A stretch of DNA of 64,000 nt from NCBI RefSeq assembly GCF_001306415.1, contig NZ_LDJX01000002.1, positions 682,001 through 746,000 on the forward strand. Reading direction: 5' to 3'. The DNA comes from Croceitalea dokdonensis DOKDO 023 (GTDB lineage Bacteria > Bacteroidota > Bacteroidia > Flavobacteriales > Flavobacteriaceae). Positions 1 to 64,000 of this stretch are shown in pieces. Below the pieces are notes generated by a model that was given only the letters and a program-made list of their open reading frames with translations, searched no databases and had not been told where the DNA came from. Position 1 is the first letter of the stretch; each line of letters opens with the position of its first letter. The position numbers were made by a program, and so were the translations under genes.

Positions 1-301
1 CATTACCAGAGCAAAAGCCTGTTGCCAATTTATACGATAGAGGGTTTATATCATCTCTAACCAATTGCTCAGATTGCTTAAAAATGGACTCACCACCGTC
101 AATCATCAATTGAAATTCAAAATCCGACATAATATCGGAAACCATCATAGACATTTCTTGGGCCTCAGTGTCCCTCATTTCTTCTAAATCAAACTTTGTC
201 TCAATAGTATACGTTATGCTTAAAGATTTTTGACTAAAAACAGTTTTAAATGAGATTAAGAAAAAAAAAGTTAAGATGATCTTGTATTCAGGCAATTTCA
301 T
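1..301 (-). CDS. GLPGLI-family-like secreted protein (5' part, runs off window)
   Basis: The open frame starts at the ATG read from 301 to 299 and continues off the window edge, so only about the first 100 residues are visible. The N-terminus is a signal peptide (MKLPEYKIILTFFFLISF, then KTVFSQ). After it come residues of the type SLSITYTIETKFD and, further on, FQLMIDGGESIFKQSE, which resemble the N-terminal beta-strand pattern and the ESxFK segment of the Bacteroidota GLPGLI family (secreted, function unknown). The family's GLPGLI motif lies further along and cannot be checked here. It is 44 bp downstream of the small secreted-protein gene on the same strand, so the two are probably cotranscribed. 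Family assignment is an inference from the fragment. Confidence 0.6.
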   Translation of the reverse strand, partial: MKLPEYKIILTFFFLISFKTVFSQKSLSITYTIETKFDLEEMRDTEAQEMSMMVSDIMSDFEFQLMIDGGESIFKQSEQLVRDDINPLSYKLATGFCSGN

Positions 302-345
302 ATAAGTTCTTTAAAAGGAAGACCAAATGGCCTTCCCGTTTTAAT

Positions 346-549
346 TCATTTTATTCCACAACCACATCTTTCGTAAATGCACCAGTTATAAGCTAATGCA
401 AACAGATCAGGTCTACCTTTGGTCAATTTAGCTGCTATGCTCACACAAGATTCAAAAGGTAAATCCTCTTTTTCATTGACATTGGTTCCGGCGTTAACGC
501 TAGCCGAAAAAGTTAAAAACAATACAACCACTCCAAAAATTCTTTTCAT
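346..549 (-). CDS. small secreted Cys-containing protein, function unknown
   Basis: This 67-residue protein has a clean signal peptide (about residues 1-20, ending SASVNA) and a mature part of about 47 residues with four cysteines (in ESC, NWC, RCGCG). The paired C-terminal cysteines (ERCGCGIK) suggest a disulfide-stabilised exported peptide. I do not recognise a family. It precedes the partial GLPGLI-like gene on the same strand by 44 bp, which suggests a two-gene unit whose products both leave the cytoplasm. Upstream the strand is separated from glpD by a strong terminator. Confidence 0.6.
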   Translation of the reverse strand: MKRIFGVVVLFLTFSASVNAGTNVNEKEDLPFESCVSIAAKLTKGRPDLFALAYNWCIYERCGCGIK

Positions 550-629
550 TTTCTCAAAATTTGAAAGTTAATAATTAGTGTTTTCCTTACCATCATTTAG
601 CGCTAAAAAGTAAGATTGGTGTAAAGTTG

Positions 630-686
630 AAAAAAAAAAAAGGAAAACCCCCGATTAAAAACCTTAGAATTTCTGGGGTTTTCCTT
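630..686 (-). terminator. intrinsic terminator of glpD
   Basis: A perfect 12-bp inverted repeat (AAGGAAAACCCC at 640-651 with GGGGTTTTCCTT at 675-686) is followed, in the minus direction, by an uninterrupted run of about ten T (630-641 read as A on the plus strand). It lies about 75 bp past the glpD stop codon. Confidence 0.85.
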
Positions 687-758
687 TAAAATAGGCAGTT
701 TTAACACTATTGTGGCTAGTGGGCAGGTGAGGTTGGGTTAAGTGCCATGGTATGCCGA

Positions 759-2429
759 TCATACCAGCTCCCTTTCCAATGAAAAATTGGAATGCATCTC
801 CAGCTCATGTTCCATCTGTTGTTTAAAGGCCAATAGCTGGGCATCATCATACCCAAATGCGGTTTTAAAATCTAACAGCAAAGCATCTAAGTATTCCCTA
901 ACACTTTCTATATTAAAATACAACCTACCGGTTCTGCGGATAAAGAAATCCATTGGGTTGGTCACCATCTCATGTGCAATGCCAAATTGGAGTTCTGCAC
1001 GGATCATCGCCAAATACAACTCTTGGTCCTTAAAGCCTTGGTAAAGCTCAAGAATCTGCTCTGTCTGCTTACCATAATTGGTCACCAAAAACCAGGCATC
1101 GTATTCGGTAAAGCCGTCTGGTTGCAAACGGTCGTAAATTTCCTTAATGTATTTTTTAACGTGTTTAAACTTTTTAAAATCGCTTCCGCAAAGCGGGATG
1201 GTATCCGTTATGCAAGGGTTTACCTTCTTGCCCTGTTCTTCCATCTGCTTGGTAATACGATTGACCACCCGCTCTGCCATTTTGCGGTACCCGGTAAGTT
1301 TGCCTCCGGCAATACTGATCAATCCTGTATCCGAGGTAAAAATTTCATCCTTACGGGACAGTTCTGAGGCAGATTTTCCTTCTTCATGGATCAAGGGCCG
1401 TACCCCCGCCCAGGAGGAGATGATATCTTCCATCTCTAGCTCAATGTCGGGAAACATATTGTTAACGGCCGATATTAAGTAAATGGCATCGGCCAGATCG
1501 GTCCTGATGTCATCCTTGTCCAAATTATAATTGGTGTCCGTGGTGCCCACATAGGTGACTTTTCCCCTTGGGATAGCGAACATCATTCGCCCATCCGGGA
1601 TATCAAAATAGACAGATTGCTTTACGGGAAGTTTTTCATAGGGGAATACCAGATGCACCCCCTTGGTAAGATGCAGGCGTTTTCCCTTCTTGGAATTGTT
1701 GGTGCTTCTAAGTTCATCTACCCAGGGTCCTGCGGCACTAATCACGTAATTTGCTTGTATGGTAAAGGTTTCACCACCCAATTGATCTTCAACCGTTACG
1801 CCGGCCACCTTGTCATCGGTATACAAAAAATCGGTGACTTTGGCATAATTCAGGGCTTTTGCCCCATAGGCCAAACTGGTTTTGATGTTCTCTATGGTCA
1901 AACGGGCATCATCTGTGCGGTATTCCGCATAAAAACCGGCCCCATTGAGTATTTTCTTGGGCAACAGCGGTTCTAATTTTAACGCTTCCTTCTTGCCCAA
2001 CATCTGCCGTTTGTCCTCCCCGGTGACCTGTGCCAAGATATCGTACACCTTAAGCCCAATACTGGTTAGCCACTTGCCGTAAGAGCCTCCCTCAATGAGC
2101 GGAAGCAGCATTTTTTCCGGCAATACCAAATGGGGCGCCAATTTGTGCACAATGGCACGTTCCGAACCTACTTCTTTTACCAGCCAAAAATCGAACTGTT
2201 TTAGGTACCTGAGCCCACCATGTATCAACTTGGTGGACTTGCTGCTGGTGCCCGATGCAAAATCTCCCTTTTCCAATAAGGCTACCTTTAAACCGCGCGA
2301 AGCTGCATCCAGGGCAATGCCCCCGCCTGTGATGCCCCCTCCAATGACAACAAGGTCAAAGGTTTCTTTTGAAAGCTCTTTAATGGTTTTGGACCGGTCT
2401 AGACCAGAAAAACGGACGGGTGTAATCAT
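759..2429 (-). CDS. glpD: FAD-dependent glycerol-3-phosphate dehydrogenase
   Basis: A 556-residue flavoprotein that oxidises sn-glycerol-3-phosphate to dihydroxyacetone phosphate at the inner face of the membrane and passes electrons to quinone. The N-terminal Rossmann motif is VIGGGITGGGIALDAASRG (about residues 28-46), followed by the family stretch GTSSKSTKLIHGGLRYL. SWAGVRPL and IAGGKLTGYRKMAERV are typical of the DAO-fold C-terminal half, and the length fits the GlpA/GlpD C-terminal helical domain. A TAAATTTG -7 box lies 17 bp upstream of the ATG, so it has its own promoter although the ABM gene lies just upstream. No glpK or glpF is in the window. Confidence 0.93.
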   Translation of the reverse strand: MITPVRFSGLDRSKTIKELSKETFDLVVIGGGITGGGIALDAASRGLKVALLEKGDFASGTSSKSTKLIHGGLRYLKQFDFWLVKEVGSERAIVHKLAPHLVLPEKMLLPLIEGGSYGKWLTSIGLKVYDILAQVTGEDKRQMLGKKEALKLEPLLPKKILNGAGFYAEYRTDDARLTIENIKTSLAYGAKALNYAKVTDFLYTDDKVAGVTVEDQLGGETFTIQANYVISAAGPWVDELRSTNNSKKGKRLHLTKGVHLVFPYEKLPVKQSVYFDIPDGRMMFAIPRGKVTYVGTTDTNYNLDKDDIRTDLADAIYLISAVNNMFPDIELEMEDIISSWAGVRPLIHEEGKSASELSRKDEIFTSDTGLISIAGGKLTGYRKMAERVVNRITKQMEEQGKKVNPCITDTIPLCGSDFKKFKHVKKYIKEIYDRLQPDGFTEYDAWFLVTNYGKQTEQILELYQGFKDQELYLAMIRAELQFGIAHEMVTNPMDFFIRRTGRLYFNIESVREYLDALLLDFKTAFGYDDAQLLAFKQQMEHELEMHSNFSLERELV

Positions 2430-2445
2430 ATGGCAATTTTTAATG

Positions 2446-2476
2446 CAAATTTACAAAATAGCTGAAGGTGTGGCAA
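2446..2476 (-). promoter_or_regulatory. promoter of glpD
   Basis: On the minus strand a perfect -7 box TAAATTTG (2453 to 2446) is preceded, 19-20 nt further up, by TTGC, matching the Bacteroidota pattern TTTG-N19-TAnnTTTG. The start codon is at 2429. Confidence 0.6.
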
Positions 2477-2486
2477 TCTGTTGGCA

Positions 2487-2798
2487 TTATGGTTGTGTAA
2501 ACTCGTACTCCCTTTCTACCCTACATATCCTTACTTTATACCAGCTATACCAAACGTTTTTGCCCTGTTGTTGCGCAAATTGGTGGTCTGCTTGGGATTT
2601 CCATTGGGCCATGGCTTCCAGGTTCTCCCAGTAACTTACCGTAATGCCCATCTGCTCTTGGGCGGTTTCCATCCCCAAAAATCCGGGCTGCTTCTTCGCC
2701 AGCTCCTCCATGGCCTTGGCCATTGCGGCATAACCGCTGCGGTTGCCCGTTTTGGTACTGGTAAAGATTGCGGCGTAATAGGGCGGTTTAGGGGACAT
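2487..2798 (-). CDS. antibiotic biosynthesis monooxygenase (ABM) domain protein
   Basis: A 103-residue protein of the dimeric alpha/beta-barrel ABM superfamily. The segments MAKAMEELAKKQPGFLGMETA and GITVSYWENLEAMAQWKSQADHQFAQQQGK are the typical core, ending in the Trp-rich WYSWYKVRICRVEREYEF strand. Members include heme-degrading and quinone-forming monooxygenases, but many are uncharacterised. No substrate can be inferred. Its ATG overlaps the stop codon of the upstream hypothetical gene by one base (TAATG), so the two are translationally coupled. Confidence 0.85.
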   Translation of the reverse strand: MSPKPPYYAAIFTSTKTGNRSGYAAMAKAMEELAKKQPGFLGMETAQEQMGITVSYWENLEAMAQWKSQADHQFAQQQGKNVWYSWYKVRICRVEREYEFTQP

Positions 2799-3154
2799 TA
2801 ATCAATATACTTCTTATCCAAAAAATAGCTTACCAAGGCTTCTTTCATAAGCACAGACTGTTCCCCGGCCTTTAAGGGGGGTAATTCTTCCTTTACCTTG
2901 TAGTGGGGCCAACCTTCGTCATCAAAAAACTCAAACTCATAAAACCCATAGGGTTCCAATAATTTGCAAATGGCAATGTGCATAAGGTTAACCTTCTCAT
3001 CCTTTTTAAATTTACGGTTAAGTTGTCCCAGTTCCTGTACCCCTACCAGATAAATTATAGCGTCCAGCTCTAGGTGGTCCCCATCGGCAAATTGTGCAGA
3101 TAATTTATCTACCAACAGCTGCCAGCGTTCTTTTAGGATGATGTCTCTTGCCAT
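2798..3154 (-). CDS. conserved hypothetical protein, 118 residues
   Basis: Soluble acidic protein of unknown function (MARDIILKERW..., ending in SYFLDKKYID). No signal peptide or membrane segment is visible. An in-frame start 15 bp upstream (3169) is possible, but a perfect -7 box, TACCTTTG on the minus strand (3166 to 3159), sits across that extension, so the ATG at 3154 is chosen and the mRNA would be essentially leaderless. It is coupled to the ABM gene by a one-base stop/start overlap and is divergent from cvpA. Confidence 0.65.
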   Translation of the reverse strand: MARDIILKERWQLLVDKLSAQFADGDHLELDAIIYLVGVQELGQLNRKFKKDEKVNLMHIAICKLLEPYGFYEFEFFDDEGWPHYKVKEELPPLKAGEQSVLMKEALVSYFLDKKYID

Positions 3155-3158
3155 AGTG

Positions 3159-3187
3159 CAAAGGTACAATCCTATGGCTTATATTTG
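3159..3187. promoter_or_regulatory. divergent promoters between the 118-residue gene and cvpA
   Basis: Two perfect -7 boxes face away from each other: CAAAGGTA at 3159-3166 (minus-strand TACCTTTG) for the hypothetical gene and TATATTTG at 3180-3187 for cvpA. They are only 13 bp apart, so the two polymerase footprints must overlap. Confidence 0.6.
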
Positions 3188-3201
3188 TTTAAAACCACCG
3201 T

Positions 3202-3735
3202 ATGAGTTTTATAGACATTGTACTGGGAATCTTACTGGCCTTAGGTCTATATAAGGGCCTCAAAAATGGCCTGTTTGTAGAACTGGCCTCATTGGTTGCC
3301 CTTATTGCAGGTATTTATGGTGCCATTCACTTCTCCTACATTGCCGGCGACTACATGGCAGCGCAAATGGATTGGGACCAAAAATATATTAAGATTACCG
3401 CTTTTCTCATCACGTTTGTCGCCATTATCCTATTGGTACATTTTGCCGGAAAACTTTTGACAAAAATTGCCGACTTTGCCATGCTGGGCATTTTAAACAA
3501 AATTGCCGGCGGTATCTTTGGAACCTTAAAGGTGGCCATTATCCTAGGCGCATTGCTCCTGTTTTTTGAAAAGGCCACGGCCTCCTTTGATTTTGTCAGT
3601 AAAGACACCCAAGAGGCCTCTATTTTCTACACGCCTGTCCGTGATATTGGCGCCTTTGTTTTTAGCCTTGTCTTTAAGGACGCACCAGAGAATCTACTGG
3701 ACCCAGAAAACCAAACACAGGCAGACCCGTTGTAA
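3202..3735 (+). CDS. cvpA: CvpA family membrane protein
   Basis: A 177-residue inner-membrane protein with four hydrophobic segments. The N-terminus MSFIDIVLGILLALGLYKGLKNGL followed by VELASLVALIAGIYGAIHFS is the hallmark of the CvpA (colicin V production) family, which in other bacteria is linked to envelope stress tolerance. The Gly-rich helix LNKIAGGIFGTLKVAIILG fits the family. The last 30 residues are soluble. It stands alone with its own -7 box and is followed by a lipoprotein gene after 156 bp. Confidence 0.85.
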   Translation: MSFIDIVLGILLALGLYKGLKNGLFVELASLVALIAGIYGAIHFSYIAGDYMAAQMDWDQKYIKITAFLITFVAIILLVHFAGKLLTKIADFAMLGILNKIAGGIFGTLKVAIILGALLLFFEKATASFDFVSKDTQEASIFYTPVRDIGAFVFSLVFKDAPENLLDPENQTQADPL

Positions 3736-3891
3736 CATGCGCCATTCTTCGGGAAAAAACAACTTTTTGCCGAAAAACATAAAAAGAAAGTGCCCTCTAC
3801 AAAAAATTGGATTATTATGCATGTGCAAAGGATTTAGAACACCCTTTGCCGTCCCCAATCCATTACCTGGACTGCCCAAAAAGAACACTAT

Positions 3892-4374
3892 ATGAAAAAG
3901 GCAGTTTCACTACTAAAATTGACTGTAGTAGCTATGTTGCTATGTACAGCTTGCTCCCAAGAATCCGTTGGTGAGTTATCCACTATTGAAAGTATTAGCG
4001 TGCCAGAATTTGAGGCCCAATTGTTGGTTAAGGTCAATGAACACCGTGCATCCCTAGGCCTGTCACCGCTCCAAAATAACGCTGCTGCCTACCAAGAGGC
4101 CAGTAGCCATAACGACTATATGATCGGCAGGGGAAATATTAGCCATGATAATTTTGAGCAACGCGCATCGCGCATCGTATTGGAAACATTTGCCAAAGAA
4201 GTGGGCGAGAACGTGGCTTGGAACCATGCAACCGTTAATCTTGCCTTGGAAGGCTGGCTAAAAAGTCCTCCGCACAAATCCACACTTGAAGGGGCATATA
4301 CCCACACGGCCATTAGCATCAAAAAGGATAGCAATGGCACCCTGTATTACACACAGATTTTTATACAGCAGTAA
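3892..4374 (+). CDS. CAP (SCP/PR-1-like) domain lipoprotein
   Basis: A 160-residue protein with a lipoprotein signal peptide whose likely lipidated residue is Cys21 (MLLCTAC). The rest is a compact CAP domain: LLVKVNEHRASLGLSPLQNNAAAYQEASSHNDYM with the cavity histidine region, then SHDNFEQRASRI, the GENVAW motif, and EGWLKSPPHKSTLEG ending in YTQIFIQ. Bacterial CAP proteins of this kind are exported and of mostly unknown activity. The next gene is a paralog. Confidence 0.88.
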   Translation: MKKAVSLLKLTVVAMLLCTACSQESVGELSTIESISVPEFEAQLLVKVNEHRASLGLSPLQNNAAAYQEASSHNDYMIGRGNISHDNFEQRASRIVLETFAKEVGENVAWNHATVNLALEGWLKSPPHKSTLEGAYTHTAISIKKDSNGTLYYTQIFIQQ

Positions 4375-4644
4375 ATACCTCCTTTCATCGATATTCCTAT
4401 CCGTTGGTCCGTTTATCGATACCTTTCCCCGGAGCAATGGTCCAAATGCGTCGGTGAAACGCCTTTTTTTCCATAAACTGACCTATAATTTCGATGTTCC
4501 TAAAGGTGCAGTTCGTCGAATGACCCAATAATGACGCCTGCTTACCAGTCAACGAAGTTTTTGTAAAATCAAGGGGTTTTACTCTGGGCAACACCTTCCT
4601 TCATCTACTTTTATCCCCAGAACGTATTAAAAGAGTCCCCTAAA

Positions 4645-5133
4645 ATGAAAATAAAAAATATATGTACTGTATTTGTAATTCTCTTATTGTGGAGTTGTAG
4701 TGAGGGAGGTACGGAAACCGATGCCTTGTACGCAGAGGTACAACTACAGGAATTGAATATATCTGTTGAAGAACAAGAATTGTTTGATTTAGTAAACGAA
4801 TACCGGATAGCCAACGGACTAAATGCCCTAGGCTATGAACCTGAGGTGTATTCCATAGCGGAAGAACATACCAATTTTATGATTGGGGAAAACAAGGTAA
4901 GCCACAGTGGTTTTGAGCAGAGGGCAACAGAAGTTGCAGCGGCCACAAATGCCGTATTTGTAGGTGAAAATGTAGCCAAAAACTTTCCTGAACCGCAACA
5001 GGCATTAAACGGATGGTTAAAAAGTAACAGCCACAAAAAAACCTTGACAGGGCAATATACCCACACCACTATCTGTATTAAGGCCAATGACCAAGGAAAG
5101 CTTTTTTATACGCAGCTTTTCATTAGAAAATAA
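4645..5133 (+). CDS. CAP (SCP/PR-1-like) domain lipoprotein, paralog
   Basis: A 162-residue lipoprotein (LLLWSC lipobox, Cys18) with the same architecture as the preceding gene: LFDLVNEYRIANGLNALG, EEHTNFM, SHSGFEQRAT, GENVAKNF, NGWLKSNSHKKTLTGQYTHTTI, and a C-terminal YTQLFIRK. Identity with the first copy is moderate and spread along the domain, so the duplication is old. The 270 bp between them contains nothing I can call. A strong terminator follows. Confidence 0.88.
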   Translation: MKIKNICTVFVILLLWSCSEGGTETDALYAEVQLQELNISVEEQELFDLVNEYRIANGLNALGYEPEVYSIAEEHTNFMIGENKVSHSGFEQRATEVAAATNAVFVGENVAKNFPEPQQALNGWLKSNSHKKTLTGQYTHTTICIKANDQGKLFYTQLFIRK

Positions 5134-5201
5134 TATTTAGGACCTATTTAAATTGTTTTGGAGTATTTTGAGTTATCATTTTAAATTGATTTTTGGTTAA
5201 G

Positions 5202-5230
5202 AAAAGCCCATGAAAATGGGCTTTTTCTTT
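5202..5230 (+). terminator. intrinsic terminator after the CAP lipoprotein pair
   Basis: Ten-bp stem AAAAGCCCAT (5202-5211) and ATGGGCTTTT (5216-5225) closed by a GAAA tetraloop and followed by a T-rich tract. Confidence 0.9.
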
Positions 5231-5274
5231 TTTGAACTTGTGGGTTTGTTTTTTGTAACTTTCGAGAAAAAACA

Positions 5275-5817
5275 ATGGGCATTACACCACCATTTAACCT
5301 TAACCAATGGATCGATGAACATAGGCATTTATTAAAACCGCCCGTTGGCAATAAAAACCTATATAAAGATGCTGGGGATTATATTGTAATGATTGTTGCG
5401 GGACCCAATGCCAGAAAAGACTATCACTATAATGAGACAGAGGAGCTGTTCTACCAACTTGAAGGGCATATTGAGGTACATGTTCAAGAAAATGGACAAA
5501 AGAAAACCATGAAATTGGGGCCTGGGGATATGTACCTACATCCAGCCAAGATTCCCCATTCTCCGGTGCGTCATAAAGGTTCCATTGGACTGGTCATAGA
5601 GCGCAAACGAAATCACATGAATGTGGATGATGGGCTTTTGTGGTTCTGCGACAACTGCAACCATAAACTCTACGAGGCTTATTTTACCTTAAACGATATT
5701 GAAAAGGATTTTTTGGCCCATTTTAAGCATTTTTATAGCTCTCAGGAACTAAGAACCTGTGCCAAGTGCGGGACAGAAATGCCGGCAGACGAAAGATTTA
5801 TTTCAACAGAAAGTTAA
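5275..5817 (+). CDS. nbaC: 3-hydroxyanthranilate 3,4-dioxygenase
   Basis: A 180-residue cupin enzyme that opens the ring of 3-hydroxyanthranilate in tryptophan (kynurenine) breakdown, giving the precursor of quinolinate or 2-aminomuconate. The predicted Fe(II) ligands are His51, Glu57 (YHYNETEELFYQLEG) and His95 (LHPAKIPHSPVRH). The C-terminal rubredoxin-like metal site of the bacterial form is present as two CxxC pairs (Cys125/128 and Cys162/165). No other kynurenine-pathway gene is in the window. A near-consensus -7 box (TAACTTTC, 5256-5263) lies just upstream. Confidence 0.93.
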   Translation: MGITPPFNLNQWIDEHRHLLKPPVGNKNLYKDAGDYIVMIVAGPNARKDYHYNETEELFYQLEGHIEVHVQENGQKKTMKLGPGDMYLHPAKIPHSPVRHKGSIGLVIERKRNHMNVDDGLLWFCDNCNHKLYEAYFTLNDIEKDFLAHFKHFYSSQELRTCAKCGTEMPADERFISTES

Positions 5818-6192
5818 ATGGGGTTTACACTGCAATTGCTTATTGGTTTGGTGGCAATGCTTCATTTTTACTTTATGTACCTAGAAATGTTTGCTTGGAC
5901 CACCAAGGCCAAAAAAATATTTCGCAAATTCCCCAAAGACCTTTTTGAGCCTACAAAGGTTCTTGCGGCAAATCAAGGCCTCTACAATGGGTTCTTGGCC
6001 GCAGGTCTGGTTTGCTCCCTTTTCATTACGGATTTGGAATGGCAACAGAACAGTGCCCTCTTCTTTCTTAGCTGTGTTGCCATAGCAGGGATTTATGGTG
6101 GGCTCTCCGTTTCCAAAAAAATCTTTTTTATTCAAGGGGTTCCTGCCCTAGTTGGCGTTCTTATGCTTCTTATCACAATTTATTCTTCGTAA
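5818..6192 (+). CDS. DUF1304 family membrane protein
   Basis: A 124-residue protein with four predicted transmembrane helices. The pattern HFYFMYLEMFAWTTKAKKIFRKF, AANQGLYNGFLAAGL and FFIQGVPALVGVLML is typical of DUF1304 proteins, whose function is unknown. Its ATG follows the dioxygenase stop codon directly, so the two are almost certainly cotranscribed. The downstream aldehyde dehydrogenase has its own promoter. Confidence 0.85.
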   Translation: MGFTLQLLIGLVAMLHFYFMYLEMFAWTTKAKKIFRKFPKDLFEPTKVLAANQGLYNGFLAAGLVCSLFITDLEWQQNSALFFLSCVAIAGIYGGLSVSKKIFFIQGVPALVGVLMLLITIYSS

Positions 6193-6197
6193 ATTTG
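6190..6197 (+). promoter_or_regulatory. -7 box of the ALDH7 gene
   Basis: A perfect TAAATTTG overlapping the stop codon of the DUF1304 gene, 38 bp before the aldehyde dehydrogenase ATG. No clear -33 TTTG is seen. Confidence 0.45.
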
Positions 6198-6234
6198 TGA
6201 AAATCACAACAATATTCATCTTTAAAGTTATAAA

Positions 6235-7788
6235 ATGTCAGAAATAGCAAAAAGCTTCGGAATTCATGGTGCGCTGCAACAACTGGGGGTACGGTTGGAA
6301 AACCCTGGAACATCCACAGGTTCCAAGACCTTTGGTTCAGGAGAATACTTTAGTTCACATTCACCAGTGGATGGGCAACTTATTGGTAAGGTCACCCAAA
6401 CCACGGTAGATGAATATGCAAAGGTGATGGAAAAGGCAAGCAGCGCATTTTTGGAATGGAGACTGCTGCCTGCGCCACAACGAGGGGAAATCGTAAGACG
6501 ATTTGGGGAAAAACTAAGGGAGCTAAAAGAGCCTTTAGGGAAACTGGTTTCTTATGAGATGGGAAAATCATACCAAGAAGGGTTGGGAGAAGTCCAAGAA
6601 ATGATTGATATCTGCGATTTTGCGGTAGGACTTTCCAGGCAATTACATGGACTTACCATGCATTCCGAAAGACCGGGCCACCGTATGTACGAACAGTACC
6701 ATCCATTGGGTATTGTTGGTATTATTTCCGCTTTTAATTTTCCTGTGGCCGTTTGGGCATGGAATACCGCGCTCGCTTGGGTCTGTGGTGATGTTTGTGT
6801 TTGGAAACCATCGGAAAAAACACCGCTTTGCGGTATCGCCTGCCAAAACATTATAGCGGATGTACTTAAAAAAAACAACCTTCCGGAAGGAATTTCCTGC
6901 TTGATCAACGGCGATTATAAAGTGGGTGAAATGATGACCGCGGACCAACATATTCCATTGGTCTCCGCAACCGGATCTATTAGAATGGGCAAAATTGTTG
7001 CCCAAGCTGTAGCTGCCCGTTTGGGCAAATCCTTATTGGAACTTGGAGGCAACAATGCCATCATCGTTACCCCGGACGCAGACATTAAGATGACCGTCAT
7101 TGGGGCTGTCTTTGGCGCTGTGGGCACTGCAGGTCAGCGGTGTACTTCAACAAGGCGTTTAATTGTGCACGAATCTATGTATGACCGAGTAAAAAACGCC
7201 ATAGTTGATGCCTATAAACAGTTAAAAATTGGGAATCCTTTAGATGAAAACATGCATGTAGGGCCGCTAATTGATACTGATGCCGTGGCCATGTACGAAG
7301 CTTCCCTAAGAAAAGTGGTACAGGAAGGGGGGAAGGTCCTTGTTGAAGGCGAGGTTCTTAACGGTGCTGGTTTTGAAAGTGGTTGTTACGTAAAACCTGC
7401 TATTGTGGAGGCAGAAAATTCCTATGAAACGGTTCAGGAGGAGACCTTTGCTCCCATACTCTATCTACTAAAATATTCAGGAAACGTAGAAAATGCCATC
7501 GCACAACAAAATGGGGTGGTTCAGGGATTATCCTCCGCAATAATGACCAACAACCTTAGGGAGGCAGAACGTTTTCTCTCCGTGGCCGGAAGTGACTGTG
7601 GCATTGCCAACGTGAACATAGGAACCTCCGGTGCGGAAATCGGCGGTGCCTTTGGTGGTGAAAAAGAAACCGGCGGAGGTCGGGAGAGTGGTTCAGATGC
7701 TTGGAAAATCTATATGCGCCGCCAGACCAATACCATCAACTACACTACGGAACTTCCATTGGCACAGGGCATTAAGTTTAATTTATAA
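6235..7788 (+). CDS. ALDH7-type aldehyde dehydrogenase (aminoadipate-semialdehyde dehydrogenase-like)
   Basis: A 517-residue NAD(P)-dependent aldehyde dehydrogenase. The catalytic cysteine is Cys303 in GTAGQRCTSTRRL and the general-base glutamate is Glu269 in LLELGGNNA. The N-terminus (FGIHGALQQLGVRLENPGTSTGSKT) and the segment IISAFNFPVAVWAWNTALAWVCGDVCVWKPSEKTP are characteristic of the ALDH7/antiquitin branch, which oxidises alpha-aminoadipate semialdehyde in lysine catabolism. The lysine role is inferred from the family. Close placement to the hydroxyanthranilate dioxygenase could suggest a role in amino-acid breakdown. Confidence 0.88.
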   Translation: MSEIAKSFGIHGALQQLGVRLENPGTSTGSKTFGSGEYFSSHSPVDGQLIGKVTQTTVDEYAKVMEKASSAFLEWRLLPAPQRGEIVRRFGEKLRELKEPLGKLVSYEMGKSYQEGLGEVQEMIDICDFAVGLSRQLHGLTMHSERPGHRMYEQYHPLGIVGIISAFNFPVAVWAWNTALAWVCGDVCVWKPSEKTPLCGIACQNIIADVLKKNNLPEGISCLINGDYKVGEMMTADQHIPLVSATGSIRMGKIVAQAVAARLGKSLLELGGNNAIIVTPDADIKMTVIGAVFGAVGTAGQRCTSTRRLIVHESMYDRVKNAIVDAYKQLKIGNPLDENMHVGPLIDTDAVAMYEASLRKVVQEGGKVLVEGEVLNGAGFESGCYVKPAIVEAENSYETVQEETFAPILYLLKYSGNVENAIAQQNGVVQGLSSAIMTNNLREAERFLSVAGSDCGIANVNIGTSGAEIGGAFGGEKETGGGRESGSDAWKIYMRRQTNTINYTTELPLAQGIKFNL

Positions 7789-7791
7789 GCT

Positions 7792-8748
7792 TTAGCCCAT
7801 TGCTTTAAGGTTATTGTATGAATTTCTTAAAGTTTCCTTGGGATCAGGCGCTAGGTCACGTTCTAAATAATAGTGTTCTACGCCTGTTTTTTTGGCCGTT
7901 TGGATAATTGCTTTGATATCATATACCCCATCCCCTGGATCGCTCATCAATGGAAAGCCCGCCATCCACTGGTCAGAAGTTTGCCCGTCACCAGAAAACC
8001 GAAAAGGCTTGGCAGCGTCTTTTAGGTGCAACAACTTGTACTTTTCTGGATATTTTTCCAAATAACGAACAGGGTCTGCGCCTGCCGCTTGCATCCAAAA
8101 GATATCTAACTCAAAGGCAACCTTACCGTTTTCCGTGTTTTCCAACAAATAATCCATGGGTACCTGCCCATCCAAAACCATATGTTCATAACCATGGTTG
8201 TGATAAACAAATTGTATGTCGTACCCTGCCATCTTTTCTCCGAAACCATTAAATTCTTCTGCGTATCTTTTGTAATGATCTAAGCTATGTTTATCCCCCT
8301 GTATTGCGGGTAGTACCAGATACTTTGTTTTTAACTCTGAAACCTTATCAAGCATATGATCAAGGCCATTTCTTAAGGTGTCTAAATCTGTATGCATGGA
8401 AGGTGCGATAAGACCATAATCCGCCAACATGTTCTTCACCTCTTTAATTTGATAGCCATAAAAGGCATCATTTTTTATACCGAGCATGGGTTTTATCTGG
8501 TTCCATCTATCTTTGGCAAACTGGGTGCTAAAATCATAGGGGCCAAAGAATTCCACTTCGCGATAGCCAAGTTCTGAAATTAGCGCCAAAGCACTTTTTA
8601 AATCATCGTCCACCCATTTGGCAATGGTAAACAACTGTACCCCTAAGGTGATGTTAGATTCAAGAAAACTGCTGGCCCGTAAAGGATGTGATAGTAAAGC
8701 CGCACCGGTCCCAAGTCCAATTGTCTTTATGTACGATCTTCTGTTCAT
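7792..8748 (-). CDS. Tat-exported xylose-isomerase-like TIM-barrel protein
   Basis: A 318-residue sugar phosphate isomerase/epimerase family protein (AP endonuclease 2-like TIM barrel). The N-terminus MNRRSYIKTIGLGTGAALLSH is a twin-arginine type signal, so the folded, metal-loaded enzyme is probably exported. Predicted metal-binding segments are FVYHNHGYE, FELDIFWMQAAG, LLHLKDA and the C-terminal YYLERDLA. Such Tat-type family members are common in marine Bacteroidota and act on unknown sugars or cyclitols. Convergent with the aldehyde dehydrogenase with a 3-bp gap. Confidence 0.85.
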   Translation of the reverse strand: MNRRSYIKTIGLGTGAALLSHPLRASSFLESNITLGVQLFTIAKWVDDDLKSALALISELGYREVEFFGPYDFSTQFAKDRWNQIKPMLGIKNDAFYGYQIKEVKNMLADYGLIAPSMHTDLDTLRNGLDHMLDKVSELKTKYLVLPAIQGDKHSLDHYKRYAEEFNGFGEKMAGYDIQFVYHNHGYEHMVLDGQVPMDYLLENTENGKVAFELDIFWMQAAGADPVRYLEKYPEKYKLLHLKDAAKPFRFSGDGQTSDQWMAGFPLMSDPGDGVYDIKAIIQTAKKTGVEHYYLERDLAPDPKETLRNSYNNLKAMG

Positions 8749-9480
8749 GATTGTTTTTGTTGAATATACGACAGCGGAACTCCAAAAACAAAAAACCGAT
8801 ATCCTTACGGAATACCGGTTTTCAAACCAACTTAACTAACTCAAACTTCAGGATTTTGAGATGTATTGCAATGCCGTGACTTTGCCGGGAGCAATATTTT
8901 TCGAAGTAAAATTCCTAAAATTTACGGGCAACTATGGTTGCTAACGTATAATTGGTACCAATAGCTGTATAAATGGTACTTTGGCTAGTGGTGTTTCCTT
9001 TAAGATTTATGGTGCATGTACATTTAGCAATAAACTGCGCCAACAACATACAACTAAGTTTTGGGTGGACTCAAAAACAGTTAAACCAACCCTATAGTGA
9101 GGTTGAAGTGGCTCCAAAAACCAGGCTAAAACCCCTTGTTCATTTTTACCTGCGTAGACAACGAATTAGCGCGTTGATTTTCAGGAACTAAAAGTGGTAC
9201 CAAGAACGGGTAAAAAAGCCAACGTTTTAATTCCAACAGTGAATACGTGCTTTCCATTGAGTTTAAATGTTACTTCTTATCTCTATATCCTACACTCCAA
9301 TTGACAACATTTTTAAAAATGCACAATGGGTTAACCTAAAAAGGCAATCCTCCTTATGATTGTTGGTCTGTATATATTGACAATTGGTAAACTATTGATT
9401 TACAATTATTTCATACCTATTCTACAGTCTTTTAACATTTTTTTTATATTTTGCCCATCGAACACTAATGAATAAGTAAT
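8749..9480. other. 732-bp intergenic stretch without a supportable gene
   Basis: No start-to-stop frame here looks like a real gene. A frame without a start codon, about 8944-9096 on the plus strand, reads protein-like (for example GVSFKIYGACTFSNK and TTKFWVDSKTVKP) before its stop and could be the relic of a secreted protein domain. The last 100 bp is AT-rich and carries a near-consensus promoter element for the OmpA gene (TATATTTTG, 9445-9453). Otherwise nothing is recognised. Confidence 0.4.
8792..8822. terminator. candidate bidirectional hairpin terminator
   Basis: Arms AAAACCG (8792-8798) and CGGTTTT (8816-8822) with further pairing inside (ATATCC against GGAATA, one mismatch and one bulge). 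A-rich on one flank and T-rich on the other. It lies just upstream of the minus-strand sugar-isomerase gene with no gene now ending there, so it may be a relic. Confidence 0.4.
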
Positions 9481-10392
9481 ATGTCTAGAAACTTTCCATA
9501 CCTCTTAGGTATGATTATTACGATTGCAACGGGCACTTTTCTTTATTTTTCCCTTTGTAGCGACTGTCAATTGGCCGCTGCGGAACCGGAAAAGGTGATA
9601 GAGGAAGACGCAGTGGTGGCAACCCCAGATCCAACTTCTTTTCCGTTTGCGGTAGCGGATGGGGATTTTGAACTTAACGTAAATGACAATTTTAATTTTG
9701 ACTTGTCTAACTACGGAATTTTGGTGCCTTTAACGGAAAACCTTAAAGGCGGTATCAGCAACTTGGTCAACTTTTTAAAAGAAAACCAAACTAAAGTCAT
9801 TAACATTACAGGCTTGTACAGGAGCGATGAGGAAAATCCCTCGGCATTTCCAAATCTTGGCCTTGCACGGGCCACAGCAGTTAAAAATTATTTGGTGGAA
9901 CAAGGCATATCGTCTGCACAAACCAACACCTTTGGTAAATTGATGGAAAATCTGATTCCTGATGGGAATACACTTCGTGGCCCCGTTACTTTTAACCTCT
10001 CCGAAGGAGCCAATGTGGAAAACGAGGACCTAAAGGCCTTATACGATGAGATTAAAGCCAACCCGTTGGTGCTTTATTTTAATACCGGTGAGGCGGCCAT
10101 TAACCTTAGTCTAGAGCAACGCCAGAAAGTGGCCAAAATAGCACGCTATTTGGATAAAGTTCCGGATGCAGGCTGTGACGTTATTGGGCATACGGATAAT
10201 ACGGGAAGCCGTGCCACCAACCTTGCCCTGGGCAAAGAACGAGCAGATTTTGCCAAATCCTACCTGGTTAGAAACGGCATTACAGCAGAGAAAATCAATT
10301 CCCTTTCAAAAGGTCCAGATGCCCCAATTGCATCCAATGGCACGGAGGAAGGCCGTTCTAAAAATAGGCGTACCGTCATTACTTTACATTAA
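9481..10392 (+). CDS. OmpA-family peptidoglycan-associated protein
   Basis: A 303-residue protein with one N-terminal membrane segment (about residues 8-25, YLLGMIITIATGTFLYFSL) and a periplasmic part with two alpha/beta repeats of OmpA_C type. The first (about residues 75-165) is degenerate. The second (about 195-303) is canonical: LYFNTGEAAINLSLEQRQKVAKIARYL, VIGHTDNTGSRATNLALGKERADFAKSYL and NRRTVITLH. It is followed after 27 bp by a membrane-anchored helix-hairpin-helix protein in the same orientation, an apparent two-gene unit ended by a strong terminator. Confidence 0.85.
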   Translation: MSRNFPYLLGMIITIATGTFLYFSLCSDCQLAAAEPEKVIEEDAVVATPDPTSFPFAVADGDFELNVNDNFNFDLSNYGILVPLTENLKGGISNLVNFLKENQTKVINITGLYRSDEENPSAFPNLGLARATAVKNYLVEQGISSAQTNTFGKLMENLIPDGNTLRGPVTFNLSEGANVENEDLKALYDEIKANPLVLYFNTGEAAINLSLEQRQKVAKIARYLDKVPDAGCDVIGHTDNTGSRATNLALGKERADFAKSYLVRNGITAEKINSLSKGPDAPIASNGTEEGRSKNRRTVITLH

Positions 10393-10419
10393 CAATACTA
10401 ACTTTTAAAAACAGAAAAA

Positions 10420-10974
10420 ATGAATTTTGATAATATTTGGTGCTGGTTAATTCCACTATTGGTTGGAGCTATTTGTGGGCTTTTGGGATATTTATGGGGC
10501 AAAGGTCAACGCAAAGAAGTTGACGTAATTGACAATTCTGCGGAATTAAAAGCATTGTCCGATAAAAACGCAAAATTACAGGCAGATTTAGATGCATGTA
10601 ATGCCAGTCTTAAAGCAAAACCAGTTGCTGCACCATCAGTTGCCTCCCCACTCGCAGCGGGAGCCGCTGCACTTGCATTTGATGCCAACGCGGCCAAAGC
10701 TGTATTTGGCAAGAAAATTAAGCAAGATGATCTTAAAATTGTAGAAGGCATAGGGCCTAAAATAGAACAGCTGTTTAATGCGGAGGGCATCAACACTTGG
10801 TTGGAACTGTCCAATACGGCGGTGTCCAAATGTCAAGAAATCTTGGATAAGGGCGGAAAGCGCTATCAGGTACACGATCCAGGTTCTTGGCCCTTACAGG
10901 CTAAAATGGCTTACAAGGGAGAATGGAAACAATTGGCAAAGTGGCAAGATGAGCATAAGGGCGGTAAACTTTAA
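10420..10974 (+). CDS. membrane-anchored helix-hairpin-helix domain protein
   Basis: A 184-residue protein with an N-terminal transmembrane helix (CWLIPLLVGAICGLLGYLWG), a short predicted coiled coil (NSAELKALSDKNAKLQADLDACNASLKA), an Ala-rich linker and a C-terminal domain DDLKIVEGIGPKIEQLFNAEGINTWLELSN. The IVEGIGPKIEQLL pattern is the helix-hairpin-helix fold often annotated as a predicted 5' DNA nuclease or L21-like domain. Orientation of the domain relative to the membrane cannot be decided from sequence alone. It is cotranscribed with the OmpA gene. Confidence 0.8.
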   Translation: MNFDNIWCWLIPLLVGAICGLLGYLWGKGQRKEVDVIDNSAELKALSDKNAKLQADLDACNASLKAKPVAAPSVASPLAAGAAALAFDANAAKAVFGKKIKQDDLKIVEGIGPKIEQLFNAEGINTWLELSNTAVSKCQEILDKGGKRYQVHDPGSWPLQAKMAYKGEWKQLAKWQDEHKGGKL

Positions 10975-11001
10975 ACTACCGTTTAATACCAATTAGTAGC
11001 A

Positions 11002-11029
11002 AAAAAACCCGGTCTATACCGGGTTTTTT
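11002..11029. terminator. bidirectional intrinsic terminator
   Basis: Twelve-bp perfect stem AAAAAACCCGGT (11002-11013) and ACCGGGTTTTTT (11018-11029) with a CTAT loop, between the converging HhH gene and the acyl-ACP desaturase gene. It works in both directions. Confidence 0.92.
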
Positions 11030-11053
11030 CATTAAGAATACCAATAGCTGACA

Positions 11054-12049
11054 CTACATCATCCCGTTGGCCTCTACCCATTTAAATTGATATTGGTCAT
11101 TACCAAACTGCATCCGCTCAGAAATGCGTTGTAATCTGGCGGGTAACTTCATGAGATAGTCCCTGGCTTTCTCCGCCTGGTCGTTTAGTTGCCTTAGGTT
11201 GCCCAAATCCCAATAGGCATTCAACTTTTCCAGAATATCAATATAGTCCTGGGCCGTATATACTCCCAATCTCTGGGCGCAGTTGGAAAACAGCTCAAAT
11301 GCCGTTCCTATTTCCCCGCCGGACTCCCTTAAAAAATGTGCAGGCATGACAATTTTCTTTTTCATCATATCGGCAAAGGCCAATACCATTCCGTTTGGAT
11401 CTTGTCCTAAAATGGTCTTTACAAATTCCCTGTAGGCCAAATGGTGGCGCATCTCATCCCCTGCGATAATAGTGCACATTTTGCCCAAAAGCGTATTTCC
11501 TTTTTTCTTGGCCATTTGTCCTACCCTTTTATGGGAAATATTGGTAGCTAATTCCTGAAAAGTGGTATACACAAAGTTCTTGTAGGGATCTCTATCCGTA
11601 CCAATATCAAAGCCATCCGCTATTAAGTGTTGAGTGGTAATCTCTATCTCGCGCATGTTCACCCTTCCAGAAAGGTACAGGTATTTGTTGAGCACATCGC
11701 CATGCCTATTTTCCTCCGCGGTCCAGGCACGCACCCATTTAGACCATCCGTTGTCTTGTCCGGAATGTTGATCAATCCCCTCCACATCCATTAACCAACT
11801 CTCATAGGTTGGCAATGCTTCTTCCGTAATGGTATCTGCCACCAAGGTGACCCAAAAATCATAGCCCAATTCCTTGGCTTCCTCCCTTAGCTGTGTAATT
11901 TCATCAAAAAAACCGTCTCCCTCTGGATTTGGCAAAAAATCCGTAGGCTGCCATATTTTTTCTATGGGCACCAAAAACTCTTCCATGAACCCCTGTACTT
12001 TAGGTTCTATGGCCTGCATAACTTCCAATCGTATGTTCTTTATAGACAT
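11054..12049 (-). CDS. acyl-ACP desaturase (soluble, di-iron)
   Basis: A 331-residue soluble fatty-acid desaturase of the stearoyl-ACP Delta9 type, which makes unsaturated fatty acids from acyl-ACP in the cytoplasm using O2 and ferredoxin. The two di-iron motifs are EENRHG and DEMRHH, spaced as in the family, and WSKWVRAWTAEENRHGDVLNKYLYLSGRVN is the classical first helix. It is distinct from the membrane-bound desaturases. The neighbouring phosphoesterase is on the same strand, 20 bp upstream. Confidence 0.93.
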   Translation of the reverse strand: MSIKNIRLEVMQAIEPKVQGFMEEFLVPIEKIWQPTDFLPNPEGDGFFDEITQLREEAKELGYDFWVTLVADTITEEALPTYESWLMDVEGIDQHSGQDNGWSKWVRAWTAEENRHGDVLNKYLYLSGRVNMREIEITTQHLIADGFDIGTDRDPYKNFVYTTFQELATNISHKRVGQMAKKKGNTLLGKMCTIIAGDEMRHHLAYREFVKTILGQDPNGMVLAFADMMKKKIVMPAHFLRESGGEIGTAFELFSNCAQRLGVYTAQDYIDILEKLNAYWDLGNLRQLNDQAEKARDYLMKLPARLQRISERMQFGNDQYQFKWVEANGMM

Positions 12050-12068
12050 ATACTTATTTTAGATTTTA

Positions 12069-12800
12069 TCAAATTTCATTTCTTCCTTTTTCGCTGGGAT
12101 AAAAACCTTGTACGGCATCACTTTGCCAGTACGTTTTTGTATCAACGTCCATTAGGGTTATCGGGCCTTTAAAAGCGGCACCGGTATCTACGTTCCAGAC
12201 ATTGGCAGCATTGGCAGGTGCTGCGAACCCTGTTTTGGAAATAGGCGTATGGCCTATAAATATTTCTTTGTAATGTAACAATCTTTTTGGATAATTGGCG
12301 TCACCTGGTTTTAACTTAGGGTCTAGTGCCTTTACCAGTTCCCATAGGGTTCTGTCCCAATAGAACATTTTATCAAAATACTCAAACTCAATACCTTTTA
12401 GATTGGTGTATCCGGCGTGAAGGTACAACCTATTATCTCCATCAATGTATGTATTCTGTAAGTTGGCGAAAAAATCTAAATGAGGTTGCCACCTCTCCTT
12501 CCCAGCATTGAGGTAAGATGTCTTGGTTGCCGCACCACCGTGCATGAGCCAAGTACTGTTGTCTTCTGCGGTTAACATCCAGTTCCTGCAAAGCTCATCA
12601 TGGTTGCCCCTGATAAAGGTGCATTTGTGTGTTTTGTTCAACGCTACTAAAAAGTCTACCGTTTCAAAGGCATCACTCCAAGAGTCCACATAGTCCCCCA
12701 AAAAGATAAGATGGTCCTCAGGAGTTACCTCCGCTCTTTCCAATACCTGTCTTAAGGCTTTTAGACCACTATGCACATCACCGACCACCAATCTTCTCAT
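12069..12800 (-). CDS. metallophosphoesterase (PPP-type serine/threonine phosphatase-like)
   Basis: A 243-residue protein carrying the metal-binding series of the calcineurin-like superfamily: GDVHSG (residues 7-12), GDYVDSW, GNHDE, LHAGY and GHTPIS. It resembles bacterial Ser/Thr phosphatases and diadenosine-tetraphosphatase-like enzymes, and the substrate is unknown. It is 20 bp upstream of the acyl-ACP desaturase on the same strand and divergent from the fructokinase. Confidence 0.88.
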   Translation of the reverse strand: MRRLVVGDVHSGLKALRQVLERAEVTPEDHLIFLGDYVDSWSDAFETVDFLVALNKTHKCTFIRGNHDELCRNWMLTAEDNSTWLMHGGAATKTSYLNAGKERWQPHLDFFANLQNTYIDGDNRLYLHAGYTNLKGIEFEYFDKMFYWDRTLWELVKALDPKLKPGDANYPKRLLHYKEIFIGHTPISKTGFAAPANAANVWNVDTGAAFKGPITLMDVDTKTYWQSDAVQGFYPSEKGRNEI

Positions 12801-12930
12801 CTTTTTTTATCCTAAAATTACAGAGAAAAATACCTTTTTAGGACCAAAGCTAGTTTTACAACAGTATTTATGCGGAAAGTTTTTTGATAAGCGTACAAAT
12901 TGTATTTACCTTGTCTAAAAATAAGTAATC

Positions 12931-13878
12931 ATGACTCGTGTATTTTGCGTTGGGGAGCTTCTTATTGATTTTGTTGCTGAACATCAGGGCAGCGATCTTT
13001 CCAAAGCAACAACGTTCACAAAAAAAGCTGGCGGAGCACCTGCCAATGTGGCCTGTGCCGTTGCTAAGCTGGGAGGGAAAAGTAACTTTATTGGCTGTAT
13101 CGGCAATGATCCATTTGGTACTTTCCTACTGGATGTCTTAAAAAAAGAGGGGGTAGACGTAAGCCTATCGCAACGCGCCAAAACATTTACTACCCTTGCC
13201 TTTGTTTCCATTGGAGAAGATGGGGAGCGTGACTTTGTCTTTAGCCGAGGGGCAGATAAAAAACTAAAGTATGACCCTGCCATCAAAAAACTTTTTGACC
13301 GAAACATGGTGCATTTTGGGGCTGCCACCGCACTTTTGGGAGGCGGACTGGAAGAAGCCTATAGCCATTACCTTTTTGACGCCCTTACCAAAGAAACCTT
13401 TATCAGTTTTGACCCCAATTATAGGGCGGACCTCTGGAGGGAAAACGAAGCAGAGTTTATTAAAAAATGCATGCCATTTATAGAAAAATCCCATCTGTGT
13501 AAATTTAGTTTGGAAGAAGCCCAGCTTTTGTCCGGGAAAGAAGATTTAAATGAAGCCTGTGTCTATTTCCATGAAATGGGAGCAAAAATCATTACCGTTA
13601 CCTTAGGGAAAGAAGGCACCTATGTGAGTACGGAGGGCCTAAGAGCGACTGTGCCCAGTGTAAAGGTGAGCCCAGTGGATACCACGGGAGCCGGAGATGC
13701 CTTTATTGGGTGCCTCCTGCATCAAATTTCGGAATTGGCCAATTTCCAATCCGTTTTTGAGGATAGGGAGCTCTTGCGTTCCATGGTGCTAAAAGCAAAC
13801 AAGGCAGGGGCCATAACCACAACCAAATACGGGGCTATTGTAGCCTTACCAACCCCAGAACAACTGGAAACAGCATGA
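12931..13878 (+). CDS. fructokinase (PfkB family)
   Basis: A 315-residue sugar kinase phosphorylating fructose. It has the N-terminal GELLIDFV, the substrate motif KKAGGAPANVACAVAKLGG, and the C-terminal PfkB signature DTTGAGDAFIGCLL with the catalytic aspartate. The ATG of the following amylosucrase gene overlaps its stop codon (ATGA), so the two are coupled. Specificity for fructose is inferred from that partner, which releases fructose from sucrose. Confidence 0.85.
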   Translation: MTRVFCVGELLIDFVAEHQGSDLSKATTFTKKAGGAPANVACAVAKLGGKSNFIGCIGNDPFGTFLLDVLKKEGVDVSLSQRAKTFTTLAFVSIGEDGERDFVFSRGADKKLKYDPAIKKLFDRNMVHFGAATALLGGGLEEAYSHYLFDALTKETFISFDPNYRADLWRENEAEFIKKCMPFIEKSHLCKFSLEEAQLLSGKEDLNEACVYFHEMGAKIITVTLGKEGTYVSTEGLRATVPSVKVSPVDTTGAGDAFIGCLLHQISELANFQSVFEDRELLRSMVLKANKAGAITTTKYGAIVALPTPEQLETA

Positions 13879-15800
13879 ACCAAGCCGCCCTGCATAAATT
13901 AATGGCCAATGCCACAGGAGAAAAGGACCTAAAAGCACTGTTTCAGCAACGTTTGGGCACCAATCTTACCCTAATAAAAGACCTTTTTTTTAACAGCTAT
14001 CCCCAAACGGGGGAGCAAGGCTTACAACGCCTTTTAGATACGCTACGGCATCTTTTTGAACAACGCCCAGAAGCTTTAAAAAAAGAGGATATAACACGTT
14101 TGCAGCAAGGCAATTGGTACCAATCCCAAAATATGGTAGGCATGCAACTCTATGTAGACCATTTTAACAAAAACTTAAAAGGGCTACGGGAAAAACTAGG
14201 CTATATGGAAGACCTAGGCGTAAATTTTGTTCACCTTATGCCAATAACCACAAGGCCAAAGGGCGAAAATGATGGTGGGTACGCGGTAAATAGCTATACG
14301 GAAATAGACCCTAGATACGGCACCTTAAAAGACCTGAAGGACCTTAGCTCAGCACTAAAGGAAAAGGGGATGTTCCTGATGCTGGATTTTGTGGTGAACC
14401 ATACCTCAGACGAACACCAATGGGCACAAAAAGCCAAAAAGGGAGAAACCGCTTATCAAGATTATTATTACACGTATGGGGATAGAACCGTCCCCGATGC
14501 TTTTGAAAACACCCTGCCAGAGGTATTTCCCAGTACCTCGCCGGGCAACTTTACCTACATTCCAGAAATGGAGAAATGGGTAATGACGGTCTTTAACTCC
14601 TATCAGTGGGACTTAAATTATACCAACCTTGAGGTATTTCTGCACATGTTGGGCAATTTAACGGCACTTTCCAATTTGGGGGTAGACGTTATCCGGTTTG
14701 ATGCCTTGGCATTTTTATGGAAAAAAATGGGGACCATTTCACAAAACCTGCCAGAAGCCCATAACATTATTGCCTTGTTTAGAATGTGCCTGCAGGTAAT
14801 TGCCCCGGGCACTATTTTATTGGCAGAAGCCATTGTGGCACCAACCGATATTCTTAAATATTTTGGGGAGGGCGCAGTGGAAGGCAATGAATGTGAGGTG
14901 GCCTATAACGCCTCCCTAATGGCCTTGTTATGGAATTCCATTGCTACAAAAAAGACCGCACTGTTGTACAAAAGCCTGACCAACGTTCCCACAAAGCCCA
15001 AAGATGCCACCTGGATCAATTACATAAGGTGCCATGATGATATTGGGTTGGGACTGGATGACCGTTTTATCCAAGAATTGGGTTGGAACCCGCAGGGGCA
15101 TCGAAAATTTCTTTTGGATTACTACTGCCAAAGAACAGACTGGTCCCCGTCCAAAGGAATGCTGTTTATGTACAACCCAAAAACAGGGGACGGCAGAATT
15201 ACCGGCAGCGCCGCGTCTTTGTTAGGTTTGGAAAAAGGCTTGGAAACCCAAGACACAGCACTGATAGACCAATCCATCTCCAAAATTTTACTGTTACATG
15301 GCATTATTCTCTCCTATGGTGGAATTCCAATGCTGTATTCTGGGGATGAAATTGGCACCTTAAACGACTATAGCTTTTTAACGGATGCTACCAAAAAAGA
15401 CGACAACCGTTGGCTCAACCGGCCACATTTGGACTGGGGCATCGTGGCATCACTTCAGAAAAAAAACAGTATTCCCGCCAAAATTTACAACGGGATAAAA
15501 CACATGATTTCCTTGCGCAAGCAACATCCTATTTTTGCAGACCATAACAACGTAGAGCTGCACCATACAGGAAACGAACATATTTTGGTATTTGAACGCA
15601 CTGGCCAAGGTAAAAATGGGATATTGGTACTAGGGAATTTTAATGATAGGGCACAGGTCATCAACGGAAGCTGGATTTCCAATTTAGGGTATCTACATCA
15701 CCAAGCCTACCGTGATATGTTATCGGGAAAAACCATAAAACTAAACAGTGGTTTCTTGGAAATTATGCCGTATCAATTGCTTTGGCTCCAGAAAAGTTAG
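13875..15800 (+). CDS. amylosucrase-type glycoside hydrolase family 13 enzyme
   Basis: A 641-residue GH13 protein, best matching subfamily 4 (amylosucrase and sucrose hydrolase). It has an N-terminal helical domain (about 1-95) and then the barrel: VNFVHLMPI, MLDFVVNHTSDEH, the nucleophile region DVIRFDALAF (Asp276), the acid/base glutamate in LLAEAIV (Glu318) and HDD with Asp388. GGIPMLYSGDEIGTLNDYSF and DDNRWLNRPHLDW are typical of the subfamily. Sucrose would be cleaved with transfer of glucose to alpha-glucan or to water, and the freed fructose phosphorylated by the coupled fructokinase. No signal peptide is present, so it acts inside the cell. Confidence 0.88.
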   Translation: MNQAALHKLMANATGEKDLKALFQQRLGTNLTLIKDLFFNSYPQTGEQGLQRLLDTLRHLFEQRPEALKKEDITRLQQGNWYQSQNMVGMQLYVDHFNKNLKGLREKLGYMEDLGVNFVHLMPITTRPKGENDGGYAVNSYTEIDPRYGTLKDLKDLSSALKEKGMFLMLDFVVNHTSDEHQWAQKAKKGETAYQDYYYTYGDRTVPDAFENTLPEVFPSTSPGNFTYIPEMEKWVMTVFNSYQWDLNYTNLEVFLHMLGNLTALSNLGVDVIRFDALAFLWKKMGTISQNLPEAHNIIALFRMCLQVIAPGTILLAEAIVAPTDILKYFGEGAVEGNECEVAYNASLMALLWNSIATKKTALLYKSLTNVPTKPKDATWINYIRCHDDIGLGLDDRFIQELGWNPQGHRKFLLDYYCQRTDWSPSKGMLFMYNPKTGDGRITGSAASLLGLEKGLETQDTALIDQSISKILLLHGIILSYGGIPMLYSGDEIGTLNDYSFLTDATKKDDNRWLNRPHLDWGIVASLQKKNSIPAKIYNGIKHMISLRKQHPIFADHNNVELHHTGNEHILVFERTGQGKNGILVLGNFNDRAQVINGSWISNLGYLHHQAYRDMLSGKTIKLNSGFLEIMPYQLLWLQKS

Positions 15801-16933
15801 CTATACCTTACCTTTCTTATGACCCTAAGCGCATCCTTTAAAGCTTGATAGGTAGTGTAAGCCGATGTTTTGAGAATTTTTCTGGCATTTTCCATTTGTG
15901 TTTTGGCCTCTTCAAAACCGTTGAGGTAACAAATAAGATAGGAGTCTGGCAAATTATGTAGGTCCATTAACTCAGCAGGTGAAAGGCGGATTCCAAGCTT
16001 CAATTTTTGCAATATCGCATTGTTTGCGTTCATGACATGGAAAAGCACCTTTCTGTCATAATTGGGGGGTTCAAAAACCAGTTGGCTATCAATGCTGTAA
16101 TTTCCATTGTCCGAGAAGCGAATGGTAACCTCTTCCAAAGGATAATAGTGCTCCTGACCACCAAGGCCCAAGTGCACAAACTCCAAAATGGTGAAGGAAT
16201 CCTCATCAAAACTGAGGGTCACCTCATCCAAGGCGGAATAGAATAACTTCACTTGTTCATTGATAAGTTCTATATCTACCCTGGAGTAATAGGACTGTTG
16301 TTTCACTTTCTTTTCCAGGCCCGCCCAACAGAGCACAAATTGTTCTTTGAACACTAGATAATTACTGCTGAGGTCTGGATGGCGGTGGTTTAAAAAATCA
16401 ATAACACCATCTAAGGTCAATTCTATATTGTTACGGGCATGTTGCTCTATGGTAGCCACTTCGGCAGAGTTAATGTCCTTTAGCACCACATCAAAAGCTT
16501 TTGGCAGGCTAATGCTTCCCTCCCTAAAAAACACGGCCCCACCGTAATATTTCCAGATGTTTTTTCTAAGGGAGCACACTTTTCCATTACTGGTAATGGT
16601 CACCAAACCTACCACCTTGCCCTCGGGCAAATGGGGAAAGGGAATATTCTCGTAGGTGATTTTGGGCGGGTTGTCCAAATAGGCGTTGACCAGATTTTGA
16701 ATCTTACTGTCATCAAAAAAGTCCACTCCAACAATGGTGTTGTCCTCATCTTCCACACCGATCACTATATACCCATTATTGTTTGGGTTGCTATTGGCCA
16801 GTGCACAAACGTGCTTTAGAAACTTGGCTTTCCCTTCTTTCTCCCCAATGGAAATAAAACGCTTCTTGTCATAAAAACTGTTCTCATCATTATGGGCAAG
16901 CAAATTTTTGACCAATAAGCGTTTGTTGATCAT
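15797..16933 (-). CDS. AlbA_2 (Schlafen AAA-like) domain ATP-binding protein
   Basis: A 378-residue protein whose N-terminal 150 residues (EGKAKFLKHVCALANSNPNNNGYIVIGVED and VGLVTITSNGKVCSLRKNIWKYYGG) match the AlbA_2/Schlafen ATP-binding fold. The C-terminal half has no recognised domain and includes a hydrophobic-rich region near the end. Biological role unknown. It is immediately upstream, with a 4-bp overlap, of nothing on its strand and directly downstream of the SDR gene (overlap of 4 bp with the SDR stop), so it is likely cotranscribed with it. Its 3' end overlaps the amylosucrase 3' end by 4 bp. Confidence 0.75.
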   Translation of the reverse strand: MINKRLLVKNLLAHNDENSFYDKKRFISIGEKEGKAKFLKHVCALANSNPNNNGYIVIGVEDEDNTIVGVDFFDDSKIQNLVNAYLDNPPKITYENIPFPHLPEGKVVGLVTITSNGKVCSLRKNIWKYYGGAVFFREGSISLPKAFDVVLKDINSAEVATIEQHARNNIELTLDGVIDFLNHRHPDLSSNYLVFKEQFVLCWAGLEKKVKQQSYYSRVDIELINEQVKLFYSALDEVTLSFDEDSFTILEFVHLGLGGQEHYYPLEEVTIRFSDNGNYSIDSQLVFEPPNYDRKVLFHVMNANNAILQKLKLGIRLSPAELMDLHNLPDSYLICYLNGFEEAKTQMENARKILKTSAYTTYQALKDALRVIRKVRYS

Positions 16934-17685
16934 AGGTCCTTTTTCACTATGGTGGATGATGCTTGTGCGGTTGACATCACTACCAAGTCCGCTATATTTA
17001 CATGATAGGGCCTGCTGACCACAAAATGGACAATATCCGCAACATCCTCTGGTTTTAGCGGTTGATAGCCTTGATATACCTTATCTGCCTTATCCGTATC
17101 TCCCTTAAACCTAACCTCACTGAACTCCGTTTGCACCAAGCCTGGGTTAATGGCACCTACCCTAATGCCGTGGGCATTAAGATCTATCCTCATTCCCTGG
17201 TTAATGGCATCTACCGCAAATTTACTGGCGCAGTATACATTGCCCCTTGGATATACCTCTTTACCCGCGGTGGAGCCTATATTGATGATATGCCCTGTCT
17301 TTCTTTCCACCATTTGCGGCAATACCGCTTTGGAAACATATAGTAGTCCTTTTACGTTAATGTCCAGCATGGCGTCCCAATCATCCAAACTGCCGTCCTG
17401 AATAAGATCAAGGCCATGGGCATTCCCGGCGTTATTGACCAAAATATCGATGGTTTGGAATTCCTTGGGCAATCCTGCAATCTTTTCTTGTACGGCATCC
17501 CTTTCCCGGACGTCAAAATTTAAGGGATGTACCTGGGTAAATTCCCCCAATTCCCTTTGTAAGGCATCCAGACGTTCCTGTCTACGGCCACAGAGGATCA
17601 AACGAAATCCGTTACGGCCCAACTTTTGGGCAATTGCTTTTCCTATTCCACTCGTGGCGCCGGTAATCAATACTGTTTTTGACAT
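16930..17685 (-). CDS. SDR family oxidoreductase (YdfG-like)
   Basis: A 251-residue short-chain dehydrogenase with the cofactor motif TGATSGIGKAIAQKLG, the NNAGNAHG motif and the active-site YCASK. The closest recognisable relatives are the NADP-dependent 3-hydroxy acid dehydrogenases (YdfG type) acting on serine or 3-hydroxy acids, but specificity is not provable here. It lies in a minus-strand run (aldo/keto reductase, SDR, AlbA_2 protein) with a 10-bp gap to the aldo/keto reductase. Confidence 0.87.
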   Translation of the reverse strand: MSKTVLITGATSGIGKAIAQKLGRNGFRLILCGRRQERLDALQRELGEFTQVHPLNFDVRERDAVQEKIAGLPKEFQTIDILVNNAGNAHGLDLIQDGSLDDWDAMLDINVKGLLYVSKAVLPQMVERKTGHIINIGSTAGKEVYPRGNVYCASKFAVDAINQGMRIDLNAHGIRVGAINPGLVQTEFSEVRFKGDTDKADKVYQGYQPLKPEDVADIVHFVVSRPYHVNIADLVVMSTAQASSTIVKKDL

Positions 17686-17695
17686 TCTCTATTAT

Positions 17696-18568
17696 TTAAG
17701 GTGCTTCATGGCCTTGACTTGCCTGTAAAAGCAAAAACCAATCTTGTACTTGCAATGTAATGTTCACCGCCTGCAAGGCTGCGGCAATGCGCTTTTTGTT
17801 TGTTGTACCGATCACAGGGTGTACCGCTGCCGGATGCTTTAGCACAAAAGCCAATAACAGCTGGTTTTCATCCGCATCATACTTGGGTTTTAGCGTATCC
17901 AAAACAGTCTGGATGCGTTGGTTCTGGGTATTGTTTTCCCGAAAAAAACCGCCCAATGGGCTCCAGGCCATTGCCGTTCTATCGTTCTGGATACAATCAT
18001 CAAAAGTACCGTCGTACATGGGATCACAATGGGTTAGTGAAAATTCTACTTGGTTGGCAGCTATGGACTGTGCTGTTTCTAACATGCCCATTTGTGATGG
18101 AGAGACATTGGATACCCCAAACTGTTTAATTTTACCCGCTGCCAATAACCGTTGTGTAGCCTCTGCAATTTCATCTGGGTGCATTAACGGACTAGGCCTG
18201 TGCAATAACAAGAGATCAATATAATCCGTTTTTAGCTTTTGAAGCGACTGTTCTGCACACTTTAGAATGTAAGCTGCATCATATTGATAATGCTTTACCC
18301 GATTACCGCTCCTGCTGGTCATCTGAATCCCAAATTTGGTGACCAACTGTATGGATTCCCTTGCTATCCCCGTTGCCTTAAATGCCTTACCAAACTCTTG
18401 TTCCGTGGTATAATCCCCATAGATATCTGCATGATCAAAGGTGGTAATTCCCTGTTCCAAGGAGAACGTAATAAGGTCTGCCATTTGTGCAGTGGAAAAT
18501 TGCTTTCCCCATTGGCCCCATGTCATGGTGCCAGCAATAATTTTTGAATATGGGCCAGTGTTTTTCAT
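17696..18568 (-). CDS. aldo/keto reductase (YdhF-like)
   Basis: A 290-residue NADPH-dependent oxidoreductase with a TIM barrel. The family signatures ITTFDHADIYGDYTTEQEFGKAF, LVTKFGIQMTSR and DYIDLLLLHRPSPLMHPDEIAEA are present, with the catalytic Asp/Tyr/Lys/His set recognisable. Substrate unknown. It is the first gene of a three-gene minus-strand run with the SDR and the AlbA_2 protein. Confidence 0.88.
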   Translation of the reverse strand: MKNTGPYSKIIAGTMTWGQWGKQFSTAQMADLITFSLEQGITTFDHADIYGDYTTEQEFGKAFKATGIARESIQLVTKFGIQMTSRSGNRVKHYQYDAAYILKCAEQSLQKLKTDYIDLLLLHRPSPLMHPDEIAEATQRLLAAGKIKQFGVSNVSPSQMGMLETAQSIAANQVEFSLTHCDPMYDGTFDDCIQNDRTAMAWSPLGGFFRENNTQNQRIQTVLDTLKPKYDADENQLLLAFVLKHPAAVHPVIGTTNKKRIAAALQAVNITLQVQDWFLLLQASQGHEAP

Positions 18569-18725
18569 AAGGGTTGAAAATAGAAAAATAATCCCTTAAA
18601 ACCTTCACAAAACTGGTGGTTTCAGACTTTTTTTAACCATAAATTAACAGGCAAATTTTAAATTAATTTTCATTTTGCAAGGTGTTAAAAACCTAAACAA
18701 CAAATACGGTAATTCCATAGCTCTT

Positions 18726-19727
18726 ATGAACGAAAATACTACGGTTGACATTAGTGCGGTAAATGAAAAAATAGCGCAGGAAAGTGCCTTTATAGATTTA
18801 CTGGTTCTAGAAATGAACAAAGCCATTGTGGGCCAGAACCATATGATAGAACGTTTGTTGATTGGTCTACTGGGCAAGGGACATATACTATTGGAGGGTG
18901 TTCCCGGGCTCGCAAAAACACTTGCCATTAACACCTTGGCCAAAGCGGTTAAAGGCAGTTTTAGTAGAATACAATTTACTCCAGACCTACTTCCCGCAGA
19001 TGTGGTAGGTACCATGATATACAACATCAAGGAAAATGACTTTTCCATAAAGAAGGGTCCCATATTTGCCAATTTTGTCTTGGCAGACGAGATTAACCGT
19101 GCCCCCGCCAAGGTGCAGTCCGCCCTACTGGAGGCCATGCAGGAAAAACAGGTGACCATTGGGGACGAAACCTTTCCGTTAAAACCTCCATTTTTGGTGA
19201 TGGCCACCCAAAACCCGGTGGAACAAGAAGGAACCTACCCCTTGCCAGAGGCACAGGTAGACCGTTTTATGCTCAAGACGGTGATTGACTACCCCAAGCT
19301 CAACGAAGAACAACTGATCATTCGCCAAAACCTAAATGGGGGCGGTGCCCCTATAAAAGCCGTGGTATCCGTGAAACAAATCCTTAGTGCGCAAGAAACG
19401 GTTAAGGAGGTCTACATGGACGAAAAGATAGAAAAATACATCCTGGACATCATTTTTGCCACCCGCTATCCAGAGAAGTACAATCTGGGAGATTTAAAAC
19501 CCTTGATAAGTTTTGGGGCATCCCCTAGGGGAAGTATCAATTTGGCCAACGCTTCCAAATGTTTCGCATTCATCAAAAGAAGGGGCTATGTTATCCCCGA
19601 AGACGTGAGGGCAGTGGTCCATGATGTGCTTAGGCATCGTATTGGAATTACCTACGAAGCGGAGGCAGAAAACATCACTTCAGAAGATATTATCAATAAA
19701 ATCATCAACGAGGTAGAAGTGCCTTAA
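18726..19727 (+). CDS. MoxR family AAA+ ATPase
   Basis: A 333-residue MoxR-type ATPase, a chaperone-like AAA+ protein that works with VWA proteins. Walker A is GHILLEGVPGLAKT, Walker B is LADEINRAP, and sensor-type segments are MATQNPVEQEGTYPLPEAQVDRF and SFGASPRGSINLANASKC. A TTG codon at 18675 would add 17 residues, but the ATG at 18726 is preferred. It starts the Bat (aerotolerance) operon. A 129-bp gap to the next gene is unusually long for this operon but holds no believable gene. Confidence 0.92.
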   Translation: MNENTTVDISAVNEKIAQESAFIDLLVLEMNKAIVGQNHMIERLLIGLLGKGHILLEGVPGLAKTLAINTLAKAVKGSFSRIQFTPDLLPADVVGTMIYNIKENDFSIKKGPIFANFVLADEINRAPAKVQSALLEAMQEKQVTIGDETFPLKPPFLVMATQNPVEQEGTYPLPEAQVDRFMLKTVIDYPKLNEEQLIIRQNLNGGGAPIKAVVSVKQILSAQETVKEVYMDEKIEKYILDIIFATRYPEKYNLGDLKPLISFGASPRGSINLANASKCFAFIKRRGYVIPEDVRAVVHDVLRHRIGITYEAEAENITSEDIINKIINEVEVP

Positions 19728-19856
19728 TTAAGGATGCCTAAAATGGGAAGTCATGTGCCGGCGGTTCATTTCCCTATCAAACCAAACTATTGTGGAACAC
19801 CATCAAACCAATAGAAAGAACTAACTGGTTATCCCACTACGGGGGCTAAGTGGCCT

Positions 19857-20723
19857 ATGGATACTAAAGAATTACTGAAGAAAGTACGGAAGATAGAGAT
19901 CAAGACAAGGCGTTTGTCCGATCATGTCTTTGGTGGTGAATACCATTCTACCTTCAAGGGACGCGGGATGACCTTTAGTGAGGTGAGGCAATACCAATTT
20001 GGTGATGACGTCAGGGCCATTGACTGGAACGTTACCGCCAGGTATAATGAACCCTTTGTAAAGGTGTTTGAAGAGGAACGGGAACTAACCATGATGCTCA
20101 TGGTAGACGTAAGTGGCTCAGAATATTTTGGAACCACCCAGCAATTCAAAAAATCGGTCATCACGGAAATATCGGCCACCTTGGCCTTCTCTGCCATGCA
20201 AAACAATGACAAGGTAGGACTAATCCTGTTCTCCAATGAAGTAGAGCTCTTTATCCCTCCTAAAAAAGGCAAAAGCCATGTGTTGCGTATTATCAGGGAG
20301 CTTATAGAATTCCAACCTAAAAACCATCAGACCAACATAGCGGAAGCCCTTAAATTCTTGCGTAATGTAATGAAGAAAAAAGCCATCGTCTTTGTGCTGT
20401 CGGATTTTATGTGTGACGATTATGACAACACCATACGTGTAGCCGGCAACAAGCACGATGTAACGGGGATTAGGGTCTATGACCCAAAAGAGGAAGAAAT
20501 TCCCAACCTAGGCATCATTCAAGTAGAGGATAACGAAACAGGAAAGTTACAGCTGGTCAATACCGCCTCTAAAAAGGTGCGCAAGGCGTACAGGAATTAT
20601 TATATGGACCGGGTCAACTATTTTAAGGATGCCTTTGCAAAATCTGGAAGCGGGGTAATTGATTGCCGCGTGGACGAAAGCTACGTTAAAAAGCTTTTGG
20701 GCTATTTTAAACGAAGGGGATGA
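19857..20723 (+). CDS. DUF58 domain protein of the Bat operon
   Basis: A 288-residue soluble protein with the DUF58 core (RGMTFSEVRQYQFGDDVRAIDWNVTARYNEPFVKVFEEERELTM), followed by a VWA-like fold with MIDAS-like DVSGSEYF. Function is unknown in general, but it is consistently found between moxR and the VWA genes. Its stop codon overlaps the next gene's start (ATGATG over TGA). Confidence 0.88.
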   Translation: MDTKELLKKVRKIEIKTRRLSDHVFGGEYHSTFKGRGMTFSEVRQYQFGDDVRAIDWNVTARYNEPFVKVFEEERELTMMLMVDVSGSEYFGTTQQFKKSVITEISATLAFSAMQNNDKVGLILFSNEVELFIPPKKGKSHVLRIIRELIEFQPKNHQTNIAEALKFLRNVMKKKAIVFVLSDFMCDDYDNTIRVAGNKHDVTGIRVYDPKEEEIPNLGIIQVEDNETGKLQLVNTASKKVRKAYRNYYMDRVNYFKDAFAKSGSGVIDCRVDESYVKKLLGYFKRRG

Positions 20724-22381
20724 TGGAAAAAGAAGTACGATTGATCGGCCAAAAAACGGGCAAGGCAAAAGCAGTGGCCTTGTTTTTAAGCGTTCTGTGC
20801 ATAAGCTTCATTGGCTGGTCACAGGAATCCGCGAAGGTTCTGGCCCAGATAGATACCGCTTCCATCAGGATTGGGGAACAGATCAAGTACAAGATAACGG
20901 TAGAAACAGATTCCCTTAACATTGTTTATTTCCCAGAGGACCAAACCTTTTCACCGCTAGAGATGGTGGAAGCCCTTAGTATTGACACCACTAAAAACAA
21001 AGACCGTATCACCCTGCAACGCATCTATGCGCTCACCCAGTTTGATAGTGGTGCCTACACCATACCACCACAGCGTATTGCCATAAATGAGCAACCATTT
21101 TTTACGGATTCCTTCCAAATTAAGGTAGCCAATGTAGTGGTGGATACCACCAAACAAAAAATGTTTGATATAAAGCCTTTGATCCAAGTGGAGCGCAGCA
21201 ACACCAAACTATGGCAAACGCTGCTTTGGATACTCTTGGGACTTATGGTTATAGGTGGTTTGGTTTGGTGGTTCTTTTTAAGGAAAAAAGAGCTCACCGA
21301 GGAGGAAAAAGTGGCCTTACTACCCCCTTACGATCGGGCGTTGTTACAATTAAAGGAACTGGAAAATTCGCGCTATCTCATACAAGATGAGTACAAAGCC
21401 TATTATTCAGAGCTTACGGGCATTGTCCGTTCCTATTTAGACGAAGATGTACATATTTCTGCCCTGGAGAGCACCACCGATCAATTGATAGAACGGTTAG
21501 AACTGCTCAAGGACGCTGGGGAACTCAACATAGAAGATGATACCATTAGCCAATTTAAACAGGTACTGCAAACGGCAGATTTGGTAAAATTTGCCAAATC
21601 CAAACCCCCAACCAACAAAGCGGAACAAGACCGCGCCATCATAGAAAACATTGTTGTAAAGACAAAAGAAGCACTGCCGGAGCCAGATGCGGAAGAACTC
21701 CTCCAAAATGAGGCCTACTTGGAAGAGCTAGCCAAAAAGAAACAGCGCAAGCGCATTATAATTGCGGCAGCTTCATTGCTAGGGGTTTTGCTTGTGGCAA
21801 GCGCAGCGGCTATTGCCTCTTATGGATTTAAACAAGTAAAGGATACCGTGTTGGGCCACCCTACCAAAGAACTTTTGGAAGGGGAATGGGTAGAGAGCAC
21901 CTACGGTTTTCCGCCAATTGGCATAGAAACCCCTAAAGTCTTGTTACGCCAAGAAGTGGAACTCCCTGCTGAGATTAAGGAGCAGATTAAGGATATTCAT
22001 GTTTTTGGGTACCAAAGTACCGTTGGCCTCTTTACCGTATTGGCCACCAGCACCACTTTTGTGGAGGCGGCAGAACCAGATTTTGATAAGCCCATTGAAG
22101 AATTACTGCGCAGCTTTGAGCAGCAGGGGGCCAAAAACATCATCACCAAACAGGAGGAATTTAATACCCAGGCCGGGGTCAAAGGAATAAAAACTTTTGG
22201 TAGCGGAAAGTTTAAAATCCCATCTTCCGACGAGTTGGTCAAAGGCAAGTATGCGATTTTAAGCTTTGGCGGAAAGGGATTTATGCAACAAATTGTAATT
22301 ATCTGGCTAGATGATGATACGTATGCGGAACAAATTGTTGAACGTGTATTGGCCTCGGTCGATGTAAAAACCCAAGCCTAA
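20720..22381 (+). CDS. BatD-like membrane protein with extra C-terminal domain
   Basis: A 553-residue exported protein with a signal peptide (about 18-35), an immunoglobulin-like periplasmic region, a transmembrane helix (about 157-175, LWQTLLWILLGLMVIGGLVWWFF) and a cytoplasmic DUF4381-like part (LLPPYDRALLQLKELENSRYL). A second membrane segment (about residues 346-370) is followed by a domain of about 175 residues that I do not recognise. It resembles shorter Bat-operon proteins in its first half. Overlaps batA by one base. Confidence 0.75.
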   Translation: MMEKEVRLIGQKTGKAKAVALFLSVLCISFIGWSQESAKVLAQIDTASIRIGEQIKYKITVETDSLNIVYFPEDQTFSPLEMVEALSIDTTKNKDRITLQRIYALTQFDSGAYTIPPQRIAINEQPFFTDSFQIKVANVVVDTTKQKMFDIKPLIQVERSNTKLWQTLLWILLGLMVIGGLVWWFFLRKKELTEEEKVALLPPYDRALLQLKELENSRYLIQDEYKAYYSELTGIVRSYLDEDVHISALESTTDQLIERLELLKDAGELNIEDDTISQFKQVLQTADLVKFAKSKPPTNKAEQDRAIIENIVVKTKEALPEPDAEELLQNEAYLEELAKKKQRKRIIIAAASLLGVLLVASAAAIASYGFKQVKDTVLGHPTKELLEGEWVESTYGFPPIGIETPKVLLRQEVELPAEIKEQIKDIHVFGYQSTVGLFTVLATSTTFVEAAEPDFDKPIEELLRSFEQQGAKNIITKQEEFNTQAGVKGIKTFGSGKFKIPSSDELVKGKYAILSFGGKGFMQQIVIIWLDDDTYAEQIVERVLASVDVKTQA

Positions 22382-23379
22382 TGTTTGATAGTATAGAATT
22401 TGCAAATCCGCAATTGTTTTGGCTGTTCCTTTTGCTGCCACTAGCTATCCTATGGTACGTTTTTACCAAACGCAAGGAAATGGCCTCCCTTAAAATGTCC
22501 ACGGTAAAAGGATTTTCTACGAGCTCTTGGCTTCCCAAGATGAAACCATTGTTGTTTGCCCTGCGTTTACTGGCGCTCTCCGCAATCATCACGGCACTGG
22601 CAAGGCCCCAGACCAAAGATGTTTCCACACGTACAAAGACCACAAAGGGGATAGACATTGTCATGGCCATTGATGTCTCTTCCAGTATGCTGGCCCGGGA
22701 TTTAAAACCCAATAGGCTGGCAGCCTTAAAAGAGGTGGCAGCGGATTTTATCAAAGAGCGGCCCACAGACCGTATTGGGCTTGTGGCCTACGCCGGGGAA
22801 AGTTACACCAAAACGCCCATCACCAGCGATAAATCCATTGTCCTTAGCGCACTGCGCGATATCACCTATGGCCAATTGGAAGATGGTACGGCCATTGGCA
22901 TGGGCCTGGCAACATCCGTAAACCGTTTAAAGGAAAGCAAGGCCATTAGTAAAATTATCATTCTGTTAACGGATGGTGTCAATAATTCTGGGTTTATTGA
23001 ACCCCAAACCGCTGCAGATTTGGCCATTGAATATGGGATTAAAACCTACACCATTGGGCTTGGCACCAACGGTAACGCGCTAACCCCCATATCCTACAAG
23101 CGGGATGGCACCTTTCAGTACGGTATGCGCCAAGTAGAAATTGATGAGAAGCTGTTAAAGAACATCGCGGAGCTTACAGGTGGCCAATATTTTAGGGCCA
23201 CGGACAATGACAAATTGGAGGAGATCTATGAGGAAATCAATAAGTTGGAGAAAACGGAAATTGAAGAATTTAAATATACCCGCTTTGATGAAAAATTCCG
23301 ACCGTTGATTTTTTTGGCCTTGGGGCTCTTGGTGCTGGAATGGTTGTTACGAACATTGATATTTAAAAGTTTTATTTAG
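22381..23379 (+). CDS. batA: BatA, VWA-domain membrane protein
   Basis: A 332-residue protein with membrane helices at the N-terminus (FWLFLLLPLAILWYV and LFALRLLALSAIITALA), a von Willebrand factor A domain, and a C-terminal helix. The MIDAS motif is IDVSSSM (DxSxS) and LTDGVNNSG carries further metal-site residues. It belongs to the Bat set first linked to aerotolerance in Bacteroides fragilis and other bacteria. Tandem with batB. Confidence 0.9.
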   Translation: MFDSIEFANPQLFWLFLLLPLAILWYVFTKRKEMASLKMSTVKGFSTSSWLPKMKPLLFALRLLALSAIITALARPQTKDVSTRTKTTKGIDIVMAIDVSSSMLARDLKPNRLAALKEVAADFIKERPTDRIGLVAYAGESYTKTPITSDKSIVLSALRDITYGQLEDGTAIGMGLATSVNRLKESKAISKIIILLTDGVNNSGFIEPQTAADLAIEYGIKTYTIGLGTNGNALTPISYKRDGTFQYGMRQVEIDEKLLKNIAELTGGQYFRATDNDKLEEIYEEINKLEKTEIEEFKYTRFDEKFRPLIFLALGLLVLEWLLRTLIFKSFI

Positions 23380-23383
23380 AAAG

Positions 23384-24430
23384 ATGGTTCAGTTCGATGA
23401 AAAAATATACTTCTACCTGCTGGGGATACTTCCTGTGGTCTTGTTGTTTTTTCTCGTATTGCATATCTGGAAAAAGAAAAAACAAAAGGAATTTGCGGAA
23501 GCAAATTTATTAAAGCGGTTGGCGCCCAATAAGTCTAATTTTAAATCTACCTTAAAACTGTTGTTCCTGCTCGGAGGTCTAAGCTTCCTTATCCTTGGGT
23601 TGGTAAACCCTAAAATTGGAACCAAACTGGAAACCGTTAAACGGGAAGGGGTGGACATTGTTTTTGCCGTGGATGTTTCCAAGAGTATGCTGGCAGAGGA
23701 CATTGCCCCCAATAGGATAGAAAAAGCAAAACGGCTGGTCTCGGAAATCATCAACCAATTGGCAAGTGACCGGATTGGTATCATTGCCTATGCGGGCCAG
23801 GCGTATCCCCAATTGCCCATTACCACGGACTATGGAGCCGCAAAAATGTTTTTGCAGGGCATGAACACCAATATGCTGTCCTCACAAGGTACCGCCATTA
23901 ATTCCGCCATTGAGTTGGCCACCACCTATTTTAATGATGATGAACAGACCAATAGAGTGCTATTTATCATTTCTGATGGCGAGGACCATTCTGAACAAAA
24001 CACCTTGGCTGCGGTAGAGGAGGCCATTGAAAACGGCATTAAGGTGTACACTATAGGTGTTGGAAAACCAAAGGGCGCACCAATACCCATAAAACGGAAC
24101 GGTGTGGTAGAGAGCTTTAAAAAAGATGCGCAAGGCGAAGTAGTCATCACAAAATTAAATGAGGGTATTCTGGCAACCATCGCAGAAGAAGGCAATGGAC
24201 AATATATCAACGGGTCCAATACAGAAGCTGCAGTAGAATATATTAAGGAAGAGCTAAACAAGATGGACAAAAAGGAATTTGAGGCCAAGCAATTTGCTGA
24301 ATACAAAGACCAATTTCAATGGTTTTTGGGGATTGGCCTTTTGTTTTTGTTTTTAGATGTTTTTATTTTAGATAGAAAGACCCAGTGGTTGAAGAAGTTA
24401 AATCTTTTTAATGAACAAGACCATGCGTAA
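23384..24430 (+). CDS. batB: BatB, VWA-domain membrane protein
   Basis: A 348-residue paralog of BatA with the same layout: N-terminal helices (LLGILPVVLLFFLVLHIW and FLLGGLSFLILGLVNP), VWA domain with MIDAS VDVSKSM and ISDGEDHSEQNTL, and a C-terminal helix (FLGIGLLFLFLDVFIL). The stop codon overlaps the start region of batC by up to 20 bp. Confidence 0.9.
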   Translation: MVQFDEKIYFYLLGILPVVLLFFLVLHIWKKKKQKEFAEANLLKRLAPNKSNFKSTLKLLFLLGGLSFLILGLVNPKIGTKLETVKREGVDIVFAVDVSKSMLAEDIAPNRIEKAKRLVSEIINQLASDRIGIIAYAGQAYPQLPITTDYGAAKMFLQGMNTNMLSSQGTAINSAIELATTYFNDDEQTNRVLFIISDGEDHSEQNTLAAVEEAIENGIKVYTIGVGKPKGAPIPIKRNGVVESFKKDAQGEVVITKLNEGILATIAEEGNGQYINGSNTEAAVEYIKEELNKMDKKEFEAKQFAEYKDQFQWFLGIGLLFLFLDVFILDRKTQWLKKLNLFNEQDHA

Positions 24431-25301
24431 TCTTATTGTACTAGTTTGTTGCCTCATCTTCACAACGGCAAGGGCACAAAAAGATGTGGAAACTGCGGAA
24501 AAAATCGCGGAAAAAGCCTTAAAGGAATCCAAAAACCTTACCTATGAGGCCAATGAGGACCTGATGCAGAATGATTTTATACATGCCGAGGGTGAGTACC
24601 GTAAGGCCATATCCAAAAGTGGGGCCAATGCCGTAGCCCCTTATAATCTTGGTAGGGCGTACTACAACCGGGAAAGTTACACAGAAGCTTTTGGACGCTT
24701 TAAACAGGCTGGTGAAAAAGCGGCAGAAAAGCCCGTAAAGCACAAAGCGTTTCACAATATGGGCAACGTCTTCATGAAAAACAAAGAATACGCCAAAGCC
24801 GTTGAAGCATATAAACAATCCTTGAGAAACAATCCCAATGACGATGAGACCCGGTATAACCTGGCCCTTGCAAAGGAGTTGTTAAAAAATGAACAGGACC
24901 AACAGCAAAACGACGAAAATAAAGACGATAAGCAAGATCAAGACCAAAAAGACAACAAAGAAAAAAACCAAGACCAAAACCAAGAGGGGGATAACGAAAA
25001 AGATAAAGAGGGCGATCAGGACGATAAGGAAAATAAAGACCAGGGTGACCAAGGGGGTGAAGGAAAGGAAAAACCTGAGGAAAACAAGGAAGGAGAGGGA
25101 GATGAGAAAAAAGAGCAGAAGAAAAAGCCCAATGAGGGCAATACGGAAGACCAAAAAAAGAAACCTAGACCCAACCAGCTGTCCAAACAACAAATACAGA
25201 ACCTCTTAGAGGCCATGCAGAATGAAGAAAAGAAGGTTCAGGAAAAGATGGAGGCCAAAAAAGTAAAAGGAGCTAAAATCAAAAATGAAAAAGATTGGTG
25301 A
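24411..25301 (+). CDS. batC: BatC, TPR protein with low-complexity charged tail
   Basis: A 296-residue exported protein: signal peptide (MRNLIVLVCCLIFTTARAQ), TPR repeats (about residues 45-155, PYNLGRAYYNRESYTEAFGRF and AFHNMGNVFMKNKEYAKAVEAYKQSLRNNPNDDETRYNLALAKELL), then about 120 residues almost wholly Gln/Asp/Glu/Lys, which explains long shadow frames on both strands. The start is either 24411 or 24423; the latter gives a shorter signal peptide. Part of the Bat complex. Confidence 0.88.
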   Translation: MNKTMRNLIVLVCCLIFTTARAQKDVETAEKIAEKALKESKNLTYEANEDLMQNDFIHAEGEYRKAISKSGANAVAPYNLGRAYYNRESYTEAFGRFKQAGEKAAEKPVKHKAFHNMGNVFMKNKEYAKAVEAYKQSLRNNPNDDETRYNLALAKELLKNEQDQQQNDENKDDKQDQDQKDNKEKNQDQNQEGDNEKDKEGDQDDKENKDQGDQGGEGKEKPEENKEGEGDEKKEQKKKPNEGNTEDQKKKPRPNQLSKQQIQNLLEAMQNEEKKVQEKMEAKKVKGAKIKNEKDW

Positions 25302-27085
25302 TGGTTGCTATAAACAGGTTTAATTTTAATTTTCTGCTTCCCTTACTGCTTTGCGGAAGTTGCCTGCTGGCACAAGACGCCCAAGAGGTTACGTTTGAGG
25401 TAAAGCTCAGCAAAGAAACCCTTGGGGTGAATGAAAGGCTTAGGGTAGAATTTGCCATGAACAAGGACGGTGACAATTTTAACCCCCCAGATTTTAATGG
25501 CTTTCAAGTGGTCATGGGTCCGTCGCAGTCCATTGCTTCTTCTTGGATAAACGGCAAACGCACCTATTCAAAATCCTATAGCTATATCCTAAAGCCAAAA
25601 TCACAGGGCACTTACACCTTAGGACAGGCCACCATAGAAATAGATGGGAATACGTACAAAACCCTTCAGAAAAAAATAACGGTTACACAAGCGGTAGATA
25701 ATCCAAATGCGCCCAAGACCGCCGATGATGTCGCCGATGAAAACCTACATTTGGTGGCAGAGGTTTCCAAAGGCAATCCCTACCTTAACGAGGCGGTTAC
25801 CGTGGTATATAAATTGTACATCAGCCCAGATATTTCCGTGACAAACTTTAGGCCCGTGGACAGTCCTAAGTACAATAATTTCTGGAGCCAAGACATCCCC
25901 GTCACCAAATACAATACCGTAAATAGCACCTATCAAGGCAAAGCCTACAGAAGTGTGATATTAAAGCGAGTGGTATTGTACCCCCAAAAATCGGGCAAGC
26001 TGGATATTGAGCCGCTGTCCTTGGAAATCTATGTGGATGTCCCCACCAACCGAAGGGATTTCTTTGGGGGCAGGATTTACACCCAGGCCAGCAAAACAGT
26101 ATCTGCGGGCAGCCGTACCCTGAATGTAAAACCGCTGCCCGAAGCCGGTAAACCTGAGGACTTTGGGGGCGCGGTAGGAGAATTTGATTTTTCCGTGACA
26201 ACCACCAAAACAGCGCTCAATGCATCAGAATCACTACAAGCAAAGGTTGAAGTTTCCGGTAAGGGAAATTTAAAATTGTTCCAACTACCAGAACCAGAAC
26301 TGCCCAGCGCACTGGAAGTCTATGAACCAGAATTTGATGAAAAGGTGCGCACTACCTTATCTGGCATGCAGGGTAAAGTGGCCAATAACTATACCATTGT
26401 ACCATCGTACCGCGGAAAATATCCAATACCAAGTATTTCCTTTAGTTACTTTAACCCTAAGACCCAAAAATACGTCTCCTTAAACTCAGAAGAAATCGTA
26501 GTGGACGTGATGGAGGGACCTGAAAGTGAATCCAACGGGGCCAATGTAATTGCAGGCAACCAAAAAATAGCAGTGCCAACGGGCAAACAGTTCCATTTTA
26601 TAAAGACCAACCCCAACCTGAGCAATAGGGTTGCCAATCATTTCTTTGGGTCCACCAAATTCTACGGTCTGCTATTTAGCCCTTTATTGCTTATACCGTT
26701 GATTGTGGTGTACCGCAAAAAACGTCTAAAGGACGATCAAGATGTAGAGGGCATGCGTCTTAAAAAAGCCAATAGACTTGCCAGGAAATACCTTTCCACG
26801 GCTAAAAAGGCCCTTGGCAATGAGGACCAATTTTACGTAGCCTTGGAAAAAGCCCTGCACAACTACCTAAAAGCAAAAATAAAGATAGAAACCGCAGATT
26901 TTAGCAAGGACAAAATCATTGGGCTGTTACAAGACAAAAAAGTGGAAAGTGCCACAACCGATCAATTTATAGCCTTGTTGAAGAATTGTGAAATGGCACG
27001 ATACAGTCCGTTCACCAATGTCCAAATGCAACAGGACTACGACAAAGCAAGTGAGGTCATTTCAAAAATGGATAAACAGCTATGA
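25301..27085 (+). CDS. batD: BatD (BatD/oxygen-tolerance family)
   Basis: A 594-residue protein with a signal peptide (LLPLLLCGSCLLAQ) and the BatD pattern KLSKETLGVNERLRVEFAMNKDGDNFNPPDFNGFQVVMGP, a large periplasmic part, and a C-terminal transmembrane helix (LLFSPLLLIPLIVVY) with a cytoplasmic tail (YRKKRLKD). The start chosen, ATG at 25301, overlaps the batC stop (TGATGG). Its tail overlaps batE by 4 bp. Confidence 0.88.
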   Translation: MVAINRFNFNFLLPLLLCGSCLLAQDAQEVTFEVKLSKETLGVNERLRVEFAMNKDGDNFNPPDFNGFQVVMGPSQSIASSWINGKRTYSKSYSYILKPKSQGTYTLGQATIEIDGNTYKTLQKKITVTQAVDNPNAPKTADDVADENLHLVAEVSKGNPYLNEAVTVVYKLYISPDISVTNFRPVDSPKYNNFWSQDIPVTKYNTVNSTYQGKAYRSVILKRVVLYPQKSGKLDIEPLSLEIYVDVPTNRRDFFGGRIYTQASKTVSAGSRTLNVKPLPEAGKPEDFGGAVGEFDFSVTTTKTALNASESLQAKVEVSGKGNLKLFQLPEPELPSALEVYEPEFDEKVRTTLSGMQGKVANNYTIVPSYRGKYPIPSISFSYFNPKTQKYVSLNSEEIVVDVMEGPESESNGANVIAGNQKIAVPTGKQFHFIKTNPNLSNRVANHFFGSTKFYGLLFSPLLLIPLIVVYRKKRLKDDQDVEGMRLKKANRLARKYLSTAKKALGNEDQFYVALEKALHNYLKAKIKIETADFSKDKIIGLLQDKKVESATTDQFIALLKNCEMARYSPFTNVQMQQDYDKASEVISKMDKQL

Positions 27086-27843
27086 AAACTCTTTATATCC
27101 TAGGGTTATTGCTTTTGGCAAACGTGCCGTTGTTTGCACAGAACAACACGCTTTTTGAGCGTGCTACGGAGGCCTATAATGCAGGTGAGTTCAACAAAGC
27201 CATAGAATTTTACGATACTATTTTAAGCAATGGACAACACTCTGCCGCACTTTATTTTAACCTTGGCAATGCCTACTATAAACTTGGGGAAATAGGGCCA
27301 AGTATTTATTATTATGAAAAGGCACTTTTATTAAACCCATCAGATGCTGAAATAAAAAACAATCTGTCCTATGCCAATAATATGCGCCTTGATGCCATCG
27401 AGGCGATGCCAAAAACCGCTTTTGCCCGCTTTTATGAGGCAACGATACAACAACTTTCCTTTGATGGTTGGGCCTACCTTGCCGTGGCCATGATATTTTT
27501 GTTTGTGGCATGCTATGTAAGCTATTACCTTATCAATTCTTCCACCTACAAAAGAATAACCTTTATCACCAGTTTATTTGCTATGGGTTTGTGCGCTGCC
27601 AGTATTTTATTTGCGTATCTACAATATGAAAAATACCAAGCCAACAACCCCGCTATCATATTCTCTAGGGAGGTTACCATTACCTCTGAACCCAATGGGG
27701 ATAGTGAACGTATTTTTGCGTTGCACGAAGGCACCAAGGTAAATGTTGAGGAAAGCTTTGAGGATTGGAGAAAAATTAAAATAGCGGATGGCCAAACAGG
27801 TTGGTTGCCCGCAGACGCGATTAGGCTTTTGAAGGATTTTTGA
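27082..27843 (+). CDS. batE: BatE, TPR and SH3 domain protein
   Basis: A 253-residue protein with signal peptide (LYILGLLLLANVPLFAQ), TPR repeats (FERATEAYNAGEFNKAIEFYDTIL, ALYFNLGNAYYKLGEIGPSIYYYEKALLLNPSDAEIKNNLSYANN), two transmembrane helices (LAVAMIFLFVACYVSYYLI and FITSLFAMGLCAASILFAYL) and a C-terminal bacterial SH3-like domain (FALHEGTKVNVEESFEDWRKIKIADGQTGWLPADAIR). Last gene of the operon. Confidence 0.88.
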   Translation: MKTLYILGLLLLANVPLFAQNNTLFERATEAYNAGEFNKAIEFYDTILSNGQHSAALYFNLGNAYYKLGEIGPSIYYYEKALLLNPSDAEIKNNLSYANNMRLDAIEAMPKTAFARFYEATIQQLSFDGWAYLAVAMIFLFVACYVSYYLINSSTYKRITFITSLFAMGLCAASILFAYLQYEKYQANNPAIIFSREVTITSEPNGDSERIFALHEGTKVNVEESFEDWRKIKIADGQTGWLPADAIRLLKDF

Positions 27844-27918
27844 TTCCTTCCCCATCTTCACTTATGGTACGGCTTGAGATTGGTGGAAACTTTGCTATCT
27901 TACGCCAAAGGAAATGCC

Positions 27919-28554
27919 ATGTTGCATTACAGCGAGATTCTTGAAAAAAACCGGAAGTGGGCGGCCGAAAAATTACGGCACAACCCTGCTTATTTTGATG
28001 AAATGGCAAAAGGGCAACATCCCCGTATCCTCTGGTTGGGCTGCGCAGATAGCCGCGTACCGGCCTCAGAAATCATTGGGGCAGAACCTGGTGACGTTTT
28101 TACCCATAGAAATATCGCCAATATGGCCATCCATACAGACATTAATATGCTGAGTGTGTTGGAGTATGCCGTGAACAACTTACAGGTGCGTCATATCATT
28201 GTTTGTGGCCACTATGGATGTGGTGGCGTTAAGGCAGCGATGCAACACAGCACCGTAGGCTTTTTGGGCAAGTGGATAAGACATATCAAAGACATTTATT
28301 CTAAATATAAAGACGAGGTCAATGCAATCGAAAACGAGAATGCCCGTTGGGATAGGTTGGTAGAACTAAACGTAGTGGAACAAGTAACAGATTTGGCAAA
28401 AACCTCCATTGTACAATCAGCCTGGGAAAACGGACAATTTTTGGAAATCCATGGTTGGGTATATGACATTAAAACAGGGCTTGCCAAAGACCTGGACCTG
28501 TGCATGGGCGATAATTCCCAATTGGACGATATCTATCAAATACACCCGGATTAA
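27919..28554 (+). CDS. beta-carbonic anhydrase, copy 1 (Can type)
   Basis: An approximately 211-residue cytoplasmic enzyme interconverting CO2 and bicarbonate. Zinc ligand motifs are CADSRVP and HYGCGG (VCGHYGCGGV). The start at 27919 (MLHYSEILEKNRKW) matches the family N-terminus; an upstream ATG at 27874 would add 15 unrelated residues. A SulP transporter gene starts 12 bp downstream, so the pair is an operon, pointing to supply of bicarbonate. Confidence 0.88.
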   Translation: MLHYSEILEKNRKWAAEKLRHNPAYFDEMAKGQHPRILWLGCADSRVPASEIIGAEPGDVFTHRNIANMAIHTDINMLSVLEYAVNNLQVRHIIVCGHYGCGGVKAAMQHSTVGFLGKWIRHIKDIYSKYKDEVNAIENENARWDRLVELNVVEQVTDLAKTSIVQSAWENGQFLEIHGWVYDIKTGLAKDLDLCMGDNSQLDDIYQIHPD

Positions 28555-28566
28555 CCACATATTCCT

Positions 28567-30432
28567 ATGTCCCAATTTTTTAGACACTTTCGCGGCGACC
28601 TTTTTGGGGGAATAACCGCCGGTATTGTTGCCCTGCCCTTGGCACTTGCCTTTGGAGTAAGTTCTGGACTTGGTCCCAGTGCGGGGCTCTATGGCGCAAT
28701 CTTCATTAGTATATTTGCTGCGCTCTTTGGTGGGACTCCTACACAAATCTCTGGACCTACCGCACCCATGACGGCGGTAAGCATGGTAGTTATTGCCACT
28801 ATTCTTGCCTTGCACGATGGAGATGTGCAAAAGGCGCTTCCTTATATTCTAGGTGTCTTTCTATTGGCCGGTCTCATGCAGATTGGTCTCGGTATCCTAA
28901 AATTGGGGGTTTATATTAAATATATTCCCTACCCCGTGGTATCCGGTTTTATGACGGCCATTGGCATTATTATTCTGGTTACCCAATTACTTCCAGCGGT
29001 AGGCTATTATCCCAAAGAAGATGCTGCCTTTGTACAGCAGTTTATGTTGGAGGCAGAAGAAATTATTTTGGAAAATATTTTACGTGAGGAGGCCGGGGAG
29101 GGCATTTTGGTCATCGAGGATTTTGAAGAGACCCTAAAAAGGGCCCATGACATTACAGCGGCAGATAAGCTTAAGGAGGCAGAGGCACTAGCTGCAAAAC
29201 AGGCTTCTGGCGTATTGGGCACCCTAAAGGTATTACCTAAGGCACTGGGCCAAATTATATGGCTGGAACTTGCCCTTGCCCTTGCCACAATTCTGATTAT
29301 TTATGGGTTTAAAAAAATCACCACCGCCATTCCCGGTAGTCTGGCTGCACTTATTTTGGTCTCTGGTATGGCTTATCTATTTGGGCTAGATTACAGAACC
29401 ATAGAAAAAATCCCGGAAGGCTTGCCCGTATTTCAATCTACGATTTTTACGGCATTTGACGTTAATGAGCTTATGCCTTATCTATTCACGGCCTTTACCC
29501 TAGCGGTACTTGGTGCCATAGATTCCTTGCTCACCTCTGTAGTGGCAGATAATATGACCCGTACCAAGCATCAACCTAACAAAGAATTGATTGGCCAAGG
29601 CATTGGCAACAGCATTGCTGCCCTCTTTGGTGGAATTCCCGGTGCGGGTGCCACCATACGCACGGTAGTAAACATTAAGTCCGGTGGAAAAACAAGATTA
29701 TCCGGAATCGTTGCTGGGATTTTGCTCCTCATGGTCCTTTTGGCCCTTGGGCCCATAGCGTCCCAAATTCCTGCTGCCGTGCTCGCAGGCATCCTAATTA
29801 CGGTAGGCATAAATGTGATGGACTATCGGGGTCTCAAAGCTATCCCTTTTTTGCCCAGGGATACCAAAATAGGTCCCTTTAGCATTAGTTCTGAGGTGGT
29901 CATTATGTTGGTAGTCGTGACCTTGGCTTCCTTTTGGAATTTGGTCTATGCCGTTGGCATTGGTTTGATCATTGCGTGCATCATGTTTATGAAAATCATT
30001 GGGGAATTGACTACCCGAAGGTCTGCGGTTAAAGTATTGGACGACAAATCATGGATGTTAAATACGCCTTTTCCCGTTGCACTTAAACATAAAGTTTTTG
30101 TCAAACACTTAAAAGGGCCCTTGTTTTTTGGATCCACCAATGAGTTTCAAAAATTAACGGAACAACTGCCCAACTCTGCCTCCGTTTTGATTATCAGACT
30201 AGGTCAAATGCAGTACATGGACCAATCTGGGCTGTACGCCATGGAAGAAGTACTGCTCCAGCTCAAAACCCAAAAAATTACGGTACTGTTGGTCAATGTT
30301 TTGGAGCAGCCAAAATATATGATGGCAAAAGCCAGGATTATCCCCAAAACCATCCCTGAGTCCCATATTTTTCCCAATTTTAGTAGTTGCCTGTTTTGGA
30401 TGGGTAAAAATTTAACCAGTGAAAACCCTTAA
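28567..30432 (+). CDS. SulP family anion (probable bicarbonate) transporter, copy 1
   Basis: A 621-residue membrane protein with the SulP transport domain (FRGDLFGGITAGIVALPLALAFGVSSGLGPSAGLYGA, ISGPTAPMTAVSMV, GAIDSLLTSVVADNMT, GIPGAGATIRTVVN) and a C-terminal STAS domain (KVFVKHLKGPLFFGSTNEFQ, GQMQYMDQSGLYAMEE). An insertion of about 60 residues (roughly 147-222) rich in charged helices, absent from the second SulP, is unusual. Coupled to a carbonic anhydrase gene, so bicarbonate is the likely substrate. Confidence 0.85.
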   Translation: MSQFFRHFRGDLFGGITAGIVALPLALAFGVSSGLGPSAGLYGAIFISIFAALFGGTPTQISGPTAPMTAVSMVVIATILALHDGDVQKALPYILGVFLLAGLMQIGLGILKLGVYIKYIPYPVVSGFMTAIGIIILVTQLLPAVGYYPKEDAAFVQQFMLEAEEIILENILREEAGEGILVIEDFEETLKRAHDITAADKLKEAEALAAKQASGVLGTLKVLPKALGQIIWLELALALATILIIYGFKKITTAIPGSLAALILVSGMAYLFGLDYRTIEKIPEGLPVFQSTIFTAFDVNELMPYLFTAFTLAVLGAIDSLLTSVVADNMTRTKHQPNKELIGQGIGNSIAALFGGIPGAGATIRTVVNIKSGGKTRLSGIVAGILLLMVLLALGPIASQIPAAVLAGILITVGINVMDYRGLKAIPFLPRDTKIGPFSISSEVVIMLVVVTLASFWNLVYAVGIGLIIACIMFMKIIGELTTRRSAVKVLDDKSWMLNTPFPVALKHKVFVKHLKGPLFFGSTNEFQKLTEQLPNSASVLIIRLGQMQYMDQSGLYAMEEVLLQLKTQKITVLLVNVLEQPKYMMAKARIIPKTIPESHIFPNFSSCLFWMGKNLTSENP

Positions 30433-30477
30433 CTTTAAAACATAAGCTTCCCTGTCACCCATTTCAGGGCAATTCCT

Positions 30478-30485
30478 TAAATTTG
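30478..30485 (+). promoter_or_regulatory. -7 box of pheS
   Basis: A perfect TAAATTTG 23 bp before the pheS ATG. A CCCTG / CAGGG hairpin sits just upstream (30450-30469). Confidence 0.4.
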
Positions 30486-30508
30486 ACCGCCTGAAAGCCA
30501 CCTAAAAA

Positions 30509-31528
30509 ATGATTGATACCTTAAAACAACATCTTGCGGAAGTGGAAGCCTTCACCACAGATTCTAAAGACGCCGTGGAAGCCTTCCGCATCAAATATCT
30601 TGGTAAAAAAGGATTGTTGACGGACTTTTTTGCTGAATTCAAAAACATCCCCAACGAGCAGAAGAAGGAGTTTGGACAGGTAATCAACCAACTAAAAAAC
30701 CTAGCAACGGAAAAAGTCAGTTCATTAAAGGCACAGTTAGAACAACAGACTGCCAAAACAGGTCAGTTTGGAGACATGACCCGCCCCGGGGCTCCTATAG
30801 AAATTGGGGTAAGGCATCCTATTTCCATTGTAAAGAACCAAATCATAGATATATTCTCTAGAATAGGATTTAATGTTTCTGAAGGGCCAGAAATTGAGGA
30901 TGATTGGCATAATTTTACTGCATTGAACTTGCCAGAATACCATCCGGCTCGGGACATGCAGGACACCTTTTTTATCCAAACCAATCCAGATATACTCTTA
31001 CGTACCCACACCTCTTCCGTGCAAGTAAGGTATATGGAAGAGCACCAACCGCCCATCCGTACCATTTCTCCTGGCAGGGTATACCGCAATGAGGCCATTT
31101 CTGCCCGGTCCCATTGCTTCTTTCACCAAGTGGAAGGGCTGTACATAGATAAGGATGTGTCCTTTGCTGACCTAAAGCAAACGCTGCAGTTCTTTACCAA
31201 TGAGATGTTTGGAAAATCTAAAATTAGGCTTAGGCCTTCCTATTTTCCGTTCACGGAACCCAGTGCAGAAGTTGATGTCTACTGGGGACTGGAAACAGAG
31301 ACAGATTATAAGATGACCAAGGGCACCGGCTGGTTGGAAATTATGGGATGCGGTATGGTAGACCCTAATGTACTTAAAAACTGCGGTATTGACCCGGAAG
31401 AATACTCGGGCTTTGCCTTTGGTATGGGTATAGACCGTATCGCCTTGTTATTGCACCAGATATCTGACATCCGTTTATTGAGCGAAAACGATATCCGGTT
31501 TTTGGAGCAGTTTAAAAGTGCACTGTAA
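30509..31528 (+). CDS. pheS: phenylalanyl-tRNA synthetase alpha subunit
   Basis: A 339-residue class II aminoacyl-tRNA synthetase subunit: an N-terminal coiled coil (about 1-90), then motifs 1-3 (PISIVKNQIIDIFSRIGFNVSEGPEIEDDWHNF, the TSSVQVRYM and RTISPGRVYRNEA strands, and SGFAFGMGIDRIALLLHQI with the motif 3 arginine). It attaches phenylalanine to tRNA as an alpha2beta2 enzyme with PheT, which is not in the window. It stands between the two carbonic anhydrase/SulP modules. Confidence 0.95.
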   Translation: MIDTLKQHLAEVEAFTTDSKDAVEAFRIKYLGKKGLLTDFFAEFKNIPNEQKKEFGQVINQLKNLATEKVSSLKAQLEQQTAKTGQFGDMTRPGAPIEIGVRHPISIVKNQIIDIFSRIGFNVSEGPEIEDDWHNFTALNLPEYHPARDMQDTFFIQTNPDILLRTHTSSVQVRYMEEHQPPIRTISPGRVYRNEAISARSHCFFHQVEGLYIDKDVSFADLKQTLQFFTNEMFGKSKIRLRPSYFPFTEPSAEVDVYWGLETETDYKMTKGTGWLEIMGCGMVDPNVLKNCGIDPEEYSGFAFGMGIDRIALLLHQISDIRLLSENDIRFLEQFKSAL

Positions 31529-31677
31529 GCCATTTTTAGCAAGGAAATCCTGTTTTTCTTGATATCATCACACAAAAACAAAGGTTGTATTCCCTTTTTT
31601 TCTTTGGCAACGGTTTCCCTATCAGCTAGATAAGCCAAGATTTAAGACAAATATAACAATTCCGTTCAAGGCTTATT

Positions 31678-31708
31678 CTTGTTAAACACCTCGGAGTGTT
31701 TAACTTTA
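31678..31708 (+). promoter_or_regulatory. promoter with operator-like inverted repeat for carbonic anhydrase 2
   Basis: A perfect 9-bp inverted repeat GTTAAACAC (31681-31689) / GTGTTTAAC (31696-31704) with a 6-nt spacer fills the stretch between a -33 element (TTG, 31679-31681) and a -7 box (TAACTTTA, 31701-31708; spacer 19). A further half-site TTAAACAC lies at 31720-31727. The placement is that of an operator; a weak terminator role for pheS is the alternative. Confidence 0.5.
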
Positions 31709-31734
31709 GACACACTTAATTAAACACTAGACAG

Positions 31735-32421
31735 ATGGAAAAAATAAAAAAAGTCATTATCCTTGATGAAAATGACGCAACAGTAGAAGTAAAGCCCCTT
31801 ATAGAAACGGTTCTCACCGCAGAGCAGCAGGCGGCATTGACACCGGACAGTGTTATTGAAAGCCTTAAAGCGGGCAATGAACGATATATTTCCAATGATT
31901 TGACGGCCAGAGATCACACGGAACAAATCCGAAAAGCGACCAATGGACAATTTCCAAAAGCCGTGGTGCTCTCTTGCTTAGACAGCCGTGTTCCCGTGGA
32001 GGATGTTTTTGATAAAGGTATTGGGGATTTATTTGTTGGGCGCGTAGCTGGTAATTTTGTGAATGAAGACATGTTGGGCAGTATGGAATTTGGCTGCAAA
32101 GTGGCAGGATCCAAAGTAATTATGGTTTTGGGCCACGAACATTGCGGGGCTGTAAAAGCAGCCGTAGATGATGTAAAACTTGGGAATATTACCGCCATGC
32201 TAAGTAAAATTCGCCCTGTGGTGGAGGCAAGTGACTATGAGGGTGACCGCACATCAAAAAACGCTGAGTTTGTGCACCTAGTGTGTATCAACAACGTTTT
32301 AAATACTATGGAACAAATCCGTGAACACAGTCCTATCCTTAAAGAAATGGAAGATAATGGCGAGATCAAAATCGTTGGTGGTGTTTATGATATGGATACG
32401 GGCAAAGTAGATTTTCTATAA
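31735..32421 (+). CDS. beta-carbonic anhydrase, copy 2 (CynT-like)
   Basis: A 228-residue carbonic anhydrase with an N-terminal extension of about 50 residues and zinc motifs CLDSRVP and GHEHCGAVKAA. It belongs to a different sequence group from copy 1 (little identity outside the zinc sites), so this is not a recent duplicate. Its promoter region contains a perfect inverted repeat, so it is probably regulated. The SulP gene lies 80 bp downstream. No signal peptide. Confidence 0.88.
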   Translation: MEKIKKVIILDENDATVEVKPLIETVLTAEQQAALTPDSVIESLKAGNERYISNDLTARDHTEQIRKATNGQFPKAVVLSCLDSRVPVEDVFDKGIGDLFVGRVAGNFVNEDMLGSMEFGCKVAGSKVIMVLGHEHCGAVKAAVDDVKLGNITAMLSKIRPVVEASDYEGDRTSKNAEFVHLVCINNVLNTMEQIREHSPILKEMEDNGEIKIVGGVYDMDTGKVDFL

Positions 32422-32501
32422 GAAACACCTTAATTTACCTTTGCTTTAAACACTGCGGTTCTTGCACATTAATTTTTAGTAACCAACTAAAACTTGTTTC
32501 T

Positions 32502-34151
32502 ATGGCTTTTTATGATACTAAATATTTAAAGGGTGATATCACTGGTGGCCTTGTTGCCGGGGTGGTTGCACTGCCTTTGGCCCTTGCCTTTGGGGTACAA
32601 TCTGGTTTGGGCGCAATTGCGGGGCTGTATGGCGCCATTGCGGTGGGTATTCTGGCCGCAATTTTTGGTGGCACCACCACACAGGCAAGCGGGCCAACAG
32701 GGCCAATGACCGTGGTTTCCGCCGCTTTGGTGGCCAGTGCCATTGAAGTTGCGGGCAGCCTCCAAGATGCCATGGGAATTATTTTATTAAGCTTTTTGCT
32801 CGGTGGGGCATTGCAGATAATTTTTGGCCTGATCAATATTGCGGGTTACATCAAATATTTCCCATACCCGGTTATATCTGGCTTTATGAGCGGTGTAGGT
32901 CTCATTATCGTCATTTTACAGATTGCCCCTTTCGTAGGGTTAGATTCAGCCAAATCCACCTTAAAAGTAATGGCAGATTTACCTCGTTTATTTACTGATT
33001 TTAATTGGCAGGCCTTAGTTTTAGGAGGAATGACGGTATTGATTTATTACCTGTTTCCAAAAATCACCAAAGCGGTCCCCAGTGCGTTGGTGGCACTCAT
33101 AGCAGTTTCCATATTTGCCTATTTCATAGGATGGAACGTGCCCATCATTGGTGAAATTCCGTCAGGATTGCCCTCTTTACAACTAGAAGGTCTTTTTAGT
33201 ATTGATAGTAGTGCTTATTTTTTGGTATTGGAATATGGTATGGTATTGGCCGTTCTGGGCTCCATAGATTCTTTGCTCACCTCGGTGATTGCGGATAATA
33301 TGACCAAGACCAAACACAATAGTAATCGCGAGCTGATCGGGCAAGGTATAGGCAATATGGCTGCGGCGCTTATTGGTGGAATTCCGGGAGCTGGGGCAAC
33401 AAAGGGTACCGTGGTCAATATCAATTCTGGCGGCCGTACTAGATTGTCAGGGGCGTTGCACGGTACTTTTCTTTTGGCCGTATTGTTGGGACTAAGTAGC
33501 TTGGCCGCCTATATTCCGTTGGCCGTTTTAGCGGGAATATTGATTCCTATTGGGTTTAAAATTGTGGATATTAAAGGATTAAAACACTTAAAGGTGGTGC
33601 CTAGGGCAGATGCCATTGTATTGATCATTGTATTGCTTTGGACCACCTTTGGAAGTTTGATACAAGCCGTTGGTATAGGTGTTACCTTGGCCGCATTACT
33701 CTTTATGAAACGTGCCAGTGATATTGGAGAAAAGGGAATGCAAGTGGGTACCTTGGCCGGTTTTGATGGTGAAAAACCATGGGAAGATGAAACGGAGTTC
33801 TATGACAAGTTCAAGGACCAAATCTATATCAAACATTTGTACGGGCCTTTGTTTTTTGGGTTTACCTCACACTTTCAGGAACAGGTAAAGAATGTGGGAA
33901 AAGAAATTAAGGTCTTGCTTATAAGAATGGACCGCGTTCCTTATATTGATCAATCGGGAATTTATGCGTTGGAAAATGCTATTTTAGATCTAACGCTTAA
34001 CGGCATAAAAGTAGTAATTACCGGTTTGCAAGAGCAACCTAAAGATTTATTGGTTGATATTGATATTATCCCTGATCTTGTCCCAGAGTCACAAGTATTT
34101 TTATCTGTAGACGAGAGTTTTGATTGGGTATCCAAAGAACTGAAAAGTTAG
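32502..34151 (+). CDS. SulP family anion (probable bicarbonate) transporter, copy 2
   Basis: A 549-residue SulP protein with the same transport motifs as copy 1 (GAIAGLYGAIAVGILAAIFGGTTTQASGPTGPMTVVSAAL, GSIDSLLTSVIADNMTKTKHNSNRELIGQGIGN, GIPGAGATKGTVVN) and a C-terminal STAS domain (HLYGPLFFGF, RVPYIDQSGIYALEN). It lacks the insertion of copy 1. Neighbour of carbonic anhydrase copy 2, as copy 1 is of carbonic anhydrase 1. Confidence 0.86.
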   Translation: MAFYDTKYLKGDITGGLVAGVVALPLALAFGVQSGLGAIAGLYGAIAVGILAAIFGGTTTQASGPTGPMTVVSAALVASAIEVAGSLQDAMGIILLSFLLGGALQIIFGLINIAGYIKYFPYPVISGFMSGVGLIIVILQIAPFVGLDSAKSTLKVMADLPRLFTDFNWQALVLGGMTVLIYYLFPKITKAVPSALVALIAVSIFAYFIGWNVPIIGEIPSGLPSLQLEGLFSIDSSAYFLVLEYGMVLAVLGSIDSLLTSVIADNMTKTKHNSNRELIGQGIGNMAAALIGGIPGAGATKGTVVNINSGGRTRLSGALHGTFLLAVLLGLSSLAAYIPLAVLAGILIPIGFKIVDIKGLKHLKVVPRADAIVLIIVLLWTTFGSLIQAVGIGVTLAALLFMKRASDIGEKGMQVGTLAGFDGEKPWEDETEFYDKFKDQIYIKHLYGPLFFGFTSHFQEQVKNVGKEIKVLLIRMDRVPYIDQSGIYALENAILDLTLNGIKVVITGLQEQPKDLLVDIDIIPDLVPESQVFLSVDESFDWVSKELKS

Positions 34152-34171
34152 GTTTTATTAAACCATAGCCT

Positions 34172-34567
34172 GTGAAAAAGGACATTGATATTCCCATAGC
34201 CAAAGAGGTTTATATTGCCATTGTCCAAGAATGGAACAAGGAATACCTGGACAAAAGCTGGAACGCCTATATCATTAACAACAGAACAACGCCCATTGAA
34301 ATGGCGCTTGTAGTTTCCAAAGGGTATGATGGTGACCGTAAAACCTCAACCATGCGCTATGCATTTGGAGTGGTAAAAGCCAAAGGGTATGAAAAGATTG
34401 AAATGGTCACCGAGGATGTCCTTGGTTTAAACAATGAGTTTTTTGTCACTTACTATGCGGACGGTAAGCTCTATGAAAAGCGCTTTACATTCGCCAAAAA
34501 TACTGTGAATACGGCAAACGCTATAAAAATTCCGTTATTGGAGCTCAACGGTGTTTTTGCCAACTAA
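34172..34567 (+). CDS. conserved hypothetical protein, 131 residues
   Basis: Soluble protein of unknown function starting with GTG at 34172 (MKKDIDIPIAKEVYIAIVQEWNKEYLDKSW). Similar proteins appear in Bacteroidota without experimental role. It sits 21 bp after the SulP stop, on the same strand, so it may be part of that transcript. Confidence 0.6.
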   Translation: MKKDIDIPIAKEVYIAIVQEWNKEYLDKSWNAYIINNRTTPIEMALVVSKGYDGDRKTSTMRYAFGVVKAKGYEKIEMVTEDVLGLNNEFFVTYYADGKLYEKRFTFAKNTVNTANAIKIPLLELNGVFAN

Positions 34568-34584
34568 ATTAATTGCCTAAACTA

Positions 34585-35037
34585 ATGACAAGGCGTTCTC
34601 TTTTTGCAGTTATCCTAGTGGTTCTTGGTGCTTGCCAAGATAAAGACGATGCTACGGACTGCGCCCTGGTAGATTGCGCTTTTCAGTCCTTCACGATTAA
34701 ATTGTTAGGCCCAGAAGGGAATAACCTCATTACCAATGGCACCTATGACCCCAAAGACATTACGGTCACAAAAAATGGGAAGCTCCTTTTTACCGGTTCC
34801 TCTTCCATGGACCGCATAACGTTTGAAATTCAGGGCAAAGTAGGACTGAACACTTATGAAATTCAACTTAGTCCAACGGAAACCGATACTTTGGTACTGT
34901 CATTATCTGGTGAAAATATAAGAAAAGGGTGCTGCGGTTTTGACTTCCCTATCGATTCCGTTTTATACAATGGTACAACGCCGGAGACCATAACGGAGGG
35001 TGATGTTTATTTTATGACCCTTACCGTATTTAAATGA
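34585..35037 (+). CDS. lipoprotein, function unknown
   Basis: About 150 residues from the ATG at 34585 (MTRRSLFAVILVVLGAC), lipobox LGAC, followed by an acidic Cys-containing region (CALVDCAF), an Ig-like beta-strand-rich centre and an RKGCCGFDFP motif near the C-terminus. I do not recognise a family. The 270 bp after it before the aminotransferase gene hold no gene. Confidence 0.65.
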   Translation: MTRRSLFAVILVVLGACQDKDDATDCALVDCAFQSFTIKLLGPEGNNLITNGTYDPKDITVTKNGKLLFTGSSSMDRITFEIQGKVGLNTYEIQLSPTETDTLVLSLSGENIRKGCCGFDFPIDSVLYNGTTPETITEGDVYFMTLTVFK

Positions 35038-35306
35038 ATTTCTGGGGATGGCCCAATCACCACCTTCACCAAGGCTATCTGCCATATGATGCGCAAGTGC
35101 GCCATTCCGCTAACAACTGGTAAAACTTCAAAAAACCAAAGAATTATGCTAGGGTTTTAACATTTTAGCTTAGAATACCTTAATAGTGGCCCTTTAAATC
35201 TGTTATATTGTTAATTTAACCCTTTGATTTTTATGGCATTACCATAGGATTTTAAAGAGCTCCCCTGTAATTTTAGAACTAATGCTAAATCAAAAAAACA
35301 ACTCCT

Positions 35307-36500
35307 ATGGAATCGACAAAAATAAACAGAAGGGATTGGCTTAAAAGAGGCCTTCTCACCGCCGGTGGGATGATGGCCGCACCTTACGCCAGTTTTGCAG
35401 AAAGTACGGCTGCGCCCGTCATGCTAGATGTTCAAGGTAATGCAGTATACAGTCCTTTTTTTAAAGAGTACCTTATTGACGGGCTCAGGGAATTCCCGGT
35501 ATTGGCTGCAAAACTGAATGCCAATGAAAACCCCTATGGCCCCTCGCCAATGGCATTAAAAGCGCTAAAAAATTCCGCTTCTGGTGGCAATAGGTATGCT
35601 TGGAAAGAACTTTTTGAGCTTGTGGACAAAATAGCGGACTTTGAAGGGGTGGAATCAAAAAATATCATGATGGGGCCAGGCTCCTCAGACCTTTTGGAAA
35701 AAACGGCCATGGTGCTATTTATGAACGGCGGAAACGTGGTTTCCGCAGACCCGGCCTATATGTCGCTCATTCGTGTGGCAGAAGCCGCAGGGGGTACATG
35801 GAAGCCTGTTCCTTTAAAGAAGGATTGGTCCCATGACCTAGATGCCATGGAACAGGCCATTGATGCCGACACCAAATTGGTCTATATCTGTAATCCCAAT
35901 AATCCAACAGGAACAATTACGGACAGCAAAAAACTCTTGGATTTTTGTTCACGGGTGTCCGAAAAAGTACCGGTGTTTGTTGATGAAGCCTATCTGTGGT
36001 TCTTGGAAGATGGAGCAAAGCATAGTATGGTTTCTTTGGTCAATGAAGGCAAGGATGTCATCATTGCCAGAACATTCTCTAAAATTCATGGCATGGCAGG
36101 TCTTAGGGTTGGGTACGCGGTAGCACAGGAAACCACATTGGACAAACTTCAAAAGATTACCCGTGCAGGAATGGGTATCTCTTACCCTTCTGTATTTGCT
36201 GCCATAGGTGCCATGGACGATACGGATTTTTTAGAAAGTTCCCGAACAAAAAATGCAGCATGCCGTGAATATGTATATCAAGAATTGACCAAAATGGGCA
36301 TCCCGTACGTGCCTTCCGCTACCAGCTTTATGATTTTCCCCATTGAAATGGAGGGCAAAGACTTTCTTCAGAAAATGACAGACCAAAAAGTAGGGGTCCG
36401 TGCCTTTGAGTTTATGGGCAAAAAATGGTGCCGCGTTAGCATGGGCACCATGGATGAAATGAAGTTGTTCACCGCAGCACTTTCCAAAGTCCTTGCATAA
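35307..36500 (+). CDS. Tat-targeted PLP-dependent aminotransferase (HisC-like)
   Basis: A 397-residue fold-type I aminotransferase with a twin-arginine signal (NRRDWLKRGLLTAGGMMAAPYASFA). Family landmarks are LNANENPYGPSPMALKAL, CNPNNPTG, the PLP-binding lysine region RTFSKIHGMAGLRVGY and GVRAFEFMGKKWCRVSMGTMDE. It is closest to histidinol-phosphate aminotransferase-like proteins, but it has no histidine-operon neighbours. Export of a cofactor-loaded aminotransferase implies a periplasmic substrate. Confidence 0.85.
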   Translation: MESTKINRRDWLKRGLLTAGGMMAAPYASFAESTAAPVMLDVQGNAVYSPFFKEYLIDGLREFPVLAAKLNANENPYGPSPMALKALKNSASGGNRYAWKELFELVDKIADFEGVESKNIMMGPGSSDLLEKTAMVLFMNGGNVVSADPAYMSLIRVAEAAGGTWKPVPLKKDWSHDLDAMEQAIDADTKLVYICNPNNPTGTITDSKKLLDFCSRVSEKVPVFVDEAYLWFLEDGAKHSMVSLVNEGKDVIIARTFSKIHGMAGLRVGYAVAQETTLDKLQKITRAGMGISYPSVFAAIGAMDDTDFLESSRTKNAACREYVYQELTKMGIPYVPSATSFMIFPIEMEGKDFLQKMTDQKVGVRAFEFMGKKWCRVSMGTMDEMKLFTAALSKVLA

Positions 36501-36501
36501 G

Positions 36502-37632
36502 ATGATGGAAATAGGCTTTGAAAAGACGTTGGTTTTTTTGGTTTTCATCCTTCTTGGCATGGTTTTGAAAGTAAAATTCAAATCTCCGCAAGAAGTCAAC
36601 GGTATCAAAAAAATAATTCTAAACCTTGCCCTTCCAGCGACTATTTTTATCGCCTTATTGGGCATCCAAATAGAAATAAGTCTTTTGCTTTTGCCTCTAA
36701 TGGCATTGGCATTGAACCTTTTCCTTTTTTTGGTTACCCCATTATTACTCCCGCTGGTGGGTGTAAACAAAAACACCCCTACATACAGAACAGCAAGATT
36801 ATTAATTCCGTCATTGGCGCCTGGGCTTTCCTGCTTTCCATTTGTACTTGAATTTCTGGGGGAGGCCTACGTGGCCAAAGCAGCCATGGCAGACTTGGGC
36901 AATAAGGTTTTTGTGCTCATTGTCCTTTATTTAGTGGCCATGCATTGGTATTATGCCAGAAACCAAGAAAAGCAGACAGGCGGTAGGGCTAAATTAATGT
37001 CCTTGCTCAAAACCCTGGTTACGGAGCCGGTGAATATTTTCATTGGTTTGGCCCTGCTTCTCCTACTTTTAGGATTCCATATGGAGTCATTGCCTTTTGT
37101 TCTAAGCAATACGTTGTCCAAATTGAGCCTTATGATGACGCCATTGGTACTCTTGTTTATAGGGATGGCCGTAAAAATCAAAAAACATCAATTTGTACAG
37201 ATACTTTCCTTATTGCTATTGCGTGCAGGTTTCGTATTCTTAATTACAGCTGTTACAGTTTTAATCTCTGGCCTATCCGTACAAAATGACGTTCTACTTC
37301 TGCTCTCATTTGGTTTGAGTGCCTGCAGTTTTTGGCCTTTTGCCCACTTATCTTTAGTAGACGGATGGGAACTGGAAAAGAAAGCAAAAACTTTTGACAG
37401 CAACTATGCCGTTGCCATTTTAGCGCTCTCCTTGCCACTTTCCACCATTTTGATATTGGCCGTTTTAAATAGTGGTAGCGTACTAAACTCATGGACAACT
37501 ATTTTAATGGTGGGTTTACTTCTACTATTGCTTGGCACTTTTGTGCCCTTGCTCAAGTTCCTTTCAAAAAAGATTTTAAAAATGGGGCTTTCCACCAACA
37601 AAATGGAATCAGCGACAACGGAAAGGGTTTAA
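36502..37632 (+). CDS. AEC family membrane transporter
   Basis: An integral membrane protein of about 376 residues with roughly ten hydrophobic segments (for example TLVFLVFILLGMVL, LALPATIFIALLGIQIEISLLLLPLMALALNLFLFLV, PLVLLFIGMAVKI). The pattern of loops suggests the auxin efflux carrier (AEC) family, but the assignment is weak. The start could be 36502 or 36505; both fall directly after the aminotransferase stop codon. Confidence 0.6.
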   Translation: MMEIGFEKTLVFLVFILLGMVLKVKFKSPQEVNGIKKIILNLALPATIFIALLGIQIEISLLLLPLMALALNLFLFLVTPLLLPLVGVNKNTPTYRTARLLIPSLAPGLSCFPFVLEFLGEAYVAKAAMADLGNKVFVLIVLYLVAMHWYYARNQEKQTGGRAKLMSLLKTLVTEPVNIFIGLALLLLLLGFHMESLPFVLSNTLSKLSLMMTPLVLLFIGMAVKIKKHQFVQILSLLLLRAGFVFLITAVTVLISGLSVQNDVLLLLSFGLSACSFWPFAHLSLVDGWELEKKAKTFDSNYAVAILALSLPLSTILILAVLNSGSVLNSWTTILMVGLLLLLLGTFVPLLKFLSKKILKMGLSTNKMESATTERV

Positions 37633-37853
37633 TTCCATGATGGTGATGGGTACCAACTGTTTATGGATAATTTTACACCCCATTAAGCAACGGAACCAAA
37701 GCTTACACTATTTAGATGTAGGTAAGGGAACTCATGATTCTGGTAATATTCAAAAAAGAGGTTTTAGTAATGTTGTCGCCGAAAGCAAAAGTTTAAGCAA
37801 TTCCCAACCGGAAAAATATGCTGAAAAATGACATGACGACACCGTTCAGTTTT

Positions 37854-37897
37854 TCAAAAAAAAAAATGAGGAATAAACCTTTTAGATGGGCTTTATT
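37854..37897 (-). terminator. candidate terminator for the CYTH gene
   Basis: On the minus strand, AATAAA(G)CC pairs with GGTTTATT (plus 37872-37879 and 37889-37897, one bulged base), followed by about eleven T (plus A run 37856-37866). The 296 bp between the AEC gene and the CYTH gene contain nothing else I can support. Confidence 0.45.
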
Positions 37898-37928
37898 GTT
37901 TTAAGCGTAATACTAGAAATTGTTGATT

Positions 37929-38408
37929 TTAGGGGTTCCATTGGTTAAAAGGTGTTTGGCTTAATTGTGAATTATAATACTTAATTTGTCCGGTCACTTC
38001 TGCCCCTAGCCAACTCGGTTTTTCAAAGGGTTCATCCTCATGTTGGAGTTCCACTTCCGCAATCACCAAGCCTTTGTTATCCCCCAAAAATTCGTCCACC
38101 TCAAAAACATGCCCTCCAAAGCAAACCGCATAGCGGTATTTTTCCAAAATTCCAGGTTCGCATAGATCCATCAAATGGGTCGCCTCTGCCAAGGAAATCT
38201 CTTTCTCCCACTCAAAACGTGTGGTTCCAGAGGCATTCCCCTTTCCTTTAATGGTAAGGTATCCTTTATCAGCCTTTATCCTTACCCGTACGGTACGGTC
38301 GGGGTGGGTGTTTAAAAACCCTTGTACAATTCTAGTTTTAGCGGTAGCGTCCAGTTTATAGGCCTCGGACGTCACCAAAAACTTCCGTTCAATTTCTAGA
38401 TGCTCCAT
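37929..38408 (-). CDS. CYTH domain protein (triphosphate tunnel metalloenzyme)
   Basis: A 159-residue protein of the adenylate cyclase class IV/thiamine triphosphatase fold: EIERKFLVTSEAYKL at the N-terminus is the ExExK metal-binding motif, and VRVRIKADKGYLTIKG and RFEWEKEIS provide further basic and acidic tunnel residues. Bacterial members hydrolyse inorganic triphosphate or related compounds. Divergent from dinB. Confidence 0.87.
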   Translation of the reverse strand: MEHLEIERKFLVTSEAYKLDATAKTRIVQGFLNTHPDRTVRVRIKADKGYLTIKGKGNASGTTRFEWEKEISLAEATHLMDLCEPGILEKYRYAVCFGGHVFEVDEFLGDNKGLVIAEVELQHEDEPFEKPSWLGAEVTGQIKYYNSQLSQTPFNQWNP

Positions 38409-38424
38409 CCATCTAAATATAGCC

Positions 38425-38432
38425 TAAATTTG
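38425..38432 (+). promoter_or_regulatory. -7 box of dinB, deciding the start
   Basis: Perfect TAAATTTG ending three bases before the ATG at 38436. Transcription would begin close to the start codon (leaderless), which excludes the upstream alternative start at 38400. Confidence 0.55.
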
Positions 38433-38435
38433 AAT

Positions 38436-39536
38436 ATGCCTTTTAGTTTTCCACTCAGAAAGATAATTCATGTAGACATGGATGCCTTTTATGCGTCCGT
38501 GGAACAACATGACCATCCAGAATTACGGGGCAAGCCTGTGGCCGTTGGGGGAGGCTCAAAAAGAGGGGTAGTTACCGCTGCAAGCTACGAAGCCAGAAAA
38601 TTTGGGGTACGCAGTGCCATGAGCGGCATTATTGCACAGCGTAATTGCCCAGAGCTTATTTTTGTAAAACCACGATTTGACCGTTACAAGGAAATTTCGC
38701 AACAAGTAAGGAACGTTTTTTTTGAGTTTACTGATTTAGTGGAACCCTTATCCCTGGATGAGGCCTATTTAGATGTGACGGAAAACAAAAAAGGAAATCC
38801 ATCAGCAACGCTCATCGCTCAGGAAATACGCAAAAAAATACTGGTTAAAACGGGACTAACGGCCTCTGCGGGAATATCAATAAATAAATTTATTGCCAAA
38901 GTTGCAAGCGATTATAACAAACCCAACGGGCAAAAAACGGTAAACCCAGAAGAGGTCATCCCATTCTTGGAAGCATTGGACATCAGAAAATTTTATGGTG
39001 TAGGTAAGGTTACCGCAGAAAAAATGTATCAGTTGGGCATCTTTACGGGGCTAGATCTAAAATCCAAATCCTTGGAATTTTTACAAACCCATTTTGGTAA
39101 AAGTGGGCGTTATTATTTTGATGTGGTGAGGGGTATTCATTTGAGCCCTGTAAAACCACATCGAACACCAAAATCTGTGGGTGCGGAACGGACGTTCAGC
39201 GAAAACTTAAGCAGTGAGGTCTTTATGTTGGAACGCTTGGAGCATATTGCCCATGAACTGGAACGTAGACTGCTCAAAAATAAGGTGGCAGGCAAAACGA
39301 TAACTTTAAAGATAAAATACAGTGATTTTACCCTACATACCAGAAGCAAGACCCTACCCTATTTTGTAGCTAGTAAAGAATTGATTTTAGAAACCGCAAA
39401 AGAGCTGTTGTACCAGCAAGAACTGGAAAATTCCGTGCGCCTTTTAGGTATTTCCCTTGCCAATCTCAATACGGAGAAAAGAAAAAAATTAGTAGATGAC
39501 GCCCCTGTTTTGGTGCAGTTAAAATTTGACCTTTAG
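38436..39536 (+). CDS. dinB: DNA polymerase IV (Y family)
   Basis: A 366-residue error-prone polymerase. Palm motif HVDMDAFYASVEQHDHPEL with the first catalytic aspartate, SLDEAYLDVTENK with the second acidic pair, SAGISINKFIAKVASD and the little-finger segment (ERTFSENLSSEVFML and KVAGKTITLKIKYSDF). It extends DNA past damage. Start chosen from the -7 box just before the ATG. Confidence 0.95.
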   Translation: MPFSFPLRKIIHVDMDAFYASVEQHDHPELRGKPVAVGGGSKRGVVTAASYEARKFGVRSAMSGIIAQRNCPELIFVKPRFDRYKEISQQVRNVFFEFTDLVEPLSLDEAYLDVTENKKGNPSATLIAQEIRKKILVKTGLTASAGISINKFIAKVASDYNKPNGQKTVNPEEVIPFLEALDIRKFYGVGKVTAEKMYQLGIFTGLDLKSKSLEFLQTHFGKSGRYYFDVVRGIHLSPVKPHRTPKSVGAERTFSENLSSEVFMLERLEHIAHELERRLLKNKVAGKTITLKIKYSDFTLHTRSKTLPYFVASKELILETAKELLYQQELENSVRLLGISLANLNTEKRKKLVDDAPVLVQLKFDL

Positions 39537-39538
39537 GA

Positions 39539-39991
39539 CTAAATGGCTTTTAATGACACGGTAACCGTCCAAATGATCAATGATGAGAAAAATATGCCAA
39601 CCGCATTGGCCATAAAAGCTTTCTTTCTTTCTATCCCAAAAAGGTAGGCCGCTATGCTCCCCGCATAAACACCGGTACCCGGCAAAGGAATCATAACAAA
39701 AATGGCCAACCCAAAAAAACCAAATCTTTTAATTTTGTCACCGGTGCCCAGTTTGGCCCTTTTGGCTACCCAAACTGCCGCTTTTTTATAAGGCCTCCAT
39801 TTAATCAGTCCTTTATTGACATGGTCCAAAAAGAAAAACATGATGGGAAAGACCAAGAGATTTGCCAGAAAACAGGTGATAAAAACCAAATAACTGTTCA
39901 CCCCTTGCGCTATCCCATAGGGTATGCCCACCTTAGATTCCCCAAATGGGGAAAGGCTCCAAAGAATGGCTGTTATTAAGTCTAATATCAC
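39539..39991 (-). CDS. small membrane export protein (COG2426)
   Basis: A 150-residue membrane protein with three to four hydrophobic segments. The pattern ILWSLSPFGESKVGIPYGIA and IPLPGTGVYAGSIAAYLFGIERKKAFMANAVG matches COG2426, the small multidrug export protein group (SNARE-related/DedA-like). Its 3' end is 2 bp from the dinB stop, convergent. Confidence 0.8.
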   Translation of the reverse strand: MILDLITAILWSLSPFGESKVGIPYGIAQGVNSYLVFITCFLANLLVFPIMFFFLDHVNKGLIKWRPYKKAAVWVAKRAKLGTGDKIKRFGFFGLAIFVMIPLPGTGVYAGSIAAYLFGIERKKAFMANAVGIFFSSLIIWTVTVSLKAI

Positions 39992-40112
39992 ACGAATCTT
40001 TTTGCTAAACTACGTTTGAAAACAACGTGGCACAGCCAAGAAAACGCTAAAAGTTCACAAATTATTTTTAATGCCCCAACTATTTTTAAAATAGATGAAA
40101 ACCATCTTTATC

Positions 40113-40148
40113 TTTGGCAGACAGACCGGTCTTAACTATATTTGGTTA
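40113..40148 (+). promoter_or_regulatory. autoregulatory promoter/operator of the TetR gene
   Basis: TTTG (40113-40116), a perfect 10-bp palindrome AGACCGGTCT (40123-40132), then -7 box TATATTTG (40137-40144), with the ATG at 40148 only three bases downstream. The palindrome lies in the promoter spacer, where a TetR dimer would block transcription. Confidence 0.6.
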
Positions 40149-40735
40149 TGGCAAAAACCAAGGTTAAAACACGTATTTTGGACGTAGCGGCCAAGCTCTT
40201 TTACACCAATGGATACAATGCTACGGGCATTAATGAAATTATTGCAAAAGCTGAGATCGCCAAAGCTACGCTTTACCATCATTTTAAATCCAAAGAAGCT
40301 ATTTGCCTTGCCTATTTAGAGCAAAGGCACAGCACCTTTATAAAGGGGCTAAAGGTGTATGTAAAAGAAAGACCCACGGGACGTTTGCAACTACTGGCCA
40401 TTTTTGACTATTTGCGTGAAATGTATAGAAATGACGAATTTTTTGGATGCTGGGCCATAAAGACATTTTGTGAATTGCCACAGGACAATACTCAAATTGT
40501 TGCACTCATTCAAAAACAGAAAAAAGAACTGCTTTTCTTTTTAGGTGAGGTGGTTGGTGAAAATCTAAAAAACCTATCCATTGCAGAAACGGAAAAAATC
40601 TCTGGTGGCCTATATATGCTCTATGAAAGTGCCATTACGGAAAGCCATTTACACAAGGATGATTGGCCCATACATTTGGCAAGAAGCATTGCACCTTCCC
40701 TGTATGGCAATGCCATTGAAAAAACAAAAACCTGA
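40148..40735 (+). CDS. TetR/AcrR family transcriptional regulator
   Basis: A 195-residue regulator with an N-terminal TetR HTH (KTRILDVAAKLFYTNGYNATGINEIIAKAEIAKATLYHHFKSKEAICLAYL). A C-terminal ligand domain includes FFGCWAIKTFCELPQDN. The likely ligand is unknown. A perfect palindrome in its own promoter suggests autorepression. The adjacent convergent gene cluster (cupredoxin, AhpD) is a candidate target because it is next door, not because the operator is seen there. Confidence 0.9.
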   Translation: MAKTKVKTRILDVAAKLFYTNGYNATGINEIIAKAEIAKATLYHHFKSKEAICLAYLEQRHSTFIKGLKVYVKERPTGRLQLLAIFDYLREMYRNDEFFGCWAIKTFCELPQDNTQIVALIQKQKKELLFFLGEVVGENLKNLSIAETEKISGGLYMLYESAITESHLHKDDWPIHLARSIAPSLYGNAIEKTKT

Positions 40736-40761
40736 AAGCAACCCAAAAGGGTGCTTTCAGG
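40731..40761. terminator. hairpin between tetR and the cupredoxin gene
   Basis: CCTGAAAGCAACCC (40731-40744) and GGGTGCTTTCAGG (40749-40761) with an AAAA loop and a single bulge. It overlaps the tetR stop codon and lacks a strong T tract, so its efficiency is unclear. Confidence 0.55.
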
Positions 40762-40789
40762 CTAATTAAACCTTTAGAACTACTCCTAC

Positions 40790-41197
40790 TTACTTTACGA
40801 TAAGTAGATTATCGGTACTAGTGGGGTTAAGCGGACAAAAATACACATACTCCCCTTTTGTTAAGGTTGTTGGTTGGGAAGTCTCACTTTTGTCAGTTCC
40901 CACTGGTGCCGTGACATAAGCGGTTTTTATGTGGTTTTCTGGCTTGCTTAAATCGTCCCCTTTGCGGACCAAAACAAATCCAACATTATGATCCACCCCG
41001 TTATTGGCAACCTCAAAAATATAGGTGCCCGCATTTACCGTGACGGACTTTTGGGTAAACTCCCCGGCAGTTTGTTCCAAGGAAATTATGTTAACCTGGT
41101 CAGCGGCAGCCATCATGGCGTCTTTCTTCATCGTTTGTGCATTGGTGTAAAGCACCGTTGTTAATGTCATTGCAATTAATGTGATTACTTTTTTCAT
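40790..41197 (-). CDS. secreted cupredoxin-like protein
   Basis: A 135-residue protein with a signal peptide (VITLIAMTLTTVLYTNAQ) and a plastocyanin-type fold: AGTYIFEVANNGVDHNVGFVLVRKGDD with the first copper His, and GEYVYFCPLNPTSTD with a Cys. The second His and the Met of a complete copper site are not apparent, so copper binding is uncertain. It lies 33 bp downstream of the AhpD-type gene. Confidence 0.75.
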   Translation of the reverse strand: MKKVITLIAMTLTTVLYTNAQTMKKDAMMAAADQVNIISLEQTAGEFTQKSVTVNAGTYIFEVANNGVDHNVGFVLVRKGDDLSKPENHIKTAYVTAPVGTDKSETSQPTTLTKGEYVYFCPLNPTSTDNLLIVK

Positions 41198-41230
41198 GAT
41201 TTCTGTTGTTATGTATTATTACATTATGGG

Positions 41231-41779
41231 TTATACAATAGCGTTTTCTAATGGTTGTACTACCGGAAAATCCACGGGTACGTCCGTAGTCCGGTGCAAA
41301 TAGTTAGAGATGGTCTTATCCCCAACTAGAACAATGGTGTCCACAAGGTTTTCCTTAGTCCATCCTTGGGCAAAGAAATTTTCCAAAACCGCCGCATCGG
41401 TTTTACCGCGTTTCTCCGTAATATTCTTTGCAAGTTTGGCCAATGCGTCCAGTTTGCTGTCAAATGAAGCCCCACCAGCTCTTAGCTCCACTATCTGTTG
41501 GTCATTAAACCCATTCATCTTGCCTATGGCCGTATGGGCAGATAAACAGTAAATACATTGGTTAACCTCGCTCACGGCCAGGTTGACCACCTCTTTTTGC
41601 TTGGCGCTCAACGAGGTTTTGGCATTGGCAAGATTAAGATAATTACCAAGTGCGTTCTCTGAATGTGCATAAGTGGCATATAGGTTAGGTACAAACCCAA
41701 CGGCATTCTCTAGGGTATCAAAAATTGCTTGGTTGTTGCTGCTTACTTCTTCTCTTTTGGGTACGTTAATTGTGCTCAT
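41231..41779 (-). CDS. carboxymuconolactone decarboxylase family (AhpD-like) protein
   Basis: A 182-residue peroxidase-type protein with the CxxC-xxxH active-site motif (NQCIYCLSAHTAIGKMNGF, residues about 75-93) of AhpD/CMD enzymes, which reduce peroxides using a thiol relay. The rest is all helical. It is flanked by a cupredoxin-like secreted protein and a His/Cys-rich small ORF, so oxidative-stress or metal handling is plausible. Confidence 0.88.
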   Translation of the reverse strand: MSTINVPKREEVSSNNQAIFDTLENAVGFVPNLYATYAHSENALGNYLNLANAKTSLSAKQKEVVNLAVSEVNQCIYCLSAHTAIGKMNGFNDQQIVELRAGGASFDSKLDALAKLAKNITEKRGKTDAAVLENFFAQGWTKENLVDTIVLVGDKTISNYLHRTTDVPVDFPVVQPLENAIV

Positions 41780-41799
41780 GTCTTACTTATTTTAATTAA

Positions 41800-41958
41800 T
41801 TATGAATTTGTGATAAACGGTTTCTCTGCATCACAATAAAAATCATGATGGTGCTTCTGTTCACAATGTTGTGTTGCGGAGAAGATTTTAAGGTCTGTAT
41901 GATAAGGACCCCTAAAGATTTCAATAAGGTTGAAAATTGATTTTTCTGCTATGTTCAT
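41800..41958 (-). CDS. small His/Cys-rich ORF upstream of the AhpD gene
   Basis: A 52-codon frame starting at the ATG 41958-41956 (MNIAEKSIFNLIEIFRGP) and ending with a run rich in His and Cys (CEQKHHHDFYCD). It ends 21 bp before the AhpD ATG on the same strand. A -7-like element (CATTTTTG on the minus strand, 41990-41983) precedes it by about 25 nt. The composition suggests metal binding, but it is too short to be sure it is a gene. Confidence 0.35.
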   Translation of the reverse strand: MNIAEKSIFNLIEIFRGPYHTDLKIFSATQHCEQKHHHDFYCDAEKPFITNS

Positions 41959-42060
41959 GTGGTATTGTTTTTAATTACACAGCAAAAATGGCACAATAGT
42001 TCTCGCAGGTGTTAGGCCTTACTTCCCGACTACTTGCAGATATTTCCCTAACGTACGTTT

Positions 42061-42903
42061 TTAAATGGATTCTCGGTACTGGGAGGGTGATTTGGTGGTC
42101 ATTTTTTTAAAAAAACGACTAAAATGGGCAGGGTCATTAAACCCAAGTTCAAAAGCAATTTCCTGATTTTGCTTATCCGTAAAATGTATGAGGCGTTTGG
42201 CCTCAAGTACCAAACGCTCCAATATGATTTTTTGTGGGGATTTTTGATTATAAATGGCAAAAAGATTGGATAAGGTCTTAGGTGATTTAAACAGGAGCTC
42301 TGCATAATCAGCCACTTTTCGTTTTTCTTTATAGTGCATATCCACTAAATAATTGAACTTACGTATGACCTCTATTTGGGCATTGTCCAACTTTTTTACC
42401 TCTAGCTGCTCTTTGGCCAAACGGGTGGCAAGGATAATAAATCGCTTCAGCAACATTTGTAGCATATCTCCCTGTATGGTATCAGGTGTCCCAAATTCCT
42501 CTAAAAAAATATCATACAACAGGTTAAATCTTTGTAAGTTCTTATCCTGTAAGCTTACGACCGGAAGATGCTGGGTGCCAAAAAAAAGGATACCATTACA
42601 GGATACCTCACTATCATGGTCAACGATACAATAAAATTCCCTGTTAAATAAAATTGCGGTGATGGGCAAATTTGTGCTTTTAAAAGAAACGTGCTGTAAA
42701 TAAGTGGTTGTTATAATTTGATTGGGAAGCAAGGAGGCGTGCACGTTGTCAATAACTATGTCCAAGGGGGCCTTGTTCCTGTTCCATAAAAATTTAATTG
42801 TGGAATCAACCAAGGGAAAGTGTTCCTCGTCCTCTTTAAAATTATCCGAAATACCAAAAAGCGAACCTAATGTAGCGTCGTAAAACTTGAATCTCATACC
42901 CAA
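42061..42903 (-). CDS. AraC family transcriptional regulator
   Basis: A 280-residue regulator. The C-terminal 100 residues are the AraC DNA-binding pair of HTH motifs (VADYAELLFKSPKTLSNLFAIYNQKSPQKIILERLVLEAKRLIHFTDKQNQEIAFELGFNDPAHFSRFFKKMTTKSPSQYR). The N-terminal part is a cupin-like sensory region (SCNGILFFGTQHLPVVSLQD). Divergent from the PAS protein gene. Target and ligand unknown. Confidence 0.9.
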   Translation of the reverse strand: MGMRFKFYDATLGSLFGISDNFKEDEEHFPLVDSTIKFLWNRNKAPLDIVIDNVHASLLPNQIITTTYLQHVSFKSTNLPITAILFNREFYCIVDHDSEVSCNGILFFGTQHLPVVSLQDKNLQRFNLLYDIFLEEFGTPDTIQGDMLQMLLKRFIILATRLAKEQLEVKKLDNAQIEVIRKFNYLVDMHYKEKRKVADYAELLFKSPKTLSNLFAIYNQKSPQKIILERLVLEAKRLIHFTDKQNQEIAFELGFNDPAHFSRFFKKMTTKSPSQYRESI

Positions 42904-43048
42904 AAATATTCCATTTTCCCTGTATTGGTTGGTTTATTCTGTTTATTCTTACAGGAGATAAGTCATGATTTTGTCAAAAACTTTTCAACAGAAATGTTAA
43001 GGCTTGTTATAAATTTCAGTACCATGTTTTCTTTTCATAGTATTGAAC

Positions 43049-43570
43049 ATGGAAGAAATGAAGCATTACGACAAAGCGGCTAATAAATTTTATGCCAATT
43101 TAAATATAACGGAGTTGCCTTTGGCGGGCTGGGACGTATTTTCAAAATTCTTTTCCAAGGTGTGTGAAAGCCTACAAGATATTAATATATTAAAGGGTAT
43201 TTCACATGAGCAGGCCTGGCAAACAGTGGTTCCCTTTGAAAAGGAAGTGTTAAAAAAGAAGCATATTATTGTAGTGACCGATGCCAAGTTAAATATTGTT
43301 CATGCTACCCAAAATATATATGATATGAATGGGTACAGACCAGAGGAAATTGTGGGTCAAAAGCCTAAGATATTCCAAGGTGAAAAAACCTGTAAACACA
43401 CCGCCCAGAGAATCTCTAAAGCAGTGAGAGAGCTTGAGTCCTTTGAGGCCACGATTTTGAATTACAGAAAGGATGGCTCTACCTATAATTGTTGGATAAA
43501 AGGTACTCCTATCTACAATAGAAAGGGTAAGGTAGTCAATTTTATTGCTTTTGAGCGGGAAGTTGCCTAA
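43049..43570 (+). CDS. LOV-like PAS domain protein, single domain
   Basis: A 173-residue protein with a helical N-terminus (about 1-72) and a PAS domain (about 73-173): IIVVTDAKLNIVHATQNIYDMNGYRPEEIVGQKPKIFQGEKT, then FEATILNYRKDGSTYNCWIKGTPIYNRKGKVVNFIAFERE. The order of motifs is that of a LOV domain, but the positions of the flavin-adduct Cys and its neighbouring Asn (NCRFLQ) are K105-P106, and the glutamine of the FIG(V/I)Q strand is E169. A flavin photocycle is therefore unlikely. No output domain. The start at 43049 is preferred over a TTG two codons earlier. Confidence 0.75.
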   Translation: MEEMKHYDKAANKFYANLNITELPLAGWDVFSKFFSKVCESLQDINILKGISHEQAWQTVVPFEKEVLKKKHIIVVTDAKLNIVHATQNIYDMNGYRPEEIVGQKPKIFQGEKTCKHTAQRISKAVRELESFEATILNYRKDGSTYNCWIKGTPIYNRKGKVVNFIAFEREVA

Positions 43571-43572
43571 TC

Positions 43573-45015
43573 TTAAAAATTACAGGTTTCTATTTCCGTT
43601 ACCCTAAGTGTGTTCACCATTCCCTTCTCTTTTATGGGCATGGCTGCCAAACTAATTAACATATCCCCCACATCAAGAAATCCTTTCTTACAGGCTATTT
43701 GGTTTACATCATCTATGGTCTCATCCGTGGAAACGTAGCGATCGTAATAAAAGGCCTTTACCCCCCAAAGTAAGTTTAATTGTGTAAGGATACGTTTGTT
43801 TGATGTGAACACCAAGATATGGGCACTAGGCCTCCAAGCAGAAATTTGAAAAGCCGTGTAACCACTGTTGGTTAGGGTGGATATTGCTTTTGCCTGAATT
43901 TCATTGGCCATTAAAGCGGCATGATAACAAACGGATTTTGTGATATATCTCTTTGTTTTAATGTGGGGTGGTGTTTGCGGTACGTTAATTAAGGTAGAAC
44001 CTTCAACACTACTTAGAATACTGGTCATTTTTTCAATCACCTCTACAGGGTAGTTTCCTACGGATGTTTCACCGGAAAGCATCACGGCATCCGCACCATC
44101 CATCACGGAGTTGGCCACATCATTTACCTCTGCCCTGGTTGGGGTAAGACTGGTAATCATCGTTTCCATCATTTGGGTTGCGATGATTACGGGTATCCTT
44201 GCTTTTTTTGCCCTAAGTACCAGTTGCTTCTGTATCAAGGGAACCTCTTGGGCAGGCACCTCAACACCCAAGTCGCCCCTAGCCACCATTAGTCCATCAC
44301 AATAGGCAACAATCTTATCAATATTCTCTACGGCCTCCGGTTTCTCAATCTTTGCAATGATGGGAATTTTGTGCTCTGAGTGTTCCTTTATCAGGTTTTG
44401 TAGGTCTATTAAGTCTTGGCTAAAACGCACAAAAGACAAGGCAATCCAGTCCACATCCTGACCAATGGCAAAAATGGCATCCTCAATGTCCTTTTCCGTT
44501 AAGGCCGGTAAGGAAATATTGGTATTTGGCAGGTTTACCCCTTTTTTTGACTTTAAGGGCCCTCCTTGTATCACCTTGGCCCTGACTTCGTTCTCCCCAT
44601 TGGTCTCCACAACCTCAAACATTAGCTTTCCATCATCCAATAGAATACGCTCGCCAGCCTTTACATCCCTAGGAAATTGTTCGTAGTTCATGTAAACCCG
44701 TTCTGCGCTACCCTCAAAAGGTTTGCCCGTTGCAAAGGTTATTTCATCACCTGGTGCAACTACCACCTCACCACCCATAACACCAACGCGTAATTTAGGT
44801 CCTTGAAGATCAGCTAGGATGGCGGTGTTTACATCCAACTCATTGTTGAGTTCACGTATTAACCCAATGCGCTCTGCAACATCATCATAACTGGCATGGG
44901 AAAAGTTGATCCTGAATACATCTACCCCGGCCAACATCATTTTTCTTAATACTTCTTTCTTACTTGTGGCCGGCCCTAGGGTGGCTACAATTTTCGTCTT
45001 CTTCTTCGTTGGCAT
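43573..45015 (-). CDS. pyk: pyruvate kinase
   Basis: A 480-residue glycolytic enzyme converting phosphoenolpyruvate and ADP to pyruvate and ATP. MPTKKKTKIVATLGPAT at the N-terminus, VFRINFSHASYDDVAERI, the ADLQGPKLRVG motif, the metal and PEP lysine segment IIAKIEKPEAVENIDKIVAYCDGLMVARGDLGVEVP, and a C-terminal allosteric domain. It is the last gene of the acpP-fabF-rnc-pyk run, one base after the preceding gene. Confidence 0.96.
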   Translation of the reverse strand: MPTKKKTKIVATLGPATSKKEVLRKMMLAGVDVFRINFSHASYDDVAERIGLIRELNNELDVNTAILADLQGPKLRVGVMGGEVVVAPGDEITFATGKPFEGSAERVYMNYEQFPRDVKAGERILLDDGKLMFEVVETNGENEVRAKVIQGGPLKSKKGVNLPNTNISLPALTEKDIEDAIFAIGQDVDWIALSFVRFSQDLIDLQNLIKEHSEHKIPIIAKIEKPEAVENIDKIVAYCDGLMVARGDLGVEVPAQEVPLIQKQLVLRAKKARIPVIIATQMMETMITSLTPTRAEVNDVANSVMDGADAVMLSGETSVGNYPVEVIEKMTSILSSVEGSTLINVPQTPPHIKTKRYITKSVCYHAALMANEIQAKAISTLTNSGYTAFQISAWRPSAHILVFTSNKRILTQLNLLWGVKAFYYDRYVSTDETIDDVNQIACKKGFLDVGDMLISLAAMPIKEKGMVNTLRVTEIETCNF

Positions 45016-45016
45016 A

Positions 45017-45478
45017 TTAGAAAATTAAATTTTTTTTTGACTTTAAACTATTGGCTTCCATCTGCTGTGCGGTAGCTACTTTGTCAATGGAATTTAATGC
45101 GGCTACCAAGGTAGGAAGCACACTTTGGTCTTCCGATTCTATCTTTAAAAAATAATCAAAAAGCTTTCTTTCCTTCACCAGATAATGGGTGCGTTCCCCG
45201 GAAACTTCTGAAAACAGGTCTGTTGGCTGTAATGTCTGTTCCTTTTTGGCAACATTGGCTACCAGCGCATAGTACCTATCGTACAACGTATCATTCCACT
45301 CAAAAATTGGGAAATCCAACCCATTGAACGATAAATCCATTTCCGCCCTTGTTAACCGCAAGCCTGCCGCTTTATTTATATGGTATGCCAAGCTATAACC
45401 CTTGAGATTACAACGAATTGCCACAAGCATGAAATCATGGTCGTAAAGCGATACGGCTATTTTATGCGTTGTTACCAT
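45017..45478 (-). CDS. IPExxxVDY family protein (hypothetical)
   Basis: A 153-residue protein, start ATG at 45478, upstream of pyk on the same strand and with a 1-bp gap. The position and the pattern YHINKAAGLRLTRAEMDLSFNG and HYLVKERKLFDYFLKIESED correspond to the Bacteroidota IPExxxVDY family. The motif itself is degenerate here: LVKERKLFDY instead of IPExxxVDY. Function unknown, with a possible link to the neighbouring RNase III or pyruvate kinase. Confidence 0.75.
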   Translation of the reverse strand: MVTTHKIAVSLYDHDFMLVAIRCNLKGYSLAYHINKAAGLRLTRAEMDLSFNGLDFPIFEWNDTLYDRYYALVANVAKKEQTLQPTDLFSEVSGERTHYLVKERKLFDYFLKIESEDQSVLPTLVAALNSIDKVATAQQMEANSLKSKKNLIF

Positions 45479-45590
45479 CAAATTTTGCGAATTGTAAATA
45501 TAATTGTAATCCCCAAATTAGCCTAGCTAATTACTTGGATTAGCGTTTTTATCCTTCACGAAAACGTTGTAGTTTTTCCTCAACCCTGAT

Positions 45591-46328
45591 TTAAGAGTCT
45601 TCCATGTGGCGTTGCAATGCAAAATAGGCTCGTTTGGAAGCCTTTTCTTCCGCTTTCTTCTTGGACGTTGCCCGTGCCTTTGCCAAGATACGCTCACCAA
45701 TAGTCAGCTTTACCGCAAAGTGTTTTAGGGCATCGTTGCCGGTGTCTTCATAAACATCATAGCAAAAGGTCTTTTTTTGCTTTTGGCACCACTCTATGAC
45801 CAAGCTTTTGTAACTGATTACCTTACCTTCCAACTGTTCAATATCCACGTATGGCTCTATTACTTTTTCATGGATAAATTTTTCGCAATACTTATAACCC
45901 CTATCCAGATAAATGGCACCGACCAAAGCTTCAAAAACATTGCCGTGGATGTTTTCGCCAAAATGGGATTTAGGAATTCTGCTTTCTACATGTTTTAGCA
46001 AATCTAAGTCTTTACCAAGGGCGTTTAGATGCTTTCTGCTTACAATTTTAGAACGCATTTTGGTTAGGTAGCCCTCATCCCCCGCTGGTACCGCTTTGTA
46101 AAGATGCTTTGAGATGATGGTACCCAACATGGCGTCACCCAGGAACTCTAAGCGCTCATAATTCATGGGATTGCCCTCCGTATCCCGCTTATTGACGGAA
46201 CGGTGCAAGAATGCCTTTTTATACACTTTAAGGTCTTTTGGCTTAAACCCCAAAATTGATTTCATTCCCAAAAAAAAATCCCCATCCGATTTCGGATGGG
46301 AATTAAATATTTTAGGAGAGAATTTCAT
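45591..46328 (-). CDS. rnc: ribonuclease III
   Basis: A 245-residue double-strand RNA endonuclease. The signature NYERLEFLGDAMLGTII carries the catalytic residues, EGYLTKMRSKIVSRKHLN and NVFEALVGAIYLDRGYKYCEKFI complete the nuclease domain, and the last 70 residues are a dsRNA-binding domain (KSLVIEWCQKQKKTFCYDVYEDTGNDALKHFAVKLTIGERILAKARATSKKKAEEKAS). The start at 46328 is 12 bp after the fabF stop. A strong hairpin and T run lie inside the first 20 codons (46270-46300). A start at 46265 would avoid it but would drop the N-terminal DGDFFLGMKS segment, which resembles the N-termini of other flavobacterial enzymes, so the longer version is kept. Confidence 0.9.
   Translation of the reverse strand: MKFSPKIFNSHPKSDGDFFLGMKSILGFKPKDLKVYKKAFLHRSVNKRDTEGNPMNYERLEFLGDAMLGTIISKHLYKAVPAGDEGYLTKMRSKIVSRKHLNALGKDLDLLKHVESRIPKSHFGENIHGNVFEALVGAIYLDRGYKYCEKFIHEKVIEPYVDIEQLEGKVISYKSLVIEWCQKQKKTFCYDVYEDTGNDALKHFAVKLTIGERILAKARATSKKKAEEKASKRAYFALQRHMEDS
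46270..46300 (-). terminator. intrinsic-terminator-like hairpin inside the 5' end of rnc
   Basis: A perfect 8-bp GC-rich stem CCCATCCG (46281-46288) and CGGATGGG (46293-46300), loop ATTT, then a run of nine T on the minus strand (plus A at 46270-46278). It lies 41-71 nt past the fabF stop and within the predicted first 20 codons of rnc. Confidence 0.7.
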
Positions 46329-46340
46329 TTACGCCCGTTT

Positions 46341-47591
46341 CTAGTTTATTTTTTTAAAGACTACACAGGCATTATGTCCGCCAAACCCAAAGGTATTACT
46401 CATCGCTACATTGACCTCTCTTGCTTGGGCCTTGTTCAAGGTAAGGTTCAATGACGGATCAATGTTTTCATCTACCGTGGTATGGTTAATAGTTGGCGGA
46501 ACCAGACTGTGCTGCATGGCCAAAATAGAGGCTATGGCCTCTATGGCACCAGCTGCGCCCAATAAATGGCCGGTCATTGATTTTGTTGAATTGATATTGA
46601 TATTGGGGGCGTGGTCCCCAAAAACCTTGGAGATGGCCTTTAATTCCGCAACATCTCCCAGGGGGGTAGACGTTCCATGGGTATTGATCGCATCTACGTC
46701 TTCCGGTTTTAATCCTGCATTTTCCAAGCAGTTTTCCATCACCTTAACCACACCGATGCCTTCCGGGTGTGGTGCCGTCATGTGATAGGCGTCACTGGAG
46801 AGACCGCCACCAACCACTTCTGCATATATCTTTGCGCCCCTGGCCTTTGCATGATCATACTCTTCCAATATCAAGGCTCCCGCACCTTCCCCCAAAACAA
46901 AACCATCTCGGGTGGCATCAAAGGGTCTGGAGGCCGTCTCCGGGCTTTCATTTCTGGTAGACAGTGCGTGCATGGCATTGAACCCACCCATACCTGCTAT
47001 GGTAACCGCTGCCTCACTACCACCGGTAACCACAACGTTACAGTGTCCCAAACGAATATAGTTCAAAGCATCTATCATGGCATTGGCAGAGGATGCACAG
47101 GCAGAAACCGTGGTATAATTGGGACCCATAAAACCATGTTTAATAGAAATATTTCCCGGCGCAATATCGGCGATCATCTTAGGAATAAAGAAAGGGTTAA
47201 AGCGTGGTGTCCCGTCACCAGCGGCAAAGTTCATCACCTCATTTTGAAAAGTTTCCAAACCGCCAATACCTGCTCCCCATACAACGCCTACTTTAAATTT
47301 GTCCACTTTGTCCAAGTCTAGCCCGGAATCTGCAATGGCTTCATCAGAAGATACCAGCGCATACTGTGCAAAACGATCTAATTTTCTTGCTTCTTTCCTA
47401 TCAAAAAAATTAAGGGGGTCAAAATCCTTAAGTTCGCAGGCAAATTTGGTCTTGAACTTATCAGTATCGTAGTATGTAATTGGGGCAGAACCACTTTTAC
47501 CGTTTTTAAGGCCCTCCCAATAGGATTGTAAATTGTTCCCTATAGGTGTTAAAGCGCCTAGACCAGTTACGACAACACGTTTTAATTGCAT
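46341..47591 (-). CDS. fabF: 3-oxoacyl-[ACP] synthase II (KAS II)
   Basis: A 416-residue condensing enzyme of fatty-acid synthesis. The active-site Cys is in TVSACASSANAMIDA, and the two histidines are in NTHGTSTPLGD and KSMTGHLLGAAG. N-terminal RVVVTGLGALTPIG is typical. It extends acyl-ACP with malonyl-ACP. Downstream of acpP, from which it is separated by a terminator. A second hairpin terminator lies after it, within rnc. Confidence 0.96.
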   Translation of the reverse strand: MQLKRVVVTGLGALTPIGNNLQSYWEGLKNGKSGSAPITYYDTDKFKTKFACELKDFDPLNFFDRKEARKLDRFAQYALVSSDEAIADSGLDLDKVDKFKVGVVWGAGIGGLETFQNEVMNFAAGDGTPRFNPFFIPKMIADIAPGNISIKHGFMGPNYTTVSACASSANAMIDALNYIRLGHCNVVVTGGSEAAVTIAGMGGFNAMHALSTRNESPETASRPFDATRDGFVLGEGAGALILEEYDHAKARGAKIYAEVVGGGLSSDAYHMTAPHPEGIGVVKVMENCLENAGLKPEDVDAINTHGTSTPLGDVAELKAISKVFGDHAPNININSTKSMTGHLLGAAGAIEAIASILAMQHSLVPPTINHTTVDENIDPSLNLTLNKAQAREVNVAMSNTFGFGGHNACVVFKKIN

Positions 47592-47715
47592 AGAATTCCT
47601 ATTTTAACCTACTTGCTCAAAAAAAAATTCGAGATTTAATCCTTTACAACACCCAGGTTGTAATCGTCTTAAATACTTTACGGGCATTTGCCAAAGTGGT
47701 TTACCCAATGAATTT

Positions 47716-47757
47716 AAAAAAAATTATCCATGCGGAGCGCTTACCACATGGATAATT
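47716..47757 (-). terminator. intrinsic terminator after acpP
   Basis: Eleven-bp stem AATTATCCATG (47722-47732) / CATGGATAATT (47747-47757) with a 14-nt loop, then eight T on the minus strand. It lies between the acpP stop and fabF, so most acpP transcripts would end here. Confidence 0.75.
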
Positions 47758-47784
47758 AATAATCTTTCCTAAGATAACATAAAA

Positions 47785-48018
47785 TTACTTTGCTTCTTCT
47801 ATATAGCTGATTGCCTGACCTACAGTAGCAATATTTTCTGCTTGGTCATCAGGAATTTGAATATCAAATTCTTTCTCGAACTCCATGATGAGTTCTACAG
47901 TGTCCAGTGAATCTGCACCTAAATCGTTGGTAAAACTGGCTTCAGAAACAACTTCATTTTCATCTACACCTAATTTATCAACGATGATAGCTTTAACTCT
48001 TGATGCAATGTCTGACAT
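47785..48018 (-). CDS. acpP: acyl carrier protein
   Basis: A 77-residue acidic protein that carries growing acyl chains on 4'-phosphopantetheine. Ser37 in [16 protein letters not shown] is the attachment site. Flanked by fabF downstream and by purN divergently. A -7 box TATTTTTG (minus strand, 48057 to 48050) is 32 nt upstream of the start codon. Confidence 0.97.
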
Positions 48019-48175
48019 AATAATATCGGTTTTTAAAATTTAATCTCGGCAAAAATATAAAACTTTGGATTAATTACACTATTTGTCGATAAAATGTGCT
48101 GTAAATAACGGTTTTATCTGTAGAGCCCCTATCTTAGTTGCCGTTGATTAAGGTGTAAAAATTCCTAAGCATCCC

Positions 48176-48748
48176 ATGAAAAAAATTATCATTTTAGCCT
48201 CTGGTTCCGGTTCCAACGCCGAGAATATCATCACCCATTTCAAACATAATCCCAATATTACCATAGCTGCCGTTTTAACCAATAAAAAAACTGCTGGCGT
48301 CCTGGAACGCTGTCAGCGTTTAAAGGTACCTACATTAGTATTTGACAGGGAGGCTTTTTACCATTCAACCTTGGTTCTTGACGTTATTGCCTCACAGGAA
48401 CCGGCACTTATTGTATTGGCCGGCTTTTTGTGGAAAATCCCTCAAAGTTTTATCGATAGGTTTCCAAACCAAATAATTAACATCCACCCAGCGCTATTGC
48501 CCAAATATGGAGGAAAGGGCATGTACGGGCACCATGTGCACAAGGCCGTAAAAGATCATGCAGAAACAGAAACGGGCATTACCATACACTATGTTAATGA
48601 ACACTATGATGAAGGAGCGATCATTAAGCAGGAAAACGTAGCGGTTTTACCATCGGACAGTGTGGATGACATTGCCAAAAAAGTACATCAGCTAGAGCAG
48701 GCACATTTTCCTAAAGTCATTCATAACTTATTGGTTTCCCATGGGTAA
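48176..48748 (+). CDS. purN: phosphoribosylglycinamide formyltransferase
   Basis: A 190-residue enzyme transferring a formyl group to GAR in purine synthesis. N-terminal IIILASGSGSNAENIITHF, VLTNKKTAGVLERCQ, FLWKIPQSFIDRFPNQIINIHPALLPKYGG with the catalytic Asn-His-Asp site, and YDEGAIIKQENVAV. Overlaps the start of the RNase HI gene by 8 bp. First gene of the purN-rnhA-pfkB-purF run. Confidence 0.95.
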   Translation: MKKIIILASGSGSNAENIITHFKHNPNITIAAVLTNKKTAGVLERCQRLKVPTLVFDREAFYHSTLVLDVIASQEPALIVLAGFLWKIPQSFIDRFPNQIINIHPALLPKYGGKGMYGHHVHKAVKDHAETETGITIHYVNEHYDEGAIIKQENVAVLPSDSVDDIAKKVHQLEQAHFPKVIHNLLVSHG

Positions 48749-49376
48749 GAAGCAAAAATTTTATGTGGTTTGGAAAGGTAAACACCCAGGCATTTTTGAA
48801 ACTTGGGATGATTGCAAAGCGCAAATAGAGGGATTTAAAGGAGCGGAGTACAAATCTTTTGCCACATTCAAAGAGGCAAAAAAGGCTTTCAACAGCAATT
48901 ATTTGGAATTTAAGGGCAAAACAAAGGAAAGGCCTACCCTAACACCAGAAGAATTATTGAAAATTGGGGAACCCAATATGCACAGCATTGCCGTTGACGC
49001 AGCCTCAAGTGGCAACCCGGGGGTCATGGAATATCAGGGAGTGGACACCAAAACCAAAAAAAAACTTTTTAAACAAGGCCCCTTTAAAGAAGGTACTAAT
49101 AATATTGGGGAATTTTTGGCGCTGGTTCATGGTCTTGCTTTTTTAAAACAGCACAAAAGCGATCGAATCATTTATTCAGATTCCAGGATTGCCATTGGCT
49201 GGGTACACAAAAAAAAATGTAAGACCAAACTACAGCCAAACGCCAATAACAAGGATGTTTTTGATTTGATCCAAAGAGCGGAGAAGTGGCTAAAATCCAA
49301 CCGTTTTAATACCCCAATCGTTAAGTGGGAGACCAAGGCATGGGGTGAAATTCCAGCGGACTTTGGGAGAAAATAG
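48741..49376 (+). CDS. viroplasmin-RNase HI fusion protein
   Basis: A 211-residue protein with an N-terminal viroplasmin/RNase H1 N-terminal-type domain (FYVVWKGKHPGIFETWDDCKAQIEGFKGAEYKSFATFKEAKKAF) and a C-terminal RNase H domain with the acidic residues in VDAASSGNPG, NIGEFLALVHG and YSDSRIAIGW. It degrades RNA of RNA-DNA hybrids. Between purN and a PfkB kinase, all same strand. Confidence 0.9.
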   Translation: MGKKQKFYVVWKGKHPGIFETWDDCKAQIEGFKGAEYKSFATFKEAKKAFNSNYLEFKGKTKERPTLTPEELLKIGEPNMHSIAVDAASSGNPGVMEYQGVDTKTKKKLFKQGPFKEGTNNIGEFLALVHGLAFLKQHKSDRIIYSDSRIAIGWVHKKKCKTKLQPNANNKDVFDLIQRAEKWLKSNRFNTPIVKWETKAWGEIPADFGRK

Positions 49377-49391
49377 TTGGGTAAATAAAAG

Positions 49392-49399
49392 TATATTTG
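49392..49399 (+). promoter_or_regulatory. -7 box upstream of the PfkB kinase
   Basis: Perfect TATATTTG between the RNase HI stop and the kinase start (16 bp gap to ATG 49415). Confidence 0.45.
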
Positions 49400-49414
49400 C
49401 AGCAAAATTAGGTG

Positions 49415-50341
49415 ATGGGTAAACTTCTTATCGTTGGCACAGTAGCTTTTGACGCTATTGAATCCCCTTTTGGCAAAACGGACAAAATATTGGGCGGTGC
49501 TGGCACCTTTATTGGTTTGGCGGCGTCTAAATTTGAGGTGGACCTTGGTCTGGTTTCTGTGGTAGGTGATGATTTTCCGCAGGCGTACCTAGATATATTG
49601 ACCAATAAAAACATCAATATAGACGGGGTAGAAATCGTTAAGGGCGGAAAAACCTTTTTCTGGAGTGGCAGGTACCACAACGATATGAATACCAGGGACA
49701 CCTTGGTAACCGAGCTAAATACTTTGGCAGACTTTAATCCTAAAGTGCCAGATGCCTATGCAGACGCAGAAATTGTGATGTTGGGTAATTTACATCCTGG
49801 CATTCAACTTAGTGTTATCCATCAAATGAAAAAACGACCAAAGCTCATCATTTTGGACACCATGAACTTTTGGATGGATAACAGCCTGGAAGAATTACTG
49901 ACCGTCATCAAGGAAATTGATGTCATTACCATAAATGATGAAGAGGCGCGGCAGCTCACCAATGAGTATTCCTTGGTAAAAGCTGCTGAAAAAATACACC
50001 GTATGGGGCCTAAATATGTGGTCATCAAAAAAGGGGAGCATGGTGCATTGCTGTTTCATGACAAGCATATTTTCTTTGCCCCTGCACTTCCATTGGAAGA
50101 GGTGTTTGACCCAACCGGTGCGGGGGACACCTTTGCAGGTGGCTTTGCGGGATATTTGGCAGCAACGGCACATATTTCTTTTGAAAATATGAAGAATGCC
50201 GTGATACATGGGTCCAATCTGGCATCGTTCTGTGTAGAAAAGTTTGGGACCGAGCGCATGCAAACGGTTAGCCAACAAGAAATTGAAAAAAGACTGCATC
50301 AATTTAAGACATTGACGCAATTTAATATTGAGTTACCATAA
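49415..50341 (+). CDS. PfkB family sugar/nucleoside kinase
   Basis: A 308-residue kinase with MGKLLIVGTVAFDAIESPFG, GGAGTFIGLAASKF and the C-terminal PfkB signature DPTGAGDTFAGGFAGYLAAT. Substrate unknown. Its place between RNase HI and the PurF-type gene suggests nucleoside or ribose metabolism. A strong terminator follows directly. Confidence 0.85.
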   Translation: MGKLLIVGTVAFDAIESPFGKTDKILGGAGTFIGLAASKFEVDLGLVSVVGDDFPQAYLDILTNKNINIDGVEIVKGGKTFFWSGRYHNDMNTRDTLVTELNTLADFNPKVPDAYADAEIVMLGNLHPGIQLSVIHQMKKRPKLIILDTMNFWMDNSLEELLTVIKEIDVITINDEEARQLTNEYSLVKAAEKIHRMGPKYVVIKKGEHGALLFHDKHIFFAPALPLEEVFDPTGAGDTFAGGFAGYLAATAHISFENMKNAVIHGSNLASFCVEKFGTERMQTVSQQEIEKRLHQFKTLTQFNIELP

Positions 50342-50347
50342 CCTTAC

Positions 50348-50369
50348 GCCCTGTGTTCAGGGCTTTTTT
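50348..50369 (+). terminator. intrinsic terminator after the PfkB kinase
   Basis: Six-bp stem GCCCTG / CAGGGC with a TGTT loop and six T, seven bases past the kinase stop. It lies before the chosen start of the amidotransferase, ruling out an upstream start. Confidence 0.85.
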
Positions 50370-50382
50370 ATTCGTACAAACT

Positions 50383-52281
50383 ATGAGCGATGCCATAAAA
50401 CATGAATGTGGAATCTCATTGATTCGATTATTAAAACCGTTGGAGTATTACAAAGAGAAGTACGGCACCGCATTCTATGGGGTAAACAAAATGTACCTCA
50501 TGATGGAAAAACAACACAATCGCGGTCAGGATGGTGCCGGGTTTGCCAGTATAAAATTGGACATGCAGCCCGGAGAAAGATATATGAGCCGTGTCCGTTC
50601 ATGCCAGCAACAACCCATACAGGATATTTTTAAGCAAATAAATGACCGTATCAATGCTGCCATCGCGGATGCCCCGCAGCTATGGGACGATGTTGCTAGA
50701 CAGAAAAAAGAAATTCCCTACATAGGTGAGCTGCTCCTTGGTCATGTACGTTACGGAACCTTTGGAAAAAACAGTATTGAAAGTGTCCACCCTTTTCTTA
50801 GGCAAAACAACTGGATGCACCGCAACCTTATTGTGGCAGGAAATTTTAATATGACCAATGTAGATGAACTCTTTGGGAATTTGATTGAGCTGGGCCAGCA
50901 TCCCAAGGAAATGGCAGATACCATAACGGTGATGGAAAAGATTGGTCACTTTTTGGATGATGCCGTTGCCAAAATCTACAAACAGATTAAAAAAGAAGGT
51001 TTCAATAAACGCGAGGCCTCACCCATTATAGCAGAACGGCTAAATGTGGCCAAGGTGCTCAGAAAAGCAGCTAAAAATTGGGACGGCGGATATGCCATGG
51101 GCGGACTCTTAGGTCACGGCGATGCTTTTTTATTAAGAGATCCTGCAGGCATTAGGCCCAGTTACTATTACAAGGATGATGAAATTGTAGTGGTGGCATC
51201 AGAACGGCCAGTGATTCAGACCGTATTCAATGTTGCCTATGAAGAGGTTAAGGAACTGGACCCGGGCAAGGCCATTATCATCAAAAAAAATGGCAAAGTT
51301 TCCTTTGAGGAAATACTAAGTCCAACCGAAAGAAAGGCATGTTCTTTTGAACGCATCTATTTTTCCCGTGGCAGTGATAAAGAAATTTACAAAGAGCGCA
51401 AAATGCTGGGGAAACTTGTTTTTCCTGAAATTCTTAGGGCGATAGACAACGACATTGAAAATGCGGTATTCTCCTATATCCCCAACACTGCGGAAACCTC
51501 CTTTCTGGGAATGGTTAGGGAAGCGCAAAATTATTTGAACCGTAAAAAAGAAGACCAGATATTGGCATTGGGGCCTAAGATTACCAAAGAAGAACTTCAC
51601 CGCATCCTAGACGTGAGGCCCAGAATTGAAAAAGTGGCCATTAAAGATGCCAAACTACGGACGTTCATTACACAAGACAATAGTAGGGACGACCTAGTGG
51701 CCCATGTTTATGATATTTCCTACGGTTCTGTTAAACCAGAAGATAACCTTGTCATCATAGATGATAGTATTGTACGGGGAACCACTTTAAAAAAGAGTAT
51801 TTTGAGAATGCTGGATCGCCTCAACCCTAAAAAAATTGTGGTTGTTTCCTCTGCGCCCCAAATTAGATACCCGGATTGTTATGGTATTGATATGGCAAAA
51901 CTAGAAGACTTTGTTGCTTTTAAAGCAGCATTGGCACTACACAAAGAAAGGGGAACGGAAAAAGATATCGAAAAAATTTACAACAAATGTCTGGGCCAAG
52001 TAAAATCCAAGGATAAAGATGTAATCAATTATGTGAAAGAATTCTATGCGCCGTTCACAGCTATTGAAATTTCAAAAAAAATAGGCGAAATCCTAAGTCC
52101 ACCGGATATTGGTGCCGAAGTGGAAATCATATACCAAACCATAGAAAATTTACATATGGCTTGCCCACACAATTTAGGGGACTGGTATTTTACCGGCAAC
52201 TATCCTACCCCAGGTGGGAATAAGGTGGTCAATAGGGCTTTTATTAATTTCTTTGAAGGAAAAAATCAAAGGGCATATTAA
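50383..52281 (+). CDS. amidophosphoribosyltransferase, long PurF form
   Basis: A 632-residue glutamine-dependent transferase making phosphoribosylamine from PRPP in purine synthesis. The N-terminal glutaminase domain begins MSDAIKHECGI, where Cys9 would be the N-terminal nucleophile after removal of a short propeptide, and includes EKQHNRGQDGAGFASIKL. PRPP-binding VIIDDSIVRGTTLKKSILRMLDRL. Longer than E. coli PurF, typical of Bacteroidota. The start at 50383 is chosen because a terminator occupies the region of the upstream alternative (50353). Confidence 0.9.
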   Translation: MSDAIKHECGISLIRLLKPLEYYKEKYGTAFYGVNKMYLMMEKQHNRGQDGAGFASIKLDMQPGERYMSRVRSCQQQPIQDIFKQINDRINAAIADAPQLWDDVARQKKEIPYIGELLLGHVRYGTFGKNSIESVHPFLRQNNWMHRNLIVAGNFNMTNVDELFGNLIELGQHPKEMADTITVMEKIGHFLDDAVAKIYKQIKKEGFNKREASPIIAERLNVAKVLRKAAKNWDGGYAMGGLLGHGDAFLLRDPAGIRPSYYYKDDEIVVVASERPVIQTVFNVAYEEVKELDPGKAIIIKKNGKVSFEEILSPTERKACSFERIYFSRGSDKEIYKERKMLGKLVFPEILRAIDNDIENAVFSYIPNTAETSFLGMVREAQNYLNRKKEDQILALGPKITKEELHRILDVRPRIEKVAIKDAKLRTFITQDNSRDDLVAHVYDISYGSVKPEDNLVIIDDSIVRGTTLKKSILRMLDRLNPKKIVVVSSAPQIRYPDCYGIDMAKLEDFVAFKAALALHKERGTEKDIEKIYNKCLGQVKSKDKDVINYVKEFYAPFTAIEISKKIGEILSPPDIGAEVEIIYQTIENLHMACPHNLGDWYFTGNYPTPGGNKVVNRAFINFFEGKNQRAY

Positions 52282-52375
52282 ACCATAAAACGACAAAATA
52301 TTGCGCTTTATCGATGTTTTTAACACTTAAGCGGTTTTTTAACAAGTTGATGGTTACTCAAACTATATTCGGACC

Positions 52376-52449
52376 ATACCATAGCATAAGTAGGTTAAGT
52401 TCATGGTAAGATTTGGGGCAAAAAAGGTGGAGACTTCTCCACCTTTTTT
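52376..52449 (+). ncRNA. candidate small RNA, copy 1
   Basis: Core 52378-52418 (41 nt), identical to copy 2. It begins ACCATAGCATAAG, runs through AGGTTAAG and ends GATTTGGGG. It is followed by terminator stem AAAAAAGGTGGAG (52420-52432) and CTCCACCTTTTTT (52437-52449), loop ACTT. Promoter: -7-like TATATTCG at 52364-52371 (one base from TAnnTTTG), TTG at 52347. Predicted transcript about 72 nt. Copies and independent hairpins argue for an RNA gene. Confidence 0.8.
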
Positions 52450-52761
52450 ATTTTAACCTTCTTTTTCCCTTCCAAAGAATGGTCACAAGAAACCAAAAGG
52501 TAACATTAGATTATCCGCTGGACGGATAAGAATCCACCCAATAATCCGAACATGGATAGCGCTGCCCAGATAAAATTCTTCACAGTTGTGGTATTTAACT
52601 ACTTAGGTGCTTTTTAAATATCCAGAGGCACATGTAAAAAATTGTAGGAAATCATTGTAGGTTACATGGGTATAAAAATACATTGTTACCATTTACCGCT
52701 TTTAATGGGGTTTTATCTAAAACTGCAACTGCCTACACCAGCTTTGCCATACATTTGGAGA

Positions 52762-52829
52762 ACCATAGCATAAGTAGGTTAAGTTCATGGTAAGATTTGG
52801 GGAAGAAGGCGGACTATGTCCGCCTTCTT
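52762..52829 (+). ncRNA. candidate small RNA, copy 2
   Basis: Core 52762-52802 is 41/41 identical to copy 1. Terminator arms AAGAAGGCGGAC (52803-52814) and GTCCGCCTTCTT (52818-52829) around loop TAT, unrelated in sequence to copy 1 but again perfectly paired. Promoter: perfect -7 box TACATTTG (52750-52757), ending four bases before the core. Predicted transcript about 68 nt. Confidence 0.82.
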
Positions 52830-52954
52830 TATGTTTGAAAACCAACACTTTATCGATGAAATGCACATTTTTGGATTTTGCCTCCTCCTCTTCCAAACAA
52901 AATAAATGTTAAAATTTCTTTGTTATTTGCCACAATACCAGTAATTTAGTTTTG

Positions 52955-53025
52955 CCATAGCATAAGTAGGTTAAGTTTATGGTAAGATTTGGGACGAAAA
53001 GGGTAAGTTAATTCTTACCCTTTTC
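52955..53025 (+). ncRNA. candidate small RNA, copy 3
   Basis: Core 52955-52993 matches copies 1 and 2 at 38 of 39 positions (C to T at 52978). Terminator arms GAAAAGGGTAAG (52996-53007) and CTTACCCTTTTC (53014-53025), loop TTAATT, again a different but perfect stem. Promoter: TAGTTTTG (52947-52954, TAnnTTTG) with TTTG at 52926-52929 (spacer 17). Predicted transcript about 70 nt. Confidence 0.82.
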
Positions 53026-53053
53026 TATTTTCAGATATTTTAGAAATTAGGAC

Positions 53054-53080
53054 AAAAAAAATGCGGCAAAAGCCGCATTT
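53054..53080 (-). terminator. intrinsic terminator of superoxide dismutase gene
   Basis: Nine-bp stem AAATGCGGC / GCCGCATTT with an AAAA loop, followed on the minus strand by a T run (A at 53054-53061). It begins 21 bp past the sod stop codon. Confidence 0.85.
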
Positions 53081-53101
53081 GTTCTTTGGGTTTATTGACC
53101 C

Positions 53102-53710
53102 TTATTTATGGGCAGCAAAGTGCTTGCTAACCTTATCCCAATTGATGACATTAAAGAACGCGCCAACATAATCAGGTCTTCTATTTTGGTAGTTTAAATA
53201 GTAAGCGTGCTCCCAAACGTCCAAACCTAAAATTGGTGCACCTTCACAACCAACGCCTGGCATAATGGGATTGTCTTGATTAGGGGTGGAACAAACCTCT
53301 AACTTTCCGCCTTTGTGCACGCACAACCAAGCCCATCCGGAACCAAACCTTGACCCCGCGGCAGCACTGAACTTTTCTTTGAATGCATCAAAAGAACCAA
53401 AGGAAGCATTTATGGCCTCTGCCAATTCTCCGGTTGGGTTTCCTCCGCCATCTGCGGACATCACCTCCCAAAATAAGGCATGGTTATAAAAACCACCTCC
53501 ATTGTTTCTCACCGCGCCATTGGACATATCCAAATTGGAAAGAATATCAACAATATCCTTACCTTCCAACGCTGTGCCCTCAATAGCTGCGTTAAGTTTG
53601 GTCGTGTATCCATTATGATGCTTTGTATGGTGAATTTCCATGGTTCTTGCATCTATATGTGGTTCCAATGCGTCATAGGCATAGGGTAATTTAGGCAATT
53701 CAAAAGCCAT
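53102..53710 (-). CDS. sodB: Fe/Mn superoxide dismutase
   Basis: A 202-residue enzyme removing superoxide. The metal ligands are His in [12 protein letters not shown], His in FYNHALFWE, and Asp/His in [23 protein letters not shown] and the C-terminal [10 protein letters not shown] are typical. Fe versus Mn cannot be decided here, so the symbol is provisional. -7 box TATTTTTG on the minus strand (53753 to 53746) upstream. Divergent from the AddA-like gene. Confidence 0.92.
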
Positions 53711-53824
53711 ATTATTTTGTTTTAAAGGTTAATAATAACATTAAACAAAAATACTTATTTAACATATAAAATCGTAAAAAGATATGTTAACAGAATTGTA
53801 AGAATGCGTACTTTGCAGTAAAAG

Positions 53825-56800
53825 ATGTTGGGCGGTTCAAGTTTTCAGATTTACAATGCTTCTGCGGGTTCTGGTAAGACTTACCAGCTCACCAAAAATT
53901 ACCTAAAGATCATTTTGGGGTCCTCTTCATTTACCCCTTTTAGACAAATTTTGGCCCTTACCTTTACCAACAAAGCGGTTGCTGAAATGAAACAACGGAT
54001 TTTAGATAGTTTGTTTACCTTTTCACAAACCACCGACACACCATCTTCCTTGTTTAACGAAGTTTCCAATGATTTAAACCTGGCCCCAAATGAACTACAA
54101 GAAAAAGCAAAACGGTTGCTAAAAGTGCTGCTGCACAATTATTCGTATTTTGAGGTATCTACCATTGACAAATTCAACCATAAACTAATAAGAACCTTTG
54201 CCCATGACCTTAAGCTAGAACAAAACTTTGAGGTGGAACTGGACCAAGACCTCCTGCTCAACCAAAGTGTTAATAGGGTATTGAGCAAGGCTGGCAAGGA
54301 TGCACAGCTTACCAAAGCCCTTCTGGATTTTTCCCTGGAAAAGATAGACAATTTTAATAGTTGGAATATTACCCGCGACCTTGTGGACATAGGGAAAATC
54401 CTTTTTCAGGAAAATCATGCCCAGGCATTGGACGAACTTGGGGACAAAAAGATTTCCGAGTTTACCACAGCAAAAAACGCTGTTAAAAAACGAATGGAGG
54501 CCTATGGAAACCGCATGGTAGAATGCGCCAATGCATCCTTGGAATTAATGACCGCCAACCAGCTTGTCCCTGCGGACTTTTACCAGTCTTGGTTCCCCAA
54601 TTTTTTGCAAAAAGTGGCGGCCAAGGATTTTGACATAAACTTTAAGGCCAAATGGAAACAAGATTTAGAAAACGCCACCCTGTACACCAAAACCACCAAA
54701 GATGCCATTAAACAAACCATTGATGGTTTACGATCAAGCTTTGTTGCAAACTTCAATAGTTTAAAAGATGCTTTTACCCATTACACTTTCTTGGCAAAGG
54801 CCTACAGGAGTTTTCTGCCCTTGACCTTGATCAATGAACTCCGATATGAACTAAAACAATTACAAAAGGAGGAAAACCTGTTGAGCATATCAGAATTCAA
54901 TGCCATCATTTCCAAAGAAATTAAAAATCAACCCATCCCCTTTATCTATGAGCGTCTGGGCGAAAAATACCGTCATTATTTTATAGACGAGTTTCAAGAT
55001 ACCTCCATAAAACAATGGCAAAACCTGGTGCCACTGATCGCGAATGCCTTAGAGGGAGAGGATGAACAGCGGCAAAAAGGGTCATTAATGTTGGTAGGCG
55101 ACGTAAAACAAGCCATTTACAGGTGGCGGGGTGGGGAGGCGCTTCAATTTTTAGAGTTGTCCAACGGAAGGCAGCAGCCCTTTATGGTTGCCCCTGACTT
55201 TTTTAGGCTCAACCACAACTGGCGCAGTTACAGCACTATTGTTTTATTCAACAATTCATTCTTCACCCATATTGCAAACAAACTGGGAAACAGTGAATAC
55301 CAAGAGCTCTACAAACTCGGCAACCAACAATTGCCCAACCCAAAGCAGGGTGGTATGGTCCATGTACAATTCCTGGAAGAGGATAAGCAGGCAGAAACAC
55401 ATCCCCATTGTTTGGAGACCCTAAAACAGATACAAAAGTTGATAGCCCATGGAGCTGCCTTTACGGATATTTGTGTATTGGTACGTGACAACAAAAAGGC
55501 CCTGCTGCTGGCAGACTATCTAAGCCAAGAGCATATTCCCGTGGTATCCTCAGAGGCCTTACTTTTAAAAAGTAGTCCAGAGGTGAATTTTATCATCCAC
55601 CTTTGCTATTATCTAACAGGGACCGACAAGCAATACCATGCTTTTGCCATGTTGGAGTTCTTAAACGGTTCTAGTAGCTTAAATCATGATGACATCGTAA
55701 AAAAACTCCATTCTTTTGAGGGGTATCTCCAAGAAAACTATCAGGTTGACACCAATCAGCTTAAATGGCAGGGGATGCTAGATGTTGCGGAGCTGGCCAT
55801 TAAACGGTTTAAACTCGCAGAAGAATCCAATGCTTTCCTTAATTTTTTTGTGGACAGTATTTTTGACTTCAATAAAAAACAGCAGGGCTCTGTAGCTAGT
55901 TTTTTAGATTATTGGGAGCTTAAAAAAGATAAACTTGCCATTGCCGCTCCAGAAAAGACCAATGCCGTACAGCTCATGACCGTGCACAAATCCAAAGGTT
56001 TGGAATTTCCTTTTGTCATTTCTCCATTTGCCGACACCATAATCAACGATGCCAAGAAAGCGGATAACATATGGGTGCCAGTGAATGCTGATACATTTCA
56101 GGGATTTAATTCCATCATGATGAAAGCAAATGAGAGCATCGCTGAATATTCACCTGAGGTAGATGCCGCCTACACAAAAGAGACTCATGCCTCAGAACTG
56201 GACGATTTCAATGTTTTGTACGTGGCTATGACCAGGGCTGTACAAGGGCTTTTTGTAATTTGCAATACCCCTAAAAAAGCAAGCTTCAGCTACGCCTCAC
56301 TACTATCGGACTACGTAGGGCAACAGCCCAATTTTAACGCTGAGCAGGGCTGTTTTATCCTAGGTGACCTGCCCAAGGGAACAACGCAGGCCCCTTTTCA
56401 AGACGCTACCATGGGTATACCTTATATATATACCACCAAGACCAAGTATAGTTTTAGACATATTTCCGCGGTAGCAGTTGACCCCGATGCAATGCAGACT
56501 GAAGCTGCCCAACGAGGCGAAATACTCCACGCAGCACTTGCAAAAATAACGGACATAACCAACGTGAAACTGGCTGTGGATTGGTTAAACGCACAAAAGC
56601 AGCTTACGGAGGCAGAAAAAACCTTTTTTAAAAAACAAGTAGACCAAGTGATTTACAACAAAACGCTGGCACCTTACTTTTCAGAAAGCGCGGTGGTTTG
56701 GAACGAAAAGGATATCATTTCCCCGTCTGGAAAAATATACCGGCCAGACCGGGTGGTTTTCTTGGATGAAAAAGCTACGGTCATCGATTACAAAACAGGG

Positions 56801-56926
56801 ACGGTATCCCAAAAACATGAAGAACAGATAACCTCATATGCCCAAATTTTAGGACAAATGGGGCATATTGTAGAAAAAAGTATTATTGTTTATATTGATA
56901 AAGAGATTAAAACAACAGTGATTTAA
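53825..56926 (+). CDS. addA: UvrD-type helicase-nuclease (AddA-like)
   Basis: A 1033-residue protein: N-terminal Walker A ([13 protein letters not shown]), [16 protein letters not shown], motif [36 protein letters not shown], and helicase motif V ([14 protein letters not shown]). Near the C-terminus is a RecB-like nuclease domain (VIDYKTG) preceded by [11 protein letters not shown]. It would act with the AddB-like protein (59655) in double-strand-break repair. The two are split by kbl and ompA. Confidence 0.9.
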
Positions 56927-56928
56927 CT

Positions 56929-58122
56929 ATGTACGGAAAACTTAAAGAACATCTACAGGCAGAACTTGCGAGTATAGAAGAGGCAGGATTATTTAAAAAG
57001 GAGCGCATCATCACTTCGCCCCAAGATGCCGTAATAAAAATAAGTACGGGTGAGGAAGTCATTAATTTTTGTGCCAACAACTATCTTGGGCTCTCTTCCC
57101 ATCCAGAGGTCATTAAGGCTGCTAAGGATACTTTGGACTCGCATGGTTTTGGCATGTCTTCCGTCCGTTTTATCTGCGGAACGCAGGATATCCATAAGGA
57201 GCTGGAAGCCAAGATTGCAGATTTTTATCAAACCGAGGATACCATATTATACGCTGCGGCCTTTGATGCCAATGGTGGTGTGTTTGAGCCATTGTTGACT
57301 CATGAAGATGCCATTATATCAGATTCTCTAAACCATGCCTCTATCATAGACGGGGTAAGGCTTTGCAAGGCCAAGCGTTACCGCTATGCCAATAATGACA
57401 TTGCAGACTTGGAACAACAACTAAAACAAGCCAATGAGGATGGAGCGCGTTTTAAGATCATCGTTACGGATGGGGTCTTTTCCATGGACGGAAAACTCGC
57501 CCCCCTGGACAACATTTGTGATTTGGCAGAAACTTATGACGCCTTGGTCATGATAGATGAATGCCATGCGACGGGTTTCATAGGCGAAACGGGCCGTGGC
57601 ACCTTGGAAGAGATGGGGGTCATGGGTAGAATTGACATCATTACCGGAACCTTGGGCAAGGCACTGGGCGGCGCCATGGGCGGATATACCACCGGAAAAA
57701 AGGAAATCATAGAAATCCTAAGGCAACGATCAAGGCCGTATCTGTTTTCCAACTCTCTTGCCCCTACCATTGTTGGGGCATCCATCAAGGTTTTTGAAAT
57801 GCTAAAATCCGATACAAGCCTGCGGGACAAACTGCACGAGAATACCAGATATTTTAAAGATGGGATGACCAAAGCGGGCTTTGATATCATTGAGGGGGAA
57901 TCTGCCATTGTTCCCGTAATGCTTTACGACGCAAAACTATCCCAACAAATGGCAGATATGTTGTTGGAGAAGGGCATCTACGTCATTGGTTTTTTCTATC
58001 CGGTAGTACCCAAAGAAAAGGCCAGAATACGAGTACAACTCTCCGCAGCACATACCAAGGAACATTTGGATAAGGCCATAGCAGCTTTTATTGACGTTGG
58101 ACAGACCCTAAAAATCGTTTAA
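56929..58122 (+). CDS. kbl: glycine C-acetyltransferase (2-amino-3-ketobutyrate CoA ligase)
   Basis: A 397-residue PLP enzyme of threonine degradation, converting 2-amino-3-ketobutyrate and CoA to glycine and acetyl-CoA. [39 protein letters not shown], the PLP-binding lysine in [17 protein letters not shown] and [13 protein letters not shown]. Two bases after the AddA-like stop, a chance-looking operon neighbour conserved in position only in this window. Confidence 0.93.
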
Positions 58123-58170
58123 CTGTTTTAAAAAATCCATGAAATACACAGAAAAAAAAAGAAAATTGAT

Positions 58171-58201
58171 TTTGTTAATAATTCTTAACAACTTACATTT
58201 G
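58171..58201 (+). promoter_or_regulatory. consensus promoter of the TSP3/OmpA gene
   Basis: TTTG (58171-58174), 19-nt spacer, TACATTTG (58194-58201): an exact match to the Bacteroidota promoter pattern, used here as a reference for the others. The ATG is at 58235. Confidence 0.7.
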
Positions 58202-58234
58202 CAGCTGATAAACACTTAAACAAAAAATTTTAAC

Positions 58235-59593
58235 ATGAAACATCTTAGCAAAATTTTAGTTGTTGCATTAATGGTGTTAGGCTTTAACAACCTACAAGCA
58301 CAAGACGAAAACAATCCTTGGCAGTTTGGTTTTGGTGTAAATGCAATTGACGTTTACCCAACTAACGACGCATCGGCTTCTTACCCAACCGGGGCATTGT
58401 TTGATGAGTATTTTAATGCGAACGACCACTGGAACATTATCCCTTCTATCTCATACGTGAGTGTATCTAAATACATTGGGGATGGTTTCTCTGTAGGTGC
58501 AAGAGGTTCTTTAAACCGTATATCTAAATTAGGGGACGTAGCTGTTGATGATTTATCGCACTACGCAATAGATGGTACCATCAAATACAACATCCTTAAA
58601 AGCACCAAACTTGATCCTTTTGTTGAGATAGGTGGTGGTTATACTTGGGTTGATGAAATTGGTGCCGGTACCGTTAACGGTGGCCTTGGTTTAAACTACT
58701 GGTTTAATGATAACATTGGTTTCACTGTCCAAACACAGTACAAGCACGCTTTTGAAGATTATGGAGTAAAACATTTTCAGCACTTAGCAGGTCTTAGCAT
58801 CAAATTTGGTGGTACGGATACTGACGGTGACGGCATCTACGATAAAGACGATGCGTGTCCAGAGGTTGCTGGTCTTGAGGCCTTTAACGGTTGTCCAGAT
58901 TCTGACGGTGATGGTATAGAGGATGGAAAAGATAGCTGTCCTGACCAAGCTGGTTCTAAAGAAATGAACGGTTGTCCTGATGCTGATGGTGACGGAATTG
59001 CTGACAAAGATGATGCTTGTCCAAATGAGGCTGGTACAGCTGCACTAGCCGGTTGTCCTGATGCTGACGGTGACGGTGTTGCTGACAAAGACGATGAATG
59101 TCCTAACGAAGCAGGTCCTGCTGAAAACAAAGGATGCCCTTGGCCAGATGCTGATGGTGACAGTGTTCTTGACAAAGATGACCAGTGTCCACAAGTTGCT
59201 GGAACTGTAGCCAACAACGGTTGTCCTGAAGTAACTGAAGAAGTTCAAAAGCAATTAAATGATTATGCTAGAACTATCTTATTTGATACTGGTAAAACAT
59301 CCATCAAAGCAGAATCTACAGGTGTCATGGTGGATATCATCCAAATCTTGAATGAGTACCCAACCGCTAAATTCACTGTGGAAGGCCATACAGATAGCGT
59401 AGGTAGTGCTAAACTTAACCAATCACTTTCTGAGAAAAGAGCTAACGCCGTTAGGGACTTCTTGGTAGAAAAGGGAATTGGTGCAGATAGGTTGTCTGCC
59501 ATAGGATATGGTGAAGAAAAGCCAATCGCTACCAACAATACCAGAGCTGGTAGAACACAAAACAGAAGGGTTGAAATCAACTTAGTGAAATAA
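58235..59593 (+). CDS. OmpA-family outer membrane porin with TSP3 repeats
   Basis: A 452-residue outer-membrane protein: signal peptide (about 1-22, [17 protein letters not shown]), an eight-strand beta-barrel-like domain (about 25-190), five thrombospondin type-3 calcium-binding repeats (DxDGDGIxDKDDxCP type, about residues 193-330) and a C-terminal OmpA peptidoglycan-binding domain ([29 protein letters not shown], ending in [10 protein letters not shown]). Strong own promoter and terminator, so highly expressed is likely. Confidence 0.9.
58818..59230 (+). repeat. TSP3 repeat coding region
   Basis: About five in-frame repeats of roughly 75-80 bp encoding DxDGDGxxDxDDxCP units. The repetition is protein-level and not a mobile element or CRISPR. 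Confidence 0.8.
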
Positions 59594-59613
59594 GTTTAAG
59601 TATTTATATCAAT

Positions 59614-59646
59614 AAAAGCCCCGACCAAGTCGGGGCTTTTCTTTTT
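59614..59646 (+). terminator. intrinsic terminator of the OmpA porin gene
   Basis: Twelve-bp stem AAAAGCCCCGAC / GTCGGGGCTTTT (59614-59625 and 59629-59640) with a CAA loop and T-rich tail, 21 bp past the stop codon. Confidence 0.93.
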
Positions 59647-59654
59647 TATACCCG

Positions 59655-62405
59655 ATGCAAAGTTTTTTATCCCAAGTAGCCAAGCACCTTATTCAAAACC
59701 ATCCCCAGTTAGATGGTCTTGTGCTTGTATTACCTAGCAATAGGGCCGCAACGTTCTTGAGCAATGCCTTATCCAAGGCCATTAGCAAACCTATGCTGCT
59801 TCCAAGACTGCTAAGTATTGAAACTTTTATTACGGAACTTTCTGCCCTACAACCCACCACGCCCCATGAACTGCCCATTCACCTATATGACGCCTACCTT
59901 AGTTTAAACCCAGAGCCTGCGGCCAAATACTTGGAGTTTTTAAGTTGGGGACAAACGCTCCTTAATGATTTTGATGAAATAGACCGTTACCTCACACCGC
60001 ACAACCAATTATTCGACTACCTGACTGCGGCCGATGAAATTAAATCTTGGTACTTAAAGCCAAAAAACCAAACCCCTTTGGTACAGCAGCATTTTAATTT
60101 TCTTAGGGAGCTAAAAGGGCTTTACCATACCTTGGAACAAAAACTGGATAAAGATAACCTAGGATACCAAGGAAAACGGTACCGCCAAGCTGTGGCTAAC
60201 CTCCCGACTTATCTGGAGGACAACCCCAGACTCCATTATGGATTTATTGGATTCAATGCCTTCAATACGGCAGAGGAAACCATCGTAAAGAAACTATTGG
60301 AAGCCGGGACCATTACCTTGTACTGGGATTTGGACCCCTATTTTAAGCCCGATGGAATACACGATGCCAATTATTTTATCAAAAACCACACTAAAAAATG
60401 GGACACCGCTACCGCTGCCCACTGGTTCTCCGCAGATGATTCCTATCTATCGGAAAAAAACATACAAATAACAGGTGTGCCAAAAAATAGCAGTCAAGCC
60501 AATTATGTTGGTTCCCTGTTGCACCAACTTTCGGAGGAGATTGCCGCGGCTCCCGTTGCCCTTGTCCTTTCTGATGAATCCCTATTGCCATTGGTTCTGC
60601 ATGCCATTCCAAAAACCGTGGAGAATATTAATGTAACCATGGGCTATCCTTTGGGCAATACAGAAAGTTTTCAACTAATCCATCAACTACTTGCCCTGTG
60701 CAGCAGAAGCTCCCGTTTGGCCTTCACCCGTCAGGAGATGCAAACCTTATTTTCCAACCCCTTTTTCCAATCTTACGTCAACCAACGGAATGCATCTGGT
60801 AGTGCATATATTTTAAATAGAATACAACAACAAAACTATAGCAGTTTAACCCGCCAGCAACTTGCGGATTTATTGCCCAATTCCTTGGAGGCACTGCGGC
60901 TCTTTATAGTCGAGCAAATACCAAAAACAGCCTCGTTCATTGGCCTTTTAAAAAACCTCATCACGCATTTGGGCCCAAAGTTTAAGGCTGATGGGAATAC
61001 CTTGGAAGTACAGGCCCTGCAAACCATTACAACCATTCTTGACACCTTCCAGGATATTACAGAGAAAAAGAATTACCTACAACTATTGGCCAACAGCGAA
61101 CCCCTTTTCCATGCGCTATGTAAGAACAAGTCTCTTGATCTTAAGGGAAACCCCTTTAAAGGGCTACAGATCATGGGAATGCTGGAAACCCGTTGTTTGG
61201 ATTTTGAAACCGTCATTATTATGTCCGTCAATGAGGGTATCCTCCCCGCCGGGAAAACTCAGAATTCCTTTATACCACTTGATGCTAAAATTGAATTTGG
61301 ACTGCCTACCTATAAGGAGAAGGATGCGGTCTACACCTATCACTTTTACCGGTTGCTCCAACGTGCCAGACAGATATTCATTACCTACAATACAGAGACA
61401 GATGTGCTAGAGGGTGGGGAAAAGAGCAGACTTATTGCCCAGCTCCTTACCGATGAAAACATCAATCCCTACATTACCCATACCATATCTTCCCCAGACA
61501 TACCGATTACCCCAACAAGCATGGTGCACGTTCAAAAAACGGAAGGCTTGATTACTGCCCTTACGGAATTATGTGAAAGTGGTCTGTCCCCCACCTCCCT
61601 CAGCACTTATATTGAAGACCCTTACGCCTTTTACAAAAGGTATATCCTTAACATTGATGAACCACAGCCGGTAACCAATACCATTGCCCCAAACTTGTTC
61701 GGCACCATTATTCATGATACTTTGGAAGAACTGTATGCCCCTTTTTTAAACAAACGTTTAACCGCCGACCAACTTAAAAAAACCAAAGAGGACGTAAACC
61801 GGGTCGTTCAAAAACAATTTGCCAAAACCTACTCGGACAGTTCCATAGACCACGGACAAAATTTAATTGTGTACCAAGTCCTTGTAAGATATATTCAAAA
61901 CCAACTAGATTATGAAATACAACAGTGCCAAAAACATGACATAGTACTTCTTGGCCTGGAACAGAAACTTGAGGCGTTCTTAAAGGTTCCTGGATTGGAT
62001 AAAACCATAAAAATTAAAGGAAAACTAGACCGTGTGGATAGATACGATGGCCATATTAGAATTTTGGATTATAAAACGGGTAACGTTCTTTCTTCCAATG
62101 TCCTGATCAGTTCCTTTGAGGAGGTAGTTACCCAAAAACAAAAAAACAAAGCGTTCCAACTTCTCTGCTATGCCCTCATGTACTCTAAAACAATGGGAAA
62201 TCAACCCCTTTTGGCCGGTATCATTCCAATAAAAAATATGGGGAACGGTATTCTCCAATTTGCCCTAAAAACTTCTGGAAAACCTTCCAATAGAAACCCC
62301 ATTATTGACCAACAGGTTCTGGACCAATTTGAAGAAGCCCTAATTGGTCTCATTAGGGGTATGTTTAATTCCAAGGAGAACCTTATAGCATCGGCGGATA
62401 CGTAG
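59655..62405 (+). CDS. addB: PD-(D/E)XK nuclease family protein (AddB-like)
   Basis: A 916-residue protein with an AddB-like degenerate N-terminal helicase part (LVLPSNRAATFLSNALSK) and a C-terminal PD-(D/E)XK nuclease (GKLDRVDRYDGHIRILDYKTGN). In the region YIEDPYAFYKRYIL the cysteine expected for the AddB iron-sulphur site (CPFxFY type) is aspartate, so that cluster is not evident. It is expected to pair with the AddA-like helicase. Its stop abuts the SDR stop. Confidence 0.85.
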   Translation: MQSFLSQVAKHLIQNHPQLDGLVLVLPSNRAATFLSNALSKAISKPMLLPRLLSIETFITELSALQPTTPHELPIHLYDAYLSLNPEPAAKYLEFLSWGQTLLNDFDEIDRYLTPHNQLFDYLTAADEIKSWYLKPKNQTPLVQQHFNFLRELKGLYHTLEQKLDKDNLGYQGKRYRQAVANLPTYLEDNPRLHYGFIGFNAFNTAEETIVKKLLEAGTITLYWDLDPYFKPDGIHDANYFIKNHTKKWDTATAAHWFSADDSYLSEKNIQITGVPKNSSQANYVGSLLHQLSEEIAAAPVALVLSDESLLPLVLHAIPKTVENINVTMGYPLGNTESFQLIHQLLALCSRSSRLAFTRQEMQTLFSNPFFQSYVNQRNASGSAYILNRIQQQNYSSLTRQQLADLLPNSLEALRLFIVEQIPKTASFIGLLKNLITHLGPKFKADGNTLEVQALQTITTILDTFQDITEKKNYLQLLANSEPLFHALCKNKSLDLKGNPFKGLQIMGMLETRCLDFETVIIMSVNEGILPAGKTQNSFIPLDAKIEFGLPTYKEKDAVYTYHFYRLLQRARQIFITYNTETDVLEGGEKSRLIAQLLTDENINPYITHTISSPDIPITPTSMVHVQKTEGLITALTELCESGLSPTSLSTYIEDPYAFYKRYILNIDEPQPVTNTIAPNLFGTIIHDTLEELYAPFLNKRLTADQLKKTKEDVNRVVQKQFAKTYSDSSIDHGQNLIVYQVLVRYIQNQLDYEIQQCQKHDIVLLGLEQKLEAFLKVPGLDKTIKIKGKLDRVDRYDGHIRILDYKTGNVLSSNVLISSFEEVVTQKQKNKAFQLLCYALMYSKTMGNQPLLAGIIPIKNMGNGILQFALKTSGKPSNRNPIIDQQVLDQFEEALIGLIRGMFNSKENLIASADT

Positions 62406-63116
62406 TTATTTTAAATCCGGTCTGGTTGGTCTCACTTCTATTTTGCTGGGCAGTGTTCTTGGATGCATCAGTAGTAAATCGATCACCAACTTGCCAATAT
62501 CCTCTGGTTGTATTTTCCAAGCGTCCTTTTCCGATGGCTCATTGCCATTAAAATAGGTAGCTACGGAACCGGGCATGATCGTGGTTACCTTAATTCCATA
62601 TTTGCGCAAATCCAACATCGCCGCCTGCGTAAAGCCAACCACCCCAAATTTTGTGGCATTATACCCAGCGCCACTAGCAAAAAAGTTGGTTCCCGCCAAG
62701 CTGGCCAGGGTCATATAGTACCCTTTAGAGGCCTTTAAGGCTTCCATGGCAGCCTTTAGGGTATAAAAGGCCCCTGTTAGGTTGGTTTGGACCATTTGGT
62801 TCCAGTCTTCCACCTCCATCTGGTCCACTGGTGCAAAATGCCCTACGCCCGCATTGGCCAATACAACATCCAGCTTTCCCCAAGTATCTATGATTTTATT
62901 TACAGCCGTTACTTCGTTTTGGAAGTTGGTGACATTAGATGTAATGCCCAAAACTGAACCCTTGTTTCCCAAACGCTCCACTGCCTTCCCAACGGCATCC
63001 TGGTTTCTTCCACTTATGGCAACTTTCATCCCCATTTGCAGTAAGGATTGTGCTACCCCATAACCAATTCCCTTAGTCCCGCCCGTGATATAGGCCACTT
63101 TTCCTTTTATATCCAT
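62406..63116 (-). CDS. SDR family oxidoreductase
   Basis: A 236-residue short-chain dehydrogenase (start at 63116, MDIKGKVAYITGGTKGIGYGVAQ; an upstream start at 63176 adds 20 residues without a homologous look). Cofactor motif GGTKGIG, NAG in LANAGVG, catalytic region SLAGTNFFASGAGYNATKFGVVGF (Tyr-x-x-x-Lys as YNATK). Substrate unknown. Convergent with the AddB-like gene. Confidence 0.85.
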   Translation of the reverse strand: MDIKGKVAYITGGTKGIGYGVAQSLLQMGMKVAISGRNQDAVGKAVERLGNKGSVLGITSNVTNFQNEVTAVNKIIDTWGKLDVVLANAGVGHFAPVDQMEVEDWNQMVQTNLTGAFYTLKAAMEALKASKGYYMTLASLAGTNFFASGAGYNATKFGVVGFTQAAMLDLRKYGIKVTTIMPGSVATYFNGNEPSEKDAWKIQPEDIGKLVIDLLLMHPRTLPSKIEVRPTRPDLK

Positions 63117-63206
63117 ATCAAATCGTTTAAAACCAAAAATAATATGCCTTAACCCTAAAAAAATCTTAATTTCCAAATATTATTGTATTCGATTTACGTT
63201 ATCCCA

Positions 63207-64000
63207 ATGATTCACATTAAAGCACCGGCACGGGTTTGTCTATTTGGTGACCACCAAGATTATTTAGGATTGCCCATTATTGCATGTGCCATTGATAGGC
63301 ATATAACCCTTAATGCCCATCCCAACGAGGCCTCAGAACTCTGTATCCGTTTTTTGGACATTGACCAGAAGAGACAGATTCCCGTTCCCTATCTCTTCCA
63401 TAATTACCATCCAGAAGATACGTTGCTAGCTGCTTTAAAAGTATTGCAGAGATACAACTGCGCTCCGGACAAGGGCTATGATATCACCATCAGTGGGAAC
63501 ATTCCCATTAACGCCGGTCTCTCAAGTTCCTCCGCTTTGGTCATATGTTGGGTCGCCTTCCTTCTAAAAGCTTTTGGTGGGCCTTTGCAGTATAATCAAG
63601 AATTTATTGCCAAAATAGCTTATGAGGCAGAGGTAGTGGAGCAAAATAGCCCTGGCGGTAAAATGGACCAATACAGCATTGCATTGGGCAATATCATCTA
63701 TTTGGAAACTACTGGTAACAACGCCTACCGTACCTTTCCCCACAAATTGCCGGGATTGGTGATTGGCGAATCTGGCATTCCCAAAAATACCTTGGGCCTA
63801 TTGGCGGAAAAACGCCAAATGGCCCTTGAAGCGCTCGAATTTCTTAAACAGGATGCTATTCTTTTTGATGTAAGAAAGGTTGATGCGGCATCCATCAGCA
63901 GCTATCTGGATGCATTGCCACGTAAATTAAGGCCCTATTTTAACGCTGCCGTGGGAAACTACCTTGTTACCCAAAAAGCGCTTTTGGAAATGGAAAAGAA
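63207..64000 (+). CDS. GHMP kinase family protein (galactokinase-like), 5' part
   Basis: The frame begins at ATG 63207 (MIHIKAPARVCLFGDHQDYL) and continues past the window end, so about 264 residues are visible. GDHQDYLG resembles the galactokinase-type sugar-binding motif, and PINAGLSSSSALV is the GHMP ATP-binding motif. ENIYLETTG and SGGKMDQYS-like segments follow. Substrate not determined; galactose, mevalonate or another sugar are possible. Confidence 0.75.
   Translation, partial: MIHIKAPARVCLFGDHQDYLGLPIIACAIDRHITLNAHPNEASELCIRFLDIDQKRQIPVPYLFHNYHPEDTLLAALKVLQRYNCAPDKGYDITISGNIPINAGLSSSSALVICWVAFLLKAFGGPLQYNQEFIAKIAYEAEVVEQNSPGGKMDQYSIALGNIIYLETTGNNAYRTFPHKLPGLVIGESGIPKNTLGLLAEKRQMALEALEFLKQDAILFDVRKVDAASISSYLDALPRKLRPYFNAAVGNYLVTQKALLEMEK

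Follow-up and report, generated by a model that had tools for sequence, protein, structure and literature searches.

A conserved tandem array of putative paralogous trans-acting small RNAs in Flavobacteriaceae

Sets of several near-identical small RNAs (sRNAs), such as LhrC and Qrr, permit dose or signal integration, and Qrr depends on Hfq. Listeria LhrC and Vibrio Qrr are named as paralogous sets in the available part of a study of FopS and GibS from Bacteroides thetaiotaomicron (PMC11697453), which presents the latter RNAs as short, multicopy and terminator-ended in a lineage without Hfq. The same part of that study gives FopS an unstructured, RbpB-bound 5′ end and, as its targets, susC mRNAs engaged at their start codons. 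Rfp18 of Flavobacterium psychrophilum is, according to the excerpted account (PMC9723704), conserved beyond its species and affects metalloprotease mRNAs; a secreted adhesin is a predicted target, pairing runs through the third stem-loop, and deletion of Rfp18 lowered target mRNA levels. Flavo-1 RNA appears in the consulted part of its report (PMC2864571) as a Bacteroidetes candidate structured RNA. Regulation by sRNAs is little explored in the large family Flavobacteriaceae, and the genome considered here has no detectable Hfq (no match to PF17209 at E up to 0.001).

The window, which is the whole 64,000-nt stretch of DNA that was analysed, carries three copies of a core of about 40 nt, all within the 820-bp gap between a PurF-like gene with a glutamine amidotransferase domain (50353–52281, plus strand) and the convergent gene for an Fe/Mn superoxide dismutase (53102–53710, minus strand), its conserved upstream and downstream neighbours. 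An exact scan of the window placed CCATAGCATAAGTAGG at 52379, 52763 and 52955; with up to three mismatches one further match appeared, at 24177 with 3 mismatches, where shuffles expect 0.53. A repeat scan likewise found three copies, spaced 384 and then 192 nt apart. Cores 1 and 2 are identical across 41 nt, the preceding A included, and core 3 carries a single change in its first 39 nt, C to T at core position 24. The original prediction had described three tandem copies with exactly these identities at these places, and both points held; its proposed count of copies elsewhere yielded none in the 3.88-Mb genome (20-mer, up to 3 mismatches). At 384 nt, the spacing of copies 1 and 2 is precisely double the 192-nt step, which looks as though a middle unit between them (52420–52762) had been lost or replaced.

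With ends that are inferred, copy 1 spans 52376–52451 (first unit of the array, linker end ...GGGGC), copy 2 52762–52833 (middle-type unit) and copy 3 52954–53027 (last-type unit, TTTATGG ... GGGACGAAAAGGG), all on the plus strand. The sequence supports the view that each is a separate small RNA gene of about 70–77 nt, in line with the self-contained units of about 70 nt that had been proposed. Nothing in the window reaches the cut-off of any Rfam 15 family, which agrees with the earlier description of the family as unrecognised, and the comparison with Flavo-1 (RF01705) that had been suggested gave no match in the region at E up to 5. Matches at relaxed thresholds, STnc40 and sraA among them, were set aside as chance, the better ones lying on the terminator hairpin and several occurring on both strands.

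Each copy is preceded by a TAnnTTTG or near-TAnnTTTG box, as anticipated: TATATTCG at 52364–52371, with one mismatch to the consensus, TACATTTG at 52750–52757 and TAATTTAG at 52942–52949 (plus strand). Since boxes of this type in Flavobacterium are placed at −12 to −5 in the available part of the published description (PMC9723704), the corresponding 5′ ends would fall at 52376, 52762 and 52954. The upstream sequences differ between copies. Copy 2 has an upstream promoter element, TTTATCTAAA (52712–52721, plus strand), at a fixed distance from the core, and 152 of 395 units carry the matching element TTBRTCYRAW, 125 of its matches standing at −50/−51 from the core against a background of 0.007 per 60 nt; after removal of duplicate stretches the counts are 143 of 376 units and 118 matches. 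As the marker of a wider regulon this element was dropped; together with a −7-like box it occurred at 15 places elsewhere in about 860 kb of the own genome, compared with 7 for the reversed element.

The promoter of copy 3 (52919–52949, plus strand) combines TTTG (−33), ACAATACCAGTA, which is kept in last-type units, and TAATTTAG (−7). Last-type units are distinguished by the sequence TTTATGG, found in 72 of 87 last units and 2 of 192 other units (arrays of at least two among the matches listed), a split that fails in one large genus sampled, where nearly all units are TTTATGG. Among the arrays listed, 68 TTTATGG-type last units have the promoter ACAATACCAGTAnTTTAG in common. Last-type promoters are also conserved between the −33 and −7 boxes (CACAATACCAGTA), both at 52919–52949 of the window and in the 68 arrays, which suggests a dedicated regulator site there. 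Several inputs thus appear, from these sequences, to control one RNA output.

Folding places a hairpin at the 5′ end of every copy, at 52377–52408 (loop GUAGG; also seen in natural variants), 52762–52791 and 52954–52983, all on the plus strand; the three copies fold with z-scores of −4.1 to −5.4. The near-invariant sequence is CCAUAGCAUAAGUAGGUUAAGUUYAUGG, which pairs in the fold as CCAUAGC-A-UAA-[GUAGG]-UUA-A-GUU-Y-AUGG. The original prediction had called the core unstructured; this part of it fell, because the first 28 of the 40 nt fold as a hairpin that natural variants largely keep. Between this hairpin and the terminator the fold leaves (A)GAUUUGGG(G/A) single-stranded, with AGAUUUGGGG exposed. 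This linker reads AGATTTGGGG in copy 1 (52409–52418), where the fold and the site searches described below make it the proposed pairing seed, AGATTTGGGG again in copy 2 (52793–52802) and AGATTTGGGA in copy 3 (52985–52994). A terminator-like hairpin with a T-rich tail then closes all three copies, where at least two had been expected: 52420–52449 in copy 1, identified by fold and covariation, 52802–52830 in copy 2, by fold, and 52996–53025 in copy 3, the only one that a simple terminator scanner also flags (linkers and terminators all on the plus strand). On this sequence evidence each unit is equipped with its own putative promoter and Rho-independent terminator.

Natural variation was examined in two alignments. 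The first consists of 51 selected units less 7 (truncated or overlong units, one with a decayed linker and one carrying insertions) plus window copy 2; the second holds 42 units of one hairpin geometry (41, minus 1 duplicate, plus 2 window copies) and excludes window copy 2, whose hairpin geometry differs. Across these 42 units the terminator helix shows changes on both sides in 8 of 13 pairs (61 cells), a covariation score reached by 0 of 500 shuffles. In the 5′ helix 8 pairs do not vary, and 2 others change on one side only and stay paired. Variants from outside this alignment are mostly compatible with the hairpin: G6 to A turns a G-U into an A-U pair, A10 to T re-pairs in a shifted register, one natural variant swaps C7-G21 for A-U, and position 24 is a bulge; a few variants break one pair or fold otherwise. 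The hairpin is retained whole or in part by nearly all of 29 distinct natural cores (a set restricted to cores keeping GTAG and ATTTGGG). Sixteen natural hairpin variants, typed and free of length changes, had a higher mean stability than random mutants carrying as many changes, 12 of 1000 simulations being as stable; this is moderate support for the hairpin, given how little most positions vary. Nearly all 28 hairpin bases are conserved, which exceeds what base pairing alone needs, and the linker, too, hardly varies across the family. One Maribacter array (L021:6645-6717) contains a copy with a decayed linker, AACATGTGTGAAAA, and intact hairpin and terminator, and so provides a natural seed mutant.

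The array is widespread. Scanning reference genomes for an exact 21-mer yielded at least 117 stretches, and the matches listed together with the window hold at least 310 units in at least 118 arrays of 1 to 6, whose unit step is mostly about 190–230 nt in the arrays among the matches listed. When one genome per genus was searched with up to 2 mismatches, the core was present in 90 of 120 Flavobacteriaceae genera, with copies mostly in tandem; it occurred in 7 of 21 genomes under 2.5 Mb (several of these small ones being incomplete assemblies) as against 83 of 99 larger ones. Under stricter filters, a covariance model run over 395 Bacteroidota genomes scored at least 58 bits in 33 of the 41 genomes listed for the family and had no strong match in the 354 genomes outside it, the best reaching 34 bits. 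The neighbourhood is conserved: among the matches listed, PurF or Sod is present on 113 of 117 stretches, each at most 8 kb long. In three genomes (G014, G005 and G024) copies occur at more than one genomic place, at least hundreds of kilobases apart or on another contig.

Several ways in which the core might find targets gave nothing in the own genome. At 720 gene starts (about 22% of the genome) none of the 7-mers of the core passed the 3-s.d. mark except those matching ATGAA, and none of the 720 genes had a CCCCAAATCT start site. The energies of duplexes between the core and start regions resembled those that shuffled cores gave: the strongest fell within the shuffle range, and at some lower ranks the core outdid all 12 shuffles by 0.7 kcal/mol or less, an excess for which ATGAA pairing could account. 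Because these k-mer, site and energy results were all null, the regulon per genome looks small. The idea of a full complement of the core across a start codon was rejected as well: with at most 3 mismatches AAATCTTACCATGAACTT had 17 matches in the own genome, 3 of them to the array itself, versus 5 for the control, and the 14 that were read included no convincing gene start, with L144 and L145 overlapping the start of a short alternative frame. A peptide reading of the core was also rejected because relatives lose one base within it.

The linker was tried as a seed after the other targeting ideas had come out null. In 20 relatives CCCCAAATCTN{5,20}ATG gave 44 matches, compared with 13 for the reversed pattern, and at the 42 distinct places in relatives where CCCCAAATCT, without the AA prefix, precedes an ATG by a gap of 1–20, 8 lay at gene starts, 6 of them at the gene for a response regulator; two of the 8 places labelled as starts (L285 and L304) are doubtful, each overlapping another reading frame. 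Extension to 159 genomes of the family returned 35 rows for AACCCCAAATCTN{1,14}ATG versus 19 for the reversed pattern. Counted as distinct places, with overlapping ATGs and repeats merged, AACCCCAAATCT with an ATG 1–14 nt downstream was found 32 times and stood at gene starts in 16. In these 159 genomes a shuffle of the site that preserves its dinucleotides occurred at 18 distinct places (from 19 rows), none of them at a start (Fisher p 1.2e-4). To be scored as a start, an ATG had to open an ORF of 80 aa or longer (60 aa or longer for ORFs truncated by the stretch), with an in-frame stop in the 150 nt before it and without another in-frame ATG lying over 15 nt upstream. The exposed, conserved linker is thus, as far as sequence can tell, a seed complementary to translation initiation regions. 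This clustering of complementary sites at start codons lends support to antisense action, which the original prediction had suggested for the paralogous copies. Predicted duplexes for four targets, including an extension of UUCAU to AUGAA, have energies of −17.8 to −24.5 kcal/mol.

The original prediction left the targets unnamed, and candidates can now be put forward on the strength of predicted pairing, the best of them in the own genome being a gene for a LuxR-type response regulator. Its start site occurs in the own genome and five others, or 6 of 8 genomes of the genus; the two without it are 88% and 54% complete. The proteins of the five that were scanned have Pfam Response_reg and GerE domains, and when the upstream regions of five genomes were compared directly only AACCCCAAATCT and ATGAA aligned. 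In the own genome the gene adjoins one of the PorP/SprF family (type IX secretion). The 16 start-site genes differ between genera; they include M14 carboxypeptidases in three genera, a type IX sorting-domain protein, a polysaccharide lyase with lectin domains, an MscS channel and sugar-nucleotide enzymes, and 9 of the 16 look secreted or lipoprotein-like/surface-bound when their N-termini are read by eye.

A related string occurs in another context. Tyrosine-recombinase genes at L143/L301 (G000:C14:109046), L282 and L305 (G510) carry CCCCAAATCTTACC, complementary to GGUAAGAUUUGGGG of the sRNA, at their 3′ end, and a CCCCAAATCTTACT variant ends a tyrosine-recombinase-like ORF at L360 (G513); the L143 and L282 proteins match Pfam Phage_integrase, and the L305 and L360 ORFs are similar by eye. 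At L357 (G512) the CCCCAAATCTTACC string has no adjacent tyrosine-recombinase ORF. Two possible roles for this recombinase-end string are that of an attachment site with a link to the sRNA gene and that of an additional place for pairing.

The best reading of the locus is a new family of paralogous, putatively trans-acting sRNAs, in a genome where no Hfq is detected, which probably block translation initiation by pairing of the linker before the start codon; we favour it because of the concentration of sites at start codons and because the regulator site is kept within the genus. Each unit would be transcribed independently as a trans-acting RNA of about 73–77 nt, its 5′ end closed by the near-invariant hairpin, its 3′ end by the Rho-independent terminator, and (A)GAUUUGGGG exposed between them. 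The linker would pair with CCCCAAAUCU just upstream of the start codon (1–14 nt, the range searched) in a few mRNAs, UUCAU in the 3′ arm of the hairpin would extend the pairing over AUGAA starts, and the duplex would block ribosome loading, so that the expected sign of regulation is repression. Since the copies have one seed and different promoters, several signals could act on the same targets, and the last copy, with its GGGA linker, may have a shifted target set. A broader picture, in which the array is a core post-transcriptional regulator of Flavobacteriaceae, its promoter-diversified copies converging on one start-codon-blocking output whose targets are a dedicated response regulator and proteins that are secreted or lie at the surface, and in which an RNA-binding protein holds the near-invariant hairpin where Hfq and RRM proteins are lacking, is possible, and we put it forward tentatively.

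The strongest challenge concerns the sites rather than the RNA. The start-codon sites have in common an AA before CCCC that is not complementary to the sRNA, and because these bases are kept without pairing AACCCCAAATCT could be a DNA operator or leader element unrelated to the sRNA, which would then be real and have other targets and another mechanism; that the target genes vary by genus fits this reading too. We consider it rather unlikely, given that the site matches exactly the exposed, near-invariant linker and that a shuffle of the same composition never fell at a start (0 of 18). The two also occur together: the sRNA is present in all 11 start-site genomes that are also in the 120-genus census, against a base rate of 90 of 120, an outcome expected about 4% of the time by chance if the two were independent.

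RNAs of the CsrB/RsmZ type act by titrating a protein, and the whole array might do likewise, the hairpin with its GUAGG loop and the linker binding an RNA-binding protein that the tandem copies would titrate, with pairing secondary or absent. Conservation of nearly all 28 hairpin bases and of the linker over the family goes beyond the needs of a seed, genomes hold several copies, and the 720 start regions lack a broad pairing signal, all of which suits a decoy. Against a decoy stand the complementary sites that concentrate at start codons (16 of 32 versus 0 of 18) and recur at one response-regulator gene within the genus; moreover, each RNA offers one hairpin besides the terminator instead of many repeated motifs. 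As an alternative to pairing we therefore regard titration as unlikely, while the conservation of the whole hairpin beyond pairing needs keeps a protein partner or a decoy role in play beside the linker-pairing mechanism.

Membership in the Bacteroides FopS/GibS family, with RbpB-bound RNAs antisense to the start codons of susC mRNAs, is a tempting idea: the string UUCAUGGUA..AGAUUU is common to the array RNA and the alignment of the Rfam model, and the RNAs here are likewise multicopy, short and terminator-ended, with sites at start codons. Homology on the basis of this string was nonetheless rejected as weak against shuffles, since 31, 159, 420 and 843 of 1500 shuffles were as good in four comparisons of the 5′ part. 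The FopS model (RF04319) gave copy 1 (sense strand) 20.6 bits, far from its curated cut-off of 56 bits, and found no match anywhere in the own genome at E up to 0.001. A 5′ hairpin is predicted in all three copies; an RRM_1 (PF00076) protein of the RbpB type had no match in the own genome at E up to 0.001, the control search in Bacteroides being positive; and none of CCAAATCT, CCCAAATCT and CCCCAAATCT occurs at −120 to +40 of 30 TonB/SusC-type genes, so these start regions lack a CCAAATCT-type linker site. Membership is, on this evidence, highly improbable. In one genome above the FopS cut-off (L136, G354:C1) the model match is antisense to an apparent gene start, TAACCTTAAATCTAAATCTCTATGAAAAA, and may detect a FopS target site, not an sRNA. 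That the array is a mobile, transposon-like repeat or belongs to a longer gene, as the original prediction had itself considered and as the several near-identical copies might suggest, we discount almost entirely: the genome holds three copies at a single locus whose neighbours are kept across genera, each unit has its own putative promoter and covarying terminator, searches of viral contigs and plasmids for the sRNA gave no match, and relatives show 1-nt length changes inside the core, with no reading frame kept across them.

A 40-nt core kept near letter-for-letter in 90 of 120 genera, with its neighbours, offers a natural entry point to sRNA regulation in this family, and the linker AGAUUUGGGG with AACCCCAAAUCU before the start of the LuxR-type response regulator forms a concrete candidate seed/target pair. 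If the hairpin binds a protein, the sRNA would serve as bait for the missing RNA chaperone of flavobacteria. The covariance model could serve to annotate RNA-seq data across the family, and the array sRNA may already stand, without a name, among the candidates that RNA-seq gave for F. psychrophilum (PMC9723704) and F. columnare (PMC5395568). In the open-access literature, with supplements and most subscription papers outside the scope, we recognised no paper describing the array.

Compared with the known systems, Flavo-1 (RF01705) is also a candidate structured RNA of Bacteroidetes, and is set apart by the absence of a match at E up to 5. LhrC and Qrr are likewise sets of near-identical paralogues, but belong to other phyla, and the Hfq on which Qrr relies has no match in the genome here. 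Rfp18 is flavobacterial like the array, and its metalloprotease and adhesin theme, as given in the excerpted account, parallels the M14 and surface-protein candidates; it is described as pairing through a third stem-loop, whereas the array RNA has two hairpins. From FopS and GibS, as portrayed in the available part of their study, the array differs in being a tandem array at a kept locus, in its 5′ hairpin, in its seed AGAUUUGGGG and in a genome where no RRM_1 protein was found. The likeness to these two is nevertheless broad, since both systems come from Bacteroidota in which no Hfq is found and consist of short, multicopy, terminator-ended RNAs that pair, here by prediction, at the start codons of mRNAs for surface proteins.
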